A stretch of 64,000 bases of DNA, taken from the NCBI GenBank assembly GCA_900316955.1, contig ONEX01000002.1, positions 230,064-294,063 of the forward strand, in the 5' to 3' direction. The notes under the pieces are model-generated. The model was not told the DNA's origin. It saw nothing but the letters and a program-made list of their open reading frames with translations, and searched no databases. Every line of letters starts with the position of its first letter. Positions within the stretch are counted from its first letter, which is position 1. Source of the stretch: an uncultured Bacteroidales bacterium (GTDB taxonomy: Bacteria > Bacteroidota > Bacteroidia > Bacteroidales > UBA932). Both the position numbers and the translations under genes were made by a program. Positions 1 to 64,000 of this stretch are shown in pieces.

Positions 1-1445
1 GGAAGATCGACGCCGGCCAGATGCAGCTGTTCTTCCGCGAGACGGACATCGTCTATTTCATCCGCGACATCATGCAGTCCTTCGGGAAGCTCGCGGAGAG
101 CAAGCGGATCGACTTCTCCCTCACCTCCGCGCATCCGGAGGAGACGCTCTGGATCGACCAGGGCAACTTCGACAAGATCGTGTACAACATCCTGTCGAAC
201 GCGTTCAAGCACACGCCGGAAGGCGGGCGCATCCGTGTGGACGTGTCCGCGCCGACGCCCAACCGCGGCGAACTGCAGGCCGATGTCAAGGAGTACGTCC
301 AGGTGCGCATCTTCAACTCCGGCAGCCGGATCGAGGAGGCCTGGATCAGCCACGTCTTCGACCGCTTCGTGCAGGTGAACCCGCATGATGCCAATTCGGG
401 CTCCGGCGTGGGCCTCAACCTGACGAAAATGCTCGTGGAGCTGCACCACGGGCAGATTTCCGCCGAAAACGAAGACGACGGCGTGGTGTTCCGCGTGCTC
501 GTGCCCGTCGGCAAGGACCACCTGAATGAGCAGGAACTCTCCTACACCTCGCACCACAAGGACCTCTATATCAAGTCCCCTTCCGCGCAGGAGCACGAGG
601 ACCAGACGTTCACGCAGGAGGAGGCGCCGGCCGACAAGGCCGCGCGCGCCCGGAAGAGCGTGGTCGTCGTTGACGATGACGACGACACCCGCGAATACCT
701 CCGCAACCTGCTGCGGAACCGGTACAACGTGACGGCCTGCGCCGATGCGAAATCGGCCTGGGACGCGGTTTCCGGGACACTTCCGGACGCCGTGGTCACC
801 GACCTGGTGATGCCCGGCGAAAGCGGCAGCGACCTGTGCGCCCGCATCCGGGCGAACGACGCCACGCGCCACATCCCCGTCCTCATCCTGACCGGCCAGA
901 ACGGCGTCGAGGAGCAGCAGGCCGCCAGCGACAGCGGCGCCGACAAGTTCCTCTCCAAGCCCATTTCCGTGGAGCTGCTCCTGAGCAGCATCGCGCAGGT
1001 GATTTCCAGCCGCGAGGCGGTGAAGGAGAAGTTCGGCGTCGCGCTGAACTACGACTACACCGGCATCAAGATGGGCTCCGCCGATGACAAGCTGCTCCAC
1101 CGCATCGTGGAAAGCATCCAGAACCACCTGGACGATCCCGATTACGGCGTGGCTTCCCTGTGCGAGGACGTGGGCATCAGCCGCGTGCACCTGAACCGCA
1201 AGCTCAAGGCCTTCGGCAAGGACTCCCCCGGCGTGCTCATCAAGACCTTCCGGATGAAGCAGGCCGCCTACCTGCTCGCGAACAACAAGGTCAATGTGTC
1301 CGAGGTCGCGTACCGCGTGGGCTTCTCCTCGCACTCGTATTTCTCCAACGCTTTCCGGGAGTATTTCGGGATGTCGCCGGGCGAATTCGTGACGCGCATC
1401 CAGGAAAATCCGGACGACGACTCCTTGAAACAATTGTTCAGGTAA
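1..1445 (+). CDS. Hybrid two-component system regulator (HTCS), C-terminal part, 5' end outside window
   Basis: One-piece sensor kinase, response regulator and AraC-type activator of the kind that switches on glycan-utilisation loci in Bacteroides. The frame is open to the left edge (K-I-D-A-G-Q before the first Met at 21), so the periplasmic sensor, membrane segment and His-containing dimerisation helix lie mostly outside. Counting from that Met, the ATPase domain has its N box at 56-69 (NILSNAFKHTPEGG) and a G box GSGVGL at 127-132. The receiver domain is about 212-330, with acidic DDDDD, phosphoacceptor Asp261 (VTDLVMPG) and Lys313. The AraC-type helix-turn-helix is about 362-460. It precedes a GH115 gene in the same direction, so it probably senses a xylan-derived oligosaccharide and controls the enzymes that follow. 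The family call is secure; the ligand is inferred. Confidence 0.93.
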   Translation, partial: KIDAGQMQLFFRETDIVYFIRDIMQSFGKLAESKRIDFSLTSAHPEETLWIDQGNFDKIVYNILSNAFKHTPEGGRIRVDVSAPTPNRGELQADVKEYVQVRIFNSGSRIEEAWISHVFDRFVQVNPHDANSGSGVGLNLTKMLVELHHGQISAENEDDGVVFRVLVPVGKDHLNEQELSYTSHHKDLYIKSPSAQEHEDQTFTQEEAPADKAARARKSVVVVDDDDDTREYLRNLLRNRYNVTACADAKSAWDAVSGTLPDAVVTDLVMPGESGSDLCARIRANDATRHIPVLILTGQNGVEEQQAASDSGADKFLSKPISVELLLSSIAQVISSREAVKEKFGVALNYDYTGIKMGSADDKLLHRIVESIQNHLDDPDYGVASLCEDVGISRVHLNRKLKAFGKDSPGVLIKTFRMKQAAYLLANNKVNVSEVAYRVGFSSHSYFSNAFREYFGMSPGEFVTRIQENPDDDSLKQLFR

Positions 1446-1474
1446 CATTTTCAACAACGATTGTAACCAAATCG

Positions 1475-1506
1475 TTGGGGCGTCGCTTTCGTTTTTGTTA
1501 CATTTG
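1475..1506 (+). promoter_or_regulatory. Bacteroidetes-type promoter for the GH115 gene
   Basis: TACATTTG at 1499-1506 matches the TAnnTTTG -7 element. A TTG at 1475-1477 lies 21 nt upstream as the -33 element. The ATG follows 26 nt after the -7 box. Confidence 0.6.
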
Positions 1507-1532
1507 CACTCGAAACAACGAAGCTTCCGCCC

Positions 1533-4034
1533 ATGAACAAGCCGTATTCGTTCCTCCTCGCGGCCTGCCTGCTGCTCAGCCTGCCGGCCGCCGCCCTCGA
1601 CCATCCGGGCCTCGCCGAGCGCCGCTCGGCTCCCGGCCGGTTCCCGCTCGTGGAAAAAGGCGTTCCCGCCGCCGTCGTCACGGACCCCGCCGACCGGCGG
1701 GGCGTCCTCATCGCAGCGGAGACGCTGCGCGAGGACTTCGCCCGCGTGTGCGGCGTCAAGGCGCCGGCGCAGGGCGCCCGCGTCCTCTACGCCGGCACGA
1801 AGGACAGTCCGCTGATCAAGCGCCTCGCGGCGGAAGGGCGCATCGACACGACCCCTTTGAACGGGCAGTACGAGACTTACATCCTGCAAGTGACCGGCGA
1901 CGCGGTCATCATCGCGGGCGCGGACATGCGCGGAACCATTTACGGAATCTACGAGATCTCGGAGCAGCTGGGCGTCTCGCCCTGGTATGACTGGGCCGAC
2001 GTTCCCGTCCCGCACGGCACGGACATCTCCCTGGCGGCCGGGACCTACACGGTCCCCCAGCCCGGCGTCCGCTACCGCGGCATCTTCCTCAACGACGAGG
2101 CCCCGTGCCTGACTTCCTGGGTGAAGAACACCTACGGGACGGACTACGGCGACCACCGCTTCTATGCGCGCGTTTTCGAGCTCCTGCTGCGCCTCAGGGC
2201 CAATTTCATGTGGCCGGCGATGTGGGGCTGGGCCTTCTACGCCGACGATCCGGAGAACAGCCGCACGGCCGACGAGATGGGCATCATCATGGGCACCTCC
2301 CATCACGAGCCGATGGCGCGGAACCACCAGGAGTGGGCGCGCAGGCGCGGTTCCAGCGGTCCCTGGGACTATACCGCCAACAAGAAAGTGCTCACGCAGT
2401 TCTTCACGGAAGGCATCGAGCGCGCCAAGGATACGGAAGACCTCATCACCATCGGCATGCGCGGGGACGGCGACGCCGCCCTGGGCAAGGAAGGCGAAGA
2501 AGCGAACTACATCAAGCTCCTGGAAACCATCATCAAGGACCAGCGGAAGATTATCCGCAAGGTGACCGGAAAGCCCGCCGAGCAGCGGCCGCAGGTATGG
2601 GCCCTGTACAAGGAAGTCCAGCAGTACTACGACCTCGGGCTCCGCGTCCCGGACGACGTGACCATCCTCCTGAGCGACGACAACTGGGGCGACGTCCGCA
2701 AGCTTCCCACCGCCGCGGAACGCGCGCGGAAGGGCGGCTGGGGCCTGTACTACCACGTGGACTACGTGGGCGCCCCGCGGAACTCCAAGTGGCTGAATGT
2801 CACGCCCATCCAGAACATGTGGGAGCAGCTCCAGCTCACCTGGGCCTACGGCGTGGACAGGATCTGGGTCCTGAACGTGGGCGACCTCAAGCCGATGGAG
2901 TATCCCATCGACCTGTTCCTCGCGATGGCGCGGAATCCCGAAGCGATCACGGTGGACAATCTCGCGGACCACACGCGCGCCTTCTGCGCGGCGGCCTTCG
3001 GCGACGACCAGGCCGACGAGGCCGCGCGCATCCTCAACCTGTACTGCAAGTACAGCGGCCGCACCACGGCGGAAATGATGGACGCGCGGACCTACGACCT
3101 GCCTTCGGGCGAATTCCGCCAGGTGCGGGACGATTTCGTCCGCCTGGAGGCGGAAGCCCTTCGGCAGTTCCTCACGCTGAAGCCGGAATGCAAGGACGCC
3201 TACCGGGAACTCATCCTCTTCCCGGTCCAGGCCCTCGCCAATATCTATGAGATGTATTACGCGCAGGCGATGAACCTGGCCCTGGCCGGCCGGAAGGATC
3301 CGGCCGCGAACGCCTGGGCCGACGAGGTCGAGCGCGCCTTCGCCCGCGACGCCGCCCTGATGAAGGAATACAATAAGGACATCGCCGGCGGCAAATGGGA
3401 CGGCATGATGACGCAGAAGCACATCGGCTACCGGACCTGGAACGACAACTTCCCGGCGGACCGCCTGCCGCGGGTGGAGCGCGTCGAGGACGCCGCCCCG
3501 GGCGGCTTCTCCTTCGAGGCCGACCCGCGGGGCTTCACAGCCATCGAGGCGGAACACTGGAACCGGTCAGAAGCGGCCTCCGGCGCGGCCTGGACCGTGA
3601 TTCCGGACATGGGCCGCACCCTGAGCGGCGTCGCCCTGATGCCCTACACGGTGCCCACGGAGGGCGCTTCCCTCACCTACCGCGTATGCATTCCCGAAGG
3701 CGTGACGGGCGTCAAGGTCCATGTCGTCACGAAATCGACCCTCGCCTTCAACAACACCGGCCACCGCTACGAAGTGGACCTCGCGGGACAGAAGCAGACG
3801 CACCGCTTCAACGAGCGCCTGAACGAGGATCCGCGGAACATCTACTCCGTGTACTACCCCACCGTCGCCCGCCGCGTCGTGGAGACGGTCTCCGACCTCC
3901 CCGCCGCCCCCGGCTGGCAGGACCTCGTCCTGCGTCCCCTGGACCCCGGCATCGTCTTCGAGAAGATCGTCATCGACTACGGCGGCTATACGCCCCGCTT
4001 CCTTTTCGGAAACGAGTCGGCCGCCAATAAATGA
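1533..4034 (+). CDS. GH115 xylan alpha-1,2-glucuronidase
   Basis: Removes (4-O-methyl-)glucuronic acid from the xylan backbone, including from internal xylose units. The 833-residue product begins with a signal peptide (MNKPYSFLLAACLLLSLPAA) and no lipobox Cys, so it is probably periplasmic. Family signatures are NDEAP at about 187, NFMWPAMWGWAF from about 224 and MGTSHHEPM at 253-261, typical of the GH115 catalytic barrel. The C-terminal part (from about 650) is a beta-rich accessory region usual in full-length members. The ATG at 1533 follows a good promoter and gives a clean signal peptide. It stands alone on the plus strand between the regulator and a convergent GH10 gene, consistent with glucuronoxylan breakdown. 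Confidence 0.93.
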   Translation: MNKPYSFLLAACLLLSLPAAALDHPGLAERRSAPGRFPLVEKGVPAAVVTDPADRRGVLIAAETLREDFARVCGVKAPAQGARVLYAGTKDSPLIKRLAAEGRIDTTPLNGQYETYILQVTGDAVIIAGADMRGTIYGIYEISEQLGVSPWYDWADVPVPHGTDISLAAGTYTVPQPGVRYRGIFLNDEAPCLTSWVKNTYGTDYGDHRFYARVFELLLRLRANFMWPAMWGWAFYADDPENSRTADEMGIIMGTSHHEPMARNHQEWARRRGSSGPWDYTANKKVLTQFFTEGIERAKDTEDLITIGMRGDGDAALGKEGEEANYIKLLETIIKDQRKIIRKVTGKPAEQRPQVWALYKEVQQYYDLGLRVPDDVTILLSDDNWGDVRKLPTAAERARKGGWGLYYHVDYVGAPRNSKWLNVTPIQNMWEQLQLTWAYGVDRIWVLNVGDLKPMEYPIDLFLAMARNPEAITVDNLADHTRAFCAAAFGDDQADEAARILNLYCKYSGRTTAEMMDARTYDLPSGEFRQVRDDFVRLEAEALRQFLTLKPECKDAYRELILFPVQALANIYEMYYAQAMNLALAGRKDPAANAWADEVERAFARDAALMKEYNKDIAGGKWDGMMTQKHIGYRTWNDNFPADRLPRVERVEDAAPGGFSFEADPRGFTAIEAEHWNRSEAASGAAWTVIPDMGRTLSGVALMPYTVPTEGASLTYRVCIPEGVTGVKVHVVTKSTLAFNNTGHRYEVDLAGQKQTHRFNERLNEDPRNIYSVYYPTVARRVVETVSDLPAAPGWQDLVLRPLDPGIVFEKIVIDYGGYTPRFLFGNESAANK

Positions 4035-4041
4035 TGGATTG

Positions 4042-4069
4042 ACAATAGGGCTCGAAAGGGCCCTATTGT
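4042..4069. terminator. Bidirectional hairpin between convergent GH115 and GH10 genes
   Basis: Perfect 10-bp arms ACAATAGGGC (4042-4051) and GCCCTATTGT (4060-4069) with an 8-nt loop. The arm overlaps the TAG stop of the GH10 gene. Short T runs flank it. Confidence 0.6.
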
Positions 4070-6195
4070 TTATAAGGATCCAACCCCGCGACCTCGCAGA
4101 GGTACAGGTAGAGGGTATTCCAGGCGGGTTTGCGGGCGTAGTTGACGCCCTGGTACAGGAGCGGCATGTTCTCTTCCTTCACCCAGGAATCCCTGTCGTT
4201 GATCCCCCAGATGGTGATGCCGCCGCGCTGGGCGGCCGGGACGATTTCCAGGTACTGCTGGAAGATGAACTTGTACAGGTCGGCCTGGGCCGTCAGGTCC
4301 GTGCACTTGATGTCCAGTTCGGAGATGCGGACCAGGCGGCCGGTGTTCTTGAGGTCCGTCAGGCTGGCGACGATCAGGTTCTTGAGGTCGGGCGTGGCCA
4401 TGTCCAGGTGCATCTGCGTGCCGACGCCGGTCACCTGCGGATTACCCTTCACGTAGTCGCAGTAGGCCTTCCGCTTGTCGGCGCTCGTCTCCAGGTTGTA
4501 GTCGTTCAGGTACAGGACGGCGGTCTTGCCGTTTCGGGCGAGGGCGTCCGTGGCATAGGCGAACGCCTTGTCCACCCAATCCTTGGTGCTCTTGAAATAC
4601 TGGCCCCAGACGAAGACTTCGCCGGAGGTGTTCTGCGGTGTGCGGAACGCGCCGGCGGGCCAGTCGCTGAACGTCTCGTTCACGACGTCCCAGCCGTACG
4701 CGTCGAAGTGACCGACCATCGTGTACACCCAGTCGCGGTACACATAGCCGATGACGTCGTTCACGAGCTCGCCGTTCAGGCTGGAGACCGCCGAGAAGGC
4801 GGGCGCGGCGCGGCGGCGCGGCGCGGAAGCCGCCGCCGAGGCCGGCGCGAGCCGGATGTCGTCCAGATAATAGGTCACCGTCTCCACGCCCCCGTAGAAG
4901 GCGAAGGAAAGCTCGGTGCCCGACGCCACGGTGAACTCCACGCTCTGGTACGTCCAGTCAGTGCCTGCCTTCGGGAAACTATTATACTTGGATTCAAAGT
5001 ACTTGACATCTCCGTCGCCACGGACGTCGATCTGGAAATCGGCGGCCTTGCTTGCCTTGGCATACCAGGAGAGCCGGTAGGTCGTTCCGGGCGTGACGGC
5101 GAAGGATTTGGTCAATACCTGGATGCTCCAGGCGTTCTGCGCATACCCCGAGGAATTGTCCATTTTCAGCGACAGCGAGCCGCCGTGGGCCGTTTCGCCC
5201 GTCACGCGCACATAATCGGCGCCGTTGATCGCGGAAATGTCCGGCGAGTTCAGCGGGCCTGCGGTAAGGCCCTCGAAATCGATTACTTCGGCCGCCGGCT
5301 CCTGCCCGCCGCCCCCTTCCCCGAGGATGCGGACATTGTCGATGACGACGTCCTTCGACGCGGTGATCCGGAAGGCGAAATCGCCCGGGGATTCCAGCGT
5401 GAAGGGAACGCTGTACTTGTACCATTGGCCGCTGACTTTCGTCTGCGCCGACTGGCCGTCCCCGGAAGTGACGCTGAGGGTGCCCTCCTTCGCAAGGGTC
5501 TTGGCCCAGAAAGAGAAGGTGTACGGCTTCCCCGCCTCGAGGGACGCATCGACCGTCAGGGTGGCGCCGTCGGAGCCGGCCTTCGCGGCATAGTCGCCGG
5601 CGAAGACGTCGTACAGGCTCTGGAAGATCTCGAACCCGGCGGCCTGGAAACCGTCCAGGGTGCCGGCCTCGAAGTTCCAGTTCTGCTTCAGCAGCGAGGC
5701 GCTGTTGTTCCGGGAGGCCCTGGAAATCAGGTTGTTCAGATACGTGCGCTGCTGCTGGCTGTGCCAGCCCAGGGTGTGGCCGAACAGCTCGGTCCCGCAC
5801 GCCTTCGCCCAGCCGGCCATCTGCTCGGCCCTCGTGAAGTAGTAGGCGCCGCCCTGCTGGACGATGGCGTCATGCTTCATCTCGTTACCGAAGGTGACGG
5901 CGGCGAAATCGCGCTTGAGGATTTCCGCGACGACCTTGGGGTTCTGCTGGTATTCCCCATAGGTGAACGAGACGCCCAGCTTGAGGCCGGCCTTCTCGGC
6001 GACCTCCCTCAGCGCGTACTTGTCATAGTCCACGACCTTGGGCTGGGGCGGGTCCGGGGTCACGGGCGTGTCCGGTTTCTCTTCGGGTTTCTCCGGGGTG
6101 ACGGGGGTCGGTTCGTCCTTGCCGCAGGAAGACGCGGCGGCCGCCGCCAGGGCGGCCAGCAGGACGAAGGTCCATATCCTTTTCATTCGCATCAT
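4063..6195 (-). CDS. GH10 endo-beta-1,4-xylanase lipoprotein with CBM4/9-type insertion
   Basis: Cuts the xylan main chain, probably at the cell surface. The ATG cluster at 6195/6192/6186 is preferred over an upstream in-frame TTG. From 6195 the product is 710 residues with a lipoprotein signal (Cys24 in ASSCGKDE) and a Pro/Thr-rich linker. The GH10 fold starts at about 60 (GHTLGWHSQQ at 139-148) and is interrupted from about 170 to 480 by two beta-sandwich modules resembling CBM4/9. The barrel then resumes. The acid/base is Glu507 in WDVVNE and the nucleophile is Glu626 in ISELDI. Surface xylanases of Bacteroides xylan loci have this split layout. It converges on the GH115 gene and diverges from the sugar symporter. 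Confidence 0.93.
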   Translation of the reverse strand: MMRMKRIWTFVLLAALAAAAASSCGKDEPTPVTPEKPEEKPDTPVTPDPPQPKVVDYDKYALREVAEKAGLKLGVSFTYGEYQQNPKVVAEILKRDFAAVTFGNEMKHDAIVQQGGAYYFTRAEQMAGWAKACGTELFGHTLGWHSQQQRTYLNNLISRASRNNSASLLKQNWNFEAGTLDGFQAAGFEIFQSLYDVFAGDYAAKAGSDGATLTVDASLEAGKPYTFSFWAKTLAKEGTLSVTSGDGQSAQTKVSGQWYKYSVPFTLESPGDFAFRITASKDVVIDNVRILGEGGGGQEPAAEVIDFEGLTAGPLNSPDISAINGADYVRVTGETAHGGSLSLKMDNSSGYAQNAWSIQVLTKSFAVTPGTTYRLSWYAKASKAADFQIDVRGDGDVKYFESKYNSFPKAGTDWTYQSVEFTVASGTELSFAFYGGVETVTYYLDDIRLAPASAAASAPRRRAAPAFSAVSSLNGELVNDVIGYVYRDWVYTMVGHFDAYGWDVVNETFSDWPAGAFRTPQNTSGEVFVWGQYFKSTKDWVDKAFAYATDALARNGKTAVLYLNDYNLETSADKRKAYCDYVKGNPQVTGVGTQMHLDMATPDLKNLIVASLTDLKNTGRLVRISELDIKCTDLTAQADLYKFIFQQYLEIVPAAQRGGITIWGINDRDSWVKEENMPLLYQGVNYARKPAWNTLYLYLCEVAGLDPYKQ

Positions 6196-6210
6196 TCGTC
6201 TATTACCCTG

Positions 6211-6218
6211 CAAAAATA
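6211..6218 (-). promoter_or_regulatory. -7 element for the GH10 gene
   Basis: On the minus strand this reads TATTTTTG, matching TAnnTTTG, about 15 nt before the first ATG. No clear -33 element is visible. Confidence 0.4.
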
Positions 6219-6261
6219 GAAAAAAAGACCGGATTTAATATTTTCTGACCTATTTATAGCC

Positions 6262-6290
6262 TTGTTTTCTGCAGGGAAATCGTATATTTG
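6262..6290 (+). promoter_or_regulatory. Promoter for the GPH symporter and GH43 operon
   Basis: TTG at 6262-6264, an 18-nt spacer and TATATTTG at 6283-6290. The ATG at 6336 lies 45 nt downstream. Confidence 0.6.
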
Positions 6291-6335
6291 TATTCGGTAA
6301 AAACTACAATAACCCGGAATAACACCTTAAACGAT

Positions 6336-7763
6336 ATGGCAAACAACGAATCCAAAGGCTTCTACAAGCTGAGCTGGGCCCAGCGCATCGGCTTCGGCGC
6401 CGGCGACATGGCGCAGAACCTCATCTACCAGACCATCTCCATCTGGCTGCTGTTCTTCTACACGAACGTGTTCGGACTGGATCCGGGCGCGGCCGCCCTG
6501 ATGTTCCTCATCGTCCGCCTCGTGGACGTCCTGTGGGACCCGATCGTGGGCACCATCGTGGACAAGGGCAACCCGAAGTGGGGCAAATACCGCTCCTGGC
6601 TCATCCTCGGCGGCATTCCGCTCGTGGGCCTCGCCATCCTGTGCTTCTATAACGGATTCAGCGGCTCGCTGGTGTACGCCTACATCACCTACGTGGGCAT
6701 GTCCATGTGCTACACCCTCGTGAACGTCCCTTACGGCGCCCTGAACGCCTCCTTAACCCGGGACACGAACGAGATCACCATCCTCACCTCCACCCGTATG
6801 TTCATGGCGAACCTCGGCGCCCTCTGCGTGAAGTCCCTTCCGCTGATCATCGCCCTCTTCGCCCCGAAGGTGCTGAATCCCGAGACCGGCAAGATGACCG
6901 CCGTCTACAACACGCCCGACGCCGCCCACGCCTGGTTCATCACGATGACCATCTTCGCGCTCGCCGGCCTGGCGCTCCTCGTCTTCTGCTTCTTCCAGTG
7001 CAAGGAGCGCGTCGTGATGGACGAGAAGGAGTCCGCCAACGTGAAAGTGAGCGACCTCTGGATGGAGTTCGGCCGCAACAAGCCCCTCCGCGTCGTCGCC
7101 TTCTTCTTCATCACCGCCTTCGCGATGATGAGCGTGAGCAACGCCGCCGACGCCTACTTCATGACCTTCAACGTGGGCGCCACCCCGCTCCTGACCACCC
7201 TGTTCATGTGGCTCGGCACCATCCCGGCCTTCATCTTCATGCCGCTCGTGCCCGCCATCAAGCGCAAGATCGGCAAGAAGGGGATGTTCTACCTGTTCCT
7301 CGGCGTCGCCATCGTGGGCATGATCCTGATGTACACCTTCGTGTCCATCCCGGCCACGAAGTCCAACTTCGTCCTCCTGTGCATCGCCCAGTTCGTCAAG
7401 TCCACCGGCATCATCACCGCGACGGGCTACATGTGGGCCCTCGTCCCGGAGGTCATCGCCTATGGCGAATACACCACCGGCAAGCGCATCGCCGGCATCG
7501 TGAACGCCCTCACCGGCATCTTCTTCAAGGCCGGCATGGCCCTCGGCGGCGTCGTCCCGGGCCTCGTCCTCGCCTGGGTGGGCTTCAATGCCGATGCCAC
7601 CACGCAGACCCCGCTCGCCCTCCAGGGCATCCTCTGGCTCGTGTGCGTGATCCCGGCCATCCTCCTGCTCCTCGCCATCTGGATCATCTCCAAGTACGAC
7701 CTCTCCGACGAGAAGATGGACGAAATCAACAAGGAAATCGAAGCAAGACACCTCAACGCATAA
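6336..7763 (+). CDS. GPH-family (glycoside-pentoside-hexuronide:cation) symporter
   Basis: Inner-membrane symporter of the major facilitator superfamily that probably imports xylo-oligosaccharides or their decorated forms. The 475-residue product has about twelve hydrophobic helices. The N-terminal GAGDMAQNLIYQ and the following RLVDVLWDPIVGTIVDKG are hallmarks of the XynP/MelB-type GPH family. ATG 6336 (MANNESKGFYK) is chosen over an upstream TTG because the promoter lies over that TTG. It is followed after 13 nt by a GH43 gene, so transport and hydrolysis are co-transcribed. The substrate is inferred from neighbours. Confidence 0.9.
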   Translation: MANNESKGFYKLSWAQRIGFGAGDMAQNLIYQTISIWLLFFYTNVFGLDPGAAALMFLIVRLVDVLWDPIVGTIVDKGNPKWGKYRSWLILGGIPLVGLAILCFYNGFSGSLVYAYITYVGMSMCYTLVNVPYGALNASLTRDTNEITILTSTRMFMANLGALCVKSLPLIIALFAPKVLNPETGKMTAVYNTPDAAHAWFITMTIFALAGLALLVFCFFQCKERVVMDEKESANVKVSDLWMEFGRNKPLRVVAFFFITAFAMMSVSNAADAYFMTFNVGATPLLTTLFMWLGTIPAFIFMPLVPAIKRKIGKKGMFYLFLGVAIVGMILMYTFVSIPATKSNFVLLCIAQFVKSTGIITATGYMWALVPEVIAYGEYTTGKRIAGIVNALTGIFFKAGMALGGVVPGLVLAWVGFNADATTQTPLALQGILWLVCVIPAILLLLAIWIISKYDLSDEKMDEINKEIEARHLNA

Positions 7764-7776
7764 TTCATTGAAAACC

Positions 7777-8772
7777 ATGGCCAAGAAAGTTCTCAAACGC
7801 TACCTCCTCCCCGCCGACTACATGGCGGACCCGTCCGTACACGTGTTCGACGGCAAGATCTATATCTACCCTTCCCACGACTGGGAGTCCGCCGCGCCGG
7901 ACGACGATTTCGGCAGCGAGTACGACATGAAGGACTACCACGTCCTCACCATCGAGGGCGACGACCCGATGACCTCCCCCGTCGTGGACCACGGCGTCGC
8001 GCTGGACATCAAGGATGTCCCGTGGGCGCGCCGCCAGCTCTGGGACAACGAGGTGGTGAAGGGCCTCGACGGCAAGTACTACATGTACTTCCCGGCCAAG
8101 GACAAGACCGACATCTTCCGGGCGGGCGTCGCCGTCAGCGACTCCCCCACCGGCCCGTTCAAGGCCATGCCGGACCCCATCCGCGGCAGCTATTCCATCG
8201 ACTACGCCATCCTGCACGACGATGACGACGAGTACTACATGTACTTCGGCGGCATCTGGGGCGGCCAGCTCCAGCGCTACGAGGACAACCTCGCCAAGGA
8301 CTGCGGCACCTCCTACCCGGCCGACGGCCAGCCCGCCATCCCGGCCCGCGTGGTGAAGCTCTCCAAGGACATGCTCCAGTTCGGCGAGGAGCCGAAGCCG
8401 GTCGTCCTCCTGGACGAGGACGGCACCCCGATCAAGGTCGAGGACAACGAGCGCCGCTTCTTCGAGGCCAGCTGGATGCACAAGTACAACGGCAAGTATT
8501 ACTTCAGCTACTCCACCGGCGACACGCACAAGCTCTGCTACGCCATCGGCGACAACCCTTACGGCCCGTTCACCTACAAGGGCGTGATCCTCACCCCGGT
8601 GTTCGGCTGGACCACGCACCACTGCATCGTGGAATTCAAGGGCAAATGGTACCTTTTCCACCACGACAGCGGTCCCTCCAAGGGCATCAACCGCCTCCGC
8701 AGCCTGAAGGTGTGCGAACTCACCTACAACGAGGACGGCACCATCCAGACCATCGAAGGCCTGGACGACTAG
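7777..8772 (+). CDS. GH43 family glycosidase (beta-xylosidase / alpha-L-arabinofuranosidase type)
   Basis: A five-bladed beta-propeller hydrolase that removes xylose or arabinose from imported oligosaccharides. The 331-residue product has no signal peptide, so it should work in the cytoplasm, in line with its pairing with the symporter just upstream. Likely catalytic residues are Asp18 (ADPS, base), Asp142 (SIDY, pKa modulator) and Glu230 (FEASW, acid). The start is ATG 7777; an in-frame TTG nine bases upstream is ignored. Whether the activity is xylosidase or arabinofuranosidase cannot be read from sequence alone. Confidence 0.9.
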   Translation: MAKKVLKRYLLPADYMADPSVHVFDGKIYIYPSHDWESAAPDDDFGSEYDMKDYHVLTIEGDDPMTSPVVDHGVALDIKDVPWARRQLWDNEVVKGLDGKYYMYFPAKDKTDIFRAGVAVSDSPTGPFKAMPDPIRGSYSIDYAILHDDDDEYYMYFGGIWGGQLQRYEDNLAKDCGTSYPADGQPAIPARVVKLSKDMLQFGEEPKPVVLLDEDGTPIKVEDNERRFFEASWMHKYNGKYYFSYSTGDTHKLCYAIGDNPYGPFTYKGVILTPVFGWTTHHCIVEFKGKWYLFHHDSGPSKGINRLRSLKVCELTYNEDGTIQTIEGLDD

Positions 8773-8810
8773 CTTTTTTGAGTTTCGCTCCATAAGCTGA
8801 GTACCAAGCG

Positions 8811-8837
8811 TTTATCGGAAAGTCCCTGGTACATTTG
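8811..8837 (+). promoter_or_regulatory. Probable promoter for the GH97 gene
   Basis: TACATTTG at 8830-8837 matches the -7 element. The -33 region is weak (TTTA at 8811). The leader to ATG 8912 is about 70 nt. Confidence 0.45.
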
Positions 8838-8911
8838 CTCCGGGGACTTTTCTTTAATCGGATGATTGTCAGACAGTTGGGCGAAATGGGAATCCTTATC
8901 TCCGAAGCAGT

Positions 8912-10930
8912 ATGAAAAAGATAGCCTTGATTTTCAGCTTGGTGCTTCTCGCGCTGCCGGTGGCGGCGAAGGAGGAGCGTGTGGCCGGCCCGGACGGGCG
9001 GCTGGTCGTGACGGTGTCTGACGAGGGTGGCAAGCCCACGTACAGCGTGACGTATGACGGGGTGGCGTTCGTGGCGCCGTCGCCGCTCGGCCTGAAGGCC
9101 GACATCGGCGACTTCACCGCCGGCCTCGCCCTCACCGGCTTCGCCCGGGAGGCGGTGGCCGACGACTACAGCGTCCCGACCATCAAGGCCTCGACCGTCC
9201 ATTACCGCGCGAACAGGGGCGTTTTCTCCTTCGCGAAGGACGGGAAGCCCGCCATCGACATCATCTTCCAGGTGAGCGCGAACGACATCGCGTTCCGGTA
9301 CAAGATTTATCCGCCGAAGCCTGATACGAAGGTATGCGTGATTACGGAGGAGGCGACGGGGTACAAGTTCCCGGACGGGACGACGTCCTTCCTGAGCCCG
9401 ATGATGGGCCCCATGTCCGGCTTCGCCCGCACCACGCCCAGCTATGAGACGGACTACCGGGCCGACGAGCCCCTGGGCAAGAACGGCGACGGCCACGGCT
9501 ACGTGTTCCCGGCGCTGTTCCGCAACGGGAACGACGGCTGGGTGCTGCTCAGCGAGACCGGCGTGAACGGGACGTACTGCGGCGGGCGGCTCATCGGCAA
9601 CGCCGACGGCTCCTACCGCCTCGCCTTCCCGATGCCGGAGGAAATCGGCGGCAACGGCACGAGTACCGTGGGCCTGGCCATCCCGGGCTGCACGCCCTGG
9701 CGCACGCTCACCGTCGCCCGCGACCTGAAGCCCATCGTGGAAACCACCGTCGCCTGGGACGTCGTGGAACCGCAGTACGAGGCCTCCCAGGTCTATGAGC
9801 CTTCCCGCGGCTCCTGGAGCTGGATCCTGAAGATGGACAGCAACACCACCTATCCCGTGCAGCTGCAGTACATCGACTTCAGCGCTGCGATGGGCTGGGA
9901 AACCATCCTCGTGGACGCCCTCTGGGACACCCAGATCGGACGCGAGAACATGGAAAAGCTCGCCGCGTACGCGAAGGAGAAGGGCGTCCGGCTCTTCGTC
10001 TGGTACAACTCCAACGGTTATTGGAACGACGCCCCGCAGGGTCCGCGGAACATCATGAACCGCAGCGTCACCCGCCGCGCGGAGATGGCCTGGCTCCAGA
10101 AGCTCGGCGTCAAGGGCATCAAGGTCGATTTCTTCGGCTCCGACAAGCAGGTCATGCTCCAGCTCTACGAGGACATCCTCGTCGATGCCAACGAATACGG
10201 CCTCCAGTGCGTCTTCCACGGCTGCACCCTGCCGCGCGGCTGGGAGCGGATGTATCCCAATTTTGCATCGGCCGAAGCCGTCGTCGCCAGCGAGAACCTC
10301 TATTTCGGCCAGTACCGCTGCGACCGCGAGGCCTTCAGCGCCACGCTGCACCCCTTCATCCGCAACACCGTCGCGGCCATGGACTTCGGCGGCAGCACGC
10401 TGAACAAGGTCTATAATCCCTTCAACGACACGGCCCGCCGCGGCTCCATCCGCCGCACCTCCGACGTCTTCGCCCTCGCTACGGCCGTGCTCTTCCAGAG
10501 CTACGTCCAGCATTTCGCGATGACCCCCGAGAATCTCACGGACGCCCCCGCCTGGGCCGTCGACTTCATGAAGGAGGTCCCGACGAAGTGGGACGAGGTC
10601 AAGTTCATCGACGGTTATCCCGGCCAGTTCGTCGTCCTCGCGCGTCGCGCGGGCGATAAATGGTATTATGTGGGCATCAACGCATCGGCGGAATCCCGCA
10701 CCGTGGAGGTCGACCTCCCCGCGGGCGCCTACACGCTGTATTCCGATACCGTCGAGCCCGCGACGGCGAAGGCCGCCCGCAAGCTCCACGGCAAGAAGGC
10801 GCCCCTGACGCTGGAACCGCGCCAGACCACCGCCGCCACCTTCCTCGGCGCCCGCGAATCCCGCACGCACAAGGGCGGCGCGGTGAAAGTCACCATCCCC
10901 TGCAACGGCGGCTTCGTGATCGTGCAATAG
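8912..10930 (+). CDS. GH97 family glycoside hydrolase, probably retaining type
   Basis: 672-residue exported enzyme with a signal peptide (MKKIALIFSLVLLALPVAA) and no lipobox, hence periplasmic. The N-terminal beta-sandwich (about 25-290) is followed by a TIM barrel and a short C-terminal beta domain, as in SusB-like GH97. Inside the barrel, GVKGIKVDFFGSDKQ places Asp406 where retaining members have their nucleophile, and the inverting SusB-type glutamates are not evident. GH97 has inverting alpha-glucosidases and retaining alpha-galactosidases. Some retaining members also act as beta-L-arabinopyranosidases in Bacteroides xylan loci. Given the arabinoxylan context, the latter activity is the best guess. 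Confidence 0.88.
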   Translation: MKKIALIFSLVLLALPVAAKEERVAGPDGRLVVTVSDEGGKPTYSVTYDGVAFVAPSPLGLKADIGDFTAGLALTGFAREAVADDYSVPTIKASTVHYRANRGVFSFAKDGKPAIDIIFQVSANDIAFRYKIYPPKPDTKVCVITEEATGYKFPDGTTSFLSPMMGPMSGFARTTPSYETDYRADEPLGKNGDGHGYVFPALFRNGNDGWVLLSETGVNGTYCGGRLIGNADGSYRLAFPMPEEIGGNGTSTVGLAIPGCTPWRTLTVARDLKPIVETTVAWDVVEPQYEASQVYEPSRGSWSWILKMDSNTTYPVQLQYIDFSAAMGWETILVDALWDTQIGRENMEKLAAYAKEKGVRLFVWYNSNGYWNDAPQGPRNIMNRSVTRRAEMAWLQKLGVKGIKVDFFGSDKQVMLQLYEDILVDANEYGLQCVFHGCTLPRGWERMYPNFASAEAVVASENLYFGQYRCDREAFSATLHPFIRNTVAAMDFGGSTLNKVYNPFNDTARRGSIRRTSDVFALATAVLFQSYVQHFAMTPENLTDAPAWAVDFMKEVPTKWDEVKFIDGYPGQFVVLARRAGDKWYYVGINASAESRTVEVDLPAGAYTLYSDTVEPATAKAARKLHGKKAPLTLEPRQTTAATFLGARESRTHKGGAVKVTIPCNGGFVIVQ

Positions 10931-10969
10931 GCGGAGAGGCGGCGCCCCTTCTTCCTCATACCGCTCGGT

Positions 10970-11112
10970 TTCGCCAAACAGCCGCACAGTGAGAGGGCGT
11001 CTGTGCAATATATCGAGGCCTGCGGTGCGGCAAGTGCCGATTTCGGACCTTGCCGCACGGCAATCGGCCTCTAACGCGCCTGGAAGGGGTGTTGATGTGC
11101 GGCTGTTTGGCG
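10970..11112. repeat. Nested inverted repeats (extended hairpin) in a 474-bp non-coding gap
   Basis: The gap 10931-11404 has no convincing gene. Outer arms CGCCAAACAGCCGCAC (about 10970-10986) and their exact complement (about 11097-11112) enclose GAGGCC/GGCCTC. These enclose GTGCGGCAAG/CTTGCCGCAC around a short CCG..CGG loop. The layout is that of a folded RNA or a palindromic mobile remnant. A further 7-bp palindrome CGTACAA/TTGTACG lies at 11242-11267. Confidence 0.55.
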
Positions 11113-11335
11113 GCGAGGTCCCGATGGGACAGCATAGGTCTACGGAAGAGAAGATACTTTGGGTCTCCGAATGATCGGGGCACGGTTGCGTACGCTTTGA
11201 CGTCCATTTGTACTCAACCGCGAATCACTGGTCTCCAGTCACGTACAATAATACAGTTTTTTGTACGCAATTGGATACCTGGCTGCGAAACCGATTCCCC
11301 ACAACAAATCAACAAATCGAATACGAAATCTTTTA

Positions 11336-11358
11336 AAAAGTGTTGCACGTACACTTTT
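11336..11358. promoter_or_regulatory. Probable AraR operator 1
   Basis: Perfect palindrome AAAAGTGT-N7-ACACTTTT covering the -33 region of the araR operon promoter. It shares its core AGTGT-N7-ACACT with a second site 37 bp downstream. Confidence 0.6.
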
Positions 11359-11373
11359 ATTTTCCTATCTTTG
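11343..11373 (+). promoter_or_regulatory. Promoter of the arabinose operon
   Basis: TTG at 11343-11345, a 20-nt spacer and TATCTTTG at 11366-11373. The -33 lies inside operator 1 and operator 2 begins 3 nt after the -7, so a bound repressor would block initiation. Confidence 0.7.
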
Positions 11374-11375
11374 CA

Positions 11376-11392
11376 AGTGTAGTTTTGACACT
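11376..11392. promoter_or_regulatory. Probable AraR operator 2
   Basis: AGTGT-N7-ACACT, same half-sites and spacing as operator 1, placed over the expected transcription start. Confidence 0.55.
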
Positions 11393-11404
11393 CAAACGAA
11401 AACC

Positions 11405-12082
11405 ATGACGCAGCAAGCGTTCTACAGTGTCCACCCCAAGTTCCACGCAGCCGTGGACTGCATCATCTTCGGATTCGAGGAAGGTGAACTCAGCCTGCTG
11501 CTGCTCCAGCGGAATTTCGAGCCGGCGAAGGGTGAATGGTCCCTCGCGGGCGGGTTCGTGGAGGACGGCGAGAACATCGACGACGCCGCCCGCCGCGTCG
11601 TCGCCGAGCTCACGGGCCTCGACGACCTGTACATGCGCCAGGTCCATACCTACGGCGAGGTGGAGCGCGACCCCGGGGAGCGCGTGCTCTCGACCGCGTA
11701 CTACGCCCTCGTGGACATCAAGAAATATGACCGGGAACTGGTCCGGGCCCACAACGCCTTCTGGATCCGGCTTCCCGAAATCCCCCACCTCATCTTCGAC
11801 CACGACCGGATGGTCACCGACGCCCTCCGCTTCATGCGCTACCAGGCCTCGGTGAAACCCGTGGGCATCAACCTCCTCCCGGAGGAATTCACCCTCACGC
11901 AGCTCCAGAACCTCTACGAGGCCATCCTCGGCGAGCCTATCGACAAGCGGAACTTCCGCAAGCGGATCGCCCAGATGGACTACATCGAGAAGACGGGCGG
12001 CATCGACAAGACCCTCTCCCGCAAGGGCGCGGCCCTGTACCGCTTCAACCGGGAGAAATACGACGGCAATTTCAAAATCTAA
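11405..12082 (+). CDS. araR: NUDIX-domain transcriptional regulator of arabinose use (AraR/NrtR type)
   Basis: Repressor with a sugar-sensing NUDIX domain and a C-terminal winged helix. The start is ATG 11405 (MTQQAFYSVHP), 31 nt after the promoter; the longer upstream frame runs through the promoter and is rejected. In the 225-residue product the NUDIX box reads GGFVEDGENIDDAARRVVAEL. The catalytic RE..EE pattern is lost, as expected for a sensor rather than a hydrolase. The DNA-binding part is about 155-215 (EEFTLTQLQNLYEAILG onward). In B. thetaiotaomicron the homologous AraR controls the arabinose operon in response to L-arabinose. Here the gene leads an operon with a symporter, araD, araA and a kinase, and two matching palindromes flank its promoter, which suggests autoregulation. 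Confidence 0.88.
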   Translation: MTQQAFYSVHPKFHAAVDCIIFGFEEGELSLLLLQRNFEPAKGEWSLAGGFVEDGENIDDAARRVVAELTGLDDLYMRQVHTYGEVERDPGERVLSTAYYALVDIKKYDRELVRAHNAFWIRLPEIPHLIFDHDRMVTDALRFMRYQASVKPVGINLLPEEFTLTQLQNLYEAILGEPIDKRNFRKRIAQMDYIEKTGGIDKTLSRKGAALYRFNREKYDGNFKI

Positions 12083-12103
12083 CTTCAATAACACTCACAC
12101 TCT

Positions 12104-13825
12104 ATGTTCAACAATCTTCTCATCGCGGCTGCGGACCTGAACCGCATCTCGCTCGCCTCCTGGGACTGGATCGTGATCGCCATCTTTTTCCTGGCGATGG
12201 TCTGGATCTGCTGGGACGTCTCCCGCAAGAAGAAGGAAACCTCCGGTGACTACTTCCTCAGTGGCCGCAGCGCCACCTGGATCGCCATCGGCGCCTCCAT
12301 CTTCGCCTCCAACATCGGCTCCGAGCACCTGATCGGCCTCGCGGGCACCGGCGCCTCCGCCGGCATGGCCCAGGCCCACTGGGAAATCCAGGGCTGGATG
12401 ATCCTCATCCTCGGCTGGGTCTTCGTCCCGTTCTACGAGCGCAGCATGGTCTACACCATGCCGGAATTCCTCGAGAAGCGCTACAACAAGGAAAGCCGCG
12501 GCATCCTGACCTGGCTCTCCCTCGCCAGCTACGTCCTCACCAAGGTGTCCGTGACCGTCCTCGCCGGCGGCCTCGCGCTGAACACCCTCCTGGGCATCAA
12601 CTTCTGGGTCGCGGCCCTCGCCCTGGTGATCATCACCGCCATCTACACCGTCATCGGCGGCATGGAATCCGTCCTGAAGACCTCCGTCCTGCAGACGCCG
12701 ATCCTCCTCATCGGCTCCCTCGTGATCCTGTACCTGGGTCTCCGCGAGCTCGGCGGCTGGAACGCGATGATGGACATCTGCGGCGCCCAGCCCGTCAATG
12801 ACCTCGGCGACTCGATGACCGACCTCATGCGCTCCGGCAAGGATCCCGAATTCCCGTGGTACGGCGCCCTCTTCGGCTCCGCCATCATCGGCTTCTGGTA
12901 CTGGTGCACCGACCAGTTCATCGTCCAGCGCGTCCTCTCCGGCAAGAACCAGAAGGAATCCCGCCGCGGCACCATCTTCGGGGCCTACCTGAAGCTCCTC
13001 CCGGTGTTCCTGTTCCTCATCCCCGGCATGATCGCCTACGCGCTCACCAAGACCCCGGATTCCGCCATCGGACAGCAGCTCGCGACCGCCCTCGGCCTCC
13101 AGGCCGACGGTACCGTCGCCAACCCGGACATCGCCTTCCCGATGCTCGTCAACACCCTCCTGCCGGTGGGCCTGAAGGGCGTGGTGATCTGCGGTATCCT
13201 CGCCGCCCTCATGAGCTCCCTCGCCTCCCTGTACAACTCCTCCGCGATGCTGTACACCATCGACATCTACAAGCGCAAGCACCCGGAGACCGATGAGAAG
13301 AAGCTCGTCACCATCGGCCGTATCGCCACCGTCGTCGTGGTCGTCCTCGGCGTCCTGTGGATCTTCGTCATCCAGCGCATGGGCAAGAGCCTGTACAACT
13401 ACATCCAGAGCGTCCAGAGCCTCCTCGCCCCGGCCATCGCCGCCGTGTTCCTCCTGGGTATCAGCTGGAAGAAGACCTCCCCGAAGGCCGGTATGTGGAC
13501 CCTCATCGTGGGTCTCGTCCTGGGCTTCACCCGCCTCATCACGATGATCATCAACCCGCAGGCCCACAACGTCTTCACCTTCATCTTCAACGAGCTGAAC
13601 GTCTATGCGTTCTGCGTCTGGATGTTCCTGTTCTGCATCGCCCTCGCGATCGTCGTCACCCTGTGCACGAAGAAGCCCGCTCCGGAGCAGGTCCAGGGTC
13701 TGTGCTTCGGCACCGCCACGCCCGAGCAGAAGGCCGAAACCCGCGCCTCCTGGGGCACCTGGGACATCATCCACACCGTCATCATCCTGGCCTTCACCGT
13801 GGCCTTCTACATCTATTTCTGGTAG
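12104..13825 (+). CDS. Sodium/solute symporter (SSS family), probable arabinose importer
   Basis: 573-residue inner-membrane protein with about 13-14 hydrophobic helices. The SGLT-type signature appears in GDYFLSGRSATWIAIGASIF and ASNIGSEHLIGLAG (about residues 48-88). It lies 21 nt after araR and 3 nt before araD, inside the arabinose operon, so L-arabinose is the likely substrate. The corresponding gene in Bacteroides arabinose clusters has been called araP. Sodium coupling is inferred from the family. Confidence 0.88.
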   Translation: MFNNLLIAAADLNRISLASWDWIVIAIFFLAMVWICWDVSRKKKETSGDYFLSGRSATWIAIGASIFASNIGSEHLIGLAGTGASAGMAQAHWEIQGWMILILGWVFVPFYERSMVYTMPEFLEKRYNKESRGILTWLSLASYVLTKVSVTVLAGGLALNTLLGINFWVAALALVIITAIYTVIGGMESVLKTSVLQTPILLIGSLVILYLGLRELGGWNAMMDICGAQPVNDLGDSMTDLMRSGKDPEFPWYGALFGSAIIGFWYWCTDQFIVQRVLSGKNQKESRRGTIFGAYLKLLPVFLFLIPGMIAYALTKTPDSAIGQQLATALGLQADGTVANPDIAFPMLVNTLLPVGLKGVVICGILAALMSSLASLYNSSAMLYTIDIYKRKHPETDEKKLVTIGRIATVVVVVLGVLWIFVIQRMGKSLYNYIQSVQSLLAPAIAAVFLLGISWKKTSPKAGMWTLIVGLVLGFTRLITMIINPQAHNVFTFIFNELNVYAFCVWMFLFCIALAIVVTLCTKKPAPEQVQGLCFGTATPEQKAETRASWGTWDIIHTVIILAFTVAFYIYFW

Positions 13826-13828
13826 TCT

Positions 13829-14581
13829 ATGTTAGAACAACTGAAAGAAAAGGTCTGCAAGGCCAACCTGGACCTTGTGAAGCACGGCCTCGTCATCTTC
13901 ACCTGGGGCAATGTCTCCGCCATCGACCGGGCATCCGGCCTCGTGGTGATCAAGCCCTCCGGGGTCTCGTATGACGACATGAAGCCGTCCGACATGGTGG
14001 TCGTGGACCTCGAAGGGAAAGTCGTGGAGGGCGATCTCAACCCCTCCTCCGACACCCCCACGCACATCGTCCTGTACAAGGCGTTCCCGGAGATCGGCGG
14101 CGTGGTCCATACCCACTCCACCTTCGCGACGGCCTGGGCCCAGGCCGGCCGCGACATCCCAAGCCTCGGCACCACCCACGCCGACTACTTCTACGACGAC
14201 ATCCCCTGTACGCGCGACATGAAGAAGAAGGAAATCTTCGGGGAGTACGAAAAGGAGACCGGCAACGTCATCGTCGAGCGTTTCAGCGCCATGAAGCCCA
14301 TGGATACTCCGGCCGTCCTCGTCAAGAACCACGGCCCCTTCACCTGGGGCACGGACGCCGACAACGCCGTCCATAACGCCGTCGTCCTCGAGGAAGTCGC
14401 CAAGATGGCCTTCATCGCCACGTCGATCCATCTGTCCAGCAACATCTACATGGGACCGCTGGAAAGCAACAAGCCCTCGATGAACAAGATGCTCATCGAG
14501 AAGCACTACTCCCGCAAGCACGGCCCGAACGCTTACTACGGCCAGAAAAAGAAGAAAGAACCCAGAATCAAGAAACACTAA
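13829..14581 (+). CDS. araD: L-ribulose-5-phosphate 4-epimerase
   Basis: Zinc-dependent class II aldolase-like epimerase that turns L-ribulose 5-phosphate into D-xylulose 5-phosphate. The 250-residue length fits Ara[21 protein letters not shown] near the N terminus is the phosphate-binding part, and [10 protein letters not shown] (about 94-103) carries the zinc-binding His pair. It starts 3 nt after the symporter stop and ends 16 nt before araA, so it is translationally tight with its neighbours. The last residues are Lys-rich ([13 protein letters not shown]). Confidence 0.95.
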
Positions 14582-14597
14582 AACACTGCATTGAATC

Positions 14598-16133
14598 ATG
14601 GCATTTGAAAATTGCGAATTATGGTGGGTGACCGGTGCGCAGCTCCTTTACGGCGGAGATGCGGTGGTCGCCGTCGACGGTCATTCCAAGGAAATGGTGG
14701 ATGGCCTGAATGCGTCGGGCAACATTCCCGTCAAGATCGTCTATAAGGGTACCGCCAACTCCAGCAAGGAGGTCGAGGCCGTGATGAAGGCCGCGAACAA
14801 CGAGCCCAAGTGCGTCGGCGTCATCACCTGGATGCACACCTTCTCCCCCGCCAAGATGTGGATCAAGGGCCTCCAGTCCCTGGAGAAGCCCCTCCTGCAC
14901 TTCCACACCCAGTACAACGCGGAGATTCCGTGGGGCGACATCGACATGGACTTCATGAACCTGAACCAGAGCGCCCACGGCGACATCGAGTACGGCCACA
15001 TCTGCACCCGGATGCGCGTCCAGCGCAAGGTCGTCGTCGGATACTGGAAGGACGAGGCCGCGCAGAAGCAGATCGCCGTGTGGGCCCGCGTGGCCGCCGG
15101 CGTCGCCGATGCGAAGCAGGTCCGCTGCCTGATGTTCGGCATGAACATGAACAACGTCGCCGTGACCGACGGCGACCGCGTCGAGTTCGAGCAGCGCCTG
15201 GGCTATCACGTGGACTACTACCCGGTTTCCTCCCTCATGGAGTACTTCAAGAAGGTCACGGACGCCGAGACCGACGCCCTCGTCGAGGAGTACAAGAAGC
15301 TGTACACCGTCAAGATCGACGAGACCGGTGAGAAGGTGTACTGGGAGAAGGTGCGCAACTCCGCCAAGGCGGAGATCGCCCTCCGCCGCGTCCTGAAGGA
15401 CGAAGGCGCCACCGCCTTCACCACGAACTTCGACGACCTCGGCGACGCCGACGTGGACGCCCCCGACTTCTGCGGCTTCGACCAGATCCCGGGCCTCGCC
15501 TCCCAGCGTCTGATGGAGGAAGGCTACGGCTTCGGCGCCGAAGGCGACTGGAAGACCGCCTGCCTGTACCGCACCTGCTGGGTGATGTCCCAGGGCCTGC
15601 CGAAGGGCTGCTCCTTCCTCGAGGACTACACCCTCAACTTCGCCGGCGACCGCAGCTCCTGCCTGCAGAGCCACATGCTCGAGATCTGCCCGATGATCGC
15701 GGTGGACAAGCCCAAGCTCGAGGTCCATTTCCTCGGCATCGGCATCCGCAAGCAGCCCACCGCCCGCCTCGTCTTCACCTCGAAGACCGGCTTCGGCATC
15801 AAGGCCACCGTCGTGGACCTCGGCAACCGTTTCCGCCTCATCGCCCAGGACGTGGAGTGCATCGAGCCCAAGCCGATGCCCAAGCTCCCCGTCGCCTCGG
15901 CCCTCTGGGTCCCGCAGCCTACCTTCGAAGTGGGCGCCGGCGCCTGGATCCTCGCGGGCGGCACGCACCACTCCGCCTTCAGCTATGACCTCACGGCCGA
16001 CTACTGGGACGATTTCGCCGAGATGACCGGCATCGAGTTCGTCCACATCAGCAAGAAGACCACCATCCCCGAGTTCAAGAAGGAGCTCCGGATGAACGAG
16101 GTGTACTACATGCTCAACAAGGCGCTCAAGTAA
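14598..16133 (+). CDS. araA: L-arabinose isomerase
   Basis: Interconverts L-arabinose and L-ribulose using a divalent metal. The 511-residue product matches the family through VTGAQLLYGGDAV at the N terminus, THSP-like HTFSPAKMW, GYGFGAEGDWKTA (active-site Glu), SHMLEICP and AGGTHHSAFS (metal-binding His). The first active-site acid motif reads FTTNFDDL, where the E. coli enzyme as I recall has FEDL. I believe this Asp form is common in Bacteroides AraA, so I do not treat it as a defect. One base separates its stop from the kinase start. Confidence 0.96.
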   Translation: MAFENCELWWVTGAQLLYGGDAVVAVDGHSKEMVDGLNASGNIPVKIVYKGTANSSKEVEAVMKAANNEPKCVGVITWMHTFSPAKMWIKGLQSLEKPLLHFHTQYNAEIPWGDIDMDFMNLNQSAHGDIEYGHICTRMRVQRKVVVGYWKDEAAQKQIAVWARVAAGVADAKQVRCLMFGMNMNNVAVTDGDRVEFEQRLGYHVDYYPVSSLMEYFKKVTDAETDALVEEYKKLYTVKIDETGEKVYWEKVRNSAKAEIALRRVLKDEGATAFTTNFDDLGDADVDAPDFCGFDQIPGLASQRLMEEGYGFGAEGDWKTACLYRTCWVMSQGLPKGCSFLEDYTLNFAGDRSSCLQSHMLEICPMIAVDKPKLEVHFLGIGIRKQPTARLVFTSKTGFGIKATVVDLGNRFRLIAQDVECIEPKPMPKLPVASALWVPQPTFEVGAGAWILAGGTHHSAFSYDLTADYWDDFAEMTGIEFVHISKKTTIPEFKKELRMNEVYYMLNKALK

Positions 16134-16134
16134 C

Positions 16135-17727
16135 ATGGACGCAAGAAGAACCATCGAATCCGGCAGGGCCGTCCTCGGCATCGAGTTCGGCTCCACCCGC
16201 ATCAAGGCCGTCCTGGTCGATGAGGACCACGTCCCCATCGCCCAGGGCAGCTACGAGTGGGAAAACCAGCTCGTGGACGGCCTGTGGACCTATAGCAAGG
16301 AGCTCATCTGGTTCGGCCTGCAGCAGTGCTACGCGGACCTCCGCGCCGACGTCCGCAAGCAGTACGACGTGGAGATCGAGCGCCTCGGCGCCATCGGCCT
16401 CAGCGCGATGATGCACGGCTACATGCCTTTCGACGAGGAAGGCAGCCTGCTCGTACCCTTCCGCACCTGGCGGAACACCAACACGGGTCCCGCCGCCGCG
16501 GAGCTGTCCAAGCTGTTCGTCTATAACATTCCGCTCCGCTGGAGCATCTCCCACCTGTACCAGGCCATCCTGAACGGCGAGGAGCACGTGCCCCAGATCG
16601 CCTATTTCACCACCCTGGCCGGCTACATCCACTGGAAGCTCACCGGCGAGAAGGTCCTGGGCGTGGGCGACGCCTCCGGCATGCTGCCCATCGACCCGGC
16701 CACCGGAAACTACCGGGCCGACATGGTGGAGAAGTTCGAGAAGCTCGTGGAGCCCAAGGGATTCCCGTGGAAGCTGCGCGACATCCTGCCGAAGGTCCTG
16801 CCTGCCGGCGCTCCGGCCGGCCGCCTGACCGAGACGGGCGCCAAGCGGCTGGACATCTCCGGCCACCTGCAGGCCGGCGTGCCGCTGTGCCCGCCGGAAG
16901 GCGACGCCGGCACCGGCATGGTTGCGACGAACGCCGTGCGTCCCCGCACCGGCAACGTCTCCGCCGGCACCTCCTCCTTCTCGATGATCGTCGTGGAGAA
17001 GGAACTGTCCAAGCCGAACGAGATGATCGACATGGTCACCACCCCGGACGGCAACCTCGTGGCCATGGTGCACTGCAACAACTGCACGTCCGAGCTGAAC
17101 GCCTGGGTGAAGATGATCCGCGAGTACCAGGAACTCCTGGGCCCCGTCAAGGACAAGCACGCCATCTACGGCATCCTCTTCAAGCACGCGCTGGAAGGCG
17201 ATCCCGACTGCGGCGGCCTCGTGGCCTTCAACTACGTCTCCGGCGAGCCCGTCACCGGCTTCGCGGAGGGACGCCCGCTGTTCGTGCGCAACGCCAACGA
17301 CAACTTCACGCTCGCGAACTTCATGCGCGCGCAGCTGTACGGTTCCATCGCGGTGCTCAAGATCGGCAACGACGTGCTCTTCGAGCAGGAGCACGTGAAA
17401 GTGGACCGGATCACCGGCCACGGCGGCCTGTTCAAGACCCCGGTCGTGGGACAGCGCTTCCTCGCCGCCGCCCTGAACTCCCCCATCTCCGTGATGGAGA
17501 CGGCGGGTGAAGGCGGCGCCTGGGGCATCGCCATCCTCGCCTCCTTCCTCGTGAACAACGCCAGCGGGATGACCCTCCCCGACTTCCTGGACAAGGTGGT
17601 CTTCGCCGACCTCAACGCCACGGAAATCGCCCCGGATCCCGCCGATGTCGCCGGTTTCAACACCTGGCTCGCGGCCTACCAGGCCGCCTTCCCCATCGAG
17701 CGCGCAGCCATCGAGTGCAAGAAATAG
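16135..17727 (+). CDS. araB: FGGY-family carbohydrate kinase, probable L-ribulokinase
   Basis: ATP-dependent sugar kinase of 530 residues. The FGGY N-terminal lobe shows the phosphate loop GIEFGSTRIKAV, and a substrate-side MHGY stands where xylulokinases have MHGQ. The C-terminal lobe has GNVSAGTSSFSM. By similarity alone it is often annotated as xylulokinase. Its position one base after araA and in one operon with araD makes L-ribulose the expected substrate, completing the arabinose to xylulose 5-phosphate route. It is the last gene of the operon, followed by a strong hairpin. Confidence 0.85.
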   Translation: MDARRTIESGRAVLGIEFGSTRIKAVLVDEDHVPIAQGSYEWENQLVDGLWTYSKELIWFGLQQCYADLRADVRKQYDVEIERLGAIGLSAMMHGYMPFDEEGSLLVPFRTWRNTNTGPAAAELSKLFVYNIPLRWSISHLYQAILNGEEHVPQIAYFTTLAGYIHWKLTGEKVLGVGDASGMLPIDPATGNYRADMVEKFEKLVEPKGFPWKLRDILPKVLPAGAPAGRLTETGAKRLDISGHLQAGVPLCPPEGDAGTGMVATNAVRPRTGNVSAGTSSFSMIVVEKELSKPNEMIDMVTTPDGNLVAMVHCNNCTSELNAWVKMIREYQELLGPVKDKHAIYGILFKHALEGDPDCGGLVAFNYVSGEPVTGFAEGRPLFVRNANDNFTLANFMRAQLYGSIAVLKIGNDVLFEQEHVKVDRITGHGGLFKTPVVGQRFLAAALNSPISVMETAGEGGAWGIAILASFLVNNASGMTLPDFLDKVVFADLNATEIAPDPADVAGFNTWLAAYQAAFPIERAAIECKK

Positions 17728-17751
17728 CTGACAGTCAGCGCCATAACGTTT

Positions 17752-17779
17752 GAGAGGTGCACCTTGCGGTGCACCTCTC
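17752..17779. terminator. Hairpin terminator between araB and the convergent ROK kinase
   Basis: Perfect 11-bp arms GAGAGGTGCAC (17752-17762) and GTGCACCTCTC (17769-17779), 6-nt loop. No long T run follows. It probably serves both strands. Confidence 0.6.
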
Positions 17780-17807
17780 TACATTTAAAGATCTGACGCT
17801 CTGCGAC

Positions 17808-18767
17808 TTACAGTTCCCAGGCGAGGGCGGAGGCGCCGAGGATGGCGGCGTCGGATTCCTTGAGCTGGGAGAAGACGAGCTTCACCTTGCCGCGCCAGAG
17901 CGGGATGACGTTCTCGTCCATGGCCTTGCGGATGGGTTCCTCCAGGAACTCGCGAGCGCGGGCGAGGCCGCCGAAGAGGACGATGGCCTCCGGGGCGGAG
18001 AACTCGATGAAGTCAGCGAACTTCTCGCCGAGGATGCGGCCGGTGTACTCGAACACGCGGAGGGCGAGCTTGTCGCCTTCCTTCGCGGCCTCGTACACGT
18101 TCTTGGACTTGATCTTGTCCAGGGAACGCAGGAGCGAGGGTTCGTCGGTCATGTCCAGCCATTCGCGGGCGGTGCGGGCGACGCCGGTGGCGGAGGCGTA
18201 GGTCTCCAGGCAGCCGTCCTTGCCGCAGTTGCAGCGGCGGCCGTTGTGGCGCACGGCGCAGGTGTGGCCGAGCTCGCCGGCGAAGCCGTCGTGGCCGTAC
18301 ACCACCTCACCGTTGATCACGATGCCGGAACCGACGCCGGTGCCGAGGGTGATCATGATGAAGTTCTTCATGCCGCGGGCTGCGCCGTAGGTCATTTCGC
18401 CCATCGCGGCGGCGTTCGCGTCGTTGGTGAGGGAGACGGGGATGCCGTTCATCTGCTCCTGGAGCATCTTCGCGAACGGGATGTTGCCGCCCTGGGCCCA
18501 TACGAGGTTCACGGCGTTCTCGACGACGCCGGTGTAGAAGTTACCGTTCGGGATGCCGACGCCGATGCCGCGGATGCTGCCTTCGGCCTTGGCCTCCACA
18601 ATGATGCGGTTCAGGGCCTCGGCGAGCGCCGTGACGAATTCGTCCGCATTGGTGGTGTTTTCGGAGCTGATGACGGTCTGGGCGACGATGTTGCCGCGGG
18701 CGTCCACGACGCCGCACTTGGCGGTCTGGCCGCCTACGTCGATACCGATGACGAGATCTTGTACCAT
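17808..18767 (-). CDS. ROK-family sugar kinase (glucokinase type)
   Basis: 319-residue cytoplasmic kinase that phosphorylates glucose or a related hexose. The phosphate motif is GIDVGGQTAKCGVVD at 8-22. The ROK zinc site appears as CNCGKDGCLE, preceded by GELGH. No DNA-binding domain is present, so it is an enzyme rather than a ROK repressor. It lies 6 nt after the MFS transporter gene in the same operon, which suggests uptake of a hexose followed by phosphorylation. Confidence 0.9.
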   Translation of the reverse strand: MVQDLVIGIDVGGQTAKCGVVDARGNIVAQTVISSENTTNADEFVTALAEALNRIIVEAKAEGSIRGIGVGIPNGNFYTGVVENAVNLVWAQGGNIPFAKMLQEQMNGIPVSLTNDANAAAMGEMTYGAARGMKNFIMITLGTGVGSGIVINGEVVYGHDGFAGELGHTCAVRHNGRRCNCGKDGCLETYASATGVARTAREWLDMTDEPSLLRSLDKIKSKNVYEAAKEGDKLALRVFEYTGRILGEKFADFIEFSAPEAIVLFGGLARAREFLEEPIRKAMDENVIPLWRGKVKLVFSQLKESDAAILGASALAWEL

Positions 18768-18773
18768 ATTCGA

Positions 18774-20087
18774 TTAGTCTACAGGGATGTCTTTATTCAC
18801 GTTCTTGGAGCCGATGAGGGCGTAGAAGAGCAGGTAGCCGAGCATGGCGACGACGAGCCAGTAGCTGTTCATGTAGCCGGCGCTCTTGGCGATCTGTTCC
18901 TGGATGAACGGCATGATACCGCCACCGACGACCAGCATCATGAAGATACCGGAAGCGGCCTCGGTGTACTTGCCCAGGCCTTCGACGGCGAGGTTGAAGA
19001 TGGCGCCCCACATCACGGAGGTGCAGAGACCGCAGAGGACGAGGAAGAGGCAGCTCAGCGGAACCTGGAACATGGCGAAGCCGTCGGCGACGCTGTAACC
19101 GGGCATGCTCACGGTGACCGTCTTCGGGGTGAAGATGGCGGCGAGGACGAGGACGATGGCGACGGTGCTCACGACGGTCATCTGCGTGCGGGTGGAAACC
19201 TTGCCGGAGATGAGGGTGGAGGAGAAACGGCCCACCATCATGAGGAGCCAGTACACGGCCGCGATGGCGCCGCCGATGGCGGCTCCGTTGACGGCGATGC
19301 CGGCGCCCTTGGCGGAAGCGTCGGCCAGGAAGAAGTTCACCTGGGACGGGATGCCGATCTCGATACCGACATACATGAAGATCGCGACGGCGCCGAGCAC
19401 GAAATGGCGGAAATTCCAGGCGCTGTGCTCATAGACAGTGGTCTTGCGCTCCTTGGCGGGCTCGGGGATGGTCAGGAAGGAGATGATGATGAAGGCGATG
19501 GCGAAGACGGCCATGGCGATGAACAGCAGCGGGGTGACGTCGGCCATGGAGGTCTGCGCGGTCACGGTGCCGATGAGGGCACCCACCAGCAGCGGAGTGA
19601 GGGTGCCGGTCAGGGAGTTCAGGGTACCGCCGATCTGGATGTACTGGTTGCCCTTGTTGCCACCGCCGCCGAGGATGTTCAGCATCGGGTTCACGACGGT
19701 GTTCAGCATGCAGACGCAGAAACCGCAGACAAACGCGCCGAGCAGGTAGATGACGATGGCCCAGTTGAAGTTGGCGCCGAAGAAAGGAACATCCAGGAAG
19801 GAACGGCTGGACAGCCACTGGATGATGACGCCGATGAGGCCGGTGGCGAGGGCGATGAGGGTAGTCTTCTTGTAACCGACCTTCAGCAGCATCTTGCCGG
19901 CGGGAATGCCCATGAACAGATAAGCGGCGAAGTTCATCAGGTTGCCGGCCATGCGGGACCACTCGAACTTGTTGCCCCAGATGGTGCCGAACGGAGCGGC
20001 CATGTTGGTCACGAAGGAGATCATCGCAAAGATGAAGCACATCGTGATGATGGCCACCAGATTGGTGTTTTTCTTGGTTTCAGTCAT
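18774..20087 (-). CDS. Major facilitator superfamily sugar transporter
   Basis: 437-residue membrane protein with about twelve helices. GNKFEWSRMAGNLMNFAAYLF followed by PAGKMLLKVGYKKTTLI resembles the conserved loop between helices 2 and 3 of MFS sugar permeases of Bacteroidetes. The ATG at 20087 gives a short cytoplasmic N terminus (MTETKKNTN). It forms a two-gene operon with the ROK kinase and diverges from a mutarotase gene. The exact sugar is unknown; glucose or another hexose is likely from the neighbours. Confidence 0.85.
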   Translation of the reverse strand: MTETKKNTNLVAIITMCFIFAMISFVTNMAAPFGTIWGNKFEWSRMAGNLMNFAAYLFMGIPAGKMLLKVGYKKTTLIALATGLIGVIIQWLSSRSFLDVPFFGANFNWAIVIYLLGAFVCGFCVCMLNTVVNPMLNILGGGGNKGNQYIQIGGTLNSLTGTLTPLLVGALIGTVTAQTSMADVTPLLFIAMAVFAIAFIIISFLTIPEPAKERKTTVYEHSAWNFRHFVLGAVAIFMYVGIEIGIPSQVNFFLADASAKGAGIAVNGAAIGGAIAAVYWLLMMVGRFSSTLISGKVSTRTQMTVVSTVAIVLVLAAIFTPKTVTVSMPGYSVADGFAMFQVPLSCLFLVLCGLCTSVMWGAIFNLAVEGLGKYTEAASGIFMMLVVGGGIMPFIQEQIAKSAGYMNSYWLVVAMLGYLLFYALIGSKNVNKDIPVD

Positions 20088-20140
20088 GTTGTCTTGTGTT
20101 TTATTGTTAAATAATTATAGTCGGTCGGTTAAAAATCTCT

Positions 20141-20148
20141 CAAATATA
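20141..20148 (-). promoter_or_regulatory. -7 element for the MFS-ROK operon
   Basis: Reads TATATTTG on the minus strand, 53 nt before the ATG. On the other strand a near-match CAACTTTG at 20161-20168 may serve the aldose epimerase gene, so this 117-bp gap holds back-to-back promoters. Confidence 0.5.
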
Positions 20149-20204
20149 GAAATTTTTTTGCAACTTTGTATAGGCTAAGACAACACAACAAAACAATTGT
20201 ACAT

Positions 20205-21347
20205 ATGAAAAAATTACTGATCCTGATCGGTGCAGTCGCGCTTCTCGCAAGCTGTAACCAGAAGAAGGAAGTCGCCCTCACGGCCTCCGGCCTGAACCCC
20301 GAGAATTTCGTCGACACGTTCAACGACGCCCCCACCGCCCTGTATACCCTGACCAATGCCAACGGCATGGAGGTGTGCATCACCAACTTCGGCGGCCGCA
20401 TCGTCTCCATCCTCGTCCCGGACAACCAGGGCCAGATGAAGGACGTCGTCCTGGGCTTCGACAAGGTCTCCGACTATTTCCCGCACAACAACCAGACGGA
20501 CTTCGGCGCCTCCATCGGCCGCTATGCGAACCGCATCAACCAGGGCAAGATCACCCTGGACGGCAAGGAGTACCAGCTCCCGCAGAACAACTTCGGCCAC
20601 TGCCTCCACGGCGGTCCCACCGGCTGGCAGTACCAGGTGTATGAGTGCGTCGAGGCCGATGCCAAGCACGTGAAGCTCCTCCGCGTCTCCCCCGACGGCG
20701 ACAACAACTTCCCGGGCGAGGTGAAGGCCTACGTGACCTACACCCTCACCGACGACAACAAGATCGACATCGCCTACGAGGCCACGACCGACGCCACGAC
20801 CGTCATCAACATGACGAACCACTCCTACTTCAACCTCGCCGGCGACCCGGCGAACCACAGCGTCACCGAGGACATCCTGTACGTGAACTCCTCCGCCTAC
20901 ACCCCGGTGGACGACACCTACATGACCACGGGCGAAATCGCCACCGTGCTGGACACCCCGTTCGACTTCCGCAACCCGCACGCCGTGGGCAAGGACATCG
21001 ACGCCGACAACGAGCAGATCCGCAACGGTAACGGCTACGACCACAACTGGGTCCTGGACACCAAGGGCGACATCACGAAGGTCGCCGTCGAGCTCTGGTG
21101 CCCGACCACCGGCATCGACCTGAAGGTCTATACCGACGAACCCGGCATCCAGATCTACTCCGGCAACTTCCTGGACGGCACCGTCATCGGCAAGAAGGGC
21201 GTCACCTACCTGCAGCGCCGCGGCATCTGCCTCGAGACCCAGAAGTATCCCGACACGCCCAACAAGCCCGAGTGGCCGTCGGCGGTCCTCCGTCCCGGAG
21301 AGACCTACCACAGCCACTGCATCTTCGCTTTCAGCGTGAAGGACTGA
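20205..21347 (+). CDS. galM: Aldose 1-epimerase (mutarotase), lipoprotein
   Basis: Interconverts alpha and beta anomers of sugars before uptake. The 380-residue product has a lipoprotein signal (MKKLLILIGAVALLASC, Cys17), so it is membrane-anchored in the periplasm, as in other Bacteroidetes GalM. Family motifs are NFGGRIVSILVPD, IGRYANRINQGK with its active-site Arg, and HSYFNLAGD with the catalytic His. ATG 20205 is chosen over an upstream TTG. The catalytic acid is expected near the C terminus (RGICLETQKYPD). Confidence 0.93.
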   Translation: MKKLLILIGAVALLASCNQKKEVALTASGLNPENFVDTFNDAPTALYTLTNANGMEVCITNFGGRIVSILVPDNQGQMKDVVLGFDKVSDYFPHNNQTDFGASIGRYANRINQGKITLDGKEYQLPQNNFGHCLHGGPTGWQYQVYECVEADAKHVKLLRVSPDGDNNFPGEVKAYVTYTLTDDNKIDIAYEATTDATTVINMTNHSYFNLAGDPANHSVTEDILYVNSSAYTPVDDTYMTTGEIATVLDTPFDFRNPHAVGKDIDADNEQIRNGNGYDHNWVLDTKGDITKVAVELWCPTTGIDLKVYTDEPGIQIYSGNFLDGTVIGKKGVTYLQRRGICLETQKYPDTPNKPEWPSAVLRPGETYHSHCIFAFSVKD

Positions 21348-21424
21348 TCGTCCACGGTACGATCCCGGAGACCTGCTGGGGACTCTTCCGCAAGACGATA
21401 ATAATCAATAAGTTACAAATTGGC

Positions 21425-21472
21425 ATTCCGCAGACCTCCCCAATAAACCGGGGGTCTGCGGAATCGCTTTTT
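21425..21472 (+). terminator. Intrinsic terminator after galM
   Basis: Arms ATTCCGCAGACC and GGTCTGCGGAAT extended by a C/G run, closed by a short loop (21425-21464), followed by a five-T run. Confidence 0.85.
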
Positions 21473-21546
21473 GTAATTGCCTTGTAATCAGAATTATACA
21501 TATGCGAATTCAGCCGACCCCAGGGAAGAGGTTGACTTATTTTTCG

Positions 21547-21554
21547 TATCTTTG
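21547..21554 (+). promoter_or_regulatory. -7 element directly before the DUF6377 regulator gene
   Basis: TATCTTTG ends only 6 nt before the ATG at 21561, so the mRNA should have almost no 5' leader. Confidence 0.5.
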
Positions 21555-21560
21555 TATGTT

Positions 21561-23186
21561 ATGACACGGAAACTAGTGACCTGGGCCCTGATGCTGGGCC
21601 TGTCGACCATACTATCGGCGAAGGAGCCGACGCGGCAGCTCCTGCGGGAGCTGGACGCGGCCCTGGCGAACGCCGCCACCTACGAAGGCTATTTCCAGCA
21701 GCGGACGGACGTGCTCCGGCAGATGCTCGCGGGGAAGAACACCCCCGAGCAGGAGTACGAGATCCGGAAGAAGCTCGCGTCCGAATTCACGGCCTACAGC
21801 CTGGACTCCACCGTCGTGCAGCTGGGCCGGAACCGGGCGCTGGCGCGGCAGCTGGGCGACGCCTACCGCCAGGCGGAGACGGATTTCGCCCTGGCGCGGG
21901 AATACGCCCTGGCGGGCTACCATTCCGACGCGCTGGACATCCTGTCCGGCTACCGGCTGGAAGCGATTCCGCCGGGGCTGGAATATACGTTCTTCGAGGT
22001 TTCCTGCTACCTGTACGGGGAACTCGCCGCCTATTCGTCCAACAACGCCCAGTATTGGCAGAAAAAGGACATGTACCGCGTGTCCATGCTTCCATTCCTG
22101 GAGGAAGGGACCTATGAGTGGTACGACCTGCAGCGGGTCCAGGCGGAATCCGACCGGGACAAGGAAAAGGCCCTGGAATACGCCCTGAAGGCCCTGGAAG
22201 TGACCGAGCCCAATTCCCGCCAGTATGCCCGCGCCGCGTTTTTCGTGTCTGTCTATCAGCAGGACCCCGACGACGAGATCGCCTGGCTGGCCCGCTCCGC
22301 CATCGCCGACGTGCTGTGCGCCAACAAGGACTACGCCTCGCTGAACACCCTCGCCGAGCGGCTGTACCGGCAGGGGGACATCGACCGCGCCTTCAAGTAT
22401 GCGGCGGACCACGGCATGCCCGACGCCCTGTTCTTCGGCGGCAAGCTCCGTCCCTGGCAGATCGCCCAGTTCTTCCCGTCCCTGGAGCAGGCCTACGCCG
22501 CCAAGAACGCGCGGCACACGCGGCAGATGTGGCTGCTCATCGGCCTGGCCGGGCTCCTGCTCCTCGCCCTCGCCGGCCTCCTGTTCTACCTGTCCCGCCG
22601 CCAGCGCGTCCTGGTCCGCACCCGGAAGGCGCTGGAGGAGGAGAAGGCCCGCGTGGACCGTCGCAACCAGACGCTCCAGGACGTGAACGAGCGGCTCCAA
22701 GCCCTGAACAACGAACTGCAGGAGTCCAGCAAGGTCCGCCAGGAGTACATCGCCCTGTACCTGCAGAACCTGTCGGAGAACATCTCCACGTCCCGGCAGT
22801 ACAAGAACCACGTGCTCAAGTACATCCGCCGCGGAAACGACAAGTATCTGATCGAGGAGATCGAGGCCCTGCCGCCCATCGAGGACGACATCCGGGAGTT
22901 CTACCAGATGTTCGACCGCACCTTCATCAACCTCTATCCCGACTTCGTGGACGAGTTCAACGCCCTCCTCGCGGACGGCGAGGCCATCGTCCCCAAGGGC
23001 GACGACATCCTCACGCCGGAGCTCCGCGTCTTCGCCCTCATCAAGCTGGGCATCACGGAATCCTCCAAGATCGCCGCGCTGCTCCACTACTCGGCCAACA
23101 CGGTGTACAACTACCGGGCGAAGATCAAAAATAAAGCCCGCGGAGACCGCGAGCTTTTCGAAGACGCCGTTCAGGCGATCGAGTAG
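21561..23186 (+). CDS. Membrane-bound transcriptional regulator, DUF6377 type
   Basis: 541-residue protein with a signal peptide (MTRKLVTWALMLGLSTILSA) and an all-helical periplasmic region of TPR-like pairs (about 25-310). One transmembrane helix follows at about 323-346, then a coiled coil (about 350-400) and a C-terminal LuxR-like helix-turn-helix at about 485-525 (TPELRVFALIKLGITESSKI, then LLHYSANTVYNYRAKI). In Bacteroidetes such proteins sit next to SusCD loci, and this one converges on one. The likely job is to sense a periplasmic signal and act on DNA from the membrane. ATG 21561 is preferred over an upstream TTG because it starts a proper signal peptide. The regulatory target is inferred. 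Confidence 0.8.
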   Translation: MTRKLVTWALMLGLSTILSAKEPTRQLLRELDAALANAATYEGYFQQRTDVLRQMLAGKNTPEQEYEIRKKLASEFTAYSLDSTVVQLGRNRALARQLGDAYRQAETDFALAREYALAGYHSDALDILSGYRLEAIPPGLEYTFFEVSCYLYGELAAYSSNNAQYWQKKDMYRVSMLPFLEEGTYEWYDLQRVQAESDRDKEKALEYALKALEVTEPNSRQYARAAFFVSVYQQDPDDEIAWLARSAIADVLCANKDYASLNTLAERLYRQGDIDRAFKYAADHGMPDALFFGGKLRPWQIAQFFPSLEQAYAAKNARHTRQMWLLIGLAGLLLLALAGLLFYLSRRQRVLVRTRKALEEEKARVDRRNQTLQDVNERLQALNNELQESSKVRQEYIALYLQNLSENISTSRQYKNHVLKYIRRGNDKYLIEEIEALPPIEDDIREFYQMFDRTFINLYPDFVDEFNALLADGEAIVPKGDDILTPELRVFALIKLGITESSKIAALLHYSANTVYNYRAKIKNKARGDRELFEDAVQAIE

Positions 23187-23210
23187 ATTCCGGGTCAAGC
23201 CCGGAATGAC
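23184..23210. repeat. Palindromic repeat, family A, overlapping a stop codon
   Basis: TAG followed by arms ATTCCGGG and CCCGGAAT around TCAAG, ending in GAC. The TAG is the stop codon of the DUF6377 gene. Similar copies lie at 31427-31561, 39923-39949 and 51461-51488. Confidence 0.85.
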
Positions 23211-23215
23211 GGGGA

Positions 23216-25207
23216 CTAGAGCTTCTCGAAGGTGATCTTCTCCTTGCCGGCGGTGATGGCGTTGCCGTCGATGGTGCAGCCGGTGAAGTCCACAGTCATC
23301 CGGTAGGTGGCGCCTTCCTCGAGGGTGCCGACGAGGTTCAGGTTGCCGTCGCTCCCCTGGCTCATGTGCTCGGCGGCGTTGCCGTCGATGACGATCTCCT
23401 TGGAGCTCTCGCCGCCCCAGCCGTCCTGGAAGAAGAACTTGAAGTTGGCGTAGTCGATCCGCCAGCGGCCGCCGATGGTGCTGTCTTTCTCACCCACGGC
23501 CTTGCCGGTCATCTGGAAGACGCCCTCGGAGACCTGCGCGAGCTGGTAGCCACCGGCGCCCGGCCAGCCCACCTGGCCGCCATCCATCATGTAGGGGGCG
23601 ATGCCCCAGCCCTGCACGTACAGGCCGCCCTCGGCGAGGTTCGCCCGGGCGCCGGCGCCGTTCACGCGGTAGGCGCGGCCCACCTTGATCCCCTTGTCCA
23701 GGGTCACGACGTAGTCGCCGTCCACGGCGTTCCACTTGCCACCGGCCACGAAGTCCGGATCGAACCACCAGGAAGCGAGGTCGTCGATGCCCTTCACGGA
23801 GAGGGCGTCGCCCTTCTTCAGGGACACCTGGCCGGCGTACTCGTTGGCGCTCAGCATCTCGAGCTCGACCCCGTTGACGGTGATCTTGTCGGACTCGACC
23901 TCCTGCTGGCCCACCTTCTCGACCTTGAGCACGGCCGCGGAAACGCCGCCGGTCAGGTCCAGGGTGAAGCGGTAGATGCCGCCCATCTCGATGGACTGGC
24001 CCTCCAGCAGGTGGATGTTGCCGTCGGACTCGCCCGCATAGGCGAGGTCGCTCACCACGGAAGCGTAGGAGCCGCCGCCGAACTCGCCGCCCCAGCCCTT
24101 CTGGTGGAACAGCTTGACATTCAGGTTGGTGCCGGTCTTCAGCGAGGTGCCGCCCACGAAGGTGATCTGGTGGATATTCGGTTCCACCTCGGCGAGGCAC
24201 AGGCCCAGGCCCGTGTTCCAGGAAGCGGAGAAAATGCCCGGCTTGCCGTAACCGTCGCCGATCAGCCACACGGCGTTGCCGTTGGTGAGGGTCGCATACG
24301 CATCGGCGGAAATCATCTTCTCCACGAGGAAGAACTTGTTGCCCATCTGGATGGTGACCTTGTACAGGCCGTCCACCGCGTTGAACTTGAAGTCCTCGGT
24401 GAACCAGTCCGGATCCAGGGTGAAGTCGTCGAAGCCGGGCGCGTAGCCCTCGATGACGATCGCCTCGCCCTTGCGCAGGTTCACGACCGCGGCATAGTTC
24501 TGCTTGTCGATCATCACGGCCTCGGTGCCGTTCACCGTGAGTTTCACGAACGGAGCGGCCTCCCAGGTGCGGGTGTTGAAGGAAATCTCGTAGTTGCCCG
24601 CGACGCCGTTGGAGAACGGGATGGGCGTGGTGCCCCCGAGGTCGACGCCCGTGGCGCCATAACCGAAGGAGAACTTGCGGCCGGCGGCGTCGAAGGGAGC
24701 CGTCTCGATGAACGCATCGACGGAGGCGTCGAAATCACCGCTCACCGCGTAGGTGAACTCGCCGGTCTTCTCCATCCGGTACTCGCCGCCCACGACGGGC
24801 TTGAGCAGCAGATACTCGAACTCCGGACGGGTGACATGCACGTCCTTCTCCTCGGTGGTGACCCCGAACTGGATGTTCTGGGACGTGAACACGGCCGTGG
24901 CGACGCCGTCGGGAATGTCCTTGTAGAACGGGACGAGCAGGCGGCCCGCATAGGTGCCGTTCGTCTTCGTGCGGATCGTGGTGTCCGCCACGACCGTATC
25001 GTCGAACTTGAGCTGGACTTTCAGCGTGGACAGGGCGATCGGGTCCTGCAGGTCCACGGAGAAGAGGAAGTCGGACCCCATCAGGGTGGCCGCGTCGCAG
25101 GTGATCGTCTGCTGCGGGCCCTTGTCAGTGGTGAGGAACGCCGGTTCCTTGGGCTGGCAGGCCGCGAGGGCCGCGGCCGCCATCATCATATAGAGATACT
25201 TTTTCAT
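23216..25207 (-). CDS. Surface glycan-binding lipoprotein (SusE/F-position, DUF5125/DUF5121-like)
   Basis: 663-residue lipoprotein (signal MKKYLYMMMAAAALAAC). An N-terminal Ig-like domain is followed by repeated beta domains. WLIGDGYGKPGIF and a later YVQGWGIAPYMMDGG, each followed by FHQKGWGGEFGGG- or FFQDGWGGESSKE-like stretches, show two related aromatic-rich modules. Such multi-domain proteins occupy the SusE/F place in xylan loci and hold the polysaccharide at the cell surface. It is the last gene of the susC-susD-GH30 operon, 7 nt after GH30. ATG 25207 is used; the longer frame begins with TTG inside the previous gene. The glycan specificity is not shown. Confidence 0.75.
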   Translation of the reverse strand: MKKYLYMMMAAAALAACQPKEPAFLTTDKGPQQTITCDAATLMGSDFLFSVDLQDPIALSTLKVQLKFDDTVVADTTIRTKTNGTYAGRLLVPFYKDIPDGVATAVFTSQNIQFGVTTEEKDVHVTRPEFEYLLLKPVVGGEYRMEKTGEFTYAVSGDFDASVDAFIETAPFDAAGRKFSFGYGATGVDLGGTTPIPFSNGVAGNYEISFNTRTWEAAPFVKLTVNGTEAVMIDKQNYAAVVNLRKGEAIVIEGYAPGFDDFTLDPDWFTEDFKFNAVDGLYKVTIQMGNKFFLVEKMISADAYATLTNGNAVWLIGDGYGKPGIFSASWNTGLGLCLAEVEPNIHQITFVGGTSLKTGTNLNVKLFHQKGWGGEFGGGSYASVVSDLAYAGESDGNIHLLEGQSIEMGGIYRFTLDLTGGVSAAVLKVEKVGQQEVESDKITVNGVELEMLSANEYAGQVSLKKGDALSVKGIDDLASWWFDPDFVAGGKWNAVDGDYVVTLDKGIKVGRAYRVNGAGARANLAEGGLYVQGWGIAPYMMDGGQVGWPGAGGYQLAQVSEGVFQMTGKAVGEKDSTIGGRWRIDYANFKFFFQDGWGGESSKEIVIDGNAAEHMSQGSDGNLNLVGTLEEGATYRMTVDFTGCTIDGNAITAGKEKITFEKL

Positions 25208-25214
25208 ATTGCGC

Positions 25215-26714
25215 TTAATCTTTCCAAGTAGCTGAAACAACGGACTTTGCAGGTACCGTAATGGGAACCGAATGGGCGTCGGTCGCGAACACGAACTGTT
25301 CGGGATTCGAGCCCTCGTTCAGGAAGAGGACTCCGTAGGAGTTGTCCGGATTGCGGAACGCGAGGTAGGTCACTTTCGCAGCCGTCCGTCCCGTCGTGCC
25401 GATCCGCACCGCGCCGGGCTTGACGACCACGGACGGGTGGATGACGTCGTACCAGTGGGACTTGCGGTCCACGGACTTGAGGGCGTAGGATTTCGGGTCG
25501 ATGGACACGGCGCCGTAGCAGGTGCTGCAGCCGCCCGGACGGTAGGGTTTGCCGTCATTGTCCAGCATCATGTTCCACAGGGTCACGCCCTTGCCGTAGC
25601 GCTTCAGGGTGCCCAGCACGATCTCGCGGAAATCCTCCTGGAACTGGGCGCCGAAGCCCTGTCCGTAATTCCAGGTGCCGATGGACGCTTCCGTGAACCA
25701 GATGCCCTTCTCGGGGGCCGCCTGGTGGATCTTGTCCAGCTCGGTGACACGGCCGCCGTAGTTGTGCCAGGCGGAGCCGGCCGCATACTTCGCGGCGGCC
25801 GCGTCGGCATAGATGTTCAGCGGGTAGTTCCGCTGGTCGGCCTTGTCGTCGTAGTTGTAGTTGTGGTCGAAAAGCATGATCTCCGTCTTCAGGCCGGCCT
25901 TCTCGAAAGCCGGGCCGATGACCTTCAGGAAATCGCGCTGGTCTTCCCAGGGCATGTACAGGGACATCGAGTTGCCGATGTTCAGGGGCTCGTTCTGGAG
26001 CGTGACGCCCAGCACTTTATACCCCCTCTTCTGCATCTCCTGGATCCACTTCACGAAATAGTCGGCATAGTCGGCGTAGTATTTCGGGTTCAGGCGGCCG
26101 GAGGTCCAGCTGTTGAACGGGTTGCCGTTCCCCTGGAGATCCATCTTCATCCAGCGCGGGCAGCTCCACGGGGAGCCGATGATCTGCACGTTGGGATTGA
26201 TCTTGTAGATCTCGTCCAGGATCGGGAACAGGAACGTCTTCTCGCTCTCGTGGACGGCGAAGTTCGCCATCCCCTCCTTGTCGCACCAGGTGTACTCGTT
26301 CATCGAGAAGTCCGAGCCGCCGATGCAGACGCGGATCAGCGAAGAGCCGGCGCCGGCGGTGGTGCTGAACAGTTCGGTGAGGAGCTTCGTACGGTCCTCC
26401 TGGCTCATTTTCAGGAGGTTATAGCAGGATGCCTGGGTGATGGCGAGGCCGAAGCCGTCCACCGTCTGGAACGTCTCGTCCGTGAAGCGGACGACGTTCG
26501 GCGACATCGTGGCCGCCTTGCCGAAGGCCACGCCGGACTTCTCGAAGTCGCGGGTCTTGTCGAAGGTCGTGGTCCACAGGGTGGCGTCATAGACCTCCAC
26601 CGGGGGTTCCGGTTTCGGGTCCGGTTCCGTCGACGGCACGGGGTCCTTGCCCCCGCAGGCGCAGGAGCACAGGGCGAACAGGCCGATGAGCGTATATAAG
26701 GATACCTTCTTCAT
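25215..26714 (-). CDS. GH30 family glycosidase, lipoprotein
   Basis: 499-residue lipoprotein (signal MKKVSLYTLIGLFALCSCAC) with a TIM barrel plus side beta-domain. The acid/base is Glu242 in LQNEPLN and the nucleophile is Glu342 in WFTEAS. The N-terminal VDGFGLAITQASC and SPWSCPRWMK are typical of GH30 subfamilies close to glucosylceramidase, beta-glucosidase/xylosidase and beta-1,6-glucanase. It is not clearly the glucuronoxylanase subfamily 8. Within a susCD operon it should act on the same imported glycan; a xylan-related activity is a guess. Gaps of 4 and 7 nt tie it to susD and the binding protein. Confidence 0.87.
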   Translation of the reverse strand: MKKVSLYTLIGLFALCSCACGGKDPVPSTEPDPKPEPPVEVYDATLWTTTFDKTRDFEKSGVAFGKAATMSPNVVRFTDETFQTVDGFGLAITQASCYNLLKMSQEDRTKLLTELFSTTAGAGSSLIRVCIGGSDFSMNEYTWCDKEGMANFAVHESEKTFLFPILDEIYKINPNVQIIGSPWSCPRWMKMDLQGNGNPFNSWTSGRLNPKYYADYADYFVKWIQEMQKRGYKVLGVTLQNEPLNIGNSMSLYMPWEDQRDFLKVIGPAFEKAGLKTEIMLFDHNYNYDDKADQRNYPLNIYADAAAAKYAAGSAWHNYGGRVTELDKIHQAAPEKGIWFTEASIGTWNYGQGFGAQFQEDFREIVLGTLKRYGKGVTLWNMMLDNDGKPYRPGGCSTCYGAVSIDPKSYALKSVDRKSHWYDVIHPSVVVKPGAVRIGTTGRTAAKVTYLAFRNPDNSYGVLFLNEGSNPEQFVFATDAHSVPITVPAKSVVSATWKD

Positions 26715-26718
26715 AGCA

Positions 26719-28227
26719 TCAATAACCGGCGTTCTGACTCATGTTCGGGTTGGCGTCGAGGGCTGTCGTCGGGACCGGCAGGAAGAGGCGGGTCTCGGTG
26801 AGGGGCTTGCGCTGCTGCCAGTAGGGATCCTTGGCGTTCATGCTGTCATGGACCTGGTAGATCCGGTCGTGGCGGGCGAGGTCGAAGAAGCGGAAGCCCT
26901 CGAAGGCGAGCTCCAGGCGGCGCTCCTTGAGGATCGCGTCGATGGCGGCGTCCTGGGAGGACGGCACGGCGATCCCGGCGAGCTTCGCGCGGGTGCGGAC
27001 CTTGTTCACATACTCGGTCGCGCCGGCGAGGTCGCCCGTGCAGGCAAGGGCCTCGGCGTGAAGGAGATAGATCTCCGCGAGCCGCATCACGAGGATGGAG
27101 GAGATGTTCGTCGGCATCTTGTGCATGAACGCGTAGTTGTCGGACGGATAGTAGTTGCTCCAGCCGCAGGAATCCCACACGATGGAAGCCTTGTAGCGGA
27201 CCTCGTCGCCTTCCTTCTGGAAAGCCTCGATCAGGTCGCGGGACGGGGTGGTCCACTTGGCCCAGGAATAGCTGTCGTTCGGGCTGTAGGCGTTGCGGTG
27301 GTACATCATGTACACCCAGTTGCCGCTGGCCTTGTTGGTCCACTGGACCTCGAAGATGGATTCCGGGGAGTTGCGGTACGCGTCGTCGTCGTCATAGCTC
27401 CAGAGCTTGCCGTATTCGGGCTCCAGGGAGAATCCCATGCCCTCGATCTGGTTGCAGTACTGGATGACCTTGTTCCAGTCGCGGATGGGCTTCTCGGCGT
27501 AGATGCGGGCCAGGAGGCCGATCGCGAAGGCGTCGGACATGAGCATCTTGTTGGCGGGGTTGGATTTCGGGGCGTACTGGGCGGCCCAGGTGAGGTCCTC
27601 CACGAGCTGCGCATAGACGTCGTTCATGGGCACGCGGTCCGGATAGTAGAGCGGATACACCTCTTCCACATTCTCGACGGTGATGGTCGGGGGAATCTCG
27701 AGCACCATCGGGGCGTCGCCCCAAAGCTGGGTGAGGCGGAAGAAGCAGAAGGCTCTCCAGATGAGGGCCTCGGCCTTCCACTGGTCACGCTCGGTCGTGG
27801 ACATGGAGCTGTCCTCGGCCTGGATGCGGTCCACGTTGCAGATGATCTGGTTCGCGTTGGAAACCTGGGTCTGGTACCAGTTCCAGTCGCGGGTGATGTT
27901 CTTGTTGGAGCCGTCCTGCTTGTTGGCCTCCAGGGCCATGATCTCAGCCGTGTTGGTGCCGCAGTAAGCGTTGTCGGCGCGGGTCTCGGAATAGACGAGC
28001 CAGTCCTCGAGGCCCATCTCCTGGATGTCCTTCACCCAGCTGTTGTACAGGGAGTTACGCAGGCTCTCCATGTCGGAGCGCTTGGTGTACTGGGAAGCGG
28101 TCTCCTCGGAGTCGCCGGAGGTTTCCACGTTGCCCTTGTTGAAGGAAGTCGGGGAATACAGGTCCAGGTTGCAGGCAGTCAGGGCGAAAATGGCGGCGAA
28201 GGCCAGGATATTCTTGATCTTTTTCAT
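26719..28227 (-). CDS. SusD/RagB-family glycan-binding lipoprotein
   Basis: 502-residue lipoprotein (signal MKKIKNILAFAAIFALTAC) that forms the lid of the SusC channel and binds oligosaccharide at the surface. The family pattern is a long N-terminal helical TPR region, seen in EALIWRAFCFFRLTQLWGDA (about 150-170). The C-terminal region has ERRLELAFEGFRFFDLARHD and ends in a typical NPNMSQNAGY tail. It follows susC by 12 nt. Confidence 0.95.
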   Translation of the reverse strand: MKKIKNILAFAAIFALTACNLDLYSPTSFNKGNVETSGDSEETASQYTKRSDMESLRNSLYNSWVKDIQEMGLEDWLVYSETRADNAYCGTNTAEIMALEANKQDGSNKNITRDWNWYQTQVSNANQIICNVDRIQAEDSSMSTTERDQWKAEALIWRAFCFFRLTQLWGDAPMVLEIPPTITVENVEEVYPLYYPDRVPMNDVYAQLVEDLTWAAQYAPKSNPANKMLMSDAFAIGLLARIYAEKPIRDWNKVIQYCNQIEGMGFSLEPEYGKLWSYDDDDAYRNSPESIFEVQWTNKASGNWVYMMYHRNAYSPNDSYSWAKWTTPSRDLIEAFQKEGDEVRYKASIVWDSCGWSNYYPSDNYAFMHKMPTNISSILVMRLAEIYLLHAEALACTGDLAGATEYVNKVRTRAKLAGIAVPSSQDAAIDAILKERRLELAFEGFRFFDLARHDRIYQVHDSMNAKDPYWQQRKPLTETRLFLPVPTTALDANPNMSQNAGY

Positions 28228-28239
28228 ATTGCTGCCGGT

Positions 28240-31215
28240 TTAGAAGTCGATGTTCACGCCGAAGATGGCGGTCTTCACGTTCGGATAGGTGCCGTAGTCG
28301 ATGCCCATGTTGGTGGCGCTGGAATACTGGCTCATTTCAGGGTCGTAACCCGTGTACTTCGTGAGGGTCAGGAAGTTGGAGAGGGTCACGTAAGGCTGGA
28401 TCTTCGCAATGTTCAGCTTGCGGAGGAACTTGCCCTGGAAGTCGTAGGACAGGGTGATGTTCTTCACCTTCAGGTAGGAACCGTCCTCGATCCAGTAGTC
28501 GGACGGCTTCGCGTTCCAGGTCTCGCCGGCCTTGGGGATGTCGGTGATCTGGCCGGGGATCCGCCAGCGGCGGACGACGCTGTGCAGCTGGTTCGCGCCG
28601 TTCTGCATGCCCATCATGTCCACCTTGGACACGTTGAAGATGTCATTGCCGTAGGAGCCGGTCACGAGGATGCTCAGGTTGAAGCCGTAGAAGTGGAAGT
28701 TGTTGGTCATACCGCCGATGAACTTCGGGTTGGCATCGCCGATGTACTGCTTGTCCGCGTCGGTGATGTCGCCGTCGCCGTTCAGGTCCTCGTACACGAG
28801 CAGGCCCGTCTCCGGATCCACGCCGCCGGTGACCTTGTAGCCCCAGAACTTGGACAGGGCCTCGCCGGGCGCCATCCGGACGATGTTCTCGCCGATGCGC
28901 TCGGGATTCACATAGTAGTACACCTTCTGGAGCTGCAGGTTCTCGAGCTTGTTGCGGTTCAGGGAAAGGTTGAAGTCGGTCGTCCACTCGAAGTTCTTCC
29001 GGGCGACGTTCACGGTGTTCAGGGCGAACTCGACGCCCCAGTTCGACATCTTGCCCTCGTTGCGGAAGATGCTCGGGTTCGGAGCCGGGAGGGAGACGTT
29101 CATCAGCAGGCCGTCCGTCTTCTTGTAGTAGGCGTCCAGCGCGAGGGTGATGCGGCTGCCGAAGAGGCTCGCGTCCACACCCACGTTCGTCTGCGTGGTG
29201 GTTTCCCAGGTCAGGTACTTGTTGCCGAAGTTGGACTTTCCGCCGATGGACGGCGTCGCGTAGGCGTATTCCTCGTTCGTCCAGTCATAGTAGGTGGTGC
29301 CGTAGGTCTGGACCCAGGCGTAGTCGCCCAGGCCGGACTGGTTGCCCTGCTGGCCCCAGCCCGCGCGGAGCTTGAGGTCGTTCAGCCAGGAGACGTCCTT
29401 CAGGAAATCCTCGCCGGTGAGGCGCCAGGCGGCGGAAGCGGACGGGAAATAGCCCCACTTGTGGCCCGGAGCCAGCTTGGAGGAACCGTCCGCACGGAAG
29501 TTCACCGTGAGGTAGTACTTGCTGTCGTAGTTGTAGGCGACGCGGCCCAGGTAGGACATGATCGCCCACTGGGACCAGCCGGTGGACTGGCCGCGGAGGC
29601 CGCCCTTGTTACCGCCGCCGAGGCCCCAGATCTTGTCGTAGTACTCGGGGTTGAAGTTGCTGCGGGAGCCGCTCAGCTGCTGCCAGTCGGAGGTGGTGGC
29701 GGAGGTGCCGGCCATCACGTCCACGTTGTGCTTGCCGCCGAAGGTGTCCTTGTAGGAAAGGATGTTGTCGAAGATCATGCGGCGGTCGTCGCTGCGCGTA
29801 TCCGTCGCCTCGCCGTGCTGGGTGCGGCCGTAGCCGGTCTGGACCGGGTCCAGGTAGGACCAGCTGTGGACCCAGCGGCGGTCCATGGACACCGTGCTCT
29901 TGAAGTTCAGCTTCTTGGTGAAGTTGATCTGCGCGTAGCCGGTGAGGATGGCGCGGTCGGTGGTGTCGAAGTTGCTTTCGCTGCGGGCCATGTTCTCGGC
30001 CGGCGTGGTGTAGCCGCCCAGGCCGTAGAAGGCGTCGTAGTACTGCTTCGGGTTCTCCGGATCCCACACCACGGCGTAGGTCGGGGTGTTGATGACGGAG
30101 AGGACGACGCCGGCGCGGTTCGCGCCCGTACCGGAGATGATGCCGTTGTTCTTGTAGTTGGAGTAGGCCACGTTCGCGCCCACGGTGAGCCACTTGTACA
30201 TGTCCACGTCGAAGCTGGCGCGCACGTTGTAGCGGCGGGCGTAGGCGACCTTGATGATACCCTGCTCGTCGGAGTAACCGCCGCCGATGTAGTAGCGGAA
30301 CTTGTCACCGCCGCCGGACACGCCCAGCTGGTAGTTCTGGGTGATGCCGGTCTTGTAGGTGTAGTCGAACCAGTCGGTCTCGTCCTTGAGGCCGGCGGGG
30401 ACGTTGATATTGAATTCCTTCGCGTATTCGCGGTACTCGTCCACGTTCAGGACCTCGTAGGAACGCGTCACGTTGGACACGCCCACGTAGGAGGTGAAGT
30501 TCACCCGCGGCGCCTGGTTACGGCCGCCCTGCTTGGTGGTGATGAGCACGACGCCGTTCGCCGCGCGGGAACCGTAGATGGCCGCGGAGGAGGCGTCCTT
30601 GAGGATCTGCATCGTCTCGATGTCGTTCGGAGACAGGTAAGCGATGGCGTAGGAGCCTTCACCCACGGGAACGCCGTCCACGACGTACAACGGGTCGTTG
30701 GAGGAAGCGATGGAGCTGTTGCCGCGGACGCGGACCGTCATGCCGGAGCCCGGCAGACCGCTGGTCTGCTGGACCTGGACGCCGGCCACCTTGCCCTGGA
30801 TGAGGCCGGAAGCCTCGGAAACGGGCCGCAGGGCGGCGTCTTCGGTGGAAACGATGGACACGGCCGTGGTGAGGTCCTTCTTGCGGACGGAGCCGTAGCC
30901 GATGGCCACGACGGCGTCCAGCGCGAGGGCTTCCTCCTCAATGGTCACGTCGATGACGGAACGGGAACCCACGGTCTCGGTGACGGTGCCGTAGCCCAGC
31001 GCGTCGAACACGAGCACGGCCTGCGGACCGGCGACCGTAATGGAATACCGGCCGTCAGCGTCGGTCACGGCGCCGTTCTGGGTGCCCTGCTCCACGACCG
31101 TGATACCGATCGCCGGATAGCCGGACGCTTCCGTCACCGTGCCCGTAACGGTCCGCCTCTGCGCGTAAGCCGCTACGCTCAGAAGCATCATTACGAATAC
31201 AACGATTTTTTTCAT
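28240..31215 (-). CDS. SusC/RagA-family TonB-linked outer-membrane transporter
   Basis: 991-residue importer for oligosaccharides. After the signal peptide (MKKIVVFVMMLLSVAAYAQ) come the carboxypeptidase-D-like domain (TVTGTVTEASGYPAIGITVV onward), a plug domain (about 100-220, GNSSIASSNDPLYVVDGVP) and a beta-barrel ending in VNIDF with terminal Phe. ATG 31215 is certain from the signal peptide; the longer open frame upstream is repeat-derived non-coding DNA. It is the first gene of the operon with susD, GH30 and the binding lipoprotein. The xylan/arabinoxylan substrate is inferred from the region. Confidence 0.95.
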   Translation of the reverse strand: MKKIVVFVMMLLSVAAYAQRRTVTGTVTEASGYPAIGITVVEQGTQNGAVTDADGRYSITVAGPQAVLVFDALGYGTVTETVGSRSVIDVTIEEEALALDAVVAIGYGSVRKKDLTTAVSIVSTEDAALRPVSEASGLIQGKVAGVQVQQTSGLPGSGMTVRVRGNSSIASSNDPLYVVDGVPVGEGSYAIAYLSPNDIETMQILKDASSAAIYGSRAANGVVLITTKQGGRNQAPRVNFTSYVGVSNVTRSYEVLNVDEYREYAKEFNINVPAGLKDETDWFDYTYKTGITQNYQLGVSGGGDKFRYYIGGGYSDEQGIIKVAYARRYNVRASFDVDMYKWLTVGANVAYSNYKNNGIISGTGANRAGVVLSVINTPTYAVVWDPENPKQYYDAFYGLGGYTTPAENMARSESNFDTTDRAILTGYAQINFTKKLNFKSTVSMDRRWVHSWSYLDPVQTGYGRTQHGEATDTRSDDRRMIFDNILSYKDTFGGKHNVDVMAGTSATTSDWQQLSGSRSNFNPEYYDKIWGLGGGNKGGLRGQSTGWSQWAIMSYLGRVAYNYDSKYYLTVNFRADGSSKLAPGHKWGYFPSASAAWRLTGEDFLKDVSWLNDLKLRAGWGQQGNQSGLGDYAWVQTYGTTYYDWTNEEYAYATPSIGGKSNFGNKYLTWETTTQTNVGVDASLFGSRITLALDAYYKKTDGLLMNVSLPAPNPSIFRNEGKMSNWGVEFALNTVNVARKNFEWTTDFNLSLNRNKLENLQLQKVYYYVNPERIGENIVRMAPGEALSKFWGYKVTGGVDPETGLLVYEDLNGDGDITDADKQYIGDANPKFIGGMTNNFHFYGFNLSILVTGSYGNDIFNVSKVDMMGMQNGANQLHSVVRRWRIPGQITDIPKAGETWNAKPSDYWIEDGSYLKVKNITLSYDFQGKFLRKLNIAKIQPYVTLSNFLTLTKYTGYDPEMSQYSSATNMGIDYGTYPNVKTAIFGVNIDF

Positions 31216-31272
31216 AAAGGTTTTTGGAATGGTTTGTTCAAGTGTACGCCCGGCAGCCGGTGCCGGACGGTG

Positions 31273-31280
31273 CAAAATTA
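31273..31280 (-). promoter_or_regulatory. -7 element of the susC operon
   Basis: Reads TAATTTTG on the minus strand, about 58 nt before the ATG. A palindrome CCACTTT-N7-AAAGTGG at 31303-31323 lies just upstream and may bind a regulator. Confidence 0.5.
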
Positions 31281-31426
31281 CGGACGAACCCATTTCATTA
31301 TTCCACTTTTCCGCCGAAAGTGGATAACAAGCGAACCCCTGAAAGAATTCACACCTGACTATCAGGCTGTTACGAACTCTCTCAGGGGAAACAAAAGTGG
31401 ATTTGTAAAGGGCCGATGTGGACTCA

Positions 31427-31561
31427 TGAGATTCCGGGTCAAGCCCGGAATGACATGATAAAGCCTCATTCTGAAGCGTCATGCCCGGCTTGACCGGGCA
31501 TCTCTTCCTCGTCATTCCGGGCTTGACCTTCCTCGTCATTCCGGGCTTGACCCGGAATCTA
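31427..31561. repeat. Cluster of four palindromic repeats upstream of susC
   Basis: A family A copy at 31427-31454, a variant with arms ATGCCCGG/CCGGGCAT at 31478-31503, a half copy at 31511-31528 and a full copy in opposite orientation at 31535-31561. All share the pattern GTCAT..CCGG..TTGAC..ATCT. The 572-bp gap 31216-31787 holds this cluster, an AT-rich stretch and a candidate small RNA unit. Confidence 0.8.
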
Positions 31562-31577
31562 AAAACTTTTAAATTAA

Positions 31578-31600
31578 AAGTAAAATATTTTATTTTACTT
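31578..31600. promoter_or_regulatory. AT-rich 10-bp palindrome upstream of the small RNA promoter
   Basis: Perfect arms AAGTAAAATA and TATTTTACTT with a 3-nt centre, 15 nt upstream of the -33 element. Placed as an activator or repressor site. Confidence 0.4.
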
Positions 31601-31615
31601 AAAAACCGTAATTGG

Positions 31616-31647
31616 TTTGGTTATTTCAGTAAAAGGTTATACCTTTG
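31616..31647 (+). promoter_or_regulatory. Strong promoter for a short transcription unit
   Basis: TTTG at 31616-31619, a 20-nt spacer and TACCTTTG at 31640-31647: one of the best consensus matches in the window, yet no gene of normal size follows. Confidence 0.65.
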
Positions 31648-31650
31648 CCA

Positions 31651-31745
31651 TGGACATTGAATTCAAGTTCATGTCTATTTGTTAAGTTCGTTTTATATAC
31701 CGGCCGGGTCTCTTGGGGAGGAGACCCGGCCAATTCTTTGTCCTT
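31651..31745 (+). ncRNA. Candidate small RNA (about 95 nt)
   Basis: Begins just after a consensus promoter and ends with a perfect 11-bp hairpin (GGCCGGGTCTC at 31702-31712, GAGACCCGGCC at 31721-31731) followed by AATTCTTTG. The only reading frame is an 11-codon one starting at 31650 (MDIEFKFMSIC). It might instead be a short leader peptide or the remnant of a gene. Confidence 0.4.
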
Positions 31746-31763
31746 ATGTCAGTTAGCTTGCCT

Positions 31764-31788
31764 GGTCGCTTCGACAGGCTCAGCGACC
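31764..31788. repeat. Palindromic repeat, family C, next to a stop codon
   Basis: Arms GGTCGCT and AGCGACC around an 11-nt loop TCGACAGGCTC. Its edge coincides with the TAG stop (31788-31790) of the minus-strand gene. Confidence 0.6.
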
Positions 31789-32288
31789 TAGAAGCGGAAA
31801 GCGATACCGCCGGTCGCGTAGGGCAGGCAGTTGGAATAGCTTCCTTCCAAGACAAGGCCGAAGGAATCGCTTACATTGAACCGGAAACCGCCGAAGCCAC
31901 CGTAGCAGAAGGCAAGCTGCATCTTGTCCGCATCGAAACGCTGTGCGGCGATACCGGCCTGCCCACCCAGGTGGATTTCAAAGACCCGGCCCAGGTTCCA
32001 GCCCAGCATGAGACGCGGAGCGACCGAGAGGTCAATCTTCCTCGTATTCAGGGTAGAAACGGCGCCGTGCCGGAAATTCCCTCCCAGCTGAAGACCGCCG
32101 TACAGATGCCCAGAGGCGAAATTCGCCATGGCGATCTGGCCGGAAATCAGCCCACCGAAACCGGGAAGCCCCCCGGCCTGAATGGTAATCAACTTGGTAC
32201 CGGGCGAATCCGGTTCGGACGCAAAAGCAGAAGAGGAGGCAGTCAAGGCCCAGACGGCCGCTGCAAGAAGAGTCACAATCTTTTTCAT
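31788..32288 (-). CDS. Small outer-membrane beta-barrel protein, unknown function
   Basis: 166-residue exported protein with a signal peptide (MKKIVTLLAAAVWALTASSSAFA). Alternating hydrophobic and Gly-rich segments (LYGGLQLGGNFRHGA, IHLGGQAGIAA) and a terminal Phe (GGIAFRF) suggest a six- or eight-stranded barrel. I do not recognise a family. ATG 32288 is used because it starts the signal peptide. The promoter lies 3 nt upstream, so the mRNA should be leaderless. It stands alone between an upstream terminator and a palindromic repeat at its stop. Confidence 0.7.
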   Translation of the reverse strand: MKKIVTLLAAAVWALTASSSAFASEPDSPGTKLITIQAGGLPGFGGLISGQIAMANFASGHLYGGLQLGGNFRHGAVSTLNTRKIDLSVAPRLMLGWNLGRVFEIHLGGQAGIAAQRFDADKMQLAFCYGGFGGFRFNVSDSFGLVLEGSYSNCLPYATGGIAFRF

Positions 32289-32291
32289 ACT

Positions 32292-32299
32292 CAAAGATA
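32292..32299 (-). promoter_or_regulatory. -7 element abutting the small outer-membrane protein gene
   Basis: TATCTTTG on the minus strand ends 3 nt before the ATG at 32288; transcription would start at or next to the start codon. Confidence 0.5.
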
Positions 32300-32315
32300 A
32301 GAAGAACTGCGGAAT

Positions 32316-32347
32316 AAAAAAAGGGCCGATCCCTCAGGAACCGGCCC
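32316..32347 (-). terminator. Intrinsic terminator after the coiled-coil lipoprotein
   Basis: On the minus strand GGGCCG, a 13-nt loop and CGGCCC are followed by seven T. It ends the OmpA/coiled-coil operon. Confidence 0.8.
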
Positions 32348-32369
32348 AATTCAGTGTATCGTTCAATGA

Positions 32370-35300
32370 TTAGTCACCAATACCCTTGATGAAAAGCTTG
32401 TAGTCGAAGCTGATAGCTTCCTGCCAAGGATTATTGAGCACCACAGAGATCGGAACTTCGATGACACCATGGAACTGGATCTGGGAGCTGTAGTCGAAGA
32501 CGATGTACGGAGGCAGGGTCTTCTTCTGCTCAGGAGTAGCGTCCTTAGCATCGATGTACTGCTGGCCGTCGAAGAACTTCAGGGTGAGAAGCTTCTGCAG
32601 TTCAAGCGGGAGCTCGACAGTGCTGAAGTCGAAGACCGGATCAATGTGGTAAGCAACGTCGGAACGGATGCCGGCAAGGTAGCCGTTAGTTTCGCTTTCG
32701 GCGGTAGCATCCGCAGCAGCGTTACCCATAACCCACTGACCATCGGCGATAACATCGAAGGAAGCACCATTCGGACGGATGTCCTTCAGGTTCACACCCT
32801 TAAGCAGAGGCTCACGATAAACCTTATTCTCATCGAGAATGATTTCGATATTCTTCACAGTCGGAGGAACCTTGAACGGAGTCCAGCGAACTACAGCGTA
32901 GGAGCTGTAATCAAGAGCCTCCGAAGGATGCTTCACGGAATTCCTACCGTTGTTCTGGAAGCGGGTCTTGATTTCGAAGTCAGTGTTACCAGAGCGAATA
33001 GCCAGAGTACCGACGACAGGGATGAACTCGTACTCATTGGTTCTGTAATAGAAGGTGGTCGGAGCCATCCACAGATCCTTGTAATCCTTAATGATAGGAT
33101 TGCCATTGAGCAGCTGGTCAACGGTCGGAAGCGGATCGAGACCCTTGTTCTTCCAAGTGTAGGCGAAATTAACAACCAGATTTTCGTCGGCAATCTGCTC
33201 CTCAGTCATCGGCTCATCCTTCTCATCGACCACGTTGAACGCAAGCTCAGCGAGATTGATATAGGCGACATCGTAGTCAGCAACAGCGTAGCGGTTGGAG
33301 ATGCGGTTGTCCGGATCGACGGCGGCGCCATCAGCAGCCTTGTCGGTGTAGTAGGAAGGATAAACCTGAGACCACCATTCGACATCGGCCTTACCAGCCT
33401 GCTTGGCAGTGAAGTCAAGCTTGGTGATGAAGTCAGCGGCTTCACGCTTCGTGTTGAAGGTGTAGTAGCGGAGGTGCAGGAAATCATAGTTCGGGATGTC
33501 AACCGTCACCGGCCAGGTTATCTTAACCTGCTGACCGATGAAGGTCAGGACGTTGCGAACCTGAGGCTCACCAGCCTTCCAAACGTCATAAAGCTGCGCG
33601 GAAGTAACCTGGTAGAACAGGGCATAGTCGTCACCGCAGATGACATACTTGGAATCAGTCGCAGGGATGTTGCCGTCCTCGTCATAGTAACGGGTCAGGT
33701 GACCTTCCTTACCACCGATACCAGGGGTACCATCACCCTTGAAGTCGGCAGCCTCCTCATAATCCTTCACTTCCTCCTGGTTGATGATCTTCTGATCAAC
33801 AAACTTGGCGAAGAGCTGATCCAGGAACTGCTGAGGCTTGCTGGTGTAAGTGTCATTCGTAGCGTCATAGTCCTCACCATTCAGCTCGAAGGCATACTCA
33901 GGCAGCTCGATCGTGATGACGTCACGATTACGGTCGACCGTGGTGATCGTCCAGGTAACGGTAACGAGAGCCGCTTCAAGCTCGTAGTCAGCAGTAACAG
34001 TGTAAACCTTATTCCACTCGAAGCCAGCGATGTCAACGGTCAGGTTACCATCGGCGTCAATCTTGACCGGATATTCACCCGGGAAGGTAATGGTATCCAC
34101 AGTGACAACAGCGCCAGTTTCATCCGTAGTGGTGACCTTCAAGGAACCAGCAACCGGAGCAGCATGACGGAAGTCCTCGATGGTCAAACCGAGATTTTTC
34201 TCAAGCGTAGCGGCGCCTTCAGCATCCACATTGACAGCGAGAGCGGTACGGTTGTAAACCTCACCACCTTCGACAGTCTCGACAGCCTGGGTGCCCTTGT
34301 AATCCTTGACCCAAAGGTTGTGGTCCACATTGGCATCGAGGGAGTAAGTCCACACGATGTTGGAATTAGCAGAGATCGTGCCCTGGGGCTTGGTGATCTC
34401 CACAGAACCAAAGGCCTGGAAAGCGCCAAGAAGGGATTTGAACTCGTACCAACCGAGGATGTGGTCACCAACTTCCATCTTGCGGCTGGAAGCGGGTTTT
34501 TCCGCATTCATCTCGAACTCGGCATAGACCTTCGGGGTCTCGACGAAATTCGCCTTCTTCTCCTCAGCGAGCTCAGCACCATCGGGATCGAAATACTTGA
34601 ATTCCTTGAACTCGGTCGTGATCGGAGGAACGTGATAACCGGCCTTCTCAGCAGCCTCGAGGGACATCGGCTGACCGCCGTCGATGCTAACGACAGGGAC
34701 AGCCTGGTCGAGGATGATACGGTAACCCTTAGGATCCTGCTCCGGCTTCTCGCCGATCGCATTGTCACCATCCTTGCGGAGGGCGCTGTAAGGGAGGGTC
34801 TGATAGACCTCGTCCTCAAGGAACGGACGGACGGAACCATCTTCTTCCTTCTTGTACGGATCCGGGAGGATCTGGATTTCGCTCACCTTAGGATAGAGAA
34901 CGTTGTACGGGGATGCGAGCTCGTTCTCGTAATCGATATAGGGCTCTTCCTCGTCATCATACTCGTAATACGGATTCTCGTCGAAATCCTGGAAGGCATA
35001 CATACGGAGCTGGGCGGCGAAAGCGGCGCGGTCCTCATAAGCCTTCAGATCATTATAGTCATAGACATAGTGGACGAATCTACCCCAATCCGCATCGGTA
35101 TACTGGTATGACTCTCCATCCTGGGTCAGGACAGGCCAGTAGAGCATCTTATAAATATCATCATACACAGCGTCAGTCATGTACAGGTCCTTGATCGGCT
35201 TGATACCGTTGGCAGCGTACTGAGCGGAAGCGACGTTCACAGGCTGGACCGTGAAGGTGATTTCACCGGTGGCGGTGTCCACCTTGTCCACGGAAGTGAT

Positions 35301-36944
35301 GACAAACGCGGGCTGGGGAGCCTCAGGAGCATCGTCATCGCGGGTATTGACCGGACGGACATCGAAGAAAGGAAGGATACCGGAAATTCCCAGTTCCTTG
35401 AGTTCCTCACGGGTGAAAGGATCGTCAGTCACCTCATCAGCTAAGCCGAAGAGATACATGATGAACCGCCAGGAGGAAGGATCGGTAATGAATTCCTCGA
35501 CACCGTCAGCGACATCCTGCGCATACTGGGCAGGGAGGAACTGATAGGTCACCTGCGTAGGCTGGTCGACGAAAAGGACAGGGATTTCCTCGGTCTCGTT
35601 CTCACTGGGAGCACGACCGTCGCTTTCAAGCTGATAGACATAGGACATGTTGGTCGTGATCTTCAGGTCGTCGTAGTCCGGAACATACTGGACGCTCTGG
35701 ATGCGGGAGAGAGCCTCGATAACACGCGCGTTCAGCGTCTCGAGCTGAGAGTAGATGTCAGCGAAAATTTCGTTGAGCGTCGGAATCAGATACTCATCGA
35801 CCCATTCCCAGATTTCGTCGATCTGATCCTGGAGGAGCTGGTCGGCATCGTCGATATAGCCCTGGAGGTCATAGTAAACATTGCCGTCCTCATCTTCCTT
35901 GGCGCAGAATTCAAGCGCAGCTAGAACTTTGTCCATGGAAGCCTCGAGCGTACCGACGCGGACCTGGAGATCCAAAACCTTCTCTTCGATCACGTCGATC
36001 TGGTCCTGGAGGTTCTTCACTTCGCCATCGATGTACTCCTTGACGGTCTTGTCACCCCAGTCACCGGCGAGAAGGGCCTCGCAAGCCTCGAGACGGCCGA
36101 GGAGGGTTCCCTTCATCTCGTTCATCTTCTCCTCGGTGCCAAAAGCCTTGGCGACGACGGAGAGATACTTGGCGGTGTAGTCATCCTTCAGGGTCTGGTC
36201 GGCCTCGTCGATGTACTCCTTGATGGTCTTGTCCTCCGGGAAGCCGGCGGTCAGGGCAGTGAGGGCGTCGATGGCTTCCTGCATGGAATCGATGGTAGCC
36301 TTCGTGTACTTCTCGTAAGCGGCCTTGTAGTAGGTGTCGAACTCGGTCTTGTCAAGCTTGCCGTTCTGGAGGTCGATGATGTTCTGACGGATGGTCGGGA
36401 GTTCATCTTCGATCGCCTTGATCCGGTCCTTGATCTGGTCGATGATGCCACCTTCCTTGGTGAGATCGTCGAGGGTCTTCTCGGCAGCCTGCAGACGGGT
36501 GTCGAGCTTGCCGATCTCGCCGGAGATGAGGAGACGGAGGTCAGCCTCGACCTTGGCCAGTTCTTCCTTGCTGGCCTTGTTGTTCTCGAGCTCCTGATAC
36601 TTCTCCGTCAGCGTGTTGATCTGCTTCTGGAAATCAGCGTCCTCGATGGCCTTGACACGGTCCTTGAGACCCGAAATCTCGCCGTTGAGAGCGGTCTGGA
36701 GGTCGGAAATGGCCTTGTTCAGCTTGTCGATGTCGGCCTTGTGGTCGGCGGCTGTCTCAAGGGTAGCAACGGTAGCCTGAAGCTCCTTGACCTGGTTCTC
36801 GAGCGTGGCAACCTTGCCCGAGGTCAGATCGTCAACCTTCTTGTCTACCTTCTGGATGTCGACTTCGTAGTCGGTACATCCGGTCGCAAACAGGGCTACT
36901 CCGGCGAGGAGCAGCGCTGCAAGTTTGGTGAATTTGACTTTCAT
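32370..36944 (-). CDS. Very large coiled-coil surface lipoprotein, unknown function
   Basis: 1524 residues with a lipoprotein signal (MKVKFTKLAALLLAGVALFATGC). Residues about 25-420 are heptad-rich coiled coil (VDKKVDDLTSGKVATLENQV, LEASMDKVLAALEF). The rest is beta-rich, acidic and aromatic, with several Ig-like segments. Its start resembles the N-terminal coiled-coil region annotated in many Bacteroides lipoproteins as PL29-lyase-like, but I see no lyase domain. It starts 33 nt after the OmpA gene ends and is closed by a terminator, so the two are co-transcribed. A rod projecting from the outer membrane, such as an adhesin or envelope spacer, is a reasonable guess. The gene looks less GC-rich than its neighbours. 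Confidence 0.75.
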   Translation of the reverse strand: MKVKFTKLAALLLAGVALFATGCTDYEVDIQKVDKKVDDLTSGKVATLENQVKELQATVATLETAADHKADIDKLNKAISDLQTALNGEISGLKDRVKAIEDADFQKQINTLTEKYQELENNKASKEELAKVEADLRLLISGEIGKLDTRLQAAEKTLDDLTKEGGIIDQIKDRIKAIEDELPTIRQNIIDLQNGKLDKTEFDTYYKAAYEKYTKATIDSMQEAIDALTALTAGFPEDKTIKEYIDEADQTLKDDYTAKYLSVVAKAFGTEEKMNEMKGTLLGRLEACEALLAGDWGDKTVKEYIDGEVKNLQDQIDVIEEKVLDLQVRVGTLEASMDKVLAALEFCAKEDEDGNVYYDLQGYIDDADQLLQDQIDEIWEWVDEYLIPTLNEIFADIYSQLETLNARVIEALSRIQSVQYVPDYDDLKITTNMSYVYQLESDGRAPSENETEEIPVLFVDQPTQVTYQFLPAQYAQDVADGVEEFITDPSSWRFIMYLFGLADEVTDDPFTREELKELGISGILPFFDVRPVNTRDDDAPEAPQPAFVITSVDKVDTATGEITFTVQPVNVASAQYAANGIKPIKDLYMTDAVYDDIYKMLYWPVLTQDGESYQYTDADWGRFVHYVYDYNDLKAYEDRAAFAAQLRMYAFQDFDENPYYEYDDEEEPYIDYENELASPYNVLYPKVSEIQILPDPYKKEEDGSVRPFLEDEVYQTLPYSALRKDGDNAIGEKPEQDPKGYRIILDQAVPVVSIDGGQPMSLEAAEKAGYHVPPITTEFKEFKYFDPDGAELAEEKKANFVETPKVYAEFEMNAEKPASSRKMEVGDHILGWYEFKSLLGAFQAFGSVEITKPQGTISANSNIVWTYSLDANVDHNLWVKDYKGTQAVETVEGGEVYNRTALAVNVDAEGAATLEKNLGLTIEDFRHAAPVAGSLKVTTTDETGAVVTVDTITFPGEYPVKIDADGNLTVDIAGFEWNKVYTVTADYELEAALVTVTWTITTVDRNRDVITIELPEYAFELNGEDYDATNDTYTSKPQQFLDQLFAKFVDQKIINQEEVKDYEEAADFKGDGTPGIGGKEGHLTRYYDEDGNIPATDSKYVICGDDYALFYQVTSAQLYDVWKAGEPQVRNVLTFIGQQVKITWPVTVDIPNYDFLHLRYYTFNTKREAADFITKLDFTAKQAGKADVEWWSQVYPSYYTDKAADGAAVDPDNRISNRYAVADYDVAYINLAELAFNVVDEKDEPMTEEQIADENLVVNFAYTWKNKGLDPLPTVDQLLNGNPIIKDYKDLWMAPTTFYYRTNEYEFIPVVGTLAIRSGNTDFEIKTRFQNNGRNSVKHPSEALDYSSYAVVRWTPFKVPPTVKNIEIILDENKVYREPLLKGVNLKDIRPNGASFDVIADGQWVMGNAAADATAESETNGYLAGIRSDVAYHIDPVFDFSTVELPLELQKLLTLKFFDGQQYIDAKDATPEQKKTLPPYIVFDYSSQIQFHGVIEVPISVVLNNPWQEAISFDYKLFIKGIGD

Positions 36945-36977
36945 AAAGTTGGTATGGAATTAAAGTTGTTTGTTTCC

Positions 36978-38153
36978 TTACTTGATGGTGCTGATGACGA
37001 CGCGGTTCAGGTCGTTCTCCTCGAACGGCTGGATGCGGTCGCCGTTGGCGACGACGGAGACGATGCGGCTTTCGGCGATGCCACGCTCCACCAGGAAGTC
37101 CTTCACGGCGGCGGCACGCTGCTCGGAGAGCTTCTGGTTGATGCGCTTGGTACCGGTGCCCTTGTCGGCGTGGCCGGCGATGGCGATGTTCACATCCGGG
37201 TTCGCCTTGAGCCAGTCGATGTAGCGGACGAGCTTCGCGGCTTCCTCGTCGGAGATGACGTAGGAGTTGATCGTGAAGAAGGTGTTCACCTGGCGCATTT
37301 CGGCGGCGAGCGCCTCGGCGGCAGCCTTGGCGGCGGCAGCCTTCTCGGCGGCGGCCTTCTCAGCGGCGGCCTTCTCGGCGGCGGCCTTCTCAGCGGCGAG
37401 CTTCGCCTGACGCTCGGCCTCGAGGCGGGCCTTCTCAGCGGCGGCGGCAGCCTCCGCGGCGGCGAGCTCGGCGAGGTACTTGGCGCTCGGACGGGTGGTC
37501 TTGCCGAAGTTGATCTTCAGGCCGGCGAGGGCGTTGAACTGGAAGTCCGGATGACCGACCTTCTTGGAATTGAACTTGTCGGAGAGGACATTGTCGTTCA
37601 CCTCGAGGGTGAGGGCGACGGCGTCGCTCAGGCGGAAGTCAGCGCCCAGGCCCACGCGGGCGACCGGGGTGACCATGTTCTTCTCCCAAAGATAGGCGAA
37701 ATACTCCTTCGGGTTAGTCTTGGTGATGTTGTTCGCGCCGTTCTTGAAGCCGTAGGCGACACCGCCGCCGAGGAACACGAACGGGTTGAACACGCGGTCA
37801 TGCTTGTAGCCGAGCAGCTGCGCAAGGTTGAGGGTGAGGTCGAACGCGCCCTGGAGGTAGTTGAACTTGTACACCTCGAGCGGGGCGACGACGTTGCCCT
37901 TGCCCTGATAGCCGGCCACGTTGAAGCGAAGGCCGAGGGTGGGATTGAACTGATACCCGAGGGAGAGGGCTCCGGCAGGGGAGATCAGGTCCTTGAAAGC
38001 GGTTTCGCCGATGGTGTAACCGGCGCCGCCCTGGATCTGGCCGTACCAGTGAGGATTGAACTCCAGGCTGGGATCGGACTTGCTCTGCTGCGCGAACGCC
38101 ACCTGGGCGCCCAGCGCAAGGGCGAGGATCAGTGTTAAGCTTTTCAGTTTCAT
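36978..38153 (-). CDS. OmpA-family outer-membrane protein with Ala/Lys/Glu repeat linker
   Basis: 391 residues. The signal peptide (MKLKSLTLILALALGAQVAFA) is followed by an eight-stranded barrel (about 30-220), a helical linker made of AAAEK repeats (about 230-290) and a C-terminal OmpA peptidoglycan-binding domain (about 295-390). In that domain, GHADKGTGTKRINQKLSEQR carries the conserved Asp and Arg that grip diaminopimelate. It anchors the outer membrane to the cell wall and leads an operon with the giant lipoprotein. Its leader is about 120 nt. Confidence 0.92.
   Translation of the reverse strand: MKLKSLTLILALALGAQVAFAQQSKSDPSLEFNPHWYGQIQGGAGYTIGETAFKDLISPAGALSLGYQFNPTLGLRFNVAGYQGKGNVVAPLEVYKFNYLQGAFDLTLNLAQLLGYKHDRVFNPFVFLGGGVAYGFKNGANNITKTNPKEYFAYLWEKNMVTPVARVGLGADFRLSDAVALTLEVNDNVLSDKFNSKKVGHPDFQFNALAGLKINFGKTTRPSAKYLAELAAAEAAAAAEKARLEAERQAKLAAEKAAAEKAAAEKAAAEKAAAAKAAAEALAAEMRQVNTFFTINSYVISDEEAAKLVRYIDWLKANPDVNIAIAGHADKGTGTKRINQKLSEQRAAAVKDFLVERGIAESRIVSVVANGDRIQPFEENDLNRVVISTIK
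37331..37398. repeat. 15-bp tandem repeat inside the OmpA gene
   Basis: At least four near-identical units of GCGGCGGCCTTCTCA/G encode the AAAEK linker on the minus strand. Copy number could vary by slippage without a frameshift. Confidence 0.8.
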
Positions 38154-38279
38154 ATGATAAGAATTGTGTTGTTCTTATTAAAATATTTAAGGTATATCTG
38201 CCTCGTTTTTGCCCTTTTTTTCCCTTCGGTGGGGGCCGAAAAACGCAGCGTCCCATTTGGACACTCCAATATACGATGA

Positions 38280-38311
38280 CAAAATTAAGCAGAATAATCT
38301 GATTTTCCCAA
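38280..38311 (-). promoter_or_regulatory. Promoter of the OmpA operon
   Basis: On the minus strand TTG (38311-38309), a 21-nt spacer and TAATTTTG (38287-38280). The long leader contains a TTCGG..CCGAA hairpin. Confidence 0.55.
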
Positions 38312-38356
38312 CAATTTCTGAACTTTTAACCAAATAAATCGGCGAAAAATGGGATT

Positions 38357-38379
38357 GTACGAGGTTTTTCGTACCTTTG
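38357..38379 (+). promoter_or_regulatory. lysS promoter with overlapping palindrome
   Basis: TACCTTTG at 38372-38379 is the -7 element. A palindrome GTACGA-N6-TCGTAC (38357-38374) overlaps it and may be an operator. The leader is about 25 nt. Confidence 0.5.
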
Positions 38380-38407
38380 CAGACGGAAAAAACAGATAAC
38401 TTCTTCT

Positions 38408-39925
38408 ATGGCAATCACTATCGACCTCAACGAGCAGGAACGCGGACGCCGGGAATCCCTCGCGAAGCTCCGCGAACTGGGCATCAATCCATATCCGGCC
38501 CCCCTCTATCCCGTGGACACCACCACCGCCGAAATCGCGGCCGGCTACGACCCTGAGAAGGGCAATTTCGCCGACGTGTGCCTCGCCGGGCGCATCATGT
38601 CCCGCCGCATCATGGGCGCCGCCTCCTTCATGGAGCTGCAGGACCACACGGGACGCATCCAGGTGTATGTCAAGCGGGACGAGATCTGCCCCGGCGAAGA
38701 CAAGACCTTATATAACACCGTCTTCAAGAAGCTCCTGGACATCGGCGACATCATCGGCATCAAGGGCTTCGCCTTCATCACCCAGACGGGCCAGCTCTCC
38801 GTCCATGCGAAGGAGCTCACCGTCCTCTCCAAGTCCCTCCGCGTCCTCCCCATCGTGAAAACCGACGCCGACGGCACGGTGCACGACAGCTTCGAGGATC
38901 CGGAGCTCCGCTACCGCCAGCGGTACGTGGACCTCGTGGTGAACCCGCAGGTGAAGGAAACCTTCGTCAAGCGGGCGAAGATCATCTCCACGATGCGCCG
39001 CTACTTCGACGAGGCCGGCTGCCTGGAAGTGGAAACCCCGATCCTGCAGCCCATCCCGGGCGGCGCGACCGCGCGCCCGTTCATCACGCACCACAACGCG
39101 CTGGACGTGGACATGTACCTGCGCATCGCGAACGAGCTGTACCTGAAGCGCCTCATCGTGGGCGGCTTCCCGGGCGTGTACGAGTTCGCGAAGAACTTCC
39201 GCAACGAGGGCATGGACAAGACCCACAACCCGGAATTCACCTGCGTAGAGCTGTACGTCGCGTACAAGGACTACGAGTGGATGATGGAGTTCACCGAGAA
39301 GATGCTCGGGCAGGTGGCCGAAGCCACCGGCGGTCTCACCAAGACCATCGCCGGGAACGAGATCTCCTTCCAGGGCCCGTTCCGCCGCCTCCGCATCCTG
39401 GACGCGATCAAGGAATACGCCGGGGTCGATGTCAAGGGCATGGACGAGGCGCAGCTGCGCGCTGCCTGCAAGCAGCTGAACGTCGAGGTGACCCCGGAAA
39501 TGGGCGTCGGGAAGCTCATCGACGCCATCTTCGGCGAATACTGCGAGAAGAACCTCATCCAGCCCACCTTCATCATCGACTATCCCGTGGAGATGTCCCC
39601 GCTCACCAAGCGCTGCCGCTACGACGACACCCTCACCGAGCGGTTCGAGCTCTTCGTCGCCGGCAAGGAGCTGGCGAACGCCTACTCCGAGCTGAACGAC
39701 CCGATCGACCAGCTCGAGCGCTTCGAGGAGCAGGCCGCCCTCAAGTCCAAGGGCGACGACGAGGCGATGTACATCGACTATGACTTCGTGCGCGCGCTGG
39801 AGTACGGCATGCCGCCCACCTCGGGCATCGGCATCGGCATCGACCGCCTCACGATGTTCATGACGGGCAACGACGCCATCCAGGACGTCCTCTTCTTCCC
39901 GACGATGAAGCCGGAAAAATTCTAG
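38408..39925 (+). CDS. lysS: Lysyl-tRNA synthetase, class II
   Basis: Charges tRNA(Lys). The 505-residue product has the N-terminal OB-fold anticodon-binding domain (about 55-160, [20 protein letters not shown]). The class II core has motif 2 [15 protein letters not shown] and motif 3 [15 protein letters not shown] near the C terminus. Length and motifs are complete. Its TAG stop is also the first triplet of a palindromic repeat, which separates it from the methyltransferase gene downstream. Confidence 0.97.
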
Positions 39926-39949
39926 ATTCCGGGTCAAGCCCGGAATGAC
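39923..39949. repeat. Palindromic repeat, family A, at the lysS stop codon
   Basis: TAG (the lysS stop), arms ATTCCGGG and CCCGGAAT, ending GAC: the same 27-nt unit as at 23184-23210. Its GGAATGAC end also contains an in-frame ATG for the next gene. Confidence 0.85.
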
Positions 39950-39953
39950 GGCC

Positions 39954-40748
39954 ATGCGTATCGAAACCATCACATCGGCGCAGAACCCGAAAATCAAGAA
40001 TCTGCTCCTGCTGCAGGAAAAATCCAAGGCGCGGCGGGAGCAGGGTCTTTTCGTGGTGGAAGGCCGCCGCGAGCTGGAGCACTGCCTGGAGGCGGGCTTC
40101 CGGGCAAGGACGGTGTTCGTGTGTCCGGAGGTGATGGGAGAGAGATGGCCGGTCGGGGCCGGCCATGACGACACCCTCGTCGTCGAAATCCCCGAGGCGC
40201 TGTACCGGAAGGTGGCGTACCGAGAAGGGACCGAGGGCATCCTCGCCGAGGTCGAAGTCCGCGAACGGCGCCTGGAGGACCTCGCGCTGGGCGAGCGTCC
40301 GCTGGTGATGGTGCTGGAGTCGGTGGAGAAGCCGGGAAACCTGGGCGCGGTGCTCCGCAGCGCCGACGCCGCCCGGGCCGACGCGGTGATCGTCTGCGAC
40401 CCGCTGACGGACCTGTGGAACCCGAACCTCATCCGGGCGAGCATCGGCGCGGTGTTCACCGTCCCCACGGTGTGCGCCTCGTCGGCCGAGACCATCGACT
40501 GGCTCAAGGCCCGCGGCATCCGCATCCTCACCGCCCAGCTCCAGGATTCATCCTGGTACTATGATACGGACATGACCGGCGGAACGGCCCTGGTGATGGG
40601 TACCGAATCCACCGGTCTTACCGATGTCTGGCGCCGCGCCGCGGATGCGCACATCCGCATCCCGATGCTCGGCCGCCTGGACAGTCTCAATGTGTCCGTT
40701 TCCGCCGCCATCCTCCTCTTCGAGGCCGTCCGGCAGCGGAACAGCTGA
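39954..40748 (+). CDS. TrmH/SpoU-family RNA 2'-O-methyltransferase
   Basis: Methylates a ribose in rRNA or tRNA with S-adenosylmethionine through a knotted SPOUT fold. The 264-residue product has an N-terminal substrate-binding domain (RIETITSAQNPKIKNLLLLQ). The SPOUT motifs are VEKPGNLGAVLRSADAA, GTESTGLTDVW and IPMLGRLDSLNVSVSAAILL. ATG 39954 is preferred; an in-frame ATG at 39945 lies inside the palindromic repeat. Residues about 64-72 (RWPVGAGHD) come from a second palindrome inserted in frame. The target RNA is not known. Confidence 0.88.
   Translation: MRIETITSAQNPKIKNLLLLQEKSKARREQGLFVVEGRRELEHCLEAGFRARTVFVCPEVMGERWPVGAGHDDTLVVEIPEALYRKVAYREGTEGILAEVEVRERRLEDLALGERPLVMVLESVEKPGNLGAVLRSADAARADAVIVCDPLTDLWNPNLIRASIGAVFTVPTVCASSAETIDWLKARGIRILTAQLQDSSWYYDTDMTGGTALVMGTESTGLTDVWRRAADAHIRIPMLGRLDSLNVSVSAAILLFEAVRQRNS
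40143..40169. repeat. Palindromic repeat inside the methyltransferase gene
   Basis: Arms ATGGCCGG and CCGGCCAT with a 6-nt loop, flanked by AG and GAC like the intergenic copies. It is read in frame as part of a surface loop between the two domains. Confidence 0.6.
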
Positions 40749-40752
40749 TTTC

Positions 40753-41727
40753 CTATTTGATTTCTCCGCTCTTCACGCGGTCCAGGAAGTACTTCACCCG
40801 CCAGGTGTAGTTCTTCGGGTCCTTCGCGTAGGAGTTCGCGTGGACGGCGCCGGGGACGAGGACGAGTTCCTTGTAGCCGTGCGTCTTGGCCTCGTAGTTC
40901 TTGAAGACGTGGTCCACGGGGACGAAGTCGTCCTCCGTGCCGTGGATGAAGAGCATCGGACGGTCGCACTTGGCGAGCTGGTCCACGGAGGAGGCCTCCT
41001 TGAAGCCCCAGCCGTAGCGCTGCTTCGACACGATGCTCGCGCTGTTCAGGATCGGGAACGGGGGCAGGTGGAAGCTGTCCTTGAGGTTGTGGGCGAACTG
41101 GTCCCAGGCGGAGGAGTAGCCGCAGTCCTCGACAAAGGCGCGGATGTAGGGCGGGAGGTCGTCGCCGCTCATCATCATCGCGGTGGCCGCGCCCATGGAC
41201 ACGCCGTGCACGACGGTGAAGTCGTCCTTGAAGAGGTCGTGGGCGACCACGGCCCAGTCTTCCACGTCCAGGCGGTCGAGCCAGCCCATCTGGGCGGCCT
41301 CGCCCTCGGAGTAGCCGAAGAACTGGAGGTCCGGGGCCATCACGTTATAGTTGAACTCGTCGCGGTACATGCGCACGAGGTACATGAAGACGAGGTGGTT
41401 GTCCGTGTAGCCATGGACCACGATCGCCGTGCCCTGGGCCGTGGCGGGATCCTTGGCGGGGGCGTAGACGGCGTGCAGCTTGTGGCCGTCCGGGTCCGTG
41501 CGGGTGATGTCCTTGAAGATGCCCTTGGCGTGCAGGTCGTCGTACCAGGCCATCACGCCGGGGGCGAGGGAGTCGGCCTTGGCGCGGGTGCGCTCGATGT
41601 CGGCCTCGCCGTGCTGGGCGGGCTTGAGGGCGTAGTTGGTCATGAATTTGCCGGCGAGGCAGCCCGTGAGGCAGTTCGCGGCGAGGAGGAGCGAGGCGCT
41701 CCAAAGGAGGATGCGTTTCAGTGTCAT
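40753..41727 (-). CDS. Alpha/beta-hydrolase lipoprotein
   Basis: 324-residue exported hydrolase (lipobox near LTGCLAG). The catalytic triad is visible: nucleophile Ser in HGVSMGAA, Asp in IHGTEDDFVP and His in PGAVHANS. It resembles serine esterases or peptidases of the BAAT/DLH-like group that Bacteroidetes keep at the envelope. The substrate is unknown. It is convergent with the methyltransferase gene, 4 nt apart, and ends a minus-strand run starting at 43746. Confidence 0.85.
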   Translation of the reverse strand: MTLKRILLWSASLLLAANCLTGCLAGKFMTNYALKPAQHGEADIERTRAKADSLAPGVMAWYDDLHAKGIFKDITRTDPDGHKLHAVYAPAKDPATAQGTAIVVHGYTDNHLVFMYLVRMYRDEFNYNVMAPDLQFFGYSEGEAAQMGWLDRLDVEDWAVVAHDLFKDDFTVVHGVSMGAATAMMMSGDDLPPYIRAFVEDCGYSSAWDQFAHNLKDSFHLPPFPILNSASIVSKQRYGWGFKEASSVDQLAKCDRPMLFIHGTEDDFVPVDHVFKNYEAKTHGYKELVLVPGAVHANSYAKDPKNYTWRVKYFLDRVKSGEIK

Positions 41728-41743
41728 AGTTTGTGTGTGGTTG

Positions 41744-42217
41744 CTATTTCAGGAAATCGATGGCGCCGAACAGGCCCAGCGACGCCAGGAGCATGATCGC
41801 TCCGGCGAGGAGGACGCCCAGCAGGACGAACAGGACGCTTTTCTTGAAGTCCATGTCCAGGATGCTGGCGGCGAGGGTGCCGGTCCACGCGCCCGTGCCC
41901 GGCAGCGGGATGCCCACGAACAGGAGCAGCGCGACGTACAGGCCGCGGCCGGCCTTCTCCTCCAGCTTGCGTCCGCCCTTCTCGCCCTTCTCCAGGCACC
42001 AGGTGAAGAACTTGCCGATGTACTTCTTGTCCTTGCCCCATTCCAGGATACGGCGGGCGAACAGGAAGATGAACGGGACCGGCAGCATGTTGCCGATCAC
42101 AGACACGATGATGGAGGGGACGATGGGGAGGCCCATGCCCACGGCATACGGGATGGCGCCGCGCAGTTCGATGAGCGGGACCATCGAGATGAGGAAGACG
42201 ATGATGTATTTCTTCAT
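41744..42217 (-). CDS. Small multidrug-export-like membrane protein (COG2426 family)
   Basis: 157-residue integral membrane protein with about four helices: MKKYIIVFLISMVPLIELRG, a second segment around VSVIGNMLPVPFIFLF, and two C-terminal ones. The ELRGAIPYA and GIPLPGTGAWTG motifs mark the COG2426 family, annotated as small multidrug export proteins though the function is unproven. ATG 42217 overlaps the stop of the previous gene by 4 bases (ATGA), which fixes the start and suggests translational coupling. Confidence 0.8.
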   Translation of the reverse strand: MKKYIIVFLISMVPLIELRGAIPYAVGMGLPIVPSIIVSVIGNMLPVPFIFLFARRILEWGKDKKYIGKFFTWCLEKGEKGGRKLEEKAGRGLYVALLLFVGIPLPGTGAWTGTLAASILDMDFKKSVLFVLLGVLLAGAIMLLASLGLFGAIDFLK

Positions 42218-42747
42218 CGGATCTTGTCCATGAACTTGATCAGTTCCTTGCACACTTCGGCCTCGCTGAGCCTGCGGTCCTCGGGATCCTTGATCACGAG
42301 GTCGAAGGTGTTGCCCGGCAGCTGGACGCGGCCGATCTTGAAGTGCGCGCGGGAGGCGGTGGCCATGAACTCGAGGGGGAAGTCGGTCGAGGGAAGGAGG
42401 GAGATGAACAGGTCTGGCTCGCCGTCGAGCATCAGCGAGACCTTCTCGCGGGAGGGCTTGCCGAACCAGTTGAGGTCCTTCTTGAGGATGGTGGTGGTGA
42501 TGCTGGTGATGAGGCGCTCCCCTTCCGTGAGCTTCCGGAAGTCGAAGAAGAAGATGTCGCCCTTGATGTTGTGTTCACGGAAGAACAGCAGGAGGGTGTT
42601 CTTGCACTCGTTGAACGAGGTGTCCTCCACGTCGATGAACGCGACGGCGGAGCGGATCTTGTCCAGCGGGACGAATCCCGTGGGCTCCGTGGAGGCGTTC
42701 TTCTTCAGGCTCTGGCGCCTGAGCATTTCTTTTACCGGTTCCAGCAT
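42214..42747 (-). CDS. DUF6913-like protein of unknown function
   Basis: 177-residue soluble protein without signal or membrane segment. TGFVPLDKIRSAVAFIDVED at about 23-42, and a later WFGKP followed by DLFISLLP, resemble a small Bacteroidales family I recall as DUF6913. Its role is unknown. It starts 3 nt after the PfkB-type kinase gene and overlaps the next gene by 4 nt. Confidence 0.6.
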   Translation of the reverse strand: MLEPVKEMLRRQSLKKNASTEPTGFVPLDKIRSAVAFIDVEDTSFNECKNTLLLFFREHNIKGDIFFFDFRKLTEGERLITSITTTILKKDLNWFGKPSREKVSLMLDGEPDLFISLLPSTDFPLEFMATASRAHFKIGRVQLPGNTFDLVIKDPEDRRLSEAEVCKELIKFMDKIR

Positions 42748-42750
42748 AGT

Positions 42751-43746
42751 CTATTTCGTGTTGGCGGCGATCAGTTCGCGGATTTCCTGCTTGGCGTCGC
42801 GCCAGCGGGGTACGTCGATCTTGGTGCCGATGACCTCGACCACCTTCGCGGCGATGATGGAGCCCACCTCGCCGCAGACGCGGAGGGGCATCCCCAGGGA
42901 GTGGGCGTACAGGAAGCCGGCGGCGTAGGTGTCGCCTGCGCCGGTGGCGTCCACGGGCGTGGCCGGCCAGGGGTCGATGAAGTGGTACTCGTCGCCGGAC
43001 TGGACCATCGACCCGGCCTTGCCCACCTTGACCACGGAGATCTTGCAGTGGCGGGCGATTTCGGCGCAGGCCTCGCGCGGCTCCAGCTTGGTGAAGGCCT
43101 TGGCTTCGGTCTCGTTCGCGAAGACGATGTCCACGTAGTTTTCCACGAGGTTGTGGAAGAAGGCGTCATTGGATTCCACGACATTGTAGGAGGCCATGTC
43201 GATGGAGATGATGCTGCCGGCGGCCTTGGCGAGCCGGACGGCCTTGGCGATGAGCTCCTGGTTCTGGACGAGGTAGCCTTCGATGTGGAAGTAGTCGTAC
43301 CCCTCGAACATCTCGGGGACGAGGTCGTCCGGACCCATCTCCAGGGTGGCGCCCATGTAGTCGGCGAAGGTGCGTTCCGCATTGGCCCCGGTGATGAAGA
43401 CCATGCAGCGGCCGCTGGACTTGGTGCCGTAGAGCATCTGCGCGCGTACGCCGTACTGCTCCATCGTGCTCTTGAAGAGGTTCCCCAGGTCGTCGTTGCC
43501 GATCTTGCCGATGTAGCCCGACGGCATCCCGAAGATGGACGTGCAGGTGACGGTATTCGCGGCCGACCCGCCGGGCACGTACTTCACGCCGTATTCCTTG
43601 AGCGCGTCCCAGATCCGGTCGCCCGTCTCCATGTCCACGTGCTGCATGCTCCCGAGCGGGAGGTGGAACCTCCGGAGGAGCGTGTCGTCCGAAAGGACGG
43701 CCAGGATGTCGGTGAGGGCGTTTCCGATGCCCAGGATGGATTTCAT
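42751..43746 (-). CDS. PfkB-family kinase (adenosine kinase / sugar kinase type)
   Basis: 331-residue cytoplasmic kinase of the ribokinase fold. Substrate-side GGSAANTV at about 59 and the C-terminal DATGAGDTYAAGFLYAHSLG with the catalytic Asp are clear. In Bacteroidetes, proteins of this length and start (KSILGIGNALTDILAVL) are usually annotated as adenosine kinase. A nucleoside substrate is therefore likely, but a sugar cannot be excluded. It leads the minus-strand operon that continues with the DUF6913-like and membrane genes. Confidence 0.85.
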   Translation of the reverse strand: MKSILGIGNALTDILAVLSDDTLLRRFHLPLGSMQHVDMETGDRIWDALKEYGVKYVPGGSAANTVTCTSIFGMPSGYIGKIGNDDLGNLFKSTMEQYGVRAQMLYGTKSSGRCMVFITGANAERTFADYMGATLEMGPDDLVPEMFEGYDYFHIEGYLVQNQELIAKAVRLAKAAGSIISIDMASYNVVESNDAFFHNLVENYVDIVFANETEAKAFTKLEPREACAEIARHCKISVVKVGKAGSMVQSGDEYHFIDPWPATPVDATGAGDTYAAGFLYAHSLGMPLRVCGEVGSIIAAKVVEVIGTKIDVPRWRDAKQEIRELIAANTK

Positions 43747-43773
43747 ACGAAGGCGGTTTTTTCCAATAACCTA

Positions 43774-43781
43774 CAAATTTA
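43774..43781 (-). promoter_or_regulatory. -7 element of the PfkB kinase operon
   Basis: TAAATTTG on the minus strand, 27 nt before the ATG. Confidence 0.5.
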
Positions 43782-43804
43782 TACATTATTTGGGGATTTT
43801 CCAT

Positions 43805-43812
43805 TAACTTTG
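43805..43812 (+). promoter_or_regulatory. -7 element for the flippase-like gene and aroE
   Basis: TAACTTTG, 8 nt before the ATG at 43821; predicted leader only a few nucleotides. Confidence 0.5.
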
Positions 43813-43820
43813 TGAGAGCA

Positions 43821-44867
43821 ATGGACAAGAAAGTGAAGAATATCCTCCAGTACGGGGGTTGGATCGCGGTTGCGGCCGCGCTTCTGTACTTTTCCTTCCG
43901 GGGCGTGAACTGGAAGGATTTCGGTGTCGCGCTACGCGAGTGCCACTGGGGATACGTCGTCCTGTCCATGGCGCTGGGCGCGGCGGCCTTCTGGCTCCGC
44001 GCGCTCCGCTGGCGGATGCAGCTGCTGCCGCTGGACACATCGACATCCCGCGTGACCACCTGGAACGCCGTCAACATCTGCACGCTCACGAACTACGTCC
44101 TCCCCCGCGTGGGCGAGATCGCCCGCTGCGGATACGTGGTCAAGCATTCCGGCCGGGACGGCGAAGGGAAGCGGCTCGTCACCTTCGACAAGGCCCTGGG
44201 CACGGTCGTGGCGGACCGCGTGTGGGACGGGCTGTCCCTCCTCGCCGTCGCCCTGCTCATCTTCGCGTTCCTGTGGAACCGGTTCGGGAGCTTCCTGACG
44301 GAAAACATCTTCCCGAGCCTCGCCGACAAGAGCCACCTCTGGTGGATCCTCGCCGTCGGCGTGCTGCTCGCGGGCGGACTCCTGTACCTGTGCTGGCGCC
44401 TCCGCGAGCACGGGGGGTTCTGGGGCAGCGTCTGGGGCTGGATCCGGGGCGGCTACGACGGCCTGGTCTCCTGCCTCCATATGCGGCACGGCTGGCTCTT
44501 CCTCCTGTACACGGTCCTGCTCTGGACCACGTACTGGCTGATGTCGGCCACCATCCTGTGGGCCCTGCAGGGCATCGACCCGGCCTCCGTCAGTCCGGAG
44601 CTCGCCGGCGCCCTCGGCAAGATCGACACGCTCGGGATGGACGACGCCCTGCTGCTGATGTTCGCCGGGGCCGTGAGCTCGCTCGTCCCCGTGCCGGGCG
44701 GGTTCGGCGCCTTCCACGGCGCCGTCGCCCTCACGCTCTCGAGCGTGTACGGCGTCCCCTTCGCGGCCGGCCTCATCTTCGCCACGCTCTCGCACGAGTC
44801 CCAGGTCCTCACCGGCATCCTCTGCGGAGCGGAATCCTACATCCACGAAACCTTCTTCCGCCGATGA
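43821..44867 (+). CDS. Lysylphosphatidylglycerol synthase transmembrane-domain (flippase-like) protein
   Basis: 348-residue inner-membrane protein with about seven or eight helices, family COG0392/UPF0104. Motifs include GVNWKDFGVAL near the start, NYVLPRVGEIARCGYVVKHS and the C-terminal PVPGGFGAFHGAVALTL. It matches the membrane domain of MprF without its synthase domain. Such proteins are thought to move lipids or polyprenyl-linked compounds, but the substrate here is unknown. ATG 43821 replaces an upstream GTG that lies inside the promoter. It overlaps aroE by 4 nt (ATGA). Confidence 0.82.
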   Translation: MDKKVKNILQYGGWIAVAAALLYFSFRGVNWKDFGVALRECHWGYVVLSMALGAAAFWLRALRWRMQLLPLDTSTSRVTTWNAVNICTLTNYVLPRVGEIARCGYVVKHSGRDGEGKRLVTFDKALGTVVADRVWDGLSLLAVALLIFAFLWNRFGSFLTENIFPSLADKSHLWWILAVGVLLAGGLLYLCWRLREHGGFWGSVWGWIRGGYDGLVSCLHMRHGWLFLLYTVLLWTTYWLMSATILWALQGIDPASVSPELAGALGKIDTLGMDDALLLMFAGAVSSLVPVPGGFGAFHGAVALTLSSVYGVPFAAGLIFATLSHESQVLTGILCGAESYIHETFFRR

Positions 44868-45826
44868 AACGGTTTGGATTAATCGGGCACCCCGTCGCGG
44901 GCTCGTTCAGCCCCAAACTCTTCGAGGCGGCCTATGGGGGCCGCTATCCGTACGACCTGATCGAAGGCGCCGAGTTCGGCGCCTCGTGGCAGCGCTTCCT
45001 GGACGAGTACGACGGCATCAACATCACGGCGCCCTTCAAGCAGGACGCCTACCGCGCCGTGGACGCGCTGTCTGACGACGCGCGCCTCTGCGGCGCCGTA
45101 AACCTCGCCGTCAAGACCCCCGCCGGCATCGTCGGCTACAACACCGACGTCGCCGGCGTCGTCCTCGCCGTGCGCGAGGCGCTCGCCGCGCGCGAGGCCT
45201 CCGGCCCCCAGCCCGTCATTCCCGGCTCTCCTGACGCCCAACCCGCGATTCCCGGCGCGACCGGGAATCGCCTCAAAGAGGCGCTCGTCGTCGGGTGCGG
45301 CGGCGCCGGCCGCGCCGCGGCGGTAGCCGCGCTGCGCCTCGGCTGCCGTGTCACCCTCGCCAACCGCACCCCCTCCCGCGCCGCCGACCTCGCCGCCGAC
45401 CTCAACGCCCGCCTCTCCCCCATCGCCACGGCCACATCCATCGGCACCACCCCTATCGGCACGGCCACATCCATCGGCTCACCCCTCGGCACCACCCCCG
45501 TCGACACCACCCCTGTCGGCACGTCCGGAACCGAGCCGGCCAGCGCTGCAGGAAGCCTGCCCGTCTGCACCTGGGTGCCCGTCAAGAACCTCGACACCCT
45601 CTCCCCCGACCTCGTGATCTATACGGTGCCCGGTCCTATGGACGGTTTCCCGGAATTCCCGGAGGCGATCGTCCTGGAAGCGAACTACCGCACACCGTGC
45701 CTGAAGGGGTGCGGACGGACCTATATTTCCGGCCTCCGATGGCTCCTTTTCCAGGCCGTCGCAGGGTATGAGATTTTTACGGGAGAAACCCCGGACGCCG
45801 ATGCGATGTTCCGGATTTTTTGCTAA
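44864..45826 (+). CDS. aroE: Shikimate dehydrogenase with two repeat-derived insertions
   Basis: Reduces 3-dehydroshikimate to shikimate in aromatic amino acid synthesis. The 320-residue product is longer than the roughly 250 residues usual in Bacteroides. Core motifs are intact: PVAGSFSPKL at 10-19, Lys59 in TAPFKQD, Asp95 in GYNTDVAG, the nucleotide loop GCGGAGRAA at 145-153 and NRT at 167-169. Extra segments lie at 111-136 (QPVIPGSPDAQPAIPG, from a palindromic repeat) and at about 186-231 (Thr/Gly/Pro/Ser-rich, from a tandem repeat). Both sit in loops of the nucleotide-binding half. ATG 44864 overlaps the upstream stop. Confidence 0.92.
   Translation: MKRFGLIGHPVAGSFSPKLFEAAYGGRYPYDLIEGAEFGASWQRFLDEYDGINITAPFKQDAYRAVDALSDDARLCGAVNLAVKTPAGIVGYNTDVAGVVLAVREALAAREASGPQPVIPGSPDAQPAIPGATGNRLKEALVVGCGGAGRAAAVAALRLGCRVTLANRTPSRAADLAADLNARLSPIATATSIGTTPIGTATSIGSPLGTTPVDTTPVGTSGTEPASAAGSLPVCTWVPVKNLDTLSPDLVIYTVPGPMDGFPEFPEAIVLEANYRTPCLKGCGRTYISGLRWLLFQAVAGYEIFTGETPDADAMFRIFC
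45215..45271. repeat. Palindromic repeat in frame inside aroE
   Basis: A half copy starting GTCATTCCCGG at 45215 and a full palindrome with 11-bp arms GCGATTCCCGG (45245-45255) and CCGGGAATCGC (45261-45271). Confidence 0.75.
45419..45556. repeat. Imperfect tandem repeat in frame inside aroE
   Basis: Repeated units built on ATCGGCACCACCCC and ATCGGCACGGCCACATCC. ACGGCCACATCCATCGGC occurs twice, 34 nt apart. It encodes a low-complexity TSIGTTPIGT-like stretch. A related TCGGCAC..GGCCA pattern lies before the RAYT gene at 46703-46764. Confidence 0.7.
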
Positions 45827-45847
45827 CTTAGGGGTGTAAAATATTTG
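45819..45847 (+). promoter_or_regulatory. ssb promoter overlapping the aroE stop
   Basis: TTTG at 45819-45822, 17-nt spacer, AATATTTG (one mismatch to TAnnTTTG) at 45840-45847, 4 nt before the ssb ATG. The -33 lies inside the last aroE codons. Confidence 0.5.
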
Positions 45848-45851
45848 TATT

Positions 45852-46511
45852 ATGGCACTCAACAAAGTCATGCTGATCGGTAACGTTGGAAACGACCCCG
45901 AAATCCGTTACCTTGATTCCAATCCCCAGAGCCCCCAGGGCAATGCCAAAGTGGCATCCTTCCGTCTTGCCACCACCGAACGCTACCGCGACCGCAACGG
46001 CGAAACCCGCGAGAACACCGAATGGCACTCGATCGTCGCCTGGCGCAGCAACGCGGACCTCGTGGAAAAGTTCGTCCACAAGGGCAGCCAGATCTTCATC
46101 GAAGGAAAACTCCGTACCCGTCAATGGACGGACCAGACCGGCAACAAGCGCTTCACCACCGAAGTCCAGGCCGACAACATCCAGCTCCTGGGCAAGCGCC
46201 CCGACGCCCCCCAGGGCGGCCAGCCCGGCTACCAAGGCTCCGCCGCCCCCGCCGGCTATCAAGGCCAGGGACAGAACGGCTACCAGTCCGGTTATCAGGG
46301 CCAGCAGGGCGCAGGCTCCCCCACCGGCTACCAGGGCCAGGGCGCCCAGGGCGGTTACGCCCCCATGGGCCCCGCCCCCCAACCCGCCGCTCCCGCCTAC
46401 GCCCCCCAGCCCGCGCAACCTGCTACCGGACCTGCCGCCAGCCCCTCCTATCCGGCCCCCGGCGCCGCCCCCGTCCCCTCCGACGCCCCCGACGACGACC
46501 TGCCCTTCTAG
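45852..46511 (+). CDS. ssb: Single-stranded DNA-binding protein
   Basis: Coats single-stranded DNA in replication and repair. The 219-residue product has an OB-fold domain at about 1-115 (MALNKVMLIGNVGNDPEIRY, WHSIVAWRSNADLVEKFVHK). A long Gly/Gln/Tyr/Pro-rich linker with repeated GYQGQ-like units follows, then the conserved acidic tip DDDLPF that recruits partner proteins. It is longer than E. coli SSB because of the linker. It is monocistronic, with its own promoter and a very strong terminator. Confidence 0.96.
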   Translation: MALNKVMLIGNVGNDPEIRYLDSNPQSPQGNAKVASFRLATTERYRDRNGETRENTEWHSIVAWRSNADLVEKFVHKGSQIFIEGKLRTRQWTDQTGNKRFTTEVQADNIQLLGKRPDAPQGGQPGYQGSAAPAGYQGQGQNGYQSGYQGQQGAGSPTGYQGQGAQGGYAPMGPAPQPAAPAYAPQPAQPATGPAASPSYPAPGAAPVPSDAPDDDLPF

Positions 46512-46541
46512 GCCCCGCTCACACACGGAATTCCGCCCCCC

Positions 46542-46583
46542 AAAAAGGAAGCCTGCCGATTTCCCCCGGCAGGCTTCCTTTTT
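46542..46583 (+). terminator. Intrinsic terminator after ssb
   Basis: Perfect 17-bp arms (46542-46558 and 46567-46583), AAAAAGGAAG..CTTCCTTTTT, 8-nt loop, with the A/T ends making it active on either strand. Confidence 0.9.
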
Positions 46584-46613
46584 GCGTCCCACATTCCCCC
46601 CGAAATGCACACC

Positions 46614-46702
46614 GTCGATGGTGGTCCACGCCCTGGACCACCATCGGCGTTTTACCCCCTTTTTCGCCGATGGTGTCCCGCTCAATGGACCACCATCAGC
46701 AC
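46614..46702. repeat. Left REP doublet flanking the RAYT gene
   Basis: 89-bp unit of two palindromes. The first has arms CGATGGTGGTCCA and TGGACCACCATCG with a 5-nt loop; the second is an imperfect copy (GATGGTGTCC..GGACCACCATC). It matches the right copy at 47779-47867 at all but about six positions, in the same orientation. Confidence 0.85.
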
Positions 46703-46764
46703 TCGGTCGGCATCTCGGTCGGCACTCGGCCAGCACCCCGGTCGGCACCCGGCCAGCGCCGGGG
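46703..46764. repeat. Short tandem repeat between REP doublet and RAYT
   Basis: Two to three units of a roughly 22-nt motif CGGTCGGCAC.CGGCCAGC. The rest of the 382-bp gap (46512-46893) holds the ssb terminator, the REP doublet and about 130 bp of RAYT upstream sequence with a near-promoter TATCTTCG at 46819. Confidence 0.55.
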
Positions 46765-46893
46765 CTCGTCCGCTGCGAAAAATCTTCAGAAAAGCTTCCG
46801 TTTTCTGGACAAAAGCGCTATCTTCGTGCTTGTCGATGGACCGGCATCGACAGATTCTGAATTGTTTGTGAGATTTGTGTTCTGGAGGTTCGT

Positions 46894-47754
46894 ATGGAAT
46901 TCTGGTTTGTCACTACAGATCATTTGACGAAAAAGATCTGGTTCCGGGATGAGGAAGACTTCAAGATGGGGATGAATTTGGTCGCGGTGCTCGCGGTCGC
47001 GCTGGACGTGGACGTGCTCTCGTTCATCCTGATGTCCAACCATGTCCATTTCGTCTTGTGCTGTTCAAAAGCGAAAGCGCATCAGTTTATCAAGGAATTC
47101 AAAAAGCGCCATTCGCAGTATATGAACAAGAAGTATGGCGTCAAGGAACTGCTGCGAAGGGTCCACGTGCAGATCGATCCTGTCAGCGGCGCGGACGAAT
47201 CCCTGGAATGGGTCATCGCCTACACGAACATGAACAGTGTCGCGGCCGGCATCTGTCTGGCCCCGACCGGCTACCCTTGGGGGACCGGGGACACCTTCTT
47301 CAAGGCCAAGCCGGCAAAAGGCCGGCGGATCGGAACCTATTCCGACCGTGCCCGGGTTGCGCTGCTCCACAGCACCCAGCCCATGCCTCCCCATCTGCTC
47401 GTCGGGGATGACGGCTACATCCTTCCCGACTCGTATGTCGACGTCGAGAAGGTCCAAAACCTCTATCATACTCCCAAGCGGATGAACTATTTCCTGGTGA
47501 ATTCTTCCAAGGCGAAACGGCGTCTGGACGCCAAGGACAACGCGCCCAATTTCCGCGACCAGGTCATCCTTCCCGCCATCGGAGACCTGTGCCAATCCCT
47601 GTTCCAGAAATCGTCCCTGGAAGCGTTGACCCAGGACGAGCTGGCCGAGCTCCTCAAGCAGCTCCGCTACCGTTTCTCCTCCCATGCCAACCAGCTCGCG
47701 CGGGTGACGGGAATCCCCTATCAGAAAGTGGTTGATCTGCTGGACAAGGTCTGA
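46894..47754 (+). CDS. REP-associated tyrosine transposase (RAYT, IS200/Y1 family)
   Basis: 286-residue HUH single-strand transposase. The metal-binding motif is His50-Val-His52 in MSNHVHFVL and the likely nucleophile is Tyr110 in WVIAYTNMNSVAAG. A C-terminal helix-turn-helix-like region (about 250-286, ELLKQLRYRFSSHANQLARV) is an extension typical of the Bacteroidales versions. Family members act on palindromic REP sequences like the doublets on both sides. It has a GGAGG Shine-Dalgarno at 46884-46888, rare among the genes in this window, which hints at a separate origin. The frame is intact, so it may be functional. Confidence 0.88.
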   Translation: MEFWFVTTDHLTKKIWFRDEEDFKMGMNLVAVLAVALDVDVLSFILMSNHVHFVLCCSKAKAHQFIKEFKKRHSQYMNKKYGVKELLRRVHVQIDPVSGADESLEWVIAYTNMNSVAAGICLAPTGYPWGTGDTFFKAKPAKGRRIGTYSDRARVALLHSTQPMPPHLLVGDDGYILPDSYVDVEKVQNLYHTPKRMNYFLVNSSKAKRRLDAKDNAPNFRDQVILPAIGDLCQSLFQKSSLEALTQDELAELLKQLRYRFSSHANQLARVTGIPYQKVVDLLDKV

Positions 47755-47778
47755 CAAGGGCCGATGGCGCCTTTAACT

Positions 47779-47867
47779 GTCGATGGTGGTCCATGCACTG
47801 GACCACCATCGGCATTTTACCCCCTTTTTCGCTTATGGTGTCCCGCTCAATGGACCACCATCGGCAC
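47779..47867. repeat. Right REP doublet flanking the RAYT gene
   Basis: Second copy of the 89-bp two-palindrome unit. It ends 6 nt before the stop codon of the minus-strand xth gene. Confidence 0.85.
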
Positions 47868-47872
47868 GCAAC

Positions 47873-48616
47873 CTACCCCAGGACAAGCTCCACGGGGCAG
47901 TGGTCGGAGCCGGTGATTTCGTCGTGGATGGCGGTGGTGAGGATGCGGGGGCGGAGGGCCTCCGAGACGACGAAGTAGTCGATGCGCCAGCCGGCGTTGT
48001 TGGCGCGGGCGTTGAAGCGGTAGGACCACCAGGAGTACTTGACCTCGCCGGGGTGCTGGAAGCGCCAGGTGTCGATGTAGCCAGCGGCCAGCAGGGCGCT
48101 GAACTTCGCGCGCTCTTCGTCGGTGAAACCGGCGTTGCGGCGGTTCGAGGCGGGGTTTTTCAGGTCGATTTCCTCGTGCGCGACGTTCAGGTCGCCGCAC
48201 AGGATGACGGGCTTCGGGAGGGCGCCGAGGTAGGCGCGCATGTCGTCCTCCCAGCGCATGCGGTAGTCGAGCCGCCGGAGGCCGTCCTGGGAGTTGGGGA
48301 CGTAGGCGCACACCAGGAAGAAGTCCGGGTACTCGAGCGTGATCGCGCGGCCCTCGTGGTCGTGTTCGTCAATGCCGATGCCGTACCGCACGGACAGCGG
48401 TTCGTGCTTGGTATAGATCGCGGTGCCGGAGTAGCCCTTCTTCTCGGCGTAGTTCCAGTAGGAAAGGTAGCCCGGGAATTCCAGGTCGATCTGCCCGGCC
48501 TGCAGCTTGGTCTCCTGCAGGCAGAAAAAGTCGGCGTCCAGGTCCACGAACACGTCGGCGAACCCTTTCCCCGCCACGGCCCGGAGGCCGTTCACGTTCC
48601 AGGAAATGAACTTCAT
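47873..48616 (-). CDS. xth: Exodeoxyribonuclease III / AP endonuclease
   Basis: Cuts DNA at abasic sites and trims 3' ends during base-excision repair. The 247-residue product has the full EEP nuclease fold: MKFISWNVNGLRA at the start, the metal-binding Glu in LQETKLQAGQ, GDLNVAHEEIDL, and the C-terminal GSDHCPVEL with the catalytic Asp-His. Length is normal for the family. It lies 12 nt after cysS, so the two are probably co-transcribed. Confidence 0.95.
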   Translation of the reverse strand: MKFISWNVNGLRAVAGKGFADVFVDLDADFFCLQETKLQAGQIDLEFPGYLSYWNYAEKKGYSGTAIYTKHEPLSVRYGIGIDEHDHEGRAITLEYPDFFLVCAYVPNSQDGLRRLDYRMRWEDDMRAYLGALPKPVILCGDLNVAHEEIDLKNPASNRRNAGFTDEERAKFSALLAAGYIDTWRFQHPGEVKYSWWSYRFNARANNAGWRIDYFVVSEALRPRILTTAIHDEITGSDHCPVELVLG

Positions 48617-48628
48617 AGGATGACAGGA

Positions 48629-50131
48629 TCAGTCAAGCGTCCAGGTGGCGCCGTCCTTGGTGTCCTTGACGGTGATGCCGAAGGAGGCGAGGAGGTCGCG
48701 GATGCGGTCGGATTCGGCCCAGTTCTTTTCCGCGCGGGCCTTGCGGCGGTCCTCCAGGACGATGTCCATGACGCCTTCCAGGGCCTTCTCGGCCTTGCCG
48801 GAGCCGCCGGCGGCCTCTTCGTCGCGGAGGCCCAGGACGCCGTACACGATGTCGTCGAAGAGCTTCCGGAGGGCGGCCTTGTCGGCCTCCGGCAGCTTTC
48901 CGCCGTTCACCAGCTTCACGGCCTCGAACAGGTGCGCGATGGCGATGGGGGTGTTCAGGTCGTCGCAGAGGGCGTCATAGACGTTCTCGACGAGGGCGGC
49001 GACAGGGGCAGAAGGAGATTCCTTCGCTTCGCTCGGAATGACAGAAGGAGCTCCGCTCGAAATGACACCCTCCCCGGCTCCCAGCTCCCGGCCGGCCTGC
49101 ATCAGGCGCTTGTAGCCCTTTTCGGCGGCGGCGAGGGCTTCGTTGGAGAAGTCCAGGGTGCTGCGGTAGTGGGCCTGGAGGATGAAGAAGCGGATGGTCA
49201 TCGGGCTGTAGGCGCGGTCCAGCTTGGGGTGGTTGCCGCTGAACAGCTCGGGCAGGGTGATGAAGTTCCCGAGGGACTTGCCCATCTTCTGCCCGTTGAT
49301 GGTGATCATGTTGTTATGGACCCAGTAATGCACGCCCTGGGTGCCGCGGGAGGCCTGGTTCTGTGCAATCTCGCACTCGTGGTGCGGGAACATCAGGTCC
49401 ATGCCGCCGCCGTGGATGTCGAACTCCTTGCCGAGGTACTTCTCCCCCATCACCGAGCACTCGAGGTGCCAGCCCGGGAAGCCTTCGCCCCACGGGGAAG
49501 GCCAGCGCATAATGTGCTCCGGTTCGGCCTTCTTCCAGATGGCGAAGTCGTACGGGGCGCGCTTGTCGGACTGGCCGTCCAGGGTGCGCGTCCCTTCCAG
49601 GGTCGCCTCCAGGGTCCGGCCCGACAGCACGCCGTAGCCGAAATCCCGGTTGTACTTCTCCACGTCGAAATAGACCGACCCGTTGGACTCGTAGGCGTAG
49701 CCCGCCGCGAGGATCTTCTTCACGGTCTCGATCTGCTCGATGATATGGCCGGAGGCGCGCGGCTCGATGGACGGGGACTGCACGTTCAGCAGGCGCATGG
49801 CCTCGTGGTAGCGCTCCGTATAGGTCTGGACCACCTCCATGGGCTCCAGGTCCTCGAGCTTCGCCTTCTTCGCGATCTTGTCTTCGCCCTCGTCCGCATC
49901 GTGCTCCAGATGGCCCACGTCGGTGATGTTCCGCACGTAGCGGACCTTGTAGCCCAGGTGTTTGAGAAGCCGGAACAGGACGTCGTAGGTCACGCCCGGG
50001 CGGGCGTGCCCGAGGTGCGCGTCCCCATAGACGGTCGGGCCGCAGACATACATGCCCACGTGGCCCGGATGGATGGGCACGAAGAGCTCCTTGCGGCGCG
50101 TCAGGGTATTGGTCAGAAAGAGATTACGCAT
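48629..50131 (-). CDS. cysS: Cysteinyl-tRNA synthetase with a repeat-derived insertion
   Basis: Charges tRNA(Cys). The 500-residue class I enzyme has HLGH at 39-42 and KMGKS at 282-286. The zinc ligands include Cys30, the Cys of WHLECSV and the His-Glu of FPHHECE. Residues about 356-373 ([14 protein letters not shown]) are encoded by a palindromic repeat inserted in frame between the catalytic core and the helical anticodon-binding domain. The ATG at 50131 directly follows the T run of a terminator hairpin, so either the leader is absent or expression depends on read-through. Confidence 0.95.
49015..49067. repeat. Palindromic repeat, family D, in frame inside cysS
   Basis: A full unit AGATTCCTTCGC..TCGGAATGACA (49016-49043) and a shortened second one (49045-49067). 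The pattern of arms and the closing GAATGAC matches the intergenic repeats of the window. Confidence 0.65.
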
Positions 50132-50162
50132 AAAAAAAAGCAGTCTGTAAATCCAGACTGCT
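50132..50162 (-). terminator. Intrinsic terminator between the unknown lipoprotein gene and cysS
   Basis: On the minus strand AGCAGTCTG, 6-nt loop, CAGACTGCT and then eight T, ending exactly at the cysS ATG. Confidence 0.8.
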
Positions 50163-50183
50163 AATATACGATTTTATTTGCAA

Positions 50184-51395
50184 TTATCCTTTGTCCATCG
50201 CCCTGCGCTGGCGGACGGTCCGGACCGGCTTCAGCTGGTCCCGATGGACGGTCCCCTTGGTGCGCTTCCGGACAGCCGGCGCGGAAACGGTGGAACGGGT
50301 GCCCGGGATGAGGGTCATCTCCGCCGGGAGCGCCGGAACGCCCGCGGTGTTGTAGAAGGCCCAGTTGGCCGTGTTGCCGTTATCCGTGAACCACAGGCGG
50401 GAATACCGCATGCTGGCGTACGTGAAGGTATAGCCGTTGTCCAGCTGGATCGTCCAGGGCTTCAGAATGAGCTTGTCCCCCTCATACACGGTATAGGCGA
50501 GGTTGTCCTCGTAGTCGACCCCTTCCCAGTCCAGGTCGCCGATGGCGTCGGAGGAGGCGGACAGATAGGTTCCCGCGAACACCTCGTCCACGGTGGTGCC
50601 GTTGTAATCCTCCGTCTGCAGGAACTGGGAATAGAAGACCAGCCGGTCCACGTCGAAACGCGCGTAGATCCAGTCCCGTTCGCCGTCCATCTGCTGGCTG
50701 ACGGACGGGCCGGTCTCCCAGCCGTCGACATAGTAGAGATAGTTCGCATCCGCATCGGAGACGACAATGTCGAAGGCGCCGTAGCCGTTGGGATCGACCA
50801 CGTGATAGGTGCCGATCCAGCGCTTGAAAGCCTCCGTCGGGGTCTCCTCCTGGATGGTGAACTCGTATTCCGCATACTTCCCGGTCAGGTTCAGCTTGCT
50901 GTCCAGCTCAGGCACGTACAGGAGCCAGGTCCCGTGCATGTGCCGGTTGAACCAGACATTGGTCTGCTTGGCGGAATAGACGCCGAGGTCGGCCAGCGGC
51001 GTGGTCGGATTGGCCTTGGCGTCGTTCTGGAGGAGCTCCACCTCATAGGTGAAGAAATCCACCAGGTCGTTATTGTACACGTTCTTGAGGTCGTCCGGGC
51101 TGATGATGAGCGGGAACAGGTTGGTCGCGCCCGCGCAGCCGAGCTGGAATTTCTCCAGCACGGCGGACGTCCCGTCGTCATAGACGACCGGGTCGCGGCC
51201 GAGATATTTCACGGACCAGCCATCCTGCTTGACCAGCAGGAGCTTCTCGGTGGGGGTTCCGCCGCCGTGTCCGCTGCCGCTGCCGCCGCCGTCGTCCGGA
51301 TACGGACGATGGCCGAAGGGCTCGTGCTTGATGCAGCCGGTGAGCGCCAGGGCGGCTATCGCCGCCAGGGCGAAGGTTTTGATCATGCTTTTCAT
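50184..51395 (-). CDS. Lipoprotein of unknown function
   Basis: 403 residues from ATG 51395 with a lipoprotein signal (MKSMIKTFALAAIAALALTGC). A Gly/Ser/His-rich spacer (DDGGGSGSGHGGG) follows, then a predominantly beta region with many Tyr/Trp/Asp (WLLYVPELDSKLNLTGKYAE). The tail is strongly basic (RKRTKGTVHRDQLKPVRTVR). I do not recognise the family; the composition resembles surface lipoproteins of Bacteroidales such as those with DUF4302-like domains, but this is weak. It has its own -7 element and terminator, so it is monocistronic. Confidence 0.6.
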   Translation of the reverse strand: MKSMIKTFALAAIAALALTGCIKHEPFGHRPYPDDGGGSGSGHGGGTPTEKLLLVKQDGWSVKYLGRDPVVYDDGTSAVLEKFQLGCAGATNLFPLIISPDDLKNVYNNDLVDFFTYEVELLQNDAKANPTTPLADLGVYSAKQTNVWFNRHMHGTWLLYVPELDSKLNLTGKYAEYEFTIQEETPTEAFKRWIGTYHVVDPNGYGAFDIVVSDADANYLYYVDGWETGPSVSQQMDGERDWIYARFDVDRLVFYSQFLQTEDYNGTTVDEVFAGTYLSASSDAIGDLDWEGVDYEDNLAYTVYEGDKLILKPWTIQLDNGYTFTYASMRYSRLWFTDNGNTANWAFYNTAGVPALPAEMTLIPGTRSTVSAPAVRKRTKGTVHRDQLKPVRTVRQRRAMDKG

Positions 51396-51413
51396 CGTTT
51401 CTGGAATTTTCCA

Positions 51414-51421
51414 CAAAGATA
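51414..51421 (-). promoter_or_regulatory. -7 element of the unknown lipoprotein gene
   Basis: TATCTTTG on the minus strand, 18 nt before the ATG at 51395, directly behind the rpoC terminator. Confidence 0.5.
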
Positions 51422-51427
51422 TACAAA

Positions 51428-51455
51428 AAGCCGGCCATACTGAAATGGCCGGCTT
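51428..51455 (-). terminator. Intrinsic terminator of the rpoBC operon
   Basis: On the minus strand AAGCCGGCCAT, 6-nt loop, ATGGCCGGCTT followed by TTTGT. 11-bp perfect stem. Confidence 0.85.
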
Positions 51456-51460
51456 GGATT

Positions 51461-51488
51461 TGAGATTCCGGGTCAAGCCCGGAATGAG
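51461..51488. repeat. Palindromic repeat, family A, between rpoC and its terminator
   Basis: TGAG plus arms ATTCCGGG and CCCGGAAT, ending GAG; one base differs from the copies at 23184 and 39923. Confidence 0.8.
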
Positions 51489-51501
51489 GAAAAACGCGTT
51501 C

Positions 51502-55752
<4,251 letters not shown>

Positions 55753-55771
55753 ATTCGTAACAGTCTTTAAA

Positions 55772-58700
55772 TTAGTCCAAAGTGACCTTGAGTCCGAGGC
55801 CGCGGAGTTCGTGCAGGAGGACGTTCAGGGACTCGGGGATGCCCGGGGTGGGCATCGGGTCGCCCTTGACGATGGCCTCGTACGTCTTGGAACGGCCGTT
55901 GACGTCGTCGGACTTCACGGTAAGGATTTCCTGGAGCGTATTGGCGGCGCCGTAGGCCTCGAGGGCCCAGACTTCCATCTCACCGAAACGCTGGCCGCCG
56001 AACTGGGCTTTACCGCCGAGCGGCTGCTGGGTGATCAGGGAGTACGGTCCGATGGAACGCGCGTGCATCTTGTCGTCGACCATGTGGCCGAGCTTGATCA
56101 TGTAGATCACACCCACGGTGGCGGGCTGGTCGAACCAGTCGCCGGTGCCGCCGTCGCGCAGGCGGGTCTTGCCGAAGCGCGGCACGCCGGCCTTGTCGGT
56201 GTAGTCGCAGATCTCGTCGATGGACGCGCCGTCGAAGATCGGGGTGGAGAACTTCAGGCCCAGCTCGGAACCGGCCCAGCCGAGGACCGTCTCGTAGATC
56301 TGGCCGAGGTTCATACGGGAAGGCACGCCCAGCGGGTTCAGGACGATGTCCACGGGAGTACCGTCCTCGAGGAACGGCATGTCCTCCTGGCGGACGATCT
56401 TCGCCACGATACCCTTGTTGCCGTGACGGCCGGCCATCTTGTCACCCACGGTGATCTTGCGCTTCTTGGCGATATAGACCTTCGCCAGCTGCATGACGCC
56501 GTTGCCGAGCTCGTCGCCGACCTTGATTTTGTCGAGTTCGCGCTTGGAGCGGGTCTCGGCCTCCTTGTGGGCGATGCAGTAGTTCTGGATGAGCTCGCGC
56601 ACCAGACCGGCGGTCTTGGCGTCGTTCGTCCACTTGGAGGAGTTGATGTTCATGTAGTCGGCTTCCTTCAGGCCCTGGAGCGTAAACTCCTTGCCCTTCG
56701 GGAAGATCTCCACGCCGTAGAGGTCGCTCACGCCGGCGCTCTTCTTGCCGTTCACCAGGGACCACAGCTTCTCGATGAAGGTGGCGCGGAGCTTCTCCGC
56801 GGCCTTCTCGAATTCCTGCTGCTTGATTTCCAGGCGGGCCTTCTGCTCACTCTTCGCGCCACGGCGGCCGCTGTCCTTGGAAACCTTCTGGTAGAGGGCG
56901 GTCTTGATCACGGTGCCGCTCAGGGAAGGATTGGCCTTCAGGGAGGCGTCCTTCACGTCGCCGGCCTTGTCGCCGAAGATGGCCTTGAGGAGCTTCTCTT
57001 CCGGGGAAGGATCGCTCTCGCCCTTCGGGGTGATCTTGCCGATCATGATGTCGCCCGGCTCGATGTGGGCGCCGACGCGCACGATACCGTCCTTGTCGAG
57101 GTCCTTGGTGGCGTCCTCGCTGACGTTCGGGATGTCGGAGGTGAGCTCTTCCATGCCGCGCTTGGTCTCACGGACCTCGGTCAGGTACTCGTCCACGTGG
57201 ATGGAGGTGAGGATGTCCCACTTCACCATTTCCTCGCTGAGGACGATGGCGTCCTCGTAGTTGTAACCCTTCCAAGGCATGAAGGCGACCTTCAGGTTGC
57301 GGCCGAGCGCGAGCTCGCCGTTCTGGGTGGCGTAGCCTTCGGTGAGCACCTGGCCGGCCACGACCTCGTCACCCTTGCGCACGAGCGGCTTGAGGTTGAT
57401 GGTGGTGGACTGGTTGGTGCGGCGGTAGATCGGGAGCTTGTACACCGTCTCCTCGGGCTGGAAGCTCACGAACTTCTCGTCGTCGGTGCGGTCGTACTTG
57501 ACGCGGATCTCGTTGGCGTCGACATAGGTCACCAGACCCGTGCGCTCGGCGATGATCTGCGTGCGGGAGTCGATGCAGACGCGCTCCTCCAGGCCGGTGC
57601 CCACGATCGGGGATTCCGGGCTCAGGAGCGGCACGGCCTGACGCATCATGTTCGCACCCATCAGGGCGCGGTGGGCGTCGTCATGCTCGAGGAACGGGAT
57701 CAGGGACGCAGCCACGGAAGCCATCTGGTTCGGGGCGACGTCCATGTAGTCGACCTCCTCCTTGGAGACCAGCGGGAAGTCGGCCTCCAGGCGGCACTGG
57801 ATGCGGTCGCCGAGGAGCTGGCCGTCGTCGGTCATCTCCACGTTGGCGAGGGAGACGTGCTTGTTCTCCTCCTCTTCCGCGCTCATGTAGTGCCAGCCGC
57901 TGTCGCTGAGGTCCACCTTTCCGTCGTGGACTTCGCGGTACGGGGTTTCGATGAAGCCGAGTTCGTCGATGCGCGCATACACGCACAGGGACGAGATCAG
58001 GCCGATGTTCGGACCTTCCGGAGACTCGATCGGGCACAGGCGGCCGTAGTGCGTGTAGTGCACGTCACGGACCTCGAAGCCGGCGCGGTCACGGGAAAGA
58101 CCGCCGGGGCCGAGGGCGCTGAGACGGCGCTTGTGGGTGATTTCGGCCAGCGGGTTGGTCTGGTCCATGAACTGGGAGAGCTGGCTCGTGCCGAAGAACG
58201 AGTTGATCACGGAGGACAGGGTCTTCGCGTTGATCAGGTCGATCGGGTTGAACTGCTCGCTGTCACGGACATTCATCCGCTCGCGGATGGTGCGGGCCAT
58301 GCGGCTCAGACCGACGCTGAACTGGTTGGCGAGCTGCTCGCCCACCGTGCGGACGCGGCGGTTGGAGAGGTGGTCGATATCGTCGACCGTGGCCCTGGAG
58401 TTGATCAGGGAGATCAAGTACTTGATGATCTCGATGATGTCGGTGTTCGTCAGAACCCGGACATTCTTGTCGATCGTCAGGCTGAGCTTCTTGTTCAGGC
58501 GGTAACGGCCCACGCTTCCGAGGTCATAGCGCTTCTCGGAGAAGAAGAGCTTGTCGATGACGTCGCGGGCGGTGGACTCGTCCGGGGGTTCGGAGTTGCG
58601 GAGCTGCTTGTAGATGAAGTTGACAGCTTCGATCTCCGTATTGGTCGGGTCCTTCTGCAGGGTGTTGTAGATGATGGCGTACTCGGCCGAATTGGCCTCG

Positions 58701-59590
58701 TTCTTCTGCAGGAGGATGGTCTTGACGTCGGTGTCAAGAATCTTGGCGATGGTGTCCTCGTCGAGCGCTTCCCCGCGGTCGACGATGGCGAACGTACGTT
58801 CGATGGGAATCACCTCGCCGGTGTCCTCGTCTTCGAAGTCCTCGGTCCACGTCTTGAGGACCTTGGCGGCGAGGAGGCGGCCACTGTTCTCCCGGAGGGT
58901 GGCCTCGTCGGCGGCGACCTCATCAGCGAGTCCGAAGATGTCGATGATATCCTTGTCGCTGTTGTAGCCGATGGCGCGCAGGAGGGTGGTCACGGGCAGC
59001 TTCTTCTTCCGGTCGATGTAGGCATACATCACGCTGTTGATGTCCGTCGCAAACTCGATCCAGGAGCCCTTGAAGGGGATGATGCGGGCGGAATACAGCT
59101 TGGACCCGTTGGCGTGCATGCTCTGGTCGAAGAACACGCCCGGGGACCGGTGGAGCTGGGATACGATGATGCGCTCCGATCCATTGATGATGAAGGTGCC
59201 GGCAGGGGTCATGTACGGGATGTTGCCCAGGTACACGTCCTGGACCCTCGTGTCGAAGTCTTCGTGCTCGGGATCGGTGCAGGAAAGGCGGAGTTTCGCC
59301 TTTAGGGGGACGTTGTAGGTGAGGCCCCTCTCAAGGCATTCCTCGATCGAATACTGGGGAGGATCGATGAAATAATCGATGAAGCGGAGTTCGTAGTTGT
59401 TCCGCGTGTCCTCGATCGGGAAAATTTCCTGGAATACCTGGAACAGGCCCTCGTTGCGTCGGCTTTCGGGCGTGGTCTCGAGCTGGAAGAAGTCCCGGAA
59501 GGACTTGAGCTGGACCTCGAGAAGGTCAGGATACTCCAGAATTTTGGATGTTGCGAAATTGACTCGCTTGTTTTGGGTCTTGTTTGACAT
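55772..59590 (-). CDS. rpoB: RNA polymerase beta subunit
   Basis: 1272-residue second-largest subunit. The rifampicin-binding region reads [19 protein letters not shown], then [20 protein letters not shown], with the residues of the sensitive form (Asp in FMDQ, His in THKRR, Ser in LSALG). C-terminal motifs are [12 protein letters not shown] and [20 protein letters not shown]. It is preceded by an attenuator-like hairpin after rplL, which suggests separate tuning of polymerase versus ribosomal protein output. Confidence 0.99.
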
Positions 59591-59628
59591 TTGTGCTTCC
59601 TTCGCTTTGGGAGAAAAATTTAAGACGG

Positions 59629-59661
59629 AAAAAAGGTTTAGAGCCTACTATGGGCTCTAAA
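59629..59661 (-). terminator. Attenuator-like terminator between rplL and rpoB
   Basis: On the minus strand TTTAGAGCC, a 7-nt loop, GGCTCTAAA, then CC and six T. It lies between the rplL stop and the rpoB ATG. A partial terminator at the same place is known in E. coli. Confidence 0.75.
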
Positions 59662-59695
59662 CCTGATTCTTTCCCTTACGGGAAGCGGGCGGGAG

Positions 59696-60070
59696 TTACT
59701 TAATCTCGACCTCGGCGCCAGCTTCCTCGAGCGCGGCCTTGAGAGCCTCGGCCTCGGCCTTGGAAACCTTCTCCTTGACGGCGACAGGAGCCTTGTCGAC
59801 CAGTTCCTTAGCCTCCTTGAGGCCAAGACCGGCGTTCTCCTTGACGGCCTTGATCACCTGCAGCTTGGCCTGGCCAGCGCTGGTGAGCATCACGTCGAAC
59901 TCAGTCTGCTCGGCCGGGGCGGCAGCCTCGGCGGCGGGGGCGGCGGCCACGGCCACGGCGGCGGCGGCGGGCTCGATACCGTACTCTTCCTTCAGGATCT
60001 TAGCGAGTTCCTGGACATCTTTCACAGTAAGGTTAACCAACTCTTCTGCGAGAACTTTAACATCTGCCAT
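59696..60070 (-). CDS. rplL: 50S ribosomal protein L7/L12
   Basis: 124-residue stalk protein that recruits translation GTPases. The N-terminal dimerisation helices (about 1-35), an Ala-rich hinge ([20 protein letters not shown]) and the C-terminal domain ([20 protein letters not shown], then [15 protein letters not shown]) are all present. It follows rplJ by 30 nt. Confidence 0.98.
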
Positions 60071-60100
60071 AGTTGTAAATATTTGATTGTTTGTTATTGA

Positions 60101-60631
60101 TTAGTTTTCTCTTTCCTCGAGGGTCTTCACGAGGCCGGCGATCAGCTGGCCGCCGCCATTCTGCAGCGCGGAGACCACGTTCTTGATCGGGGACTGGAGC
60201 ATCGCGACGATGTCGCCGATGAGTTCCTCGCGGGACTTGATGTTGATGAGCTCCTCGAGCTTGTCAGCGCCGAGGAAAGCGCACTCCTGGACATAGGCGC
60301 CCTTGAGCGCGGGTTTCTCGGAACCGGCCTTGTTGTACTTCTTGATGAGCTTGGCCGGAACGGCCGGAGCCTCGCAGTACATGATGGCGGTGTTGCCTTC
60401 GAGCGCAGGGACCAGCTGGTCCATCTCGCTGTTCTGGGCGTCCTTGATCACCTTGTGGAACAGGGTGTTCTTGACGACGGTCAGCTTGATGCCCTCGTTG
60501 AAGCAGTCGCGGCGGAGCTTGGAAGTATCTTCGGCGTTGAGGCCGGCGATATCGGTGATGTAGAAGTTAGGATACGCGGCAAGGTTTTCCTTGATCGCGG
60601 CGATCACCTGCTCTTTCTGATCTTTGGTCAT
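60101..60631 (-). CDS. rplJ: 50S ribosomal protein L10
   Basis: 176-residue base of the ribosomal stalk. The N-terminal rRNA-binding domain (MTKDQKEQVIAAIKENLAAY, YITDIAGLNAEDTSKLRRDC) and the C-terminal helix that carries L7/L12 (LIAGLVKTLEEREN) are complete. Only 19 nt separate it from rplA, so the classical long L10 leader is absent at this place. Confidence 0.97.
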   Translation of the reverse strand: MTKDQKEQVIAAIKENLAAYPNFYITDIAGLNAEDTSKLRRDCFNEGIKLTVVKNTLFHKVIKDAQNSEMDQLVPALEGNTAIMYCEAPAVPAKLIKKYNKAGSEKPALKGAYVQECAFLGADKLEELINIKSREELIGDIVAMLQSPIKNVVSALQNGGGQLIAGLVKTLEEREN

Positions 60632-60650
60632 ATTCGTTTCCTCCCTTCTA

Positions 60651-61349
60651 TTATTCGGCGGTGAACGCCTTCGGATCCAACTTGACGGCCGGGCTCATGG
60701 TCGTGCACAGGGTCGCACCCTTGAAATAGGTGCCCTTGAGGGACTGGGGCTTGAGCTTGAGCACGGCGCTCACGAACGTCTTGGCGTTCTCGGCGATCTG
60801 CTCCGGGGTGAAGGAGACCTTGCCGATGGCGGCGTGGATGATACCGGTCTTGTCCACCTTGAAGTCGATCTTACCAGCCTTGACTTCCTTGACGGCATTG
60901 CCGACCTCCATGGTCACGGTGCCGGTCTTGGGGTTCGGCATGAGACCGCGGGGACCGAGGATACGGCCGATCTGACCGACCTTGGCCATCACGGACGGGG
61001 TGCAGATGATCACATCCACATCGGTCCAGCCTTCCTTGATCTTGGTGATGTATTCGTCGAGACCGACATAGTCGGCGCCGGCTTCCTTGGCCTCGTTCTC
61101 CTTGTCCGGGGTGCAGAGGACCAGGACGCGGGTGATCTTACCGGTTCCGTTCGGAAGGGTGACAACGCCACGGATCATCTGGTTCGCCTTGCGGGGGTCC
61201 ACACCGAGGTTGGTGGTGATTTCCACGGACGCATCGAACTTGGTGTAGGTGATTTCCTTCAGCAGCGCGCACGCTTCCTGGAGGCTGTAAACCTGGTTCT
61301 TGTCATACTTGGCAAGAACGGCTTTCTGATTCTTGGTCAACTTGCTCAT
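60651..61349 (-). CDS. rplA: 50S ribosomal protein L1
   Basis: 232-residue rRNA-binding protein of the L1 stalk. The family signature appears in [15 protein letters not shown], with flanking [20 protein letters not shown] near the N terminus. Normal length. It follows rplK by 15 nt. Confidence 0.98.
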
Positions 61350-61364
61350 GGTTCGTGCGTGTGA

Positions 61365-61808
61365 TTAAAGGTTCTCGGGGAATTCGCCTTCCACCTTGAT
61401 ACCCATGCTGCGGGCCGTACCGGCCACCATGGACATCGCGGAGCGGAGGGTGAAGCAATTGAGGTCGGGCATCTTGGACTGGGCGATCTCCTTGACCTGG
61501 TCCCAGGTCACGCTCGCGACCTTCTTACGGTTCGGTTCGCCGGATCCCGAAGAGATCTTGGCGGCCTCCTTCAGCGAGACGGCCACGGGGGGCTGCTTGA
61601 CCTCGAAGGAGAAGGACTTGTCACTGTAAACAGTGATGACGACAGGGAGGACCTTGCCGGCCTGATCCTGGGTGCGAGCATTGAACTGCTTGCAGAAGTC
61701 CATGATGTTCAGGCCCTTGGAACCCAGAGCAGGTCCTACCGGCGGCGCAGGATTCGCAGCTCCGCCCTTGATCTGGAGCTTGATGAATCCAGTTACTTCT
61801 TTTGCCAT
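61365..61808 (-). CDS. rplK: 50S ribosomal protein L11
   Basis: 147-residue protein of the GTPase-associated centre. The N-terminal [20 protein letters not shown] with the proline switch and the C-terminal RNA-binding domain ending in [14 protein letters not shown] are intact. It starts 9 nt after the nusG stop. Confidence 0.98.
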
Positions 61809-61817
61809 GATTAAATG

Positions 61818-62381
61818 TTATTCTTTCGTTACTTGAGTAAAGCTGAGCTCGAGGAGGGTCTTCCTCCCGAAGATCACTACCACTACCTTGAGTTTGCTCC
61901 TGTCTTCGATGATTTCTTCGACAGTTCCGCTGAAGCCGCTGAAAGGACCGTCCGTAATCTTGACGGATTCACCGACTGTGAAGTTGACTTCCGTCTCGGC
62001 TGCGCTGACGGCGTTCTCGTCCTGACCGCCGAGGATGCGGGCCGCCTCCTCGTCCCGGATGGGGACAGGGATGCGCTCGTACTGGCCGTTGCCGGTCTTC
62101 TCGGTCAGGAACCCGGACATGCCGGGGATGCCGTTGCGGATGACATATTCGAGATCAGGGTTGAGTTCCGCGTGGATCAGCACGTAGCCCGGGAAAAGGA
62201 GTCTCTCGACTTCTTTGCGCTTGCCATTCTTCGTGACGATCTCCTTCTTGACAGGAACGAGCACCTGGTCCACAACGGATTGCAGATCAGCGTGTCTTTC
62301 GATTTCCTTGACGAGATATTCGGCGGCCTTCTTCTCTTTTGTTCCCGCGGTACGCAGAACGTACCATTTCTTGTCAGCCAT
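61818..62381 (-). CDS. nusG: Transcription termination/antitermination factor NusG
   Basis: 187-residue elongation factor linking RNA polymerase with Rho or the ribosome. The NGN domain (KKWYVLRTAGTKEKKAAEYL, then LLFPGYVLIHAEL) and the C-terminal KOW domain (GESVKITDGPFSGFSGTVEE) are clear. ATG 62381 is used; a TTG two codons upstream is ignored. It lies 14 nt after secE. Confidence 0.97.
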   Translation of the reverse strand: MADKKWYVLRTAGTKEKKAAEYLVKEIERHADLQSVVDQVLVPVKKEIVTKNGKRKEVERLLFPGYVLIHAELNPDLEYVIRNGIPGMSGFLTEKTGNGQYERIPVPIRDEEAARILGGQDENAVSAAETEVNFTVGESVKITDGPFSGFSGTVEEIIEDRSKLKVVVVIFGRKTLLELSFTQVTKE

Positions 62382-62395
62382 AGACAAAAATCAAA

Positions 62396-62584
62396 TTACA
62401 ATGCGTAAATAAACTCCATCAGCTTCTGGAAAGCGAAATCCATCGCGAAGACGACCACAGCGAGGATGAACGTAGAGACGAGGACCAGCACCGCAGAGTT
62501 CTGCAGCTTGGACCAGGTCGGCCACGTCACCTTCTTGGTGAGCTCCACCCAGGATTCCTTAAGATAGTTAATGAACTTTCTCAT
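62396..62584 (-). CDS. secE: Preprotein translocase subunit SecE
   Basis: 62-residue membrane subunit of the Sec channel with the single-helix form usual in most bacteria. An amphipathic part (FINYLKESWVELTKKVTWPT) is followed by one transmembrane segment (AVLVLVSTFILAVVVFAM). Position between tRNA(Trp) and nusG is canonical. Confidence 0.97.
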   Translation of the reverse strand: MRKFINYLKESWVELTKKVTWPTWSKLQNSAVLVLVSTFILAVVVFAMDFAFQKLMEFIYAL

Positions 62585-62665
62585 CTTGCTTTAAATGGAC
62601 GCCGGAAAATTGGAAGCGGGAATCCGGCATCTGTTAAACATTTACCAAATCGTAACCTTTGATAT

Positions 62666-62756
62666 TGGCAGGGGAAGCAGGATTCGAACCCACATCGACG
62701 GTTTTGGAGACCGCTGAACTACCCTTGTTCTTGAACTACCCTTGTTCTATTCCCCT
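62666..62756 (-). tRNA. trnW: tRNA-Trp (anticodon CCA) with a duplicated D-arm
   Basis: Acceptor AGGGGAA pairs with TTCCCCT, followed by G and an encoded CCA. The anticodon arm is GCGGT-CTCCAAA-ACCGT with anticodon CCA. The T-arm is GTGGG-TTCGAAT-CCTGC. The D-arm segment AGAACAAGGGTAGTTCA occurs twice in direct tandem (62748-62732 and 62731-62715). The gene is therefore 91 nt instead of the 74 that remain when one copy is removed. All other parts look functional. It sits between tuf and secE, the usual place of the tRNA(Trp) gene in this phylum. Confidence 0.9.
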
Positions 62757-62762
62757 GTGAAA

Positions 62763-62790
62763 GGCGGGTGCGCCCGGGGGCGCTCCCGCC
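62763..62790 (-). terminator. Hairpin between tuf and tRNA(Trp)
   Basis: GGCGGG and GCGCC pair with GGCGC and CCCGCC around a 4-nt loop, with one internal mismatch. Only three T follow on the minus strand, so it may be a partial terminator or an RNA-processing site that separates the tuf mRNA from the tRNA. Confidence 0.5.
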
Positions 62791-62811
62791 AGTTTGGCAA
62801 TGGGCCGATGA

Positions 62812-64000
62812 TTACTCGACGATCGCGATCACCTGGCCGGCGCCGACGGTACGGCCACCTTCGCGGATAGCGAACTGCAGACCGTTGTTCATGGCCACCG
62901 GAGTGATGAGCGTCACGGTGATTTCCACGTTATCGCCAGGCATGACCATCTCGACACCTTCCGGGAGCTGGATCTCACCAGTCACATCGAGGGTACGGAT
63001 GAAGAACTGCGGACGATAGTGATTGTGGAACGGGGTGTGCCGGCCGCCTTCGTCCTTCTTCAGGACGTAGATCTGAGCCTTGAAGATCGTGTGCGGAGTG
63101 ATGGACTTCGGCTTCGCGACGACCTCACCACGCTTAACCTCCTTCTTGTCCACGCCACGGAGCAGCAGACCGACGTTGTCGCCAGCCTCGCCCTGGTCGA
63201 GGAGCTTGCGGAACATCTCGACACCCGTCACGACGGAGGTACGAGGCTCGTCACCGAAACCGACGAGTTCGACGGGATCACCCACGTGGATGGTACCGGA
63301 CTCGATACGGCCCGTCACGACGGTGCCACGACCGGTGATGGAGAAGATGTCCTCGATAGGCATCAGGAAGTCCTTGTCAACGAGACGCTCCGGCAGCGGA
63401 ATGTACTCATCGACGGCATCCATGAGCTCCATGACCTTGTCTTCCCAGACCTTCTCACCGTTGAGGGCGCCGAGGGCGGAGCCACGGATGATCGGGCAGT
63501 CCTCATCGAACTTGTAGAAGCCGAGGAGGTCGCGGATTTCCATCTCGACGAGGTCGAGCATCTCCTCATCGTCCACAAGGTCGACCTTGTTCATGAAGAC
63601 GAGGATCTTCGGGACGTTGACCTGACGGGCGAGCAGGATGTGCTCACGGGTCTGCGGCATAGGACCGTCGGTGGAAGCGACAACGAGGATAGCGCCATCC
63701 ATCTGGGCAGCACCGGTAACCATGTTCTTCACATAGTCGGCGTGGCCAGGGCAGTCGACGTGAGCATAGTGACGCTTTTCGGTCTCATACTCGACGTGGG
63801 CGGTGTTGATGGTGATACCGCGCTCCTTCTCTTCCGGAGCGTTGTCGATCTGGTCGAAGGACTTCACCTTGTCCGCGTTACCGGCGACGCGCTCGGCGAG
63901 CACCTTGGTGATGGCGGCGGTGAGGGTGGTCTTACCGTGGTCAACGTGGCCGATGGTACCGATGTTGACATGCGGTTTGGTTCTCTGGAATGTTTCTTTT
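62812..64000 (-). CDS. tuf: Elongation factor Tu, start just outside the window
   Basis: Delivers aminoacyl-tRNA to the ribosome. The frame is open to the right edge. The last visible codons read [25 protein letters not shown] in pieces, so only the first two codons (expected Met-Ala) are missing. GHVDHGKT (P loop), DCPGHADYV (G3), NKVD (G4) and GSALGAL (G5) are intact, followed by domains 2 and 3 ending in [10 protein letters not shown]. Full length should be about 397 residues. It leads the tRNA(Trp)-secE-nusG cluster. Confidence 0.98.

What the first reader, a model, noticed from the sequence alone, without database searches (positions are those of the whole stretch)
62666..62756. tRNA(Trp) gene with an exact tandem duplication of the whole D-arm
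Read on the minus strand, every part of a normal tRNA(Trp) is present once, except the D-arm. The 17-nt unit AGAACAAGGGTAGTTCA appears twice without any mismatch, giving a 91-nt gene. Each copy can fold into its own 4-bp stem with a GGG-containing loop, so the RNA would have five arms. tRNA(Trp) is usually single-copy in Bacteroidales and sits at exactly this locus, so the cell may depend on this unusual molecule. Alternatives are a recent slippage mutation rescued by a second gene, a spliced or edited precursor, or an assembly error.
Basis: seen in the sequence. Interest (0 to 1): 0.87.

Follow-up and report, generated by a model that had tools for sequence, protein, structure and literature searches.

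The report
Tryptophan tRNA gene with doubled D-arm
The only tryptophan tRNA gene found in this bacterial genome assembly carries an exact extra copy of one of its arms, so if the assembly is right the cell makes its proteins with a five-armed tryptophan tRNA not seen in the relatives checked.

Summary
Window 62756-62666 (minus strand) is a tRNA-Trp(CCA) gene in which A9-A26, exactly the D-arm, stands twice without mismatch (62732-62748, 62715-62731): 91 nt instead of 74. With one unit left out it equals the gene of a close relative (G240) at 74 of 74 bases. It lies in the usual tuf-trnW-secE place. No second tRNA-Trp was found in the 3.13 Mb, 98.46%-complete assembly. TrpRS and RF2 are present. 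Two contigs that meet in tuf overlap by exactly 67 bases, suggesting de Bruijn assembly with k near 67; the 34-base repeat is shorter, so the junction was probably in reads, which were not available. Pattern surveys found the doubled arm only here; another species of the genus (G271) has a separate 6-nt tandem duplication in the same D-loop. Best reading: a recent duplication in an apparently sole, essential tRNA gene, tolerated because acceptor, T and anticodon arms are intact and one D-arm can still dock. The predicted topology is like that of class II tRNAs; ARAGORN even calls it tRNA-Pro(GGG). Assembly or strain artefact and a missed second gene remain open. Expression and function are untested.

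The parts
62666..62756 (-). tRNA-Trp(CCA) gene, 91 nt with encoded CCA, D-arm doubled
62750..62756 (-). acceptor stem, 5' strand AGGGGAA (U8 follows at 62749)
   Evidence: pairs with 62670-62676 in the fold
62732..62748 (-). D-arm copy 1 (AGAACAAGGGUAGUUCA)
   Evidence: hairpin
62715..62731 (-). D-arm copy 2, identical to copy 1
   Evidence: hairpin
62698..62714 (-). anticodon arm GCGGU-CUCCAAA-ACCGU, anticodon CCA at 62705-62707; top pair G27-U43 is a wobble
62677..62693 (-). T-arm GUGGG-UUCGAAU-CCUGC
62666..62676 (-). acceptor stem 3' strand UUCCCCU (62670-62676), discriminator G73 (62669), CCA (62666-62668)
62763..62790 (-). G+C-rich hairpin between tuf and the tRNA gene, possibly the tuf terminator or a processing signal
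   Evidence: fold of 45 nt upstream; no shuffle control
62812..64000 (-). tuf (EF-Tu), cut by the contig end; its first codons are on contig C26
   Evidence: gene name recalled from the protein sequence and shared locus
62396..62584 (-). secE-like ORF, 62 codons plus stop, downstream of the tRNA gene
   Evidence: name by position and recall

Best explanation
A real, recent tandem duplication of the whole D-arm in the apparently sole tRNA-Trp gene, whose 91-nt product works as the cell's tryptophan tRNA. Shown: exact duplication of A9-A26, otherwise unchanged tRNA, normal locus, no other tRNA-Trp in the assembly, TrpRS present, TGG codons in use. Inferred: end processing, CCA, charging by TrpRS and EF-Tu binding go on because acceptor stem, T-arm, G73 and anticodon arm are intact. 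One D-arm copy docks on the T-loop; the other is an extra hairpin, inserted between U8 and A9 if copy 2 is the working arm or between A26 and G27 if copy 1 is. The duplication probably arose by copying the D-arm hairpin twice during replication, after the split from the relatives sampled.
For: Exact repeat with a unique register. Gene equals that of G240 with one unit left out, 74 of 74; the 11 other genomes matched have one D-arm at this locus. No second tRNA-Trp: BLAST with the G240 gene gives otherwise only 14-22 base pieces with E 0.7 or more; core GGTCTCCAAAACC occurs once without mismatch; the 38 other listed tRNA hits were typed and none is Trp. TrpRS one open gene. 252 TGG in 17,980 codons of 31 hand-picked ORFs, some perhaps not genes. 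Contig ends in tuf overlap by exactly 67 bases, more than the 34-base repeat. The genus tolerates D-arm changes: G271 +6 nt, G152 +1 nt, and D-stem pairs change in step.
Against: No reads or RNA data. Only one genome has it: 1 of 400 in the genus survey, 3 of 398 in the lengthened-D survey of which only this one has a whole extra arm. The genome has more exact tandem duplications than relatives sampled (8 in 464 kb against 1 in 400 kb and 1 in 400 kb), which could be an assembly habit. Fold energy is ordinary (z -0.61). 1.5% of the genome may be missing, and 3 to 5 of the 197 genus genomes matched seem to hold two copies. The insert sits in the tRNA core, where damage is expected.
Confidence: 0.52

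Rival explanations
1. Assembly or strain artefact: the doubled arm comes from a minority strain, chimeric reads or a gap-filling step, and the main population has the ordinary 74-nt gene.
For: The gene lies 1.2 kb from a contig end in conserved tuf; the tRNA is identical in many species of the genus, so mixed reads can tangle the graph; this assembly has a raised number of exact tandem duplications; no other record has the 34-nt unit pair (own species may be left out).
Against: The 67-base exact end overlap points to k near 67, longer than the repeat, so the junction was probably in reads (inference). Collapse is commoner than expansion for such repeats (recalled). The breakpoints coincide exactly with the arm, which an unmerged overlap would not prefer.
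Confidence: 0.25
2. A normal second tRNA-Trp gene exists in the unassembled part, and this copy is a tolerated, non-functional or weak duplicate.
For: Completeness is 98.46% in 38 contigs. In the genus survey G210, G215 and G343 have matches on two contigs, and G124 and G163 have two matches whose rows were not printed; G116 and G219 count one gene twice.
Against: At most 5 of 197 matched genus genomes have two copies. This copy sits in the ancestral locus and shows no other change in 74 bases.
Confidence: 0.13
3. The doubled tRNA works but with altered decoding, for instance reading UGA at some rate, because the extra hairpin disturbs the hinge.
For: Changes at positions 24 and 9 of E. coli tRNA-Trp raise UGA reading (passages); both possible insertion points border that hinge.
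Against: Neither change is present; RF2 is present as an open gene and TGA ends 7 of the 31 listed ORFs. No data on read-through.
Confidence: 0.08
4. One D-arm copy is removed by RNA processing so that a 74-nt tRNA results.
Against: 17 nt is far too short for a self-splicing intron, and bacteria lack the archaeal-type tRNA splicing endonuclease (recalled).
Confidence: 0.02

Closest known systems
Ordinary tRNA-Trp(CCA) at tuf-trnW-secE in the same genus (e.g. G240)
   Same: Locus, all 74 bases, anticodon, acceptor and T-arms
   Different: One D-arm instead of two
Class II tRNAs (Leu, Ser, Sec) with a long variable arm
   Same: Acceptor stem plus four hairpins; ARAGORN fits the 91 nt to this shape
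   Different: Here the extra hairpin lies before the anticodon arm and the variable region has 4 nt; sequence is tRNA-Trp
tRNA-Trp of G271, same genus
   Same: Exact tandem duplication within the D-arm at the same locus
   Different: 6 nt inside the loop, giving one larger D-loop, not a second arm
Hirsh-type UGA-reading E. coli tRNA-Trp (G24A, A9C)
   Same: Same tRNA and same D-arm/hinge region
   Different: Point changes; here an inserted arm with A9 and the D-stem pairs kept, and no decoding data
Naturally occurring non-canonical tRNAs (review PMC7609411, passages only)
   Same: Natural departure from the cloverleaf
   Different: The passages seen describe lost or resized arms and tRNA-Sec; none describes a doubled D-arm

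Membership tests
bacterial tRNA-Trp | anticodon CCA in a 7-nt loop with U33 | tested here: met
   CUCCAAA loop, 62698-62714
bacterial tRNA-Trp | 7-bp acceptor stem, G73, 5-bp T-arm | tested here: met
   identical to G240
bacterial tRNA-Trp | same gene place as orthologues | tested here: met
   tuf-trnW-secE
bacterial tRNA-Trp | one D-arm (cloverleaf) | tested here: not met
   two exact copies
bacterial tRNA-Trp | charged with Trp and used by the ribosome | not testable with these tools
   needs cells or RNA
class II tRNA | long variable arm between anticodon and T arms | tested here: not met
   variable region CGAU, 4 nt; only ARAGORN's refit gives such a shape
tRNA-Pro(GGG) | Pro tRNA body and U33 before GGG | tested here: not met
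   loop AAGGGUA has A33; body equals tRNA-Trp of G240
tRNA pseudogene | decay of stems and a working copy elsewhere | tested here: not met
   stems intact, 74 of 74 identical outside the extra unit, no second copy in the assembly; unassembled part not tested
UGA-reading tRNA-Trp | G24A, A9C or another hinge change with UGA reading | tested here: inconclusive
   the two point changes are absent; hinge may be disturbed; reading not tested
intron-containing bacterial tRNA gene | self-splicing intron, usually in the anticodon loop | tested here: not met
   extra piece is 17 nt and copies the D-arm; only the tRNA family was matched by Rfam in 61000-64000

The most novel reading that the evidence does not exclude
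A natural five-armed elongator tRNA with two complete D-arms is the sole tryptophan tRNA of a living bacterium, and the extra hairpin at the 8/9 or 26/27 hinge changes its decoding (UGA leak, speed or accuracy), a natural counterpart of the Hirsh suppressor.
Probability: 0.1. Interest if true: 0.85.

Novelty: new variant of a known kind. Interest (0 to 1): 0.52.

Why it matters
The tRNA core is among the most constrained RNA structures known. A sole, essential tRNA carrying a complete second D-arm would show that a whole helix can be added beside the hinge without loss of function, and would give a direct test of how hinge geometry sets decoding accuracy. It also shows a practical trap: ARAGORN reports this gene as tRNA-Pro(GGG), so the genome would be annotated as lacking tRNA-Trp.

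Tried and rejected
Rejected: chance repeat; splicing (17 nt, nothing to support it); a true tRNA-Pro(GGG); a recoded genome (RF2 present, TGA used as a stop).

Led nowhere: generic scans for any tRNA with two GGTAG-type D-arm motifs. In 239 matches read from the loci held, 120 were 57 nt long, by the examples seen initiator-like tRNAs that carry the motif twice by nature; I printed the 45 with the best repeat score and saw no doubled D-arm. With narrower spacing the viral scan gave 71 stretches without a limit notice. Of 83 matches in loci held, three are this locus fetched three times and none of the other 80 shows a doubled D-arm; the next by score, L378, is a repeat that does not look like a tRNA. 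Phylum survey: 2 of 395 genomes, this one and G869, an ordinary tRNA with a chance upstream motif. Genus survey: 1 of 400. Doubled D-arms without this motif in both copies would be missed.

The RF00005 genome search is not exhaustive: a tRNA-Pro(CGG) that ARAGORN sees in L030 is not among its 39 hits. I rely more. One search was a script that failed on file names. One search scored some structures of the wrong length; one search repeats them correctly.

Papers (open-licence library only): searches (97 papers, 20 listed; 7; 0; 2; 30, 10 listed; 24, 12 listed; 6; 9; on a guessed genus name; 2), 66 (36, 10 listed). I saw passages of PMC13092985, PMC7609411, PMC11805395, PMC9897764, PMC8450103, PMC4013460 and PMC2680895, of the rest only listings. 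None of what I saw reports a bacterial tRNA with a doubled D-arm; that is no proof of absence.

Full report
What is there. On the minus strand, 62756 to 62666 reads as a complete tRNA-Trp(CCA) with an encoded CCA end: 7-bp acceptor stem AGGGGAA/UUCCCCU, U8, the 17-nt unit AGAACAAGGGUAGUUCA twice, the anticodon arm GCGGU-CUCCAAA-ACCGU, CGAU, a 5-bp T-arm, G73 and CCA. No other near copy of the unit lies in the window (0.04 expected from shuffles with up to 3 mismatches). The neighbouring bases exclude any other register, so the repeated piece is exactly A9 to A26, the D-arm with its two flanking bases.

Structure. The minimum free energy fold is an acceptor stem with four hairpins: D, D', anticodon and T. 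It scores -25.2 kcal/mol, against -21.8 with only one D-arm copy paired and -21.1 for one merged long D-arm. The energy is ordinary against shuffles (z -0.61), and energy cannot tell which copy would dock. ARAGORN fits the 91 nt to a class II shape, with copy 1 as D-arm, copy 2 as an anticodon arm with GGG, and the true anticodon arm as a long variable arm, and so reports tRNA-Pro(GGG). That reading fails on content: copy 2 has no U33 and the body is a tRNA-Trp. But it shows that the topology of the doubled molecule is one that nature uses.

Relatives. Eleven same-genus relatives matched have one D-arm, with the tail of tuf before the gene. G240 has a 74-nt gene equal to this one with one unit left out, and the first 36 bases after it are also the same. 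G240 is the closest of the loci compared for nusG-secE (90.0% over 826 bases); for tuf the closest was L114 (90.0%), and G240 was not among the eight best printed. So the duplication came after the split from these relatives and nothing else in the tRNA has changed. In the genus survey 197 of 400 genomes match the tRNA-Trp pattern (not all rows were printed, and genomes with other substitutions or gaps do not match). In a family survey for lengthened D-regions 3 of 398 genomes match: this one (+17), G271 (+6, an exact tandem ACAAGG in the loop) and G152 (+1). In the genus loci held, the D-stem changes in step: GAAC/GUUC, GAAU/AUUC and GUAU/GUAC, so the arm is under structural constraint.

Is it the only tRNA-Trp? 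Within the assembly, yes as far as tested. BLAST with the G240 gene finds this locus and otherwise only pieces of 14-22 bases with E of 0.7 or more. The core GGTCTCCAAAACC occurs once without mismatch; the two one-mismatch places are a tRNA-Cys and a place where ARAGORN finds no tRNA; of the two-mismatch places five were checked with ARAGORN and none held a tRNA. The other 38 RF00005 hits were typed and none is Trp. The genome is 98.46% complete in 38 contigs, so a hidden copy is not excluded; 3 to 5 of the 197 matched genus genomes seem to hold two copies. TrpRS is one open gene. In 31 ORFs picked by hand, some perhaps not genes, TGG occurs 252 times in 17,980 codons.

Is it real? Contig C35, which holds the window, ends inside tuf. 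Contig C26 ends with tRNA-Thr, -Tyr, -Gly, -Thr and the first codons of tuf, the order seen around G240's gene. The two ends share exactly 67 bases. Such exact overlaps are usual for de Bruijn graph assemblers, so k was probably near 67 (inference). The 34-base repeat is shorter than that, so the sequence across both copies was probably present in reads. Against this, several genomes of the genus have this gene about 1 kb from a contig end (for example G276, G305, G389), so the place is hard to assemble. And this genome has more exact tandem duplications of 13-120 bases than the relatives sampled: 8 in 464 kb, three of them in the window, against 1 in 400 kb of G105 and 1 in 400 kb of G016, G420 and G334 together. 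That may mean a lineage prone to such events or an assembly habit. Reads would decide.

How it would work. Shown: gene content and a predicted fold. Recalled: RNase P, CCA repair, EF-Tu and TrpRS mainly use the acceptor stem, T-arm, discriminator and anticodon, all unchanged here. Inferred: one D-arm docks through its GG on the T-loop and the other is an extra hairpin at the 8/9 or 26/27 junction. Both places border the hinge where G24A and A9C in E. coli tRNA-Trp raise UGA reading (passages), so altered decoding is a fair but unsupported guess. RF2 is present and TGA ends 7 of the 31 listed ORFs, so the code looks standard.

How rare. The 34-nt double unit was in no record of the genome-contig collection, from which the window's own species may be left out. 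Pattern surveys for any tRNA with a doubled GGTAG-type D-arm found this gene only, in 400 genus genomes and in 395 phylum genomes apart from one chance case, and none in viral contigs. What I saw of the papers names no bacterial case, within an open-licence library.

Verdict. Observation confirmed, interpretation partly supported: a recent whole-D-arm duplication in an apparently sole tRNA-Trp gene, probably in the reads and, if so, probably functional. Interest is moderate because everything beyond the DNA is untested.

Noticed in passing
L120 1467-1546 (genome G271, same genus): tRNA-Trp with an exact 6-nt tandem duplication (ACAAGG) in the D-loop, a separate D-arm expansion at the same locus.
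   Followed up: yes
L088 (genome G030); also G234, G249, G368: tRNA-Trp with U27; in L088 position 43 is C, so the top pair of the anticodon stem is lost (4-bp stem). PMC13092985 (passages) links such tRNA-Trp to UGA reading. For the other three only the 5' side was seen.
   Followed up: partly
window 62763-62790: G+C-rich hairpin just upstream of the tRNA gene. All 15 upstream stretches of 45 nt folded (this genome and 14 relatives) give a stem, with different sequences (no shuffle control). Perhaps the tuf terminator or a processing signal.
   Followed up: partly
window 31504-31552: Exact 24-nt x 2 tandem of a palindromic element (GTCATTCCGGGCTTGACCCGGAATC type) at the start of an ORF; similar REP-like units stand nearby.
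   Followed up: no
genome G000: L424 15132, L425 5717, L426 12849, L428 19300, L434 14687: Further exact tandem duplications of 19-35 nt; 8 in 464 kb here against 2 in 800 kb of four relatives. Lineage trait or assembly habit not settled.
   Followed up: partly
L009 1501-1576: tRNA-Pro with anticodon AGG by ARAGORN; the other Pro tRNAs seen are UGG and CGG, and no normal GGG one was seen. A34 outside tRNA-Arg is uncommon in bacteria (recalled).
   Followed up: no
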